The notes under the pieces are model-generated. The model saw only the letters and a list, made by a program, of their open reading frames with translations, did no database searches and was not told the DNA's origin. From a virus, in the IMG/VR virus record IMGVR_UViG_3300023235_000097, positions 1 through 29,555 of that record: a stretch of DNA of 29,555 nt, one strand, 5' to 3'. A program made the translations under genes and the position numbers. Shown here piece by piece: positions 1 through 29,555 of the stretch. Each line of letters starts with the position of its first letter. Within the stretch, counting starts at the first letter, position 1.

Positions 1-2292
1 ATTCATCATATCGTCCTTCCACTGTGTCGCGCCGATCGTCATGGTATCCTTGGCCATGGACTGAGTAATTCCATCATTCATATCCTTGGACATTATACTT
101 TCCATGGTGTCAAGACCTGACTCCCTCGCGAATAGGCCCTTACCCATCAGTCCAGTCTTCTCCGCTTGGTTCTTAGCTTCCCCGTAGGTCCAGTCCTTGA
201 CTTCCCCGAACTCATCTTTAATCGAGAACGCCACATCATCCCCACGTTTACTGCCTATCAACGCCTCAACCTTATGGCGTATAGCGGTGGGCAGGTTCTG
301 CGTCCCACCCATCTGAACGGCCATTGCCCTTGCGTATAGCATAGGGCTCGCACCGGCCTTGCCTAAGTCCAGAACGTTTTGGAATACACCACTGGCTACA
401 TTGCGAGTTTGGTAGGCTGGGCTAAATAGGGCCCAACCCTTCCACATGTTACTAACTGATCGCAGTCCAGACCAAAACTTCGAACTGTCGCTCTTGTCGA
501 ATAAGATATGATTAGACTCCATCATGTCTTTCGCGAACATCTCTGGCATGATCCATAAAGGGGACTGTCCACCATTCTCCTGTAGGAGGTCAACAACATC
601 TCCCAGTCTATCCTCACCCGTCCCACCCTTCAGTAGTGCCTGACTGCGTAATGGGTCCCATAGGGTGTAGCCCTTGCTTCGTAGGTCTGCTATCGCTCCG
701 GGCTTTGATAGCTCCTCTATCGCACTAATGGGATTATCCAGCCTGTGAAAAACATTACCGTTAGACGCTACGGCGTCGAGGAAGTGGCGAGTGCTCAGGG
801 CCTTCTGAACTTCTGTTGCATAAGTCCGGAATGCCTTACCAACAAATAGCTCCACAGGCACCGCCGCCGCTATCGCATCCTGTGCCGTTTTATGGGTTCT
901 CGTCTTTTGGAATGCCTGACGACCCTCAAGTATCTCCCCCACAGCCGAGTTCCCAATGTTGCCACCCTCACTCTGTAGGAAGCTATCCATCTCCGCATTC
1001 TTATCCAGCATGGAGTTCACCCAACTACGCGACTCCTTATCCCGTGCTGTGCGTATGGGCGCAAAGTTTTCGATCAGCTCGTTCTTGTCTAAGATTCCAG
1101 CCTCTACGGCCCGATCGCCATACTCTTTATACTTGGATCGTATGAGATCGAACTTCTCCATAGACTTCTCTACGGCCTCCGGATCAGCCGCACCCTTCCA
1201 GTGCTCAAGGTAGTTGCCAAAGTGATTGGCGACCTTGACTCGATCTTGGTCCATGAATAGCGCGAAGAATGTCTGCTCTTCAAGGGTTAAGTCCTTCGTC
1301 ATTCCCCTCGCGATTTCATCTATTTCCTCAGCACCCTTGAATATCTCCGCATCCTGTTCACGCTTCAAGTCCTTGATTCCCGCTATAGACTCATTGACCT
1401 TATCATTCAACTCCTTACCGGAGAGGTTCAATCCATTCTTATCGCTGTATGTTTTGGTGAGGGCGCGTCTCGTTCGATGCAAGGTTTGTGTGCGAGTCCC
1501 TATCTCATCCGCCACTCTGCCCAACGCACCGCCAGCGGCTCCGAGGTTGGCAAGTCCTTGAGCTGTGCCGCCTCTCCTGACGATGCCAGCACCTATCTCT
1601 GATCCCAATGCCAGTCCGGGGGCTGTAACGGCCAGTGCGGCCCTTCGAATCTTACTAATGGAACTACCAGCACGAGCCGCCTTGAAGGCTGTCCCTGCCC
1701 CTAACGTGAGCCATGTCGTAGGATCAAGTATAACATCCAATAGGAAGCCCGTAATGGGCACAGCCCACCGCTTACCGGCTTCACTCTCAAAGAACCCCGT
1801 ATCGCGCACGACCTGTGCAAATCCGGGACGCTTGGCATCCTTTAGGCTGATACCCGGAAGCGCGTTAGCCCACTCACCAGCCGCCGCACTCATGGCAACC
1901 TTGAAGTTACCCGTGCGCTGTAGGCCGTTGATGAAACTGGAAATTGTATATATAGGAGCACCGAGCAAATCACCCGCCGCCTCAAGGTAGTTATCATCAA
2001 ATCCGAAGTCCCACTTGTCTACCTGTCCTCCGGCGTCCTCAGCTAACTCGTCAAGCTCTTCGGGTGTCCGACTGGGTAAGGCATTGGCTACTCCGGTAGC
2101 CGCCGCATCTGCGGACTGATTCTGAGCTGGAGTCTTAGCCGCCGTCGCAAAGCGGGGGACCTTGAAATCCTCCTCACTTGGGAAGAGATCGAAGCCACCC
2201 TTGCTCTGGAAGGAAGCGGAGCCGGGGTCTAACGTATTCCGACCCTTCGGTGCTCCGGGGGCATCCAACAGTCCTGCGAAAAGTTCAGTCAT
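1..2292 (-). CDS. Large virion or ejection-type protein, partial (C-terminus beyond window)
   Basis: The minus strand is open from an ATG at 2292 to the window edge, about 764 codons with no stop, so the C-terminus is missing. I translated it by hand. The N-terminus (MTELFAGLLDAPGAPKG) is followed by a hydrophobic stretch near residues 170-200 containing LLDVILDPTTWLTLG. Then come a charged helical middle and, around residues 610-650, the segment WKGWALFSPAYQTRNVASG. The pattern aromatic/hydrophobic - P - x - rN is what I recall from large polyvalent or ejection proteins of phages (LPD38-like). That family link is from memory and is not proven. A role as an internal virion or DNA-ejection protein is inferred from size and position at the end of the virion module. 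Palindrome 2300-2313 lies 7 bp upstream of the start. Confidence 0.8.
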   Translation of the reverse strand, partial: MTELFAGLLDAPGAPKGRNTLDPGSASFQSKGGFDLFPSEEDFKVPRFATAAKTPAQNQSADAAATGVANALPSRTPEELDELAEDAGGQVDKWDFGFDDNYLEAAGDLLGAPIYTISSFINGLQRTGNFKVAMSAAAGEWANALPGISLKDAKRPGFAQVVRDTGFFESEAGKRWAVPITGFLLDVILDPTTWLTLGAGTAFKAARAGSSISKIRRAALAVTAPGLALGSEIGAGIVRRGGTAQGLANLGAAGGALGRVADEIGTRTQTLHRTRRALTKTYSDKNGLNLSGKELNDKVNESIAGIKDLKREQDAEIFKGAEEIDEIARGMTKDLTLEEQTFFALFMDQDRVKVANHFGNYLEHWKGAADPEAVEKSMEKFDLIRSKYKEYGDRAVEAGILDKNELIENFAPIRTARDKESRSWVNSMLDKNAEMDSFLQSEGGNIGNSAVGEILEGRQAFQKTRTHKTAQDAIAAAVPVELFVGKAFRTYATEVQKALSTRHFLDAVASNGNVFHRLDNPISAIEELSKPGAIADLRSKGYTLWDPLRSQALLKGGTGEDRLGDVVDLLQENGGQSPLWIMPEMFAKDMMESNHILFDKSDSSKFWSGLRSVSNMWKGWALFSPAYQTRNVASGVFQNVLDLGKAGASPMLYARAMAVQMGGTQNLPTAIRHKVEALIGSKRGDDVAFSIKDEFGEVKDWTYGEAKNQAEKTGLMGKGLFARESGLDTMESIMSKDMNDGITQSMAKDTMTIGATQWKDDMMN

Positions 2293-2299
2293 ATTAGCC

Positions 2300-2313
2300 T
2301 ATAAACGTTTATA
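2300..2313. promoter_or_regulatory. 14-bp palindrome TATAAACGTTTATA, copy 1
   Basis: Exact copy lying between the stop of the 419-aa gene and the ATG at 2292. On the minus strand a TTGATA lies 18 bp upstream of its TATAAA, so the site could double as a promoter -10 region here. Confidence 0.8.
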
Positions 2314-2314
2314 A

Positions 2315-3574
2315 TCATCGACCGAAGACACTATCAAATTCTTCTCTAACCTTCTCTGGAGTATCCGCAAACTCACCCTTAAATCCAAAGCCCCTAAGTC
2401 TTTCATTCTCGCCCTTGGCGAAGTTGGCTACAGCACCAATCGCAAAGTCTCCAATCTTCTGGCCTATACTTCCTAAGCTCAACTCTGACAATGGCCCCTC
2501 GCCAGCCTTCGGCTCATCGCCCGTAAGGAAGAATTTCCTAAGAGATTCTATGTCCTCTTCGGCGTCGACCTTGGTTATGAGGCTTCGATCTTTAGAGCTG
2601 GCTATATTCCTACGGTAAATTACCTCAGCCTGTTCTATGGTTGGTGCTTGCTTGGCTGCATTATATGCCAGATCACCCGCAGTATCACCGAGAAATTTTA
2701 ACCGTCTGTTCACAATGGCCGTAGCCGCTGCCAAACTCTCAGGACTGCCGTCTGTGGCGAGAACTGCATACATATTAGAAACCAGCTCATCACTTATGGC
2801 CTGACCATGAAAATTAGAACTCACTTTAAGAGCATTTACGACGGTCATACCTCCATCTTGCTCTGGTATCGGAAGGAGCATAACCTTCTCCTCTAAGACC
2901 TTGAGCAATTGCTGTTGCAGCCCGGGGGCTGCCGTGCTTAGAGATACGATCAATCCATTGACTGACTTTCTGGCCTGCGCCCTGCCAAATGCCTTATTGG
3001 CCGCTATGAGTGCGCCATCATCCGGACCAAGTGATGAGGCTATATCCCTCGCGAGGTCCACATTATCCTCCTCAAGGGCACCGTAGACTAAATTGCTGGC
3101 ATGAACCTTAGCCCCTGCGGTCCACTCCCCGATTCCAGCTCTGGCGTTCTCATACTCCAACTCTCGTGCGCGATCAGTTTCATCTCCCACTACCAGTCTA
3201 GTCTGAGCGTTAGATGCCTTCGTGGAGGCAATACTGGCCTCTATCTGCGCGTCCTGAACCTTACCCTCCCTTAGAAGCTTCTCATTGTCCCTCTCTATCT
3301 GACTGTCCTGAGCATTGATAGCCGAAGCATACTTGGGGTCTGCGTTAATCCTAAGCTCGGCAAGCCCCTCTTTGGTCTTAGTCCCCTTGATGGTCGCGAA
3401 GAGTTGATCCTCCGCACGGCGACTTTCATCCCGAGCTATATCCTCGTCACGCTGACCCTCTACGCGGGCAATCTCCTCCTCTTCGCGTCTGACCTTAGCC
3501 CGCGCTTGGAAGGCACCACCTACCTGCTTGGCCCCAGTCTCGAAGAATCCCTGTGCTAATGCTCTGAGTCCCAT
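2315..3574 (-). CDS. 419-aa coiled-coil-rich virion protein, likely internal/ejection protein
   Basis: No recognised family. The N-terminus (MGLRALAQGFFETGAKQVGGAFQ) is a glycine/alanine-rich amphipathic segment. Residues about 25-130 are very rich in E, R, K and Q with heptad-like spacing, which fits a long coiled coil. The remainder is alanine-rich and helical. Such short N-terminal amphipathic helices followed by long helical regions are common in proteins packed in the capsid of short-tailed phages. The gene sits between the 1587-aa protein and the left-edge giant protein, and the three look like one set. The ATG at 3574 has a GAGG-type ribosome site. Palindrome 3585-3598 lies directly upstream and palindrome 2300-2313 directly downstream, so this gene appears to be its own regulated unit. 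Function is inferred from context only. Confidence 0.75.
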   Translation of the reverse strand: MGLRALAQGFFETGAKQVGGAFQARAKVRREEEEIARVEGQRDEDIARDESRRAEDQLFATIKGTKTKEGLAELRINADPKYASAINAQDSQIERDNEKLLREGKVQDAQIEASIASTKASNAQTRLVVGDETDRARELEYENARAGIGEWTAGAKVHASNLVYGALEEDNVDLARDIASSLGPDDGALIAANKAFGRAQARKSVNGLIVSLSTAAPGLQQQLLKVLEEKVMLLPIPEQDGGMTVVNALKVSSNFHGQAISDELVSNMYAVLATDGSPESLAAATAIVNRRLKFLGDTAGDLAYNAAKQAPTIEQAEVIYRRNIASSKDRSLITKVDAEEDIESLRKFFLTGDEPKAGEGPLSELSLGSIGQKIGDFAIGAVANFAKGENERLRGFGFKGEFADTPEKVREEFDSVFGR

Positions 3575-3584
3575 TACCTACCTC

Positions 3585-3598
3585 TATAAACGTTTATA
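3585..3598. promoter_or_regulatory. 14-bp palindrome TATAAACGTTTATA, copy 2
   Basis: Exact copy in the 31-bp gap between the stop at 3606 and the ATG at 3574. On the minus strand it is followed at once by GAGGTAGGTA and the start codon, so the site abuts the ribosome-binding region. Confidence 0.8.
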
Positions 3599-3605
3599 GC
3601 CATTA

Positions 3606-6600
3606 TTATAGCCCTGTATTCCTAACGCCACCACCCTGAGCAGTTAAGGTCGTCGGGGGATTATCCTTAGGTCCGAATAGGCCACTAAATATACCGGCCA
3701 CTGGGTCACCGCCAGAGGCTATAGTTCCCATCAGTGCATTACTCGCAAAGCTGCCGATAGACTGGCCCAAGCTGGGCTGTTGCTGCGCCACATTAAAGCT
3801 CGCCCCACCATGGATGAGGCTCAATAGCTCCATTCGTCCCTCTGGCTGGAATGAGTCAATCCAATCCTCGGGGATGATCTTGAAGGTGTTACCACTGAGT
3901 ATATTCTGAACATTCTCTATGGTGGCCGTTCCTGCGCCATAGCGATCTGTCAGAAGTTCAAGTAGCTTCCCCTCGTCCATGTCGTGGATGCTGGGAGGGG
4001 CGTAGTCTCCCCTTGCCATAGTTCTTGCGATTGCCCCAAGGGCATCCCGTGCTGCCGCCGCCGCCTGATCTCCGCCATTATCCAGAAGGCGAACGAGTCC
4101 ACGGTTAAAGCCTTTGCCTTCAAGTTTCGACAGGTCTACATCCTTTAGCTGCCCACCACCCGTAACTGCCCCATCCTCGCCCACTGTAAGGTCGCTTTCA
4201 AACATGCGAGTTAGCTGTCGTTGTGCATCCTCCGGATTGGTCGCTACGAAGTCAAGGAAGTCATTTACCACAGACTGCGCCTCGCCCGTACTCCCAAACT
4301 TTGCCTTATCCACGGCCATGGTCATCATGATATTATCCAACTCGCCGCCGCGCTTGAACTCGTCTGGTGCATTTTCAGGAGTGGACAGTAGGGCCTGAAG
4401 GTCTGACGCACCTATGTCTGTGCCGCGCCCACCCATAATGCCATTCCAATACAGGTCTTCCCGATCATCCATCTTCTTCTTGGCATCCTTAGTGGCCTGC
4501 CACTGCTCGTCTGTCATTTCCGCGTTTGCAGCGGCAGTGCGCTCGGCGGCACCGAAGCGTTCCTCGAATAGATTGTTAGCTTGGATGAATTCCGCAGAGG
4601 ATAGACCACTACGCTGACGCGCCCTGTTGTCCGCCTCCGTATCACTCAGTCCCTCCTCTTTTGCCTTTTCCCACTCTGACCTTGCGGACTGCCACTTGCC
4701 CGGATCAATTCCAATCACCTCCGCTATGTCCTGCGTAGTGAGTGCCCACTGCCTGTCGGACTCGTCAATGGCCTGCGTTACCTGCTCCCACTGTAGATCA
4801 TTATTATCCGCGAACTGCTTGATCTGCGTGGCGCGATCCATGTTGCCCTGCGTTATGCGAGTCGAGAGCTCACGCGTAGCGAGCGTAGGTGCACCCTCGA
4901 CGTTTAGTGTCTCCCCGTTAAGGATGCCCAGAATCTCATTGTCTGTGGCTGCTCTCCCCGTCATGGCCGCAAATGCTTCTTTGGCTGACACTGCTTCTTG
5001 GGTTCTCAGAAGGGCTGCCGGAGGCAACTTACCCTGACCCGCGAAGCTGGAGACGTCAATCCCCAAGGTGTTCGCATCGACAGGCCCCGGACCCGTGTTA
5101 CCCGTGATCTGCGCCCAGCCCTGCTGTAGGCTTGACATTGTTTCACGCTCTGACAGGTCCATCTGACGATTAAACTGCGTGATAGTCTCCTGCCACTTCT
5201 CTTTATCCAGCCCTTCTTTAATGTTGCCATTCTCATCGAGGGCATCGCCAAAGAATTGCGCGTTGAATGTCCGCACTGTTTCGCCAAACTGCTTATCCTC
5301 GCGGATGTTCGCCTTGCCTGCCAACGTCTGCAATCGAATACCCGTCTTGGGGTCCGTCACGTAGCCCGTGCGATCGCCCACTGAGATGTTCTCATTAAGT
5401 GCCGCTGCCCTACCGGCTAACGTATCCCTGCCGCCAATCGTGCCGCCGCCCATCAGTGATATCATCTCACCGGCTGTCGGTGCACGACCACGGGCCTGCT
5501 GGAAGCCACCCTCAATATCTGTGATGGCCCTCATGTATTGGTCTATCGTAGCCCCTTCCACAAGCTGACCACTGTCATCCATGATAGAGCCAAGGTCAAC
5601 ACCAAAGCCAGAGGCATCAATTCCCTGAGTTCCGCCGAATAGCTCCGCTTCACTGAGGCCAAGCTGACCACGCTGAATGAAGTCTTGTAGGTCCATCTGC
5701 TTGCCTGCGATCGTCTGGACCCCATCAACCCTACCAATGGCCTGATCCTTCTCAAGCTGTAGCTGGTCTCGACTAAGGCCAAGCTGTCCGCGCTGAATCT
5801 CACCCGTCAAGTCCTGCGCGTCCCTCGCCAGCGTATTCTGACTACCAACTCGTCCCAGTAGCTCCTCGCGAGATAAGCTCAACTGATCCTGACCTTGTGC
5901 GAATCCAAGAATCTGCCCCAAGTTTCCTTGGTTGATTTGGTTAGCCGCAACAGATGCGCCCTCTCTTGACTCCTGCAATCCTAAGAGTAGGCCCATATTT
6001 TCACGAGTCTCTGCTCGTGTCTGTGCATCTACGCGAGTGTCGATCTCGTTTAGGGCTGACGCTCGTCCCGCCTCCAACTCCTCAAACCTGCGCTGAGCCG
6101 CACCAGATAAGCCGCCCGTATTCGGGTCCGCAAATACGCGTGCCAGCTTCGTCTGAGCAGCATCTATCTGCGTGTTGATCCTATTTTTCTCGGCTGCCCG
6201 CTGTGTGTCCGCGTTTACGCGGATTGCCTCAGCGTCCGACGAAAGTCGTTGCTCGATGCCAGACATAGCATTCCGGCCAAAGAACTGATTAGCATTACCC
6301 TGTCCAAATACCTGTGCACCACTGCCAACCGTATTCGGATTCAGTAGCCTCTTCCGGGCCTCAAGCTGAACCTCGGTGTTGGCATTGGCAAGGTTTAATT
6401 GGTTACTTTTCTGGATGGCGAGATTCTGTAGCTGTGCACGCTGATCTGCGGTAAGGTCAAATAACTCTGCCTCAGTGGGCATGATCCCACGCTCCGCCTT
6501 CTCAAAGCTGCTGATCGTCCGATCGAATCCTCCGGGGGTCATACCCGTAGTTGCTACATCGGTGGTAAGGTTCTCGTTTACGCCACGAACTCGAGACTTC

Positions 6601-8369
6601 TCTTCTACTGCCGCGCCAACCTGAAAGCGCGATTCTTCAAATTGACGGGCTCGGTCTTGTAGTGTAGTTTCCCTGCGTCTAATCTCATTTTCCACGGTCT
6701 GCTTCCTTAACGCCTCAATGCGTGAGATGGATTCATCATCCAGTCCGTCGAGGTCTGCGGCTGATAGGTCCTGACCCGATAGGAGCTTGTCTAAGGCGTT
6801 ACGCATACTGCCGAAGCGAGTTCGTTCAACTTGTGCGAGTCTCGCCTTCTCTGCGTCCTCGGCCTGCTTCTTTAGCAGTGCGGCCTCAAGCCCTGCGGCC
6901 TTACTTTTGTTCAGCTCAGCAGACTTTGCGGCTAACGTCTCCTGCTTCTTAACCTTCGATGCCTCAAAAGCGGCGTCTAATCTCGCTACGCCATCCTCAC
7001 CACCACCCGTGCTACGGTCCAAGAGTATCTTGAGGTATTGGCGTGTGTCACGGTTAATGATCCCATGTCGCGCACGCGCCAGTGCCTGATTTAGATACCA
7101 TCCCGCCATCTGCATTGGATTGTTCGCGACGTTGGGAGGGGGGTTGGGGATGCCACCGTGCGTGACTCCGAATCCCGCGTCATCAACAATACCCTCGCCA
7201 GCCAGTCCTCGTCGTATTAGCTCGTCATACTCAGCACCCTCCGTGACCATGAAGTTGCGCTGATCATCCACGATAGTCTTGACCATCGTCGTGAGTGTGC
7301 CGTCTTCGTCTAATTCCTCGATAACTTCAAGTAGAGTCCCATCAATAATACCACTACTGCCCGCCGATTGGACTGCCTTGATAGCTGCGTTCAGCTTATC
7401 ATTGGAGCCTGCGGGGCTGGTCGAGATGCTTCTTGCATTCGCGCCCTCTGTCGGATTCGCGAGTAAATTGTCGCGCTCTGCCTCAGCGGCGGCTCTGTCC
7501 TCGTCTGTCGTATTGGGGTCATTGATGATTGATTCAAGGTCCGCAATGCGATAGAAGTCCTCGAAGCCTCCACCCTCGAAAGCCTTGAGACTATTGACAG
7601 ATGATCGTAATGTGTCCTCACTGAAGTCTGACCCACCACCCGCCTTGACGCTCTTCTCCGCCACATACCGCGCAAACTCTCCAGCCCCCTGCTCTCTAAG
7701 AATCCTCTCGGCTTCAGCCTGTTCCTCGGGCGTCAGCTTACCTACATCATCGCTCGCCTTAAAGAAATCTCCGAACCCAACATCCTTAGTGGGATCGCCA
7801 CTATTGCCGCCCAACGGAACAATGTCACCCTTTACGCTTTCCACCGTCGCACGCGTGGGAGTTAGCGCAGTCTGCACCCTACTGGTATCGCTGACTGTCC
7901 CCCGTGTCCGCGTGTCTGTTCCCTGAACGATAGGGTCACGTCCCTGCACGCCTGAGTTGCGCTGATTCCCGAACACCTTAACATGATCGGGATCATCCGT
8001 CCTCTGGCCATGTGTTGTCGGATTAAACCCCGTGTTCGTCTGCACTTTATTCTGAAGATTTACCTTAAAATCTTCTTCGAGGTAAGGGCCTACGTCGACT
8101 CTCTCCTTAGTCCCATCGCTGTATGTATTAGTTTTTACTCGACGCCCATTCACGACGCTATCTTCAACGAGAGTTAGCGTCCGACCGCCCGAACCCTGCG
8201 TCCCCGTGGGGCCGCTGGCAGTCTGTGTGCGGGTATCTGTGTCATCGAAACGAGGAGCATCCCTAAACTGGTCGAATGGATCAAAGCGAGTGTCCGCCTT
8301 ATTAGGCTCATTGCTTGTCGTGAAGCGCGATCCGGGCCGAACGTTCAGTGGATTAGGGAACTGTGACAT
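3606..8369 (-). CDS. 1587-aa giant internal virion protein
   Basis: Largest gene in the window. The N-terminal 200 residues are low-complexity and polar (D, T, R, G, N), probably disordered. The centre is rich in Q, E, R and L and looks helical, with an imperfect repeat around residues 823-915 (QRGQLGLS occurs twice, 41 residues apart, with a related QDQLSLS before it). The C-terminus ends in a G/A/S-rich segment (residues about 1540-1587) that could be membrane-active. There is no lysozyme, protease or polymerase motif I can identify. Size, composition and its place among the terminal virion genes suggest an internal or ejected protein. The start ATG at 8369 follows GAGGA by about 9 nt and lies 2 nt after the stop of the 77-aa membrane protein, so the genes are probably coupled. 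Confidence 0.8.
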   Translation of the reverse strand: MSQFPNPLNVRPGSRFTTSNEPNKADTRFDPFDQFRDAPRFDDTDTRTQTASGPTGTQGSGGRTLTLVEDSVVNGRRVKTNTYSDGTKERVDVGPYLEEDFKVNLQNKVQTNTGFNPTTHGQRTDDPDHVKVFGNQRNSGVQGRDPIVQGTDTRTRGTVSDTSRVQTALTPTRATVESVKGDIVPLGGNSGDPTKDVGFGDFFKASDDVGKLTPEEQAEAERILREQGAGEFARYVAEKSVKAGGGSDFSEDTLRSSVNSLKAFEGGGFEDFYRIADLESIINDPNTTDEDRAAAEAERDNLLANPTEGANARSISTSPAGSNDKLNAAIKAVQSAGSSGIIDGTLLEVIEELDEDGTLTTMVKTIVDDQRNFMVTEGAEYDELIRRGLAGEGIVDDAGFGVTHGGIPNPPPNVANNPMQMAGWYLNQALARARHGIINRDTRQYLKILLDRSTGGGEDGVARLDAAFEASKVKKQETLAAKSAELNKSKAAGLEAALLKKQAEDAEKARLAQVERTRFGSMRNALDKLLSGQDLSAADLDGLDDESISRIEALRKQTVENEIRRRETTLQDRARQFEESRFQVGAAVEEKSRVRGVNENLTTDVATTGMTPGGFDRTISSFEKAERGIMPTEAELFDLTADQRAQLQNLAIQKSNQLNLANANTEVQLEARKRLLNPNTVGSGAQVFGQGNANQFFGRNAMSGIEQRLSSDAEAIRVNADTQRAAEKNRINTQIDAAQTKLARVFADPNTGGLSGAAQRRFEELEAGRASALNEIDTRVDAQTRAETRENMGLLLGLQESREGASVAANQINQGNLGQILGFAQGQDQLSLSREELLGRVGSQNTLARDAQDLTGEIQRGQLGLSRDQLQLEKDQAIGRVDGVQTIAGKQMDLQDFIQRGQLGLSEAELFGGTQGIDASGFGVDLGSIMDDSGQLVEGATIDQYMRAITDIEGGFQQARGRAPTAGEMISLMGGGTIGGRDTLAGRAAALNENISVGDRTGYVTDPKTGIRLQTLAGKANIREDKQFGETVRTFNAQFFGDALDENGNIKEGLDKEKWQETITQFNRQMDLSERETMSSLQQGWAQITGNTGPGPVDANTLGIDVSSFAGQGKLPPAALLRTQEAVSAKEAFAAMTGRAATDNEILGILNGETLNVEGAPTLATRELSTRITQGNMDRATQIKQFADNNDLQWEQVTQAIDESDRQWALTTQDIAEVIGIDPGKWQSARSEWEKAKEEGLSDTEADNRARQRSGLSSAEFIQANNLFEERFGAAERTAAANAEMTDEQWQATKDAKKKMDDREDLYWNGIMGGRGTDIGASDLQALLSTPENAPDEFKRGGELDNIMMTMAVDKAKFGSTGEAQSVVNDFLDFVATNPEDAQRQLTRMFESDLTVGEDGAVTGGGQLKDVDLSKLEGKGFNRGLVRLLDNGGDQAAAAARDALGAIARTMARGDYAPPSIHDMDEGKLLELLTDRYGAGTATIENVQNILSGNTFKIIPEDWIDSFQPEGRMELLSLIHGGASFNVAQQQPSLGQSIGSFASNALMGTIASGGDPVAGIFSGLFGPKDNPPTTLTAQGGGVRNTGL
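5625..5900 (-). repeat. Imperfect in-gene repeat encoding QRGQLGLS-type units
   Basis: Inside the 1587-aa gene the DNA around 5645-5683 and 5768-5805 is nearly repeated (GGCCAAGCTG followed by CGCTGAAT in both). A weaker third copy lies near 5866-5898. The encoded period is about 41 residues, consistent with a helical or coiled-coil repeat. Confidence 0.6.
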
Positions 8370-8371
8370 AC

Positions 8372-8605
8372 TTATCTGTCCTCGGCTTCTAATAGTCGAT
8401 CCAGCTTATTCTCTATACGCTGCATGTCAGCTCTCATATAAGTAACTTCAAGTCTGAACACGTCATTATGAACTGCTTCCTTGTGTGGCCCTGCTCCGTG
8501 CCAGTCAAACGCGGTTAGCGTGACTGTCACGAAGAATACTACGATTGCAACCATAGCGGTCCAGAGGTTGGGGAATGTAACGAACTTGGTGTTTAGTTCG
8601 GTCAT
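8372..8605 (-). CDS. 77-aa single-pass membrane protein with coiled-coil tail (possible holin or spanin)
   Basis: Residues about 13-33 (NLWTAMVAIVVFFVTVTLTAF) form one clear transmembrane segment. It is followed by a charged linker and a C-terminal heptad-like helix (RADMQRIENKLDRLLEAEDR). This one-membrane-segment-plus-coiled-coil plan is seen in some phage holins and inner-membrane spanins, and in small virion membrane proteins, so the lysis role is only a possibility. No endolysin lies nearby. The stop of the preceding 66-aa gene and this ATG share one base (TGATG), showing tight coupling. The next gene starts 2 nt after its stop. Confidence 0.7.
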   Translation of the reverse strand: MTELNTKFVTFPNLWTAMVAIVVFFVTVTLTAFDWHGAGPHKEAVHNDVFRLEVTYMRADMQRIENKLDRLLEAEDR

Positions 8606-8805
8606 CAGCCAAGGACTTCCCGCACGGCCTCGATAGCTTCTTCAATCTCATCTATCAAATCCTTAACGTCATCGGGAACATCGCCATACTTGCGCTTCAG
8701 AGCCCTGAACTTTGGAGGTATATCAGCTATCTCCTTTTTCGCTCGCATTGCTGCTGGTATCCGCCCCACCAATGGCAGGGACTTCAGTAGACTGAACAGG
8801 AACAT
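8605..8805 (-). CDS. 66-aa hypothetical protein, amphipathic N-terminus and acidic C-terminus
   Basis: Family not recognised. The first 17 residues (MFLFSLLKSLPLVGRIP) are hydrophobic and amphipathic, the middle is basic and the end is acidic (DVKDLIDEIEEAIEAVREVLG). The ATG at 8805 is preceded by GGAG with 7-nt spacing. I therefore accept this start even though it lies 83 nt inside the upstream 88-aa gene in another frame. An internal ATG at 8748 would cut the overlap to 26 nt. It sits between an 88-aa soluble protein and the 77-aa membrane protein, forming a three-gene mini-operon. Confidence 0.6.
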   Translation of the reverse strand: MFLFSLLKSLPLVGRIPAAMRAKKEIADIPPKFRALKRKYGDVPDDVKDLIDEIEEAIEAVREVLG

Positions 8806-8989
8806 CAGGATTCTCCAATTTTAAAAGGATGTCGCGCATCCCCATAAACCGCTGATACTGCGGATCGTTCGTAGCCAGAAAGTCAAGACGCTTTCCGATC
8901 TCCGCGTTGACGTCTGCCACTGAGATGCCAAGGGCTGGCTCGGGCTTCTTCGGGAAGATCGGTCCAGTGCGCTTCTGAGAGTTACTCAT
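8723..8989 (-). CDS. 88-aa hypothetical protein
   Basis: Not recognised. The N-terminus is polar and proline/lysine-rich, the middle (VADVNAEIGKRLDFLATND) looks helical, and the C-terminus is low-complexity (A, S, G, D). The ATG at 8989 has a strong GGAGGA ribosome site. It is the first gene of a leftward unit that starts after a 100-bp non-coding gap carrying palindrome copy 3, an ATTTTCTAAT motif and AT-rich sequence. The last 83 nt also encode the start of the 66-aa protein in another frame. Confidence 0.65.
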   Translation of the reverse strand: MSNSQKRTGPIFPKKPEPALGISVADVNAEIGKRLDFLATNDPQYQRFMGMRDILLKLENPDVPVQSTEVPAIGGADTSSNASEKGDS

Positions 8990-9060
8990 TGTGATTCCTC
9001 CGGTTAGGTTATATATATAATGTAATACCGTATGATCCTACATAATACTAAGTGCCCTAC

Positions 9061-9084
9061 ATTTTCTAATTATAAACGTTTATA
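9061..9084. promoter_or_regulatory. ATTTTCTAAT motif joined to 14-bp palindrome, copy 3
   Basis: ATTTTCTAAT (9061-9070) is directly joined to TATAAACGTTTATA (9071-9084). The identical joined arrangement occurs at 19705-19728. The stretch from 9011 to 9060 on its downstream side is AT-rich (ATATATATAA at 9011) and probably holds the promoter for the leftward genes from 8989. On the minus strand TATTAT is a possible -10 box there. Confidence 0.7.
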
Positions 9085-9092
9085 GCCTAAGT

Positions 9093-9395
9093 CTACACAT
9101 CCACCGCGCTTGTCAATGCCGCCTGCGCCTTCATCAGCGCGTAGCCCTGCGCCTCTAACGTCCCACCTGCGCTATCCCACGATCCCTTGAAGCGATCTAC
9201 GTCAGGCACCTGTAGCCTCTTCGCGCCACTCGTATTTGCGGCGACTGCGCTCAAGAAGACCTCGCACTCCACGAAGAGATATGCGGTCTTCACATCGTCC
9301 TCGTCCACCTTCTTACGCACCTCAAACTGAGGGCGAATGTAGGCACCCAATACCGCTATCCCATCGCTCGTTGTTACGTCACAAGTAAGTGCCAT
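9093..9395 (-). CDS. 100-aa hypothetical protein, probable small virion protein
   Basis: No family recognised. The sequence is mixed alpha/beta with an alanine-rich C-terminal helix (GYALMKAQAALTSAVDV). The ATG at 9395 is preceded by GGAG at 7-nt spacing, which lies in the last codons of the fibre gene; the gap between the genes is one base, so the two are co-translated. Its place after the fibre-like gene suggests a tail accessory or fibre-assembly role, but nothing in the sequence proves this. Palindrome 9071-9084 follows its stop. Confidence 0.65.
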   Translation of the reverse strand: MALTCDVTTSDGIAVLGAYIRPQFEVRKKVDEDDVKTAYLFVECEVFLSAVAANTSGAKRLQVPDVDRFKGSWDSAGGTLEAQGYALMKAQAALTSAVDV

Positions 9396-9396
9396 C

Positions 9397-11259
9397 TTAG
9401 TTCTCCAGTCTATTTAGTTTTGTCTCAGCAACAAGCAACTTAGCTTCCGATTGTTCCAGACGATCCTCTAATGCCGCGAACCTATCGCCCACCTGTATCA
9501 ACGCACCGTGATGGAGCATCGCCAACTTACTGAAGTTCACCATAGCGCGAGGCTTGCCGTTCTCCATGTGCCATGAGCCTTTACCGATGATCCCCGTAGC
9601 TTCCATCGCGTGTCTGCGCGGGGTCTGCTCAGGGAGTTCATTAGCGAGTAAGACGGTCTCCATTTCCGATATGGTTGCAAGGTCATTATAGGTATCGTAG
9701 GTAGTCCACTCTACGTCGGCATGGCCTGAACCCTCTGCATCAAATATAAAGCGTGTCGTTTCAGAGTTTCCGATGGCAAACAAGTTCCCATCAGCACCGA
9801 CAAAGTTTGTGCTCGTGCCATCTTTCACTAAAGTAGACACATATGCGACCGCCCTCGCGGAAGTAGATTTAGTGGTGTCAGCGGCCTCGCCTAATATAGC
9901 CTTTAAATGGAGAGCACTTCCCGCTGGACCAGCAGCAGCAGAGTAACCTACGATAAGTAATCCACCTCCAGCAGCGGTATATTTAGAGAAAGTTCCGTAG
10001 GTATCGGTTTCTGCGTTGCCTGTGACCCCATGCGCTACATCGCTGGACTTCAGCGCGAGGATTTCGTTGTCATCGGCTCCCTGATTGATCGTAACCCCCG
10101 TGCTCATATTGCCGTTTCCAGTGTCCTCATTTATGTAAAATCCATTATGAGCACCTCCAGCAACTTTCCCTGTAAAGTTCATACGAGCAGCCGATGTGTC
10201 CCATGCGAACTGCACGTAATTGTTAGCATCAGCCCCTACTCGCATAGCTCCATCTGTAGCCCCTATAACGCCGAGCGTAGTCCCATCAAACGTCAGATTC
10301 GCCTCACCCGCTAAGGCATTGGCTCCCGTCACCGTAGCGATGGTGTTGGGCGTGGAGCCACTGAGCGTCACGCCCGTAACGCCCCCGACCATCGAATCGA
10401 CATAGGCTGTAGTCGCTACCTTGGTGGAGTTATTGCTATCCGACTGCGTGACCGCTGTGACGGCTGTGAGCAGTGCGCCTGTGTAAGAGGTTGCGGCGAT
10501 GGTGTCCGTGGCTACAATGGCATCTACCCAGAGGTTCGCCCAGCGCACGCCTGTGGTGCCGAGGTCATCGGTGGAGTCGGTATCGGAGACTACGTTTCCA
10601 CCGTGGGTCGTTACACCTACAAGGTTCGTAGTTCCGTCAAACTTAGAAGCACCAGAGTCAACCCACAATGCATAATTATTAGAAGCCTCCGTGGGGGCAT
10701 CCACAATGCGAACCGTAGCGGCGTTGGTGACGGTCCCCGTAGCTGTGATGTTGGGCTCATTAAAGGTCGCGCCCGTGACGTAGGTAGTAGTCCCTGCGGG
10801 TATAGTTTGAGCACCCGCACTGGCTACGTTCAATAGAGTGACGTTTGTCGCAGCGGTATGGCTCGTAGCGGCTGGCTGAATCTTAACGATGTCATCTATG
10901 GCGGCGAGTATGACCGTATCGTTACCCGCTATCGCGATGTCTATTTGGTCGTCCGTCGGGGCAGAGATATGCGTATCTGCGTCGGCATCCAATACCAGCG
11001 CATTGGCGAGACCATTGAGGTCAATGATACCACTACCCGACATGATGATGTTGGCGGTATGAGTCTTCGCGCCCGTGACGGTCTGCGCCTTACGCAATGC
11101 CATGATACCATCAGACGAGCTGAAGTCCACATTGGCATCATCAAAGTTATTACCCTCAAGCATGGTGAGGATATTATTGATGTAATCCCTAATTGGTTCA
11201 GCCTCAAGATCACTTCCGGAATCAGGCAGAATCGTGGCTGGCCTTGCTACAGTTGCCAT
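9397..11259 (-). CDS. 620-aa tail fibre / appendage-like protein
   Basis: The sequence is beta-rich and low in charge, with many T, A, N, G and D residues in short repeat-like strands (residues about 60-480), typical of elongated trimeric phage fibres. Residues about 230-260 carry SDTDSTDDLGTTGVRWANLWVD, the 'DLG...rWknLyvd' pattern common in phage fibres and appendages. The last 35 residues (RFAALEDRLEQSEAKLLVAETKLNRLEN) form a coiled coil. A segment near the end (MVNFSKLAMLHHGALIQVGD) resembles the C-terminal region of other phage appendage proteins. The ATG at 11259 follows AAAGGA, and palindrome 11273-11286 lies just upstream, so it begins its own unit with the 100-aa gene. Host receptor binding is inferred. 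Confidence 0.75.
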   Translation of the reverse strand: MATVARPATILPDSGSDLEAEPIRDYINNILTMLEGNNFDDANVDFSSSDGIMALRKAQTVTGAKTHTANIIMSGSGIIDLNGLANALVLDADADTHISAPTDDQIDIAIAGNDTVILAAIDDIVKIQPAATSHTAATNVTLLNVASAGAQTIPAGTTTYVTGATFNEPNITATGTVTNAATVRIVDAPTEASNNYALWVDSGASKFDGTTNLVGVTTHGGNVVSDTDSTDDLGTTGVRWANLWVDAIVATDTIAATSYTGALLTAVTAVTQSDSNNSTKVATTAYVDSMVGGVTGVTLSGSTPNTIATVTGANALAGEANLTFDGTTLGVIGATDGAMRVGADANNYVQFAWDTSAARMNFTGKVAGGAHNGFYINEDTGNGNMSTGVTINQGADDNEILALKSSDVAHGVTGNAETDTYGTFSKYTAAGGGLLIVGYSAAAGPAGSALHLKAILGEAADTTKSTSARAVAYVSTLVKDGTSTNFVGADGNLFAIGNSETTRFIFDAEGSGHADVEWTTYDTYNDLATISEMETVLLANELPEQTPRRHAMEATGIIGKGSWHMENGKPRAMVNFSKLAMLHHGALIQVGDRFAALEDRLEQSEAKLLVAETKLNRLEN

Positions 11260-11272
11260 TATGGAGTCCTTT

Positions 11273-11286
11273 TATAAACGTTTATA
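11273..11286. promoter_or_regulatory. 14-bp palindrome TATAAACGTTTATA, copy 4
   Basis: Exact copy in the 28-bp gap between the stop at 11288 and the fibre start at 11259. AAAGGA of the ribosome site follows it immediately on the minus strand. Confidence 0.8.
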
Positions 11287-11287
11287 A

Positions 11288-12850
11288 TCATTCTAACAGC
11301 TCAAATTCCACTTGATAGCCTATGATCTTAGCGGGAGACGTGCCAGTCCACCGAGGAGCGATAGAGTTGGCTAGTCTGTTCACAAACAATACGTCATCCT
11401 GTGCGCTGCCACCGAGCCAGCGAGAGCCATCATTCCATTTAGTCGTCCCATCATTCCATATACCAGTCCCCGTCGCAAAGGTTACAGTGTCAGTGACGCT
11501 CCTCTCCGATGCACGATCACGAAACACAGTGAGTGCGGCGGTCGTATTACCAGACTTATATTCATAGATAGTCCAGAAGCGTATGATGTTCTTAGCCTTA
11601 CCCGGAGTGCCAAGATCATTCTCCTGCATCTTGATCTCCCATGTAAAGTCTGAATCATCGTCCTTTGCGGAGGTGGGATCATTCCCCTTATAGAGAGTCC
11701 CCTCTACGGACCCAAGTAGCTCTACCTCATCATTTGATATATCAGCCGCCGCCGCAAACCCTATGGGGTCAATATGCGTATCAAACCATGCGTCCCCCGT
11801 GATCCAATCCCAGACGAATACGCGGTCGTGGCCGGCACCAGAACTGGTTAGTAGGGTCCTGACTTGATGATCTTTCTCTCGAATCCATGATACCGCATAC
11901 TGCATCCGCGACTGATCGAGTGACCGGAACACATCCTGAACGTCCTGTGATACAATCTCAAAGCTCAGGTCAGGTCGCATTACGACCGCACCCTCCTTAG
12001 CTATACAGAACACAAACTCGGGCCGTGCTATAATGCTGTTTCGAGCCAGTGGGCTAAACCCGCGCTGTATCCGCTGTTCGTCCAGCTTAAATTCAAGAAA
12101 TCCAATTTCTGAATCAATGGAGCCGGGATAGACGCCATCCTTCTTGAATAGAAGTAGGCTACTGAAGTTGTCCACTGCGCCAATAAGCTCTGCCCCACCT
12201 TGATACACCTCAAACCGGTTACGATCAGGCCACTTCGTTATGTCAAGACTATAATCGTTAGTGTCAACATCGCACCAGCGTAGGCGAGTCCTCTGCCATG
12301 CGCCCGCCTCCTTCGGCTGTATCGCGACCAGCATTCCCTTATGCACCACAAGGTCTTTGGCTCCCTGTAGTGTAATACCATCCGCATGATAGCTTATTAC
12401 CGCCGCTACGTTAGGGCTCGTGAAGTCATTGTCCTTGGCATAAATCGCGTCGATGCCATTGGTCCCTATGATCTGATCCTTCGTGTGCGCGAAGCGATGG
12501 TAGTCATCTACGCCACCCGATAAGGTCAACACTCCTGTCAGGTCCGTGCGAGTTGTTCCATCATTGGAGTATATCTTAGTGGGCGTGCATTCTAATACGT
12601 AGGTGCCCGTGCTGTATTCCGTCTGATTTAACCCAACGCATGACTCAGAGGTCGTATCGGCATGATATTTCGAATAACCATTCCGAACCTCGGCCGTCTG
12701 CGCCTCTGATATGTTTATATTCTTGAGAGTCTTACAGGACTCGGGTTCAGCTCGCTCATGGGGATAGGTCCATTGGGAACGCTGTCCCCTGACGCGAAAC
12801 ACGGGGCTCGTAATTACTCCGGGGGTTACGGGCTCCGTGGTGCTCGCCAT
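11288..12850 (-). CDS. 520-aa tail protein, P22 gp10-like DNA-stabilisation/tail hub candidate
   Basis: Residues about 190-290 (RTRLRWCDVDTNDY, then LIGAVDNFSSLLLFKKDGVYPG) match the pattern I know from packaged-DNA stabilisation (P22 gp10-like) tail proteins: an 'rvrWsd..dp' strand followed by 'lig..d.f..llvFk...iy'. The length is close to gp10 (about 470 residues). The rest is beta-rich, as expected for a beta-propeller. It follows the adaptor-like gene with a one-base stop/start overlap (TAATG at 12850) and precedes the fibre, which is the expected tail order. Family assignment is by pattern only; a generic tail-hub role is safer than the specific name. Confidence 0.65.
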   Translation of the reverse strand: MASTTEPVTPGVITSPVFRVRGQRSQWTYPHERAEPESCKTLKNINISEAQTAEVRNGYSKYHADTTSESCVGLNQTEYSTGTYVLECTPTKIYSNDGTTRTDLTGVLTLSGGVDDYHRFAHTKDQIIGTNGIDAIYAKDNDFTSPNVAAVISYHADGITLQGAKDLVVHKGMLVAIQPKEAGAWQRTRLRWCDVDTNDYSLDITKWPDRNRFEVYQGGAELIGAVDNFSSLLLFKKDGVYPGSIDSEIGFLEFKLDEQRIQRGFSPLARNSIIARPEFVFCIAKEGAVVMRPDLSFEIVSQDVQDVFRSLDQSRMQYAVSWIREKDHQVRTLLTSSGAGHDRVFVWDWITGDAWFDTHIDPIGFAAAADISNDEVELLGSVEGTLYKGNDPTSAKDDDSDFTWEIKMQENDLGTPGKAKNIIRFWTIYEYKSGNTTAALTVFRDRASERSVTDTVTFATGTGIWNDGTTKWNDGSRWLGGSAQDDVLFVNRLANSIAPRWTGTSPAKIIGYQVEFELLE

Positions 12851-13815
12851 TAGTAGTCAATGCCAGATATGAGGGGCCGTCTCGGAAGCGCTTGCACGCC
12901 ATGAACATTAGAAAAAGTCCGGATTCTATTAGGATGGCTGTCTTGCGTCCCACCAATGTCATCCATTGCCTTCATATAGTCCCGATGTAGTCTGTCGGCC
13001 TGTGCGCCCTTACCTGCATTGGGAAGGCACTGAGCACCGGCACCCCATACGATCATAGCGTGGAAGTCCTCGTCAATCTCAGGCCAGTCCGCATCATCAA
13101 TCAGGTCAGGCTTACGCATATCCGCACGGACTACGTAGGTCTGAGTTGCTGTGGGCGTAGGATGAAATTCAAACCAGAGGTGGGTGGGGCTCTCATACTG
13201 TGGGGGGATAGTCGTGATCGTCACCGCCGCCGAGTTCGATGTAACCGTGATCGTCCCAAGGATCGTGATGCCCGTATCAGCGTGCTTGACTACGCGCTCA
13301 ATAGCCGTGAATGACTTAGAGCCCGCCACAGTCGAGGTGCCGTTTAAGGTCATCGTTTCCTGCTGTAACTCGCCCGACACGAATCCCGTGACCGTTACAT
13401 AAGAGGTAGTAGTGTCGGATGCATTGTCGGATGATACCGTTATAACGGACGCAGAGCTTGGCTGAGCCTCACACCCATACTTCCCGAGCATGTAGGCCCG
13501 CTTTGGTGCGCCCGTATCACTGTGTCCGGCATAGCTACTATCAAACTGCTGTGCGCTAATATCATAGATTTTGCGTCTGTTGGTTGCATCCTCTATATTC
13601 AACACCCGCTTGACATAGAGGGACATCCCATATTGGGACGTCCCACTCGTCACGGTTAGGGAGAACTCACGCCGTTCTGTCTCCTGATTCGAAGCTTGAA
13701 GAACCTGACGGTAGGTGCGATTGATCGCCGCCTTGACCATACCCTCAAATTCATCACCAGCATCATGACTAGCAAGATCAAGTATCTCGTTAATCATCCC
13801 CCTATATGTGCTCAT
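12850..13815 (-). CDS. 321-aa head-to-tail adaptor-like protein
   Basis: The N-terminal 60 residues (MSTYRGMINEILDLASHDAG, then KAAINRTYRQVLQAS) form helices typical of short-tailed phage adaptor or tail-tube-A-like proteins. Residues about 115-205 are a T/S/V-rich beta insert. The helical end (EDFHAMIVWGAGAQCLPNAG, then HRDYMKAMDDI) resembles the C-terminal helices of that class. Position between head genes and the gp10-like gene supports a ring joining portal and tail. It overlaps its neighbours by one base at each end (TAATG), so the 14387-11288 block is translated as a coupled set. Confidence 0.6.
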   Translation of the reverse strand: MSTYRGMINEILDLASHDAGDEFEGMVKAAINRTYRQVLQASNQETERREFSLTVTSGTSQYGMSLYVKRVLNIEDATNRRKIYDISAQQFDSSYAGHSDTGAPKRAYMLGKYGCEAQPSSASVITVSSDNASDTTTSYVTVTGFVSGELQQETMTLNGTSTVAGSKSFTAIERVVKHADTGITILGTITVTSNSAAVTITTIPPQYESPTHLWFEFHPTPTATQTYVVRADMRKPDLIDDADWPEIDEDFHAMIVWGAGAQCLPNAGKGAQADRLHRDYMKAMDDIGGTQDSHPNRIRTFSNVHGVQALPRRPLISGIDY

Positions 13816-14387
13816 TAGCCTACCTTAGCTTTACGACCTTTAGCAACTACGCTCTTCTTAACTTCATCAATTAGATCGGCGGTGTCCGGGTTAAGATCGC
13901 CCTGCGAATTAAGACTACTCATCGCCGTTGAAAACGCGGAGCTAATGGAGTCAACCAAGTTCGCCTCGCTATCCGCACGCTTCTGGTCTTGACTAAGTTG
14001 AAGCTGACGCCGCCCTGCGGGACCGTCGGTTTTGGTTAATTTGTGAATACGAAAGCCAAACTGCTTGTATCGGTGGAGATTCTGGCCCGTGGCCTCCTCT
14101 CGCAATTCAGCCTCTTCCTCTGTTAGTATCTCCCCACGATTAGTCATAGCAACCAAGCCGATCGGCTTACCGATGAAGTCTATAATAACTCCATCATCTT
14201 CCGTCAGCCCAATACGCTCATCGCCTGTTACCTGAATGTGCCAGTCGGACATGTGGATCGTATCAGTCACCATCTTATTAGTGGACTCATACTTACGGAA
14301 TACAATCTGATTGCGCTCAGCATCCGTCATGGGGACTTCCCCCAAGTTGGATTCATTTACGCGTGTTGGGACATCAAAATCAAGCAT
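13815..14387 (-). CDS. 190-aa hypothetical virion-module protein
   Basis: Not recognised. The N-terminal two thirds is an acidic alpha/beta region that includes GVIIDFIGKPIGLVAMTNRG. The C-terminal third is polar and helical (SISSAFSTAMSSLNSQG) with a basic end (KKSVVAKGRKAKVG). The ATG at 14387 has GGGAG at 6-nt spacing. Palindrome 14404-14417 lies 16 bp upstream, so it heads the adaptor / tail-hub unit. A head-completion or assembly role is possible from position alone. Confidence 0.65.
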   Translation of the reverse strand: MLDFDVPTRVNESNLGEVPMTDAERNQIVFRKYESTNKMVTDTIHMSDWHIQVTGDERIGLTEDDGVIIDFIGKPIGLVAMTNRGEILTEEEAELREEATGQNLHRYKQFGFRIHKLTKTDGPAGRRQLQLSQDQKRADSEANLVDSISSAFSTAMSSLNSQGDLNPDTADLIDEVKKSVVAKGRKAKVG

Positions 14388-14403
14388 TCATATCTCCCGA
14401 TAT

Positions 14404-14417
14404 TATAAACGTTTATA
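14404..14417. promoter_or_regulatory. 14-bp palindrome TATAAACGTTTATA, copy 5
   Basis: Exact copy in the 32-bp gap between the stop at 14420 and the ATG at 14387. It is followed on the minus strand by the GGGAG ribosome site. Confidence 0.8.
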
Positions 14418-14419
14418 GT

Positions 14420-14719
14420 CTACGTCTGTGAGTAAACTACGGTAACACTGCCACCCGTAGTCGTAATGTCTACATAAGCTCCACCGGCACAGAAGAGTCC
14501 CGTGGGAAAGCTTACCGTTGCACTGTCTGTTATGGGGGCGGTCATAAGTGCCATCGTGGCACCTGATCCAGTGCCCTCTTCAAGTTGGCATATAGTAAGG
14601 GCACTCCCACCATTGGCTATAATGGCCCAAACTACGGTATCTGCGCCCGAGGTGCCAATGACCCCATCTGCTGTTACGGTGGACGAGGTTCCTATGCTTC
14701 CGAATCCTACTTGTGCCAT
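14420..14719 (-). CDS. 99-aa small beta-rich protein, decoration or tail accessory candidate
   Basis: Almost no charged residues and very rich in G, T, A, S and V (MAQVGFGSIGTSSTVTADG), consistent with a compact beta-structured virion protein. The family is not identifiable. The ATG at 14719 follows AAGGA with 8-nt spacing. It is separated from the methyltransferase gene by a strong GC hairpin (14741-14779), so it may be transcribed separately from the modification cassette. It is similar in composition to the 96- and 149-aa proteins next to the capsid gene. Confidence 0.65.
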   Translation of the reverse strand: MAQVGFGSIGTSSTVTADGVIGTSGADTVVWAIIANGGSALTICQLEEGTGSGATMALMTAPITDSATVSFPTGLFCAGGAYVDITTTGGSVTVVYSQT

Positions 14720-14740
14720 GTGTGGTTCCTTGTTAAAGTT

Positions 14741-14779
14741 GGGTGAGGGGGCAACCGGGAGGACAAATCCCCCCCACCC
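14741..14779 (-). terminator. GC-rich hairpin after methyltransferase gene
   Basis: GGGTGAGGGGG (14741-14751) can pair with CCCCCCCACCC (14769-14779) around a 17-nt loop. It lies 5 nt beyond the methyltransferase stop on the minus strand. No U-tract follows, so it may be a partial terminator or an RNA-processing/stability hairpin rather than a classical terminator. Confidence 0.55.
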
Positions 14780-14784
14780 AGTAT

Positions 14785-15438
14785 TTAAAGTTCCTTCTTT
14801 ATCTGCACCATGCTCAACCCTGTGCAGGTCGGCAAGTTAACGAGACGATCTTCGAAGATGTCATGTATCACAACCTTAACGTCGGGCCATCCATAGTCAT
14901 CCGCATTGTCGAATAGGACGATGCAGTTGGGTGCGGCATGTCCTCGGACAAACTCTATCTCGGCACGAAGAGTCTCATCATCATGTGCTCCATCCAAGAA
15001 TGCGATATTGATTGGCGGCATATCATTGAAAAACTCCTCACCAAACACGGCTGGAGTCCGTCCTACGATCTTACTCAGGCGATGTAGGGATTCTTCGGGT
15101 ATAGCCCCAGATGTATCAATACCGTAGTCATGCATATCTACGGTCCATATTTCCCCTCGTCCAGATTCATCCATGCCCTCTATGAAAGCGGCAGTGCTTC
15201 GGCCCTTATGTGTGCCCGTTTCGAACACCATATCGGGTTGCGTGGATAAAACTAAGCCCTTCAGGAATGCGGCTGTCCCCTCATCTACTGAGAATAAATC
15301 AGCCTTACCCGCAATCTTTCTCGGCCATAGGACGTCCATATTCCAGAATCGGTCAGAACCCTCGAGGTGGCTACTTCTCGGCACGAGGGCACGTTGCTCA
15401 AATTCTAGGCCATGGTGTATAAAGTTCGTCTTAATCAA
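14785..15438 (-). CDS. SAM-dependent methyltransferase (class I, Methyltransf_24-like)
   Basis: A 217-aa protein with a Rossmann methyltransferase core. Motif I is VFETGTHKGRST at residues 71-82 (acidic E73, glycine-rich loop to G79). The acidic residue closing strand beta-2 is D101 (IWTVD), and FLDGAHDD at 147-154 is typical of the Methyltransf_24 / cephalosporin-hydroxylase-like group that modifies small molecules or sugars. FDNADDYG near 176-183 gives another acidic cluster. The start appears to be TTG at 15438, directly after the zinc-ribbon stop, with GGGAG 10 nt upstream. It shares a hairpin-bracketed cassette with a glycosyltransferase, so the substrate may be a glycan; that is inference. 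No DNA-methyltransferase motif such as DPPY or PCQ is present. Confidence 0.8.
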   Translation of the reverse strand: MIKTNFIHHGLEFEQRALVPRSSHLEGSDRFWNMDVLWPRKIAGKADLFSVDEGTAAFLKGLVLSTQPDMVFETGTHKGRSTAAFIEGMDESGRGEIWTVDMHDYGIDTSGAIPEESLHRLSKIVGRTPAVFGEEFFNDMPPINIAFLDGAHDDETLRAEIEFVRGHAAPNCIVLFDNADDYGWPDVKVVIHDIFEDRLVNLPTCTGLSMVQIKKEL

Positions 15439-15657
15439 TTACAAAAATCTCCCGATTTGTAGTATGAATTTACCAAACAGACTGTCTGCGTTTATAAACC
15501 ATTCGCCTGTGTCATATCGGAGCTTTAATGTTTCAAATAAGCGCGGTGGATTTGCGGGCATCCACTGTCGACCCCCGCAACTCGGACACATTTTCAGTAA
15601 GTTCCTGTTCGAGTGCAAGCCCCTCCCGCATTTGTAGCATTTCCAAATTTCTGGCAT
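15439..15657 (-). CDS. Small zinc-ribbon protein overlapping glycosyltransferase gene
   Basis: A 72-aa protein with a clean four-cysteine zinc ribbon, C7-x2-C10 and C24-x2-C27 (WKCYKCG then MCPSCGG), followed by a short basic/aromatic tail. I choose the ATG at 15657: it is preceded by GAGG with about 6-7 nt spacing, whereas the ATG four codons upstream (15669) has no ribosome site. The first 125 nt lie inside the glycosyltransferase gene in a different frame. Its stop is directly followed by the methyltransferase TTG, so it links the two enzymes in one operon. The function is unknown; zinc ribbons can bind nucleic acid or act as assembly modules. The conserved cysteine pairs make it unlikely to be a chance ORF. 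Confidence 0.7.
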   Translation of the reverse strand: MPEIWKCYKCGRGLHSNRNLLKMCPSCGGRQWMPANPPRLFETLKLRYDTGEWFINADSLFGKFILQIGRFL

Positions 15658-16366
15658 CCCGGTCCTCATATCTTTGCGTATATTCAGCTCCCATTACGGG
15701 CGCAAATCCTACGTGCGAGGCGAATACATCCGTGTCACACCAAATCTTTACGCCCTTACATTTTAGCCTATAGCAGAAATACATATCCTCTGTCCCCTGC
15801 TTGGGCATAACGAAGTAAGGTGCAGACAATCCATTCTCAGTCTCCATAGATTCGTTGTCTGTCATGCCTGTAGTGTCCTGTGCTGGAGGTCCGAATACGT
15901 CCGTCAATGCCGAAACCTTAACCAGCATACTGTGCGTCCCACCACCGTCACACTCAACAAGCCCCTTGTCCATGTCGCTCATCTTCCAGTTCTCATATTT
16001 ACTGTAGTCGTGGAAGTCGCCCGTAGGATGAGACAGCACGCCTATCTGGTGCGGCGGCTTCCTGAGTGGATAAGGAGCAACGATCACATCCTTATCGTGC
16101 TCTATGAATTTAGCGAGCATGGATGGGTCAATAATCGCATCATCATCAAGCCAGAATATATGGGTGTAGCCACCTTCTACCGCGATGTCACAGACCTGAC
16201 TCCTCGCAAAGTGAACGAATGAACGTCCCACTATCATCCAGTTGAAGTCTATATCTGCCTTATTCCACTCTACGGCGCACTCAATATGATTAGTGTGAAC
16301 CTCACTCCAGAACATATTCATATAGTTCGGAGTGCCTATCAATACCTTAGCCTTGCTCGGGTCCAA
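15533..16366 (-). CDS. Glycosyltransferase, GT-A fold type
   Basis: A 277-aa protein. The N-terminus VLIGTPNYMN opens a Rossmann-like strand. FWLDDDAIIDP at residues 71-81 holds the metal/nucleotide-sugar-binding DXD motif (D74-D76). GTEDMYFCYRLKCKGVKIW at 191-209 is the 'ED..f..r....G..i' acceptor/catalytic motif, followed by H218, as in many GT-A enzymes. The length suits a single-domain enzyme. The start appears to be TTG at 16366 with GGGAGG 5 nt upstream; palindrome 16381-16394 is just upstream of that. Its 3' end overlaps the zinc-ribbon gene by 125 nt. Likely roles are glycosylation of a virion protein, a host surface glycan or phage DNA; the sequence does not decide among them. Confidence 0.82.
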   Translation of the reverse strand: MDPSKAKVLIGTPNYMNMFWSEVHTNHIECAVEWNKADIDFNWMIVGRSFVHFARSQVCDIAVEGGYTHIFWLDDDAIIDPSMLAKFIEHDKDVIVAPYPLRKPPHQIGVLSHPTGDFHDYSKYENWKMSDMDKGLVECDGGGTHSMLVKVSALTDVFGPPAQDTTGMTDNESMETENGLSAPYFVMPKQGTEDMYFCYRLKCKGVKIWCDTDVFASHVGFAPVMGAEYTQRYEDRDARNLEMLQMREGLALEQELTENVSELRGSTVDARKSTALI

Positions 16367-16380
16367 TATAACCTCCCAGT

Positions 16381-16394
16381 TATAAACGTTTATA
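16381..16394. promoter_or_regulatory. 14-bp palindrome TATAAACGTTTATA, copy 6
   Basis: Exact copy 14 bp upstream of the glycosyltransferase start and 7 bp downstream (on the minus strand) of the hairpin at 16402-16429. Confidence 0.8.
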
Positions 16395-16401
16395 ATGTAA
16401 T

Positions 16402-16429
16402 GGGGCTGGGGTTCATGACTCCCCGCCCC
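16402..16429 (-). terminator. GC-rich hairpin after the capsid-region genes
   Basis: GGGGC-x-GGGG (16402-16411) pairs with CCCCGCCCC (16421-16429) around a 9-nt loop, giving nine GC pairs with one bulge. It lies just beyond the stop of the 149-aa gene. No U-tract follows. A partial terminator or mRNA-stabilising hairpin separating the abundant capsid message from the glycosyltransferase unit is likely. Confidence 0.6.
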
Positions 16430-16435
16430 ATCTGT

Positions 16436-16885
16436 TTAAAGCGTGCTAATAAAGATCGTAGAGGTCGTAGCGGCAGGACTTGCATCTAGAGTCCAGCCAA
16501 CGATACTCTCAGCATACTCAGTCATACAGTCCGTATGTGCAACTATAAGCTGAACTGAACCGGGAGCCGTAGCCGTCCCCGCAACGACACACTTATTTGC
16601 GGCGATGGTCGTGTTGGACCGGACCTCTACGGGGCCATAGACCTGAATACGGCCAACGGCACCCGTCGCGATCGAGTCGACAACGGCACCGGCCAATTTG
16701 GCACCGGAGCCCGACACCGTAGTCGACGCCTGATTAGTAACTACAACCAGCCGACCTTGATCTGCGGCTGTGGTTGTGGCACTAAACTGGACAATCTCTC
16801 CGGGCTCCAGCGAATTGCCCTCATTGTTCTCCACCGTAATGAACACTTTCTCCTGTTCAGACCGATGGACTTGTGTGATCTGCAT
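16436..16885 (-). CDS. 149-aa beta-rich head/decoration-like protein
   Basis: Rich in V, T, A, G and S, with alternating hydrophobic pattern and few charges after residue 40, as expected of a beta-barrel head protein. The start (MQITQVHRSEQEKVFITVEN) has AGGAG at 8-nt spacing. It lies third in the leftward order capsid - 96 aa - 149 aa, where decoration or head-fibre proteins usually sit. No specific family is claimed. A strong hairpin follows its stop. Confidence 0.65.
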   Translation of the reverse strand: MQITQVHRSEQEKVFITVENNEGNSLEPGEIVQFSATTTAADQGRLVVVTNQASTTVSGSGAKLAGAVVDSIATGAVGRIQVYGPVEVRSNTTIAANKCVVAGTATAPGSVQLIVAHTDCMTEYAESIVGWTLDASPAATTSTIFISTL

Positions 16886-16904
16886 TTGTTATACTCCTAT
16901 TACC

Positions 16905-17195
16905 TTAAATAAAGTCGGCGGTCCAATTAAACGTCTCTGGACCTGCAACGTTAGTATCTATGTGCACACTGCCATTGGCGACCGTAGCCGCAAAGTCACT
17001 TGAGTTTGTGTGAACTCGCGGAACAGCCGTAGCAACGCCATCGACGTTGGCATCTACACTAAAGGACACAACGTATCCATTGGGAAAGATCGCCGCCGTA
17101 GCCGCCGTAGTCCCCGCTTCGATCGTTCCGGAAGCGCGAAATACATTGCCAACACTGCGAGTGCCCGTATTGATTGTGAAATCTCCTACTGCCAT
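16905..17195 (-). CDS. 96-aa beta-rich small head protein
   Basis: Sequence MAVGDFTINTGTRSVGNVFR continues as a T/A/V/G/N-rich beta pattern with almost no lysine. It lies 24 bp after the major capsid gene, with GGGAG at 7-nt spacing before the ATG at 17195, suggesting high expression with the capsid. Decoration or head-stabilising protein is the likely role by position. The specific family is unknown. Confidence 0.65.
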   Translation of the reverse strand: MAVGDFTINTGTRSVGNVFRASGTIEAGTTAATAAIFPNGYVVSFSVDANVDGVATAVPRVHTNSSDFAATVANGSVHIDTNVAGPETFNWTADFI

Positions 17196-17219
17196 CTTAA
17201 ATCTCCCTTGACCTATCTG

Positions 17220-18212
17220 CTAAGTTATGCCAGACAGTTTGCCCAGCTTGCGCCGGTTGTTGGTAAACATGTTACCCTGAAAGAAGATTTGAGCAATCAG
17301 TGCGTCTTGGTTGATGGGCTTCTGGAAGCCACCATCAGACATGCTGAAGTTAGCATCAGGATGAATGAACATACCAATATGGTCACTGTTCAAGACATAC
17401 ATGTTACCACTCGTGCAGTAGTCATCCCAGACCACTTCCGACGTTTTAAACATCAGCTTGGAAATGCCCGCATCCGCGCCACCCGAAGGATTCTGCTCAT
17501 AACGAACCTGCGGGAACAATAAAGATTCCAACGCTTCGTGAACAGCCTGCGTGGTGATGATGAAGTCAGGAGCACTGGAGGCTCCGCCCTTGCCCTGCTT
17601 GCAATCGTTATACACGGTGCGAAGAGAAGGTAAGAGACTAACAGCGGCGGCACCTACGGTCGTAGCCGACTTGTTCTGCCACTGCGTATTAGCCACGGGA
17701 ACATCGGCGTAAGCCACGGTGCCCGGTGTATCTTCGATCATAGCCTCAAGACCCGTCAACTGCTTATTAGCGGTGCCGGTGCCATCCGAGAATGAACCAG
17801 TCGCAATAACGTCAACAAGCGAACTTGCGGCCTGCGTGATCTTTTCCTGCTGTAAGGACGTGATCTGAGCCGCGCCCTTATTACTACGCAACTCCAAGCC
17901 AGAGACACTAATGGAAGCTGAAGCCTGCTTGTTGTTGAAGAATGCACTGGTCATACCGGCCTGTGCCGTGGTGTCCAATGACTCGTAATTGCTATACCAT
18001 CCAGCGGTCGTGTTCTTACCGAACATCAAGCCGATACGCATACGTTCTCCGCCGTCGACCATTTTGATACGGTTGCCTGCACGCATCCACTGCAAAAATA
18101 CATCGTTGTCGAAAACCTGATCATGCAAAGCTCCCGAGTCCAACACGCGTTTCAGCGTCGTGGTCAAGAGAGGTGCATAAGTCTGGCTGAGGACTGTTTC
18201 TCCAGTCGCCAT
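17220..18212 (-). CDS. Major capsid protein
   Basis: A 330-aa protein. The N-terminus (TTTLKRVLDSGALHDQVFDN, residues about 16-35) then MVDGGERMRIGLMFGKNTTAGWYSNYESLD (written here as segments: MVDGGERMRIGLMFGKN, TTAGWYSNYESLD) matches the pattern 'tlk...vf..n.l...l...gr.k..dGG..i...l.yg.n.t...Y.gy..ld' that I know from capsid proteins of environmental tailed phages. SVSGLELRSNKGAAQITSLQ follows at about 102-121, also typical. Size fits an HK97-fold coat. It is preceded by an acidic helical scaffold-like gene and followed by small beta-rich head proteins, the usual order. The ATG at 18212 has AGGAG at 9-nt spacing. Confidence 0.85.
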   Translation of the reverse strand: MATGETVLSQTYAPLLTTTLKRVLDSGALHDQVFDNDVFLQWMRAGNRIKMVDGGERMRIGLMFGKNTTAGWYSNYESLDTTAQAGMTSAFFNNKQASASISVSGLELRSNKGAAQITSLQQEKITQAASSLVDVIATGSFSDGTGTANKQLTGLEAMIEDTPGTVAYADVPVANTQWQNKSATTVGAAAVSLLPSLRTVYNDCKQGKGGASSAPDFIITTQAVHEALESLLFPQVRYEQNPSGGADAGISKLMFKTSEVVWDDYCTSGNMYVLNSDHIGMFIHPDANFSMSDGGFQKPINQDALIAQIFFQGNMFTNNRRKLGKLSGIT

Positions 18213-18236
18213 TTTAAATCACTCCTATGAAAGTTT

Positions 18237-19235
18237 TTAACGTGTCGGGAATATTTCCCGCGCCGCCAGAGCCGCCGCCTTCTGTATGACGGACTCAAAA
18301 CTGTCAGTGGTCTTGTCGTATATGGAAACATTGCCGTGCGCTGATCCGCTGTTGCGAACTACGGAGCCTGCGGCCTTACGTGCCATGGCCCTGCGTCCTG
18401 CGCGTTCATCCACTACGGGTTTAGGGGCAGGTGCGTTGGAAAGCGATCGCAGTCGATCGTAGTCTGCAATCTTATACAGGTCTTCAGCCGTAAATCCTTC
18501 GCCAAGCGGGTTGCCAGTCTGATCATACCCAACTCGACTCCATATGCCTTGGACTGTATTCTTTACTTCCTCGCCATATTGAAACTGTCCTGCCTCATCA
18601 ATGGAGCCGAATCGTTCTCCGTGCTCTGTGATGCCTTGCTCGATCGAACCTTTCAGCGCGGTCGCGGAAGCCTTGGCCTGCTCCTCCATCGAAAGATCAT
18701 GTCGGGAAACCAGTCCGCGCTCTTGTGCATATGCATCTAAGATCGCCAACTGCTCCGGCTTGAGCTGTTCGATTATACTGAGTTCTCGCTCTACGGGCGT
18801 CTGGTCTACCGGTCCTTGCGTAGCCTGTTGCTGTAGCTCTCGAACGTCCAACAAGACACTCTTCAGTTCATTTTGAAGGTCAGCCGTTTCTTGCGCTCTA
18901 CGGGTTCCCATAGCTTGCATGTTGCGAATGACCTCAGCGTGCTCTGGACTGAGATTATCTGTTACATCTTTGAGGACTTGATCAATTCCGGGGCGTCTCC
19001 CTTGCGTGTCCACGGGGGGCGCATATTGGGGCTGCTCTGGAATTACATCTTCAATATCTGGATCGTCCATATCCAGCGAATCGGCTAAGGTCTTGAGTTC
19101 CGCTTGCAAGTTTTGGGCGTCGATCTCACGGATTAAATCCATGGGGTCTTCCGTCTCCAAAGCAAGTGCATTAGCTGCATCGCGTGCAGCTTCTTCAGAA
19201 TCAGCCAGTTGCGCCAAGTCTATTTCATCGGCCAT
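18237..19235 (-). CDS. Scaffolding-like protein
   Basis: A 332-aa protein directly upstream of the capsid gene. The N-terminal 70 residues are very acidic (MADEIDLAQLADSEEAARDA). The centre is helical and glutamine-rich with coiled-coil character (residues about 100-145), and the last 70 residues are basic (ERAGRRAMARKAAGSVVRNS). Acidic helical body plus basic C-terminal coat-binding end is the classical scaffold plan, and the position fits. No sequence motif defines the family, so the call rests on composition and context. No protease signature is seen. Confidence 0.7.
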   Translation of the reverse strand: MADEIDLAQLADSEEAARDAANALALETEDPMDLIREIDAQNLQAELKTLADSLDMDDPDIEDVIPEQPQYAPPVDTQGRRPGIDQVLKDVTDNLSPEHAEVIRNMQAMGTRRAQETADLQNELKSVLLDVRELQQQATQGPVDQTPVERELSIIEQLKPEQLAILDAYAQERGLVSRHDLSMEEQAKASATALKGSIEQGITEHGERFGSIDEAGQFQYGEEVKNTVQGIWSRVGYDQTGNPLGEGFTAEDLYKIADYDRLRSLSNAPAPKPVVDERAGRRAMARKAAGSVVRNSGSAHGNVSIYDKTTDSFESVIQKAAALAAREIFPTR

Positions 19236-19260
19236 TATTAATTCTTTCCCCGGTTAGTTA

Positions 19261-19635
19261 CTAAACTGCCTCAAGTCCCGTGAAGGGGTCCTTGTCTATT
19301 CTTGGTGCAAAGTCGATCCCCCGTGGAGGTCGGGGCTTGATATGGTCCGGTGCATGTTTGTCAAAGTTTCGAGCACCTCCTACCTTATCCCCAGCCTCCA
19401 CAACATTCAGGGCCCGCATCACGGACTGACGGTGGGATCGTCCCTTAATATCGCAATCGAGTGCTTCATCGTAATACTCTTCAAATGGCATGAATCCTTT
19501 AATGGCCCCAATCGGGAACTGGTAGGTAGCCTCACTACCGCATTCACAGGTCTGGGCGGACTCTCTCTGCTCGAAAGGAACGTGTCGAACCGTAGTTTCG
19601 AGACATGCTTTACAGGTATAATCATAGCGTGGAAT
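19261..19635 (-). CDS. FmdB-type zinc-ribbon protein, apparently starting at ATT
   Basis: The first in-frame ATG is at 19491, but the frame is open upstream and encodes a typical FmdB-family N-terminus, (M)PRYDYTCKAC, then VPFEQRESAQTCECG. Zinc ligands are C8 and C11 (CxxC) and C30 and C32 (a shortened CxCG instead of CPxCG). The family normally begins MP-x-Y-x-Y-x-C. Here the codon before CCA is ATT (19635-19633), with GGAGG 9 nt upstream, and no ATG, GTG or TTG is available upstream before the in-frame stop. I therefore place the start at ATT, giving 124 aa. An ATG-to-ATT change or sequencing error is the alternative. The C-terminus is basic and proline-rich. The gene lies between the scaffold gene and a non-coding gap with palindrome copy 7. 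Confidence 0.7.
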   Translation of the reverse strand: MPRYDYTCKACLETTVRHVPFEQRESAQTCECGSEATYQFPIGAIKGFMPFEEYYDEALDCDIKGRSHRQSVMRALNVVEAGDKVGGARNFDKHAPDHIKPRPPRGIDFAPRIDKDPFTGLEAV

Positions 19636-19662
19636 GGTCTCACACCTCCCTTGTCATGTTAC

Positions 19663-19728
19663 TAAGATAGACTATGTAATACTACGCGCCAATAAAACCT
19701 TGATATTTTCTAATTATAAACGTTTATA
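19663..19728. promoter_or_regulatory. Composite element: TAAGATAGACTAT - N29 - ATTTTCTAAT - palindrome copy 7
   Basis: TAAGATAGACTAT (19663-19675), 29 bp, ATTTTCTAAT (19705-19714), then exact palindrome TATAAACGTTTATA (19715-19728), which overlaps the stop codon of the 86-aa gene. The same two outer motifs at identical 29-bp spacing occur at 23767-23818. On the minus strand TTGGCG-N17-TATCTT fits a weak sigma70 promoter for the zinc-ribbon, scaffold and capsid genes. Confidence 0.65.
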
Positions 19729-19984
19729 GCGAACCCACTGAAGCCTCAAAGCTGGGAGACTCATCACTATCGCCATCTCCGCCACTTTCGGCCATCTTCA
19801 ACTGCATCTCAAGCTCTTTGATCTTAACCTTACGCTGGAGCTCGCGGCGTTTCTTCACCATCTCCTCAAACTCCTCGTCATCAGGCTCCATGCCCGACAA
19901 TTTGCGGGATACGATCTCAAGCTGTGTCCCATCATCCCCCATGAACATGTCCATCATTCCGGGGCCGGGGCTACCGAACATCAT
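19724..19984 (-). CDS. 86-aa acidic coiled-coil protein
   Basis: The N-terminus is methionine- and glycine-rich (MMFGSPGPGMMDMFMGDDG). Residues about 25-68 form a highly charged helix (SGMEPDDEEFEEMVKKRREL then KVKIKELEMQLKMAES) with coiled-coil spacing, and the C-terminus is acidic and serine-rich. The ATG at 19984 overlaps the stop of the 403-aa gene by 4 nt (ATGA). The family is unknown. It belongs to the group of low-complexity proteins between portal and scaffold and could take part in head assembly. Its stop codon lies inside palindrome copy 7. Confidence 0.65.
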   Translation of the reverse strand: MMFGSPGPGMMDMFMGDDGTQLEIVSRKLSGMEPDDEEFEEMVKKRRELQRKVKIKELEMQLKMAESGGDGDSDESPSFEASVGSL

Positions 19985-21192
19985 CGCTTGGCGGCTCTAC
20001 GTCGAGGACCACCACCACCCGTAATGGACGTCATCGGATTGAGCGCACCACCCGCTATATTAAACTGGTTATTAACCCCTTGATTACCAGCACCGATACC
20101 CTTCAGACCTTGACCTAATAGTCTCTGTCCGTTAGGTCCAATCTCACCTTGAGTCTGGTCTACATGCACGCGCTGTAGTCTCTGGTCGAACCTGCGCTGA
20201 TTACCAGCACCGATACCACGGCCCGCGAGAGAAGCCATTAATTGGGGTATCTTCTGGCCTGCGTTGAGTTCAGTTAATCTGAGGTCAACAAATATCCTGT
20301 TCAGGACTTCATACGCCGCACTTCGATTGGGCCCCTGAGCATTAGATTGCAGGTCTCGTATGGCCTGAGATACCTCCATCATCTCACTATTGTCACCCGT
20401 TAAGCTCTCCTTCGTTTTCATATCGGCAATCTTCTTGTCTGTCGCCGTGTCTGCATCGAACTCAGACCCGCCAAGTGCTCCACCCGTTCTTCCGGGGTCT
20501 AATCCGCCCTGTGGGGTTGGAGTCAGGCCAAGTTCACCTGCCATGGCACCGATACCCGCTGCCGCGCCCGGACCTACAGGCGGTAAGTCTAATTTTGGTA
20601 GATTTACTCCTTTTAATGCGTCCTCAACTGGACCTTCAGGTGCCGGAATATTGGGAGGCAATGGAGGTGCCAGTGACAGGTCGGGCTGTGGGACTGGAAG
20701 TGCCTCACTTGGAACGTCCGAATCGGACGGAAATTCTCCAGCCGCAAACGGATTAGGCGTCATCTCCGCCGGAAGACTAGTCGGAGGAGGTTCAGGCTGT
20801 TCGTCGCGTCGATCGAACGCGGGTGCCACCGGAGCCGGAGCCGGAGCCGGAGCTTGTGAACGTAGCTCCATCGCCTCAAGTCGTGCGTTCTGCTGATCCA
20901 TGAAGTCCGTCAAACGCTCTTCCATCGGGCGCGTATCCTTCGGAGCCCTCACTGCTTCGTCTGGCCGACTCGGATCACTGAGCTGTCCTGCGGGACCTGC
21001 AGCTCGTATAGCCTCGACGGAAGCTCGGGCTACGGCGTCATCTAACACTCCCTTGCCCCCCTTGCCTCCCTTGCCTCCCTTGCCAAGAAGCTTCCCAAGT
21101 TTACCAAAAAGATCAGCAATCTCATTACCTCCACCATTGCGCCGTGCCCGCCTTCTCTCGCTTCTTCGTCCCATTTCTACTTGCGTTGCCAT
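19981..21192 (-). CDS. 403-aa low-complexity G/P/A-rich protein of the head module
   Basis: Residues about 8-20 are a basic arginine-rich patch. Residues about 34-46 are a GKGGKGGKGGKG run. From about 110 to 250 the chain is proline/alanine-rich (APAPAPAPVAPAF, PPLPPNIPAPEGP) and surely disordered. A helical region follows (NRSAAYEVLNRIFVDLRLTE). The C-terminal part carries a repeated GIGAGNQ motif and a basic end (GGPRRRAAKR). No family is recognised. It lies between the 143-aa acidic gene, with which it shares a TAATG junction, and the 86-aa gene. A structural role in the capsid interior is plausible because of its basic, disordered nature. Confidence 0.7.
   Translation of the reverse strand: MATQVEMGRRSERRRARRNGGGNEIADLFGKLGKLLGKGGKGGKGGKGVLDDAVARASVEAIRAAGPAGQLSDPSRPDEAVRAPKDTRPMEERLTDFMDQQNARLEAMELRSQAPAPAPAPVAPAFDRRDEQPEPPPTSLPAEMTPNPFAAGEFPSDSDVPSEALPVPQPDLSLAPPLPPNIPAPEGPVEDALKGVNLPKLDLPPVGPGAAAGIGAMAGELGLTPTPQGGLDPGRTGGALGGSEFDADTATDKKIADMKTKESLTGDNSEMMEVSQAIRDLQSNAQGPNRSAAYEVLNRIFVDLRLTELNAGQKIPQLMASLAGRGIGAGNQRRFDQRLQRVHVDQTQGEIGPNGQRLLGQGLKGIGAGNQGVNNQFNIAGGALNPMTSITGGGGPRRRAAKR
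20081..20217 (-). repeat. 20-bp direct repeat (20081-20100 and 20198-20217)
   Basis: TGATTACCAGCACCGATACC occurs twice, 117 bp apart, inside the 403-aa gene and encodes the peptide repeat GIGAGNQ in the same frame each time. Identity at third codon positions suggests recent duplication or selection at the DNA level. Confidence 0.75.
20831..20853 (-). repeat. 6-bp tandem repeat GGAGCC, almost four units
   Basis: Perfect hexanucleotide tandem repeat within the 403-aa gene, encoding alternating alanine and proline (APAPAPAP). In-frame expansion or contraction would change only the length of the disordered linker. Confidence 0.8.
21053..21084 (-). repeat. 9-bp tandem repeat TTGCCTCCC, about 3.5 units
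   Basis: Near-perfect nonanucleotide repeat (first unit TTGCCCCCC) encoding the GKGGKGGKG run near the N-terminus of the 403-aa protein. Confidence 0.8.
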
Positions 21193-21623
21193 TATTTTGC
21201 GCCCTTCATGCTCTTGAGTCTATTCCAAAGTTCTTTCTTCTCCGCTTTCCACTTGGCGAGCTGCTCGGAACCTACCCCACCCTCTCTAATTCTTCGGGAA
21301 AGTTCGGCCATCTTGGTATGTAGGGACTTCTCCTCATCGCTCATATTCCCACCCTCACCGCTAACGGTAAGCTTCTTGTCTGAAGCCCTACGGTTGGGGG
21401 TAGTGGTAGAATCTGACTTAGTGGAGGACGAATCCGCGCCTGTGCGCTTAGACTTTAGGGAGCTGACAATCGTATCGGCCATCACGCGCTGAAATTCTTC
21501 ACTATCTAATGGATTCTCTCCCTCTGGAGATTTTCGCATACCCTCATCGAATTCATCAATCTCATCATCCAGCTCATCAAACGCATCATCTGCTCTACTG
21601 CGTGTTCTTTCGTTGCTTGCCAT
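21192..21623 (-). CDS. 143-aa charged hypothetical protein following portal
   Basis: The N-terminal 40 residues are strongly acidic (DDAFDELDDEIDEFDEGMRK). The middle is a serine/threonine-rich linker, and the C-terminal 45 residues form a basic helix (TKMAELSRRIREGG then WKAEKKELWNRLKSMKGAK). No family recognised. TAATG junctions link it to the portal gene upstream and the 403-aa gene downstream. The arrangement of acidic and basic ends is reminiscent of small assembly factors, but the later 332-aa gene is a better scaffold candidate. Confidence 0.65.
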   Translation of the reverse strand: MASNERTRSRADDAFDELDDEIDEFDEGMRKSPEGENPLDSEEFQRVMADTIVSSLKSKRTGADSSSTKSDSTTTPNRRASDKKLTVSGEGGNMSDEEKSLHTKMAELSRRIREGGVGSEQLAKWKAEKKELWNRLKSMKGAK

Positions 21624-23722
21624 TATTGATTCGCGCCTCCAGCCCGTCCGCCTTGGTCGGAGGAGGGGCTATTGAATTGTCGAGGAAGCGCGGCCTGTCC
21701 GGGGACGGTCTGCTCTACCTCAGCGGGGTTTGGATTATTGGGATCAGGTAAGGCTCGTCCGCCTGCCTGCGTAAACTCACCCTCTGTGGGTGGTGTGGGT
21801 GCTCCGGGCGGACCACTTAGGCCACGGTTATTGCCCTCCAGTAGTTCATCTATGACACTACTACTGCCTTGCGTGCTCGCCCCGGGGATCAAGTCTTCCG
21901 GATTCTGAATGTTATACCCACGACTCAACAGCTTGGCCGCAATGGCCGGTAAATTAGGTGCCGCACCATACTCCTCTTTCCACAACCCAGTCAAGCCACT
22001 GAAGAGGTTGAGGAGGTCGAGCCAATTCTTGCGTTCTAAGCTCACCGCATTGGCCTGCGATGCCACATCCATCGTAAATCTGTATTCTCCACGGGCTGTC
22101 TGCTCGTCGACATTCATCCATAACTCTGCTTGGGGATCAATGAGGAAGGCTCGATCGGGTCGGAAGAACACGGTCATCTGCCAGAACTTGCGCGATGTGT
22201 TAATCTGCATCTTAGACAAGAGGTTTCCGCGTCGAGATTCCCGCGCCGTAGTCCGTCTCTCTGTGATGCTGGCCTCTGTGGCAGTTTCAATACCTCGCTG
22301 CATGGGCTGTGGCGCACCGGCACTATCGTCAAATAATCCACGGATAATCTGTAAGAGCTGTCCGCTATCGCTGTTGATACTCCCAAACTCAAGGGGTCGT
22401 AGGACATTGTTCCCATTCTCAGCCAGTCCCCGGATGGATATTGCGCTCATATCGGGCGTAGATAGAATGTTGTCCACGACATCATCGTCTACGTGATCGG
22501 GATCATACAGTAGGATATTCTTATTCTTACGGATCACATTGAGATAAGAGTCAAGAATTTCATTGGCGAGTCCTTGCACGCTATCCGCACCGGCCATTAA
22601 TAGGGCGGGTTTGGAGAACCATGAGTCCATCGTATGGTTCATGCTTAGAATCTCAGCCGGATAATCATCCAGATCAGGTAGTGGCCACTCCGTCTCGTGC
22701 TGTAGGAACTTATCGTGCCCCGTAGCCATCGTTATCAACATGTTCTTACGCATGCTCTTAGTGTAATGGAAGCTACGTGCCCAAATCTCCCAGCCTTCTA
22801 CGAGGCCAAAATCATCCTCAACCCCATCGCGCTTTTCGAGGGCGTCATCCATTCGAACCGTAGACTCAAGTTTGTCTGTGTTTGTATAGTTACGGTTGGC
22901 TTGGATTTCACCGACGGGCCGCTTGAATCGGAAGGCGATCCAGCGTGCATCTCTAAGTCCATCTTGCGCGAGGGGGTCAACGAGGAAGTCTCGAGGATTC
23001 CAACGTAGGCCATAGGGGGCTTCCCACTGGACACTACTATTGGTATCGGGGTCTATCTCTTCATCAAATTTACCACGGGTCCGAATATTATCCTTAATGA
23101 GTTCCTCAATCTCCGGCTCCAGCTCAACTTCGGGCTGCTGCAAGAATTCTGTGAACCCTTCAATGTAGGTAGGATGATCCTGATCTCGGGTTATCTTGGG
23201 GAATTCACCCTCCAGCATGGCAAGAAGTTCCTGAGTAGGATCGTCATATACGAATCCATCGGGGTTGATGGTGTCCTCTTGCCTTGACTTCTCATCCAGC
23301 GTCCATCCGAGCTTCTTAACACCGAATGGACCCAAGAAGGAGTCTAAGAGTATTCGTTCATCCTGTGCTAATTGCTCCGTCTCGCGATACCAGTAGTCAG
23401 AAATCGCCTTAACGGCACCGGAACCACCAGAGGATGTCCGGGTGCGGGGCGTAACGAGAAAGCTGGGGTTGCGCTCGAGAAGATTAGCAATGGATTGGTC
23501 GATCCAGCCGAAGATTAGATTAGACTTAACGCGTGCGAGGTGTGCATCGCCATGCGTAGCTTCATCTTCGGAGAACTGCTCACGATCGGATGACGCCTCG
23601 TTGACATACATCAACTCAAGGGTCCGAGAGGCTTGCCAGATGGGCTCCATGACTCGCTCGGCGTGCTCTATCTGACGACGCCAATACTCTACGCGGGCCA
23701 GCTCTCCAGATGGATAAGCCAT
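21623..23722 (-). CDS. Portal protein
   Basis: A 699-aa protein next after terminase in the leftward order. The N-terminus is helical (YWRRQIEHAERVMEPIWQAS) and followed by 'NLIFGWIDQSIANLLERNPSF' (residues about 69-89), the portal pattern of membrane-distal helices. The core contains YGLRWNPRDFLVDPLAQDG (about 232-250) and DARWIAFRFKRPVGEI, which I know from portal proteins of P22-like and other short-tailed phages ('p.dfl.Dp.a......a.wia'). A helical crown-like region and a disordered G/P/S-rich C-terminal tail follow. Length fits large podovirus portals. The ATG at 23722 follows AAAGG. Palindrome 23736-23749 lies 13 bp upstream. Confidence 0.85.
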   Translation of the reverse strand: MAYPSGELARVEYWRRQIEHAERVMEPIWQASRTLELMYVNEASSDREQFSEDEATHGDAHLARVKSNLIFGWIDQSIANLLERNPSFLVTPRTRTSSGGSGAVKAISDYWYRETEQLAQDERILLDSFLGPFGVKKLGWTLDEKSRQEDTINPDGFVYDDPTQELLAMLEGEFPKITRDQDHPTYIEGFTEFLQQPEVELEPEIEELIKDNIRTRGKFDEEIDPDTNSSVQWEAPYGLRWNPRDFLVDPLAQDGLRDARWIAFRFKRPVGEIQANRNYTNTDKLESTVRMDDALEKRDGVEDDFGLVEGWEIWARSFHYTKSMRKNMLITMATGHDKFLQHETEWPLPDLDDYPAEILSMNHTMDSWFSKPALLMAGADSVQGLANEILDSYLNVIRKNKNILLYDPDHVDDDVVDNILSTPDMSAISIRGLAENGNNVLRPLEFGSINSDSGQLLQIIRGLFDDSAGAPQPMQRGIETATEASITERRTTARESRRGNLLSKMQINTSRKFWQMTVFFRPDRAFLIDPQAELWMNVDEQTARGEYRFTMDVASQANAVSLERKNWLDLLNLFSGLTGLWKEEYGAAPNLPAIAAKLLSRGYNIQNPEDLIPGASTQGSSSVIDELLEGNNRGLSGPPGAPTPPTEGEFTQAGGRALPDPNNPNPAEVEQTVPGQAALPRQFNSPSSDQGGRAGGANQ

Positions 23723-23735
23723 TCAACACCTTTAC

Positions 23736-23749
23736 TATAAACGTTTATA
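23736..23749. promoter_or_regulatory. 14-bp palindrome TATAAACGTTTATA, copy 8
   Basis: Exact copy 13 bp upstream of the portal start, in the 95-bp non-coding region between the tmRNA-like RNA and the portal gene. Confidence 0.8.
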
Positions 23750-23766
23750 ATTGAGGACGATACAAT

Positions 23767-23818
23767 TAAGATACACTATAATAAAAGGCGTGTTGGTAAT
23801 ACCGTGTTATTTTCTAAT
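23767..23818. promoter_or_regulatory. Composite element: TAAGATACACTAT - N29 - ATTTTCTAAT
   Basis: TAAGATACACTAT (23767-23779) and ATTTTCTAAT (23809-23818) are separated by exactly 29 bp, as at 19663-19714 (one mismatch in the 13-mer). The inner 10-mer abuts the CCA end of the tmRNA-like RNA. The element lies upstream of the portal gene on the minus strand, so a promoter or processing role there is likely. Confidence 0.55.
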
Positions 23819-23900
23819 GGTGGAGGCGGCGGGAATTGCACCCGCGTCTTACGGGGTCCACCGTGTGGTCTTGACCCGTAATCGACACTATTTCACCCCC
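23818..23900 (-). ncRNA. tmRNA-like tRNA domain without tag-coding segment (83 nt)
   Basis: Reading the minus strand, GGGGGTG (23900-23894) pairs with CGCCTCC (23828-23822) in a seven-pair acceptor stem that includes G3-U70, the identity pair read by alanyl-tRNA synthetase. A-CCA (23821-23818) completes the 3' end. The T arm is GCGGG / TGCAATT / CCCGC (23845-23829); its loop fits the consensus except G at position 55. There is no D stem: instead TCGA (23885-23882) lies 8 nt after the acceptor, as in the UUCGAC region of tmRNA. A 7-bp helix TTACGGG / CCCGTAA (23881-23875, 23855-23849) corresponds to tmRNA helix P2 but is closed by only 19 nt, with no tag reading frame or pseudoknots. The 3' 30 nt closely resemble bacterial ssrA ends. 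The 5' end overlaps the stop region of the 117-aa gene. A degenerate tRNA or an ssrA-derived attachment site are alternatives. Confidence 0.65.
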
Positions 23901-24241
23901 CGATTCACGCTATACGCCATTTTCCTTGCCTTGGCGTACATGATACCCATGAGACTACTTAAACTCATATTACTCCTACGCTCGGCACTTGATATTGCAA
24001 ATTGGCAGCAATAATTCGAGTCCAATCTGTAGGTGTATATGATTGCATCCATACCTAATGGTCGACCCGACCCAATGAATGTTAAGTCCGGATGGCTCAT
24101 AGCCCCTGTAATTGGATCGTATTCAAATAGCTCCGGGTTTATATGCGGATCACTAAATGCGGCAACGAACTGTTCTAATGTTATATCACTATCGAGCCCC
24201 GACTCCGCTTCCCCTTGCGTCCCCTTCGATGGTTTGTCCAT
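23888..24241 (-). CDS. 117-aa hypothetical protein after large terminase
   Basis: Not recognised. The N-terminal 25 residues are polar. Residues about 35-60 include LFEYDPITGAMSHPDLTFIG, faintly like the 'ydp.tG.l' opening of some phage HNH/AP2 proteins, but the catalytic H-N-H residues are absent, so I do not assign that function. The C-terminus is basic. The ATG at 24241 lies 61 nt inside the terminase gene in another frame, with GGGGGAG very close upstream. Its last codons form the 5' acceptor strand of the tmRNA-like RNA, so the RNA is probably cut from this transcript. Confidence 0.5.
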   Translation of the reverse strand: MDKPSKGTQGEAESGLDSDITLEQFVAAFSDPHINPELFEYDPITGAMSHPDLTFIGSGRPLGMDAIIYTYRLDSNYCCQFAISSAERRSNMSLSSLMGIMYAKARKMAYSVNRGVK

Positions 24242-25728
24242 ATCTCCCCCATGGTTGTCGGTTCTAATTCTTGCGTCCTTATGTGCGCTAATGCCTTGGC
24301 AGGGCTCAACTTATCAAGCATCCGGCCAATGAGCGATAGCGTATCCACCATATCATCATTTGACCCAGCCGGAAAGCGGGTAAGCTCGTGCATCAGGTCT
24401 GGCATCCACTTGGCGTTACGTGGAAACTTGACCATGTTCATGGACATCCGCGCCTGTATGGACCGTGCGCGTGAGGACTTATCCGATGAACTCGTGAATG
24501 CATCCCGAAACACATAGGCCCGGCGTTCTCTCATCCGCTGTGTAATAAATGGGCCCACACTCTTGATGATCTGCCCTGACTCCTCAGCCCATCGTAAGGG
24601 CTTCCACTTCTCAGTAAGGTCAATGAAGGCATCTATCCATAGGTCTGTCTTAGTCTGTTCGCGCCATAGGTCCAGCAGGTATATCTCGTCGTTATTATCT
24701 ACACCGATGATTAGATGGACCGTAAAGTCACCTCCATCTGCGGTCACAGCATAGTCACTGGCACCGTATATGTGCATAGGATGCTTGCCGCGATTATAAT
24801 CATCCAGCACTTGACTATCATCGAAGTAATTATCCTCGATCCACTTCCGTTCAAAATACTCCCCTTGATCCCCAACTGGTTTTTGTTGATATAGTGCCGA
24901 CCATTCTCGTGCCCCAATGGTTCGGCGTGTCCTTTCTAAAGTCTCCAAGGGGAACCACTCAGGCCATAATGCATCCCCCTGTGCACGCCCAAGAATATCG
25001 TCCCCCTCCGCGATGGCGGGGAAGTCAACGGTCTCCCAGCGTTCTCCGCCCATCTCCATGTCGCGCAACAACCTACCCGTAAGATCGTCATCATGCCATC
25101 GGGTCTGAATCACCACTATAGCGGCGTTGGGGGCTTGACGGGTATATAAAACAGAGCGATACCAGTCCCATGCACGCTCTCTACTGAGGCGCGAGTCTGC
25201 ATCTTCGCGTGACTTGATAGGATCATCAATCAGGAGGAGGGAGCCACCCCTCCCAGTGAGGCCCCCTCCTATGCCTGCCGCACGGTATCCGCCCCCGGTT
25301 GTCACGGACCATCTATCGGCAGCTCTGTCTGACGATTTTATTCTAACTTCTGGAAAAACGTTGTTGAAAAGTGGTCCTGAGATGGTATCTCGGACGGCGC
25401 GGCCAAACTCGGACGCCAACTCGGCATTATAGGTGGCGCATATAATCTCATCTCGGGGCCGACGACCAAGAAAGTAGGCCGGTAGCTTGCGTGAGGCCAT
25501 CTCAGACTTGCCGTGGCGGGGTGGCATTGTGATAATCAATCGCCTCGTCTTACCACTGATGACCGACTCCAGCTTGTCCGATAGATACGTGTGGTGTGCA
25601 GCGGCTTGAAAGTCGGGCTTGGTATATTTAACGAACCCCATCAACGAGTCGCGTGCCTGTGAGCGAGCCAAGAACTCAGCGGCCAGCTCATCTTCCCGTA
25701 TGGCGTCAATCGTCCTCGTCTTACTCAA
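24181..25728 (-). CDS. terL: Terminase large subunit
   Basis: A 515-aa DNA-packaging motor. The ATPase domain has a Walker A-type loop MPPRHGKSE (residues 68-76), Walker B LLLIDDP (164-170) and a coupling-type segment VVIQTRWHDDD (205-215). The C-terminal RNase H-like nuclease domain shows ASDYAVTADGGD (323-334, D325 first metal ligand), WAEES (380-384) and SNDDMVDTLS (456-465) for the remaining acidic ligands. Length and motif spacing are normal for the family. The frame begins at TTG 25728, which overlaps the previous stop by 8 nt; no clear ribosome site precedes it, and the first in-frame ATG (25641) would remove 29 residues before the conserved region. It pairs with the small-terminase-like gene at 27683-28474, which lies apart on the far side of opposite-strand genes. 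Confidence 0.93.
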   Translation of the reverse strand: MSKTRTIDAIREDELAAEFLARSQARDSLMGFVKYTKPDFQAAAHHTYLSDKLESVISGKTRRLIITMPPRHGKSEMASRKLPAYFLGRRPRDEIICATYNAELASEFGRAVRDTISGPLFNNVFPEVRIKSSDRAADRWSVTTGGGYRAAGIGGGLTGRGGSLLLIDDPIKSREDADSRLSRERAWDWYRSVLYTRQAPNAAIVVIQTRWHDDDLTGRLLRDMEMGGERWETVDFPAIAEGDDILGRAQGDALWPEWFPLETLERTRRTIGAREWSALYQQKPVGDQGEYFERKWIEDNYFDDSQVLDDYNRGKHPMHIYGASDYAVTADGGDFTVHLIIGVDNNDEIYLLDLWREQTKTDLWIDAFIDLTEKWKPLRWAEESGQIIKSVGPFITQRMRERRAYVFRDAFTSSSDKSSRARSIQARMSMNMVKFPRNAKWMPDLMHELTRFPAGSNDDMVDTLSLIGRMLDKLSPAKALAHIRTQELEPTTMGEIWTNHRRGRKGKRSRGSIVI

Positions 25729-26110
25729 CGGATATAGTGTCCCGCTTATTTCTCGCCCATTTCAAGATGGGGCTATCCTTACTTGTGAAGTCTGCTTTAG
25801 CCATTGTCGCGATGGTGTTATACTCGGAAGGGTAGTAGCGATAAGCCTTCCCCATGTGAGCAGGCTCCCCAAAATTGTCACCGGCCAGTGCTCGTATGGT
25901 CTTCCACTCCTCGAAGGCTTCAACTTCCATCCCGTGCTGTACATCGCGTGCCTTTCCCCATGCCTCAACGGCGCGAATCATGAATTCTTCAGCATCCTCG
26001 TTCTCCATCTGCTCGTCCTCATAACTGCAGCACTCATGGGGGAACTTGTAGATATAGGAGCCCGTATTCTGCATCTCTGCGGCTCCGATTTTACGCGAGA
26101 ATTTCAACAC
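25721..26110 (-). CDS. 129-aa hypothetical protein upstream of terL
   Basis: No family recognised. It is acidic, with aromatic residues (WGKARDVQHGMEVEAFEEWK) and a basic end. GTG at 26110 has GGGAG at 7-nt spacing; ATG at 26074, preceded by CGGAG at 8 nt, would give 117 aa. Either start keeps the conserved-looking part. It overlaps the zinc-finger gene upstream and, by 8 nt, terL downstream. The coupling suggests a packaging or early function, which I cannot specify. Confidence 0.6.
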   Translation of the reverse strand: MLKFSRKIGAAEMQNTGSYIYKFPHECCSYEDEQMENEDAEEFMIRAVEAWGKARDVQHGMEVEAFEEWKTIRALAGDNFGEPAHMGKAYRYYPSEYNTIATMAKADFTSKDSPILKWARNKRDTISVE

Positions 26111-26297
26111 GCTCTTTCTCCCTTATGATCCTACGATGCTGGGCCATGCGAACGTCACGACATTGGCATTCCTTACACTTGTGCAGGTGTCCATCTGAAT
26201 TCCCCTTGTGGGAATAATACTCCGACATGGGCTTTAGCTCCAAGCAGCGATAACACTGCTTGGAGGGGCCCGATGGATCAGAAAGGGAGGTCATCAT
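26091..26297 (-). CDS. 68-aa zinc-finger protein, endonuclease VII-type zinc motif only
   Basis: C15-x2-C18 ([15 protein letters not shown]) and C41-x2-C44 (HKCKEC) with the intervening pattern 'K..s.yy..k....G....C' match the zinc-binding N-terminal motif seen in phage recombination endonuclease VII-like and HNH proteins. The protein stops after a short basic helix ([17 protein letters not shown]), so no nuclease catalytic part is present. The start is uncertain: ATG at 26297 or 26294, with AGGAG immediately upstream. It overlaps the end of the SSB gene by 20 nt, and its own end overlaps the 129-aa gene. Likely a small nucleic-acid-binding or structural zinc protein. Confidence 0.65.
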
Positions 26298-26706
26298 CTC
26301 CTGTTGATTCAGGGTGGGGTGGTGCGGATTGTCCTTTAAAGTTCTGCGAGCCCCCATCGTCAACTTCACCTTTCTTAGAGTCGAGGAATTCGAAAGAATT
26401 ACCACGTATCTCAGTTGAATACTTCGTTTCTCCGTCCTTTTCGTAGGATCGCGTCTCTAAACGGCCTTCAATGTAGAGCTTGGAGCCCTTTTTCGCGTAG
26501 GTCGACAAGGCTTCTGCCTGCCCGCCCCAAAAACTGATCCGATGCCACTCCGTCTTCTCTATTTTCTCGCCGCTGGTCTTATCTTTCCACGATTCCGTGG
26601 TCGCCAGCGTCAAATTGGTCACGGAGGTCGCGCCCGCAACACGCATCTCGGGGTCTTTGCCCAAATTGCCGATCAGGAAGACCTTATTTGTAGTTCCATT
26701 ACTCAT
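26278..26706 (-). CDS. ssb: Single-stranded DNA-binding protein
   Basis: A 142-aa protein with the SSB OB-fold signature: [16 protein letters not shown] (residues about 6-21), [25 protein letters not shown] and [16 protein letters not shown] follow in the standard order, with tryptophans and aromatics in the usual DNA-binding places. The C-terminal acidic tip DDDLPF is the standard interaction tail for replication and repair partners. I place the start at ATG 26706, which has AAGGAG at 7-nt spacing, rather than at 26730. The ATG overlaps the stop of the ribbon-helix-helix gene by 8 nt. Role: protects single-stranded phage DNA during replication and recombination. Confidence 0.93.
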
Positions 26707-26878
26707 CAAGTAGCTCCTTCTGTGGGTCATACAGCCGTTCCGTTAGGTCGCGCACGATATGCTTCCAAAGGATGTCTGATATGACCTGATTTACCTCTAC
26801 ATCAACTGGGGCACCGATTGCCAACAGCTTCTCGTAGAGGTCGTCGTCCATATGGACATTAAGTGTCGTATATTTCAT
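26699..26878 (-). CDS. 59-aa ribbon-helix-helix DNA-binding protein
   Basis: Short gene found by reading the strand directly: [20 protein letters not shown], then [21 protein letters not shown] short N-terminal beta strand (YTTLNVHMD) is followed by two helices, with the second beginning at a VN-x-VIS-x-IL pattern. This is the MetJ/Arc/CopG ribbon-helix-helix plan; such proteins bind palindromic DNA as dimers. The ATG at 26878 overlaps the upstream stop by 4 nt (ATGA) and the stop overlaps the ssb start by 8 nt, so it is fully embedded in the operon. It is a candidate regulator of the phage's repeated 14-bp palindrome; that link is only inference. Fold assignment is by pattern. Confidence 0.7.
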
Positions 26879-27123
26879 GTGAACAGTATGTCCCCCCGTG
26901 CAATATCGTCCGTTGCTATCACCTCGGCTCCAAAAAACGTAAGATTACTAAGATCACCACTATTATTAAACGTCTGCGGGTATATTAGATCGACCATAGT
27001 CTTCCAGTCTGAGGGATGCAATGATATGACAGTAGGCTCTATGTCACACTTGTGCCATAGCTCCCGAATCTTAGGCAGTGCCTCTATGCGCCAATCGCCG
27101 CCTATGTGATAATGTCCGTCCAT
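26875..27123 (-). CDS. 82-aa hypothetical protein, first gene of the leftward early operon
   Basis: Not recognised. The sequence MDGHYHIGGDWRIEALPKIR ... EPTVISLHPSDWKTMVDLIY ... [20 protein letters not shown] is a mixed alpha/beta pattern. I choose ATG 27123: an upstream in-frame start at 27159 would lie inside the promoter -35 box. No ribosome site precedes 27123. The predicted transcription start from TTGACT-N17-TATATT falls at about 27124-27125, so the message is probably leaderless. Its stop overlaps the ribbon-helix-helix start by 4 nt. Confidence 0.6.
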   Translation of the reverse strand: MDGHYHIGGDWRIEALPKIRELWHKCDIEPTVISLHPSDWKTMVDLIYPQTFNNSGDLSNLTFFGAEVIATDDIARGDILFT

Positions 27124-27130
27124 GGGTAAT

Positions 27131-27159
27131 AATATAGAAAATAGGGATTGACAAGTCAA
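27131..27159 (-). promoter_or_regulatory. Sigma70-like promoter for leftward early operon
   Basis: On the minus strand, -35 TTGACT (27159-27154), 17-bp spacer, -10 TATATT (27136-27131). The expected start is about 27124, one or two bases before the ATG at 27123. Confidence 0.75.
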
Positions 27160-27176
27160 GCGGTATTCTATAAACT
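27148..27176 (+). promoter_or_regulatory. Sigma70-like promoter for rightward genes
   Basis: -35 TTGACA (27148-27153), 17-bp spacer, -10 TAAACT (27171-27176); TATAAA at 27169-27174 is an alternative -10 at 15-bp spacing. It overlaps the leftward promoter and palindrome variant 27169-27182. The expected start is at about the ATG at 27183. Confidence 0.7.
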
Positions 27177-27182
27177 TTTATA
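27169..27182. promoter_or_regulatory. Palindrome variant TATAAACTTTTATA (one mismatch)
   Basis: Differs from the 14-bp phage palindrome at one central base. It covers the -10 region of the rightward promoter and ends directly before ATG 27183, a location suited to repression. Confidence 0.65.
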
Positions 27183-27419
27183 ATGGAACATAATAATAGG
27201 AAAACGAAGATATGCCCATGCTGTAGAGTTAGGGGGAAGGTCCACACGGGCCCCTTTCTAATGGACGAACTCTGCATTGAATGCTGGATTCAATGGATCA
27301 TCCTATTGAAGAATTATGATGTTCACGGGATTCTTAAATTCAAGAGACGGACCCGGATTAAGCACCTGCGGGACTTCATAGAAGAGGGGAAGGTTATAAA
27401 TGGCCTTGAATCACTTTGA
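27183..27419 (+). CDS. 78-aa small zinc-binding protein
   Basis: Cysteines CPCC (residues about 11-14) and CIEC (about 31-34), spaced by 16 residues, form a likely zinc site. The second half is basic (LKFKRRTRIKHLRDFIEEGK) and could bind nucleic acid. No specific family. The ATG at 27183 has no ribosome site and coincides with the predicted transcription start, so a leaderless message is likely. The end overlaps the next gene by 20 nt. Small early zinc proteins of this type are common in phages and often act on host functions, but I cannot say which. Confidence 0.65.
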   Translation: MEHNNRKTKICPCCRVRGKVHTGPFLMDELCIECWIQWIILLKNYDVHGILKFKRRTRIKHLRDFIEEGKVINGLESL

Positions 27420-28020
27420 TTACCAATCTGTGAATAAGGTTCACAATGTATCCAATCGTGAGCCCGGATTGCCGGCAGCGATTAACAAAGCCTGTCACTG
27501 GGGGATGACGGAAGAGCTTGAGAGCATGCCACCCGTTAATGACTCCATACAGGCCGAGGCGGTTGCCTGTCTTGGGTGTGATACGGGCAAATCTACAAAG
27601 GACTACTGCTTTGACTGCATACGGGAATATTCCGCCGTTATGGATATGCCCCCGGAGGCGAATATGGACCTAATGGCTCAGCTTATTCCGTATCGTCAGG
27701 ACGAGATTGAAGACCATCGAGTGGTTGCCGCACTGGGGAGCCTTGGGGATGATCCTCCGGTTGAGGGCGGTCCATGGGGGAATGTGTTCCCGCCGCTGAG
27801 CTATCCGTCACTGGATGATATTCTGGGTCGTGGGATTCGGCCTTATTCCCGAGAACTGTGGCGTCAATCTCTGTCAGGGCGTCCGCAACGGCGGCTACCT
27901 CCGCCGCATCCCCTTCTATTAGAACCGCCTCGGCCTCATGAGCGAGCTGTGGGAACCTTTCACGCACAAATCTCTCAAGGACTTCCGTCGGTATTTCACG
28001 CGTGCTCGCATACTCCTTGA
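27400..28020 (+). CDS. 206-aa hypothetical protein with a CxxC pair; 3' half antisense to terS-like gene
   Basis: The first 95 residues look like a normal soluble protein and include a zinc-type motif CLGCDTGKSTKDYCFDC (residues about 57-73). ATG 27400 has GAAGG at 6-nt spacing and overlaps the preceding stop region by 20 nt. From 27683 onward it runs opposite to the small-terminase-like gene for 338 bp. Residues past about 150 (SGRPQRRLPPPHPLLLEPPR) look like a frame forced by the opposite gene, so the biologically important part may be the N-terminal half. Function unknown. Confidence 0.55.
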   Translation: MALNHFDYQSVNKVHNVSNREPGLPAAINKACHWGMTEELESMPPVNDSIQAEAVACLGCDTGKSTKDYCFDCIREYSAVMDMPPEANMDLMAQLIPYRQDEIEDHRVVAALGSLGDDPPVEGGPWGNVFPPLSYPSLDDILGRGIRPYSRELWRQSLSGRPQRRLPPPHPLLLEPPRPHERAVGTFHAQISQGLPSVFHACSHTP

Positions 28021-28474
28021 CCTCGTGACTGACGTCGACTGTCGACTTATCGCCCCACCGTTCACGGCGTGCTCGTGCAAGAACCCATTGGCGGGCCGCC
28101 GTGTCCTCCTTAGCTGCGTCCATCTGAATCTGCTCCAGCTCGTCCAGTAGCCCATTCTGTATGTTCTCTACCTGCTCCGCAAACTCGGGACTGAACCGCC
28201 TCATACGATACACAGCCCCCTGACTTATCTCGGCGTTACGGCACGTTTCCGATATATTGTAGGGCGTGCGCTTTAATAGGTTGAGGAAAGCCTCAACTCG
28301 CTTGGCCGACATGGGGGCATGAGCTATTCCACTACGGGACAGGTTTTCTTCCATTATTCGTTTCCGCCTTCTTATCCGGTTGTCGATCGTCCTGCGTGCA
28401 TACATACGCTTCTTTTTATATTCTTCACTCCGGAGATACCCGGGAATGACGATCTTCTTGTCTATTGATACCAT
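27683..28474 (-). CDS. terS: Terminase small subunit-like protein
   Basis: A 263-aa protein from ATG 28474. The N-terminal 45 residues are extremely basic (EEYKKKRMYARRTIDNRIRR). Then comes a helix-turn-helix, ISETCRNAEISQGAVYRMRR (about 75-94), followed by FSPEFAEQVENIQNGLLDEL and a helical region ending ARQWVLARARRERWGDKS. This order ('c..agis..tvyrwr..dpeFae.v', then 'llkarrperwgdk') is typical of small terminase and related phage DNA-recognition proteins. The C-terminal 55 residues are proline-rich and disordered and overlap an opposite-strand gene. No ribosome site precedes 28474; weak TTGCGC-N17-TACTTT would place transcription start at the ATG. A start at 28354, lacking the basic arm, is an alternative. 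Confidence 0.7.
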   Translation of the reverse strand: MVSIDKKIVIPGYLRSEEYKKKRMYARRTIDNRIRRRKRIMEENLSRSGIAHAPMSAKRVEAFLNLLKRTPYNISETCRNAEISQGAVYRMRRFSPEFAEQVENIQNGLLDELEQIQMDAAKEDTAARQWVLARARRERWGDKSTVDVSHEVKEYASTREIPTEVLERFVRERFPQLAHEAEAVLIEGDAAEVAAVADALTEIDATVLGNKAESHDPEYHPVTDSSAAGTHSPMDRPQPEDHPQGSPVRQPLDGLQSRPDDTE

Positions 28475-28491
28475 ATAGTATAAAGTAGTGC

Positions 28492-28520
28492 TTGACGTGC
28501 GTTGGCGCAAACGTTATACT
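28492..28520 (+). promoter_or_regulatory. Strong sigma70-like promoter
   Basis: -35 TTGACG (28492-28497), 17-bp spacer, -10 TATACT (28515-28520), expected start about 28527. ATTTTCTAAT (28523-28532) and ribosome site AGGAGG (28533-28538) follow, giving a short leader before ATG 28545. Confidence 0.85.
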
Positions 28521-28544
28521 ATATTTTCTAATAGGAGGCGTAAG

Positions 28545-28694
28545 ATGAAAGGTGGAAAAGTTGGGAAGGTTAAGAACCTGAAGAATATCAAAGATAAGAT
28601 TTCACGATCAAGCCACGACAACATAACGGGCCGGAGGCTGAGAAGATTAAGAGAACGAGAAGAACGCAAGAAGAACCGTTCAGTTGACGATTAG
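28545..28694 (+). CDS. 49-aa highly basic protein
   Basis: Sequence MKGGKVGKVKNLKNIKDKIS then TGRRLRRLREREERKKNRSV: nearly half the residues are K or R, with few hydrophobics. ATG 28545 has perfect AGGAGG at 6-nt spacing and its own strong promoter, so this should be one of the most strongly expressed early genes. A nucleic-acid-binding role or interference with a host complex would fit; no family is recognised. An in-frame upstream start at 28488 lies ahead of the promoter and is rejected. Confidence 0.7.
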   Translation: MKGGKVGKVKNLKNIKDKISRSSHDNITGRRLRRLREREERKKNRSVDD

Positions 28695-28711
28695 AAATTA
28701 ATGGGGATCAC

Positions 28712-28740
28712 TTGACAAACCGTAAATAATAGCTTATATT
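28712..28740 (+). promoter_or_regulatory. Strong sigma70-like promoter
   Basis: Consensus -35 TTGACA (28712-28717), 17-bp spacer, -10 TATATT (28735-28740); expected start about 28747. It drives the leader, the 19-aa ORF, the DUF3310 gene and the 93-aa gene. Confidence 0.85.
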
Positions 28741-28748
28741 AAACCCTT

Positions 28749-28787
28749 ATGGAGTTGGATAAAAGCCCATTTGGGGCAACAACGTGA
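28749..28787 (+). other. 12-codon leader ORF candidate (MELDKSPFGATT)
   Basis: The ATG lies 2 nt after the predicted transcription start and has no ribosome site. Short hairpins follow in the leader (GCCC/GGGC at 28767-28780, ACGTG/CACGT near 28783-28803, TATC/GATA near 28801-28811). It could be a leader peptide or simply a chance ORF. Confidence 0.3.
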
Positions 28788-28838
28788 ACGTATGTGCACG
28801 TATCAATGATACAACTATTGAACTAATCGGGGGTGAAT

Positions 28839-28898
28839 ATGGACAGTGAAAGAACAGCGTTGTGGATGGGCGTGATGTCATTGGGGGTCGGGCTATGA
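28839..28898 (+). CDS. 19-aa micro-protein coupled to DUF3310 gene
   Basis: MDSERTALWMGVMSLGVGL: a short hydrophobic peptide after a charged start. ATG 28839 is preceded by GGGGGTGA at suitable spacing, and its stop overlaps the next ATG (ATGA). It may be a coupling ORF that delivers ribosomes to the DUF3310 start, or a membrane-active micro-protein. Confidence 0.45.
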   Translation: MDSERTALWMGVMSLGVGL

Positions 28899-29119
28899 GC
28901 CGTAGCACCGTAGACCATCCGGCGCATTATAATCAGTCAGACGGCATTGAGTGCATCGACGTGGCTGAGAATATGAACTTCAACCTCGGCAACGTTATCA
29001 AGTATGTGTGGAGATCGGGGCACAAGAGCAATGGCATGGAGGACCTCGAGAAGGCACGTTGGTATATCAATCGAGAGATCGACCGCCAGAGTCGGCTTAT
29101 TGTCCGGGGGGATGACTGA
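28895..29119 (+). CDS. DUF3310 family protein
   Basis: A 74-aa protein with the whole DUF3310 signature: DHPAHYNQSDGIECIDVAEN, then NFNLGNVIKYVWRSGHKSNG and MEDLEKARWYINREI. This domain occurs widely in phages, including as part of the T7 gp1.7 nucleotide kinase, and is linked to nucleotide metabolism; stand-alone copies have no settled biochemical role. ATG 28895 overlaps the 19-aa ORF stop by 4 nt and is preferred over an upstream in-frame GTG (28862). The next gene shares one base with its stop (TGATG). Confidence 0.85.
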   Translation: MSRSTVDHPAHYNQSDGIECIDVAENMNFNLGNVIKYVWRSGHKSNGMEDLEKARWYINREIDRQSRLIVRGDD

Positions 29120-29400
29120 TGGTAGTGCACAAGATCACCCTATCCACGGCTTTGCTTGAGGAGACGCACGACATACCGGCCAACTCGCGCTTCCTCGACC
29201 TCCAGATGCAGAACGGTTCCCTCGTGGCGTGGTATCTGACCGACCCTAAACAGCCCATGGTGCCGATCACCTTTCTAAAGATAATGACGGGCGAGCAGGT
29301 TCCGAAGTATGTTAGCTACAAGGAGCGATACATGGGGACCGTCCAAGTGAGCCACGACTGGGTAATACATGTCTTCTGGGGTGATGAGCTTTCTAAGTGA
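29119..29400 (+). CDS. 93-aa hypothetical protein (DUF7352-like pattern)
   Basis: Pattern KITLSTALLEETHDIPANSR, then LQMQNGSLVAWYLTDP, MTGEQVP and YMGTVQVSHDWVIHVFWG follows the small beta protein common in phage early regions ('q.i..p.ga.il.v..q.....lw..vd......f...gTG...... yiGT.......vHVf'), which I recall as DUF7352. Function unknown. TGATG coupling with the DUF3310 gene shows co-expression. Confidence 0.7.
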   Translation: MVVHKITLSTALLEETHDIPANSRFLDLQMQNGSLVAWYLTDPKQPMVPITFLKIMTGEQVPKYVSYKERYMGTVQVSHDWVIHVFWGDELSK

Positions 29401-29450
29401 GAATGGCCCGTCTTATGGTTATAGCTAGTAGTTAATGCGCGCTGGCGACT

Positions 29451-29474
29451 CCCGATATGCCACCCAGTGGCGGG
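29451..29474 (+). terminator. Hairpin after rightward operon
   Basis: GCCAC-CCA-GTGGC (29459-29471) with possible outer CCC/GGG pairing (29451-29453 with 29472-29474). It follows the 93-aa gene by about 50 nt. No U-tract follows, so termination is uncertain. Confidence 0.4.
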
Positions 29475-29491
29475 ACATGCGCCTCCGATCC

Positions 29492-29505
29492 TATAAACGT
29501 TTATA
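29492..29505. promoter_or_regulatory. 14-bp palindrome TATAAACGTTTATA, copy 9
   Basis: Exact copy near the right edge. No gene is complete beyond it in the window; by analogy with the other copies it should lie upstream of the next unit. Confidence 0.8.
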
Positions 29506-29555
29506 ATAACCTTAGACAGATTCCCAAAATCACCGATGCTACATGAGACACCTCT

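Follow-up and report, generated by a model that had tools for sequence, protein, structure and literature searches.

A short tag-less tmRNA-like RNA near a phage terminase gene belongs to a widespread, conserved family and may act as a decoy of trans-translation

We analyzed a stretch of viral DNA of 29,555 nucleotides (IMG/VR record IMGVR_UViG_3300023235_000097; hereafter the window), in which four features follow one another in a single direction on the minus strand: the gene for the terminase large subunit (TerL; 24181-25728; phrog_38, E 6.7e-115), an open reading frame (ORF) of 117 aa (23888-24241), an 83-nt RNA running from 23900 to 23818, and an ORF of 699 aa (21623-23722). Neither ORF had a PHROG match, and the 699-aa product is a putative portal by position only, after the TerL-portal order in phage Pam1. 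The first 13 nt of the RNA (23888-23900) overlap the stop and last codons of the 117-aa ORF, in agreement with the initial annotation, which had placed the 5' end of the RNA within the end of a gene. The nearest isolates by TerL (Pam1 at 48.7%, CBW1004C-Prop1, and Mwe-JY13) carried no copy of the RNA. Elsewhere in the window, two minus-strand ORFs in the structural region resemble, by eye, a class I methyltransferase (14785-15438) and a glycosyltransferase (15533-16366).

Bacteria free stuck ribosomes by means of tmRNA, whose messenger domain of about 300 nt tags the faulty proteins, and the RNA in the window corresponds to the tRNA-like domain (TLD) of this molecule, with a hairpin capping its helix P2. 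All parts that the initial annotation had listed were found on the minus strand. A 7-bp acceptor stem is formed by GGGGGTG (23894-23900, with G3 at 23898) and CGCCTCC, which carries U70 at 23824 and is followed by the discriminator A and an encoded CCA (23818-23828). Downstream of the acceptor 5' strand, there is no D stem but a reduced D region (23882-23893) made of an 8-nt linker, AAATAGTG, and TCGA, in which position 23883 aligns with G19 of E. coli tmRNA, a contact nucleotide of SmpB (PMC8363625). The 7-bp helix P2 (TTACGGG, 23875-23881, with CCCGTAA, 23849-23855) is closed by 19 nt, TCAAGACCACACGGTGGAC, and this cap holds a further 4-bp hairpin, CCAC-ACG-GTGG (23858-23868), that the annotation had not described. 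The trinucleotide GAC (23846-23848), including the equivalent of A334, then leads directly into the T arm, GCGGG-TGCAATT-CCCGC (23829-23845), with its perfect 5-bp stem. The TLD is thus contiguous and unpermuted, includes both strands of the acceptor, and lacks a coding insert: the messenger domain (resume codon, tag, and stop) and the pseudoknots are absent from the sequence. The SmpB-contact nucleotides U17, G19, and A334 were all present in the alignment, as expected from the SmpB binding that had been proposed.

Upon scanning both strands with Rfam cmscan (4227 families), we found that the RNA aligned end to end with the tmRNA model RF00023 (model positions 1-374; 43.6 bits, E 2.2e-14), which bears out its initial identification as a bare tmRNA TLD without a tag frame. 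This score lies just below the RF00023 gathering score of 47, which most relatives of the RNA exceed, and ARAGORN called neither a tRNA nor a tmRNA in the window RNA. Its fold energy had a z score of -2.1, with 6 of 200 shuffles folding equally well, and it scored 66.3 bits with R1, a covariance model of our own. As an identical stretch occurs on a second IMG/VR contig of 14.9 kb from the same phage, the RNA is not an artefact of a single assembly. Two other identities were considered and rejected: a permuted two-piece tmRNA (RF04321), given the unpermuted order of the acceptor strands and a score of only 21.6 bits against a threshold of 47, and an ordinary tRNA, given the absent D stem, the cap loop of 3 nt, and the silence of ARAGORN.

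Scanning IMG/VR for patterns in which TCGA is followed at a short distance by a T arm revealed many RNAs of like build. The first pattern proved too loose, as most of its matches were ordinary tRNAs or the 3' ends of regular tmRNAs; the true members were sorted out by their pairing in acceptor and P2, and afterwards by their scores with model R1, for which 21 RNAs had been used. Patterns that were stricter or shifted yielded 34, 37, and at least 120 contigs. As the variable linker (7 to 9 nt) led MAFFT to misalign the acceptor, we used an alignment, A2, with N padding in the linker. Accepted members scored 46-89 bits with R1, and tRNAs and tmRNA 3' ends mostly below 45. Among the matches listed in the last scan, R1 recovered all 82 new loci (49-85 bits), which had been selected on the D region, GGAC, and T arm only and none of which had entered model building. 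Combining both sets, we obtained at least 112 distinct RNAs of 67-99 nt with the same architecture. Distinct sequences were used where possible, since counts are inflated by related contigs; three borderline cases were excluded from the counts (L048, 48.0 bits; L090, 45.5; L011, 44.6), whereas phage Tomas (46.5 bits) was counted on grounds of synteny and L110 (52.9 bits) despite an unusual D region. When 84,980 genomes of bacteria and archaea were scanned with a comparable pattern, 9 matches emerged, 8 of them ordinary tmRNAs and the ninth a short form (L166) on a 17.8-kb contig of an Anaerolineae metagenome-assembled genome (WGEI01000061.1) with phage-like primase and exonuclease genes; the full tmRNA and SmpB of that genome lie on other contigs. 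The L166 RNA is capped by a GCGA tetraloop.

The stems of these RNAs covary strongly. In an independent set of 54 distinct rows, 96.3% of the pair cells were standard pairs, and the covariation reached 0.675, compared to 0.137 after shuffling and at most 0.10 with the partner strand slid; the first set gave 0.635 against 0.152 when shuffled. Strong covariation was found in the acceptor, P2, cap, and T stems, and changes in the acceptor and P2 strands, on which homologues of the RNA were to be judged, were compensated in the relatives. Within the acceptor, every Watson-Crick type was seen at pairs 4-69, 5-68, and 6-67 among the 112 distinct RNAs, and both alanylation determinants that had been noted in the window RNA were invariant, with G3.U70 as well as the discriminator A73 present in 112 of 112, window included. 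As the acceptor lay outside the search patterns, this invariance is not circular for the members found by pattern. The SmpB-contact nucleotides were likewise kept: G19 and A20 occurred in 58 of the 58 RNAs of alignment A3, A334 in 58, and U17 in 56, a conservation that is partly built in, as the D region and GGAC belonged to the search patterns. Members that came from BLAST or from the cap motif, among them those of phages Riptide (UUAGAU) and BRock (UUUGAC), kept G19 while other letters changed. Cryo-EM of tmRNA-SmpB on the ribosome had placed Trp122 of SmpB in a pocket of A15, U17, and A334, with G19 packing against SmpB and a G19-to-C change preventing binding (PMC8363625). Both the identity of this RNA and the selection on it are shown by these analyses.

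The P2 cap usually combines an A-rich bulge with a CCNC..GNGG-like hairpin, a motif whose simple form occurs in 86 of the 112 RNAs; a k-turn and a copied PK1 were considered as sources of the A-rich cap and dropped for lack of support. A few members have larger caps with several hairpins or longer loops (L008 6256-6349, L037 1893-1991, and L041 5428-5515), which could possibly be intermediates between a full tmRNA and the short form. One contig (L123, IMGVR_UViG_3300038314_000673) holds two short RNAs that differ from each other (75 and 57 bits) and are separated by 3.5 kb, one of them at 5108-5183 of the locus (8940-9015 of the contig). A weaker match in the Stenotrophomonas phage vB_Sm_QDWS359 (L173 1963-2047; 41 bits with R1, and 36 bits over 124 nt with RF00023) lies near tRNA genes and TerL and may represent a form that has diverged or is in decay.

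The carriers are unrelated tailed phages. Their TerLs belong to several PHROG families (phrog_38, 675, 2, and 9), their neighboring genes include exonuclease, primase, DnaB, protease, and HK97-type head genes, and, upon comparing the proteins of the window with 18 carrier stretches, we found SSB to be the sole protein in common. In seven cultured Streptomyces phages (LuckySocke, GiJojo, pSt2308, BRock, Alone3, Riptide, and Tomas), the RNA stands directly after tRNA-Val(tac) in a tRNA cluster, where it is not annotated as an RNA; the same arrangement occurs in Naboo, whose record has no annotation. In two further loci (L254 and L057) the RNA lies 2-4 nt away from tRNA genes, and in many carriers no tRNA gene is close by. 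In Riptide, Tomas, and Naboo, the short RNA is accompanied by a separate full-length tmRNA, with 11 kb between the two in Riptide (short RNA, L172 1977-2056; full tmRNA with the tag ANSKFAFALAA, L177 1501-1767). A gene for SmpB was sought in 28 carrier phage records and in the window, and none was found.

A TATAAT-like box with at least 5 matches stands exactly 6 nt upstream of G1 in 11 of 111 RNAs, compared to 0-2 at other gaps, which suggests that transcription may start at the mature 5' end (G1) in this group; loci with the box include L036, L230, L239, L240, L243, L256, L260, L270, L275, and L290, on contigs that are partly related and in which we saw no clear -35 box. As in the window, the stop codon of an upstream ORF overlaps the start of the RNA in up to 19 further distinct loci, although some of these ORFs are mechanical calls only. 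In a number of loci (L003, L009, L013, L021, L032, L092, L093, L123, L128, L129, L138, and L296), an upstream TAG stop shares its G with nucleotide 1 of the RNA. At these loci, the upstream mRNA would become a non-stop message once the RNA matures. In Carsonella, smpB and ssrA were reported to overlap in a similar way (PMC4131195).

On balance, and with moderate confidence, we infer that the RNA is most likely a dominant-negative TLD, a decoy that, charged with alanine and bound to SmpB, gets into stalled ribosomes and prevents tagging. It would be released from the late transcript through tRNA processing, charged with alanine by the host AlaRS, and bound by the EF-Tu and SmpB of the host. The charged RNA would then reach ribosomes that have stalled with no codon in the A site and compete there with host tmRNA. 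As it lacks a resume codon, the nascent chain cannot be tagged, and trans-translation would be blocked or left unfinished. Where an upstream ORF overlaps the RNA, as it does in the window and in up to 19 further loci, processing may also trim the end of the upstream mRNA and thereby yield non-stop messages. For this decoy function, we count the full-length match to RF00023 minus the messenger domain, the recovery of every new locus by R1, the covarying stems, the conserved charging and SmpB-contact nucleotides, the sites in tRNA arrays, and the lack of a phage SmpB in the records searched. The published precedent of mycobacteriophage DS6A supports, by analogy, an inhibition of tmRNA: its tmRNA was listed as 'TLD only' (Hudson et al. 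2014, PMC4131195; tmID 11587), and, as summarized in later accounts, a DS6A-like molecule is a strong inhibitor of tmRNA in E. coli, irrespective of whether it can be charged, perhaps by titration of SmpB (PMC4131195 citing Mao et al. 2009; for the inhibition, also PMC11915505). The initial annotation, which did not cite DS6A, had proposed either a decoy or a ribosome-rescue variant; the decoy has thereby gained a precedent.

Three observations count against the decoy. As the inhibition was reported for charged and uncharged molecules alike, a pure SmpB sponge would not need G3.U70 to be so strictly conserved; to us, this invariance favors a charged molecule that would work on the ribosome over a plain sponge. 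Second, the full tmRNA in Riptide, Tomas, and Naboo is one that a decoy should hinder, unless the timing of the two RNAs differs. Third, the nearest isolates by TerL do without the RNA.

The first two of these observations also lend some weight to the main rival, tag-less rescue, in which the alanylated RNA and SmpB would free stalled ribosomes, with the chain moved onto alanine and the ribosome leaving by host release factors or by drop-off, such that the phage regains ribosomes and its own proteins are spared tagging and degradation. The invariance of G3.U70 and A73 would be of consequence only for an RNA that is charged and put to use by the ribosome, a short RNA and a full tmRNA could then well exist together in the three Streptomyces phages, and mitochondrial tmRNAs without a tag persist alongside SmpB, with a suggested part in dealing with incomplete mRNAs (PMC11915505). 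However, a TLD-only RNA is, in the summarized experiments, reported to inhibit tmRNA rather than replace it, and no release step is known that dispenses with a resume and a stop codon, which makes tag-less rescue possible but rather unlikely. A related reading, which we put forward tentatively and also regard as unlikely, is that this widespread messenger-less phage RNA, once alanylated and bound to the SmpB of the host, would add an untemplated alanine without a tag in stalled ribosomes, whereby ribosomes might be freed for the phage or chains might be tailed in repeated rounds. Here too the invariant G3.U70 pair is pertinent, as it suggests that charging may be under selection, which is not required of a mere SmpB sponge.

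It is improbable that the RNA, as a tRNA mimic without an anticodon loop, serves as a decoy against host defenses that target tRNA or tmRNA, or as an alanine donor for a non-ribosomal reaction. In the Streptomyces phages, the tRNA arrays lie near RNA ligase genes, which is a setting of tRNA repair, and anticodon nucleases should not cut an RNA that has no anticodon loop, but the SmpB-specific nucleotides G19, U17, and A334 would be needless for such roles and tRNA genes are missing near the RNA of many carriers. Finally, although tmRNA genes serve prophages as integration sites (PMC10865867) and one group (L153) has an integrase gene near the RNA, an attachment site, a captured fragment of host ssrA, or a decaying, functionless tmRNA gene is highly improbable, as both TLD halves are present, and not just the 3' half that the initial annotation had named as the mark of an attachment site, as all stems show compensatory changes in the relatives, as the RNA of the window is flanked by TerL upstream and the 699-aa ORF downstream, as the RNA of the Streptomyces carriers has tRNA arrays around it but no integrase next to it, and as the short form occurs in only 1 of the 84,980 bacterial and archaeal genomes, on the contig with phage-like replication genes.

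Returning to the decoy and its implications, at least 112 distinct, covarying tag-less RNAs, nearly all in unrelated phage contigs, compare with 9 unpermuted tag-less ('standard, no CDS') forms in the 2025 tmRNA database, which also contains 79 phage sequences (PMC11915505); this suggests that interfering with trans-translation, or sidestepping it, is a common phage strategy. The invariant charging nucleotides argue that the RNA would act on the ribosome and do more than titrate SmpB. The family also accounts for RNAs that standard annotation overlooked, even within carefully curated tRNA arrays, and the cultured carrier phages make the question experimentally accessible; for Streptomyces, strains of S. 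coelicolor deleted for smpB or ssrA have been described (PMC2635970).

Among known systems, the RNA shares with tmRNA (RF00023) the G3.U70 acceptor, A73, the reduced D region with UCGAC, GGAC, the T arm, and the start of P2, whereas it lacks the messenger domain, the tag, H5, and the pseudoknots, and is 83 nt long instead of 230-400, with a hairpin closing P2 after 7-8 bp in the short RNAs. Full phage tmRNAs, such as those of Riptide, Tomas, and Patelgo, are likewise phage-borne and have the same TLD, but are about 270 nt long and encode a tag such as ANSKFAFALAA. The tag-less tmRNAs of mitochondria (RF02544) and of Mallomonadaceae plastids (two cases of about 65 bp in the 2025 database; PMC11915505) also keep the TLD without a tag reading frame, yet they are organellar, the mitochondrial genes are usually permuted, and no decoy role was proposed for them in the literature that we compared. 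The closest counterpart is the TLD-only RNA of DS6A, which, by its published description, is of the same kind; it is the one phage tag-less case named in the text of the 2025 database (PMC11915505) and the sole phage example in the literature compared, set against the at least 112 distinct RNAs of this build described here. In the literature on tag-less tmRNA that we compared, we found no account of their spread in phages, of the conserved cap, of the invariant charging pair, or of coexistence with a full tmRNA in one phage. Overall, the RNA in the window joins the already known DS6A type and is no categorically new kind; what is new is that such TLD-only RNAs are widespread and conserved, and stand in some phages beside a full tmRNA.
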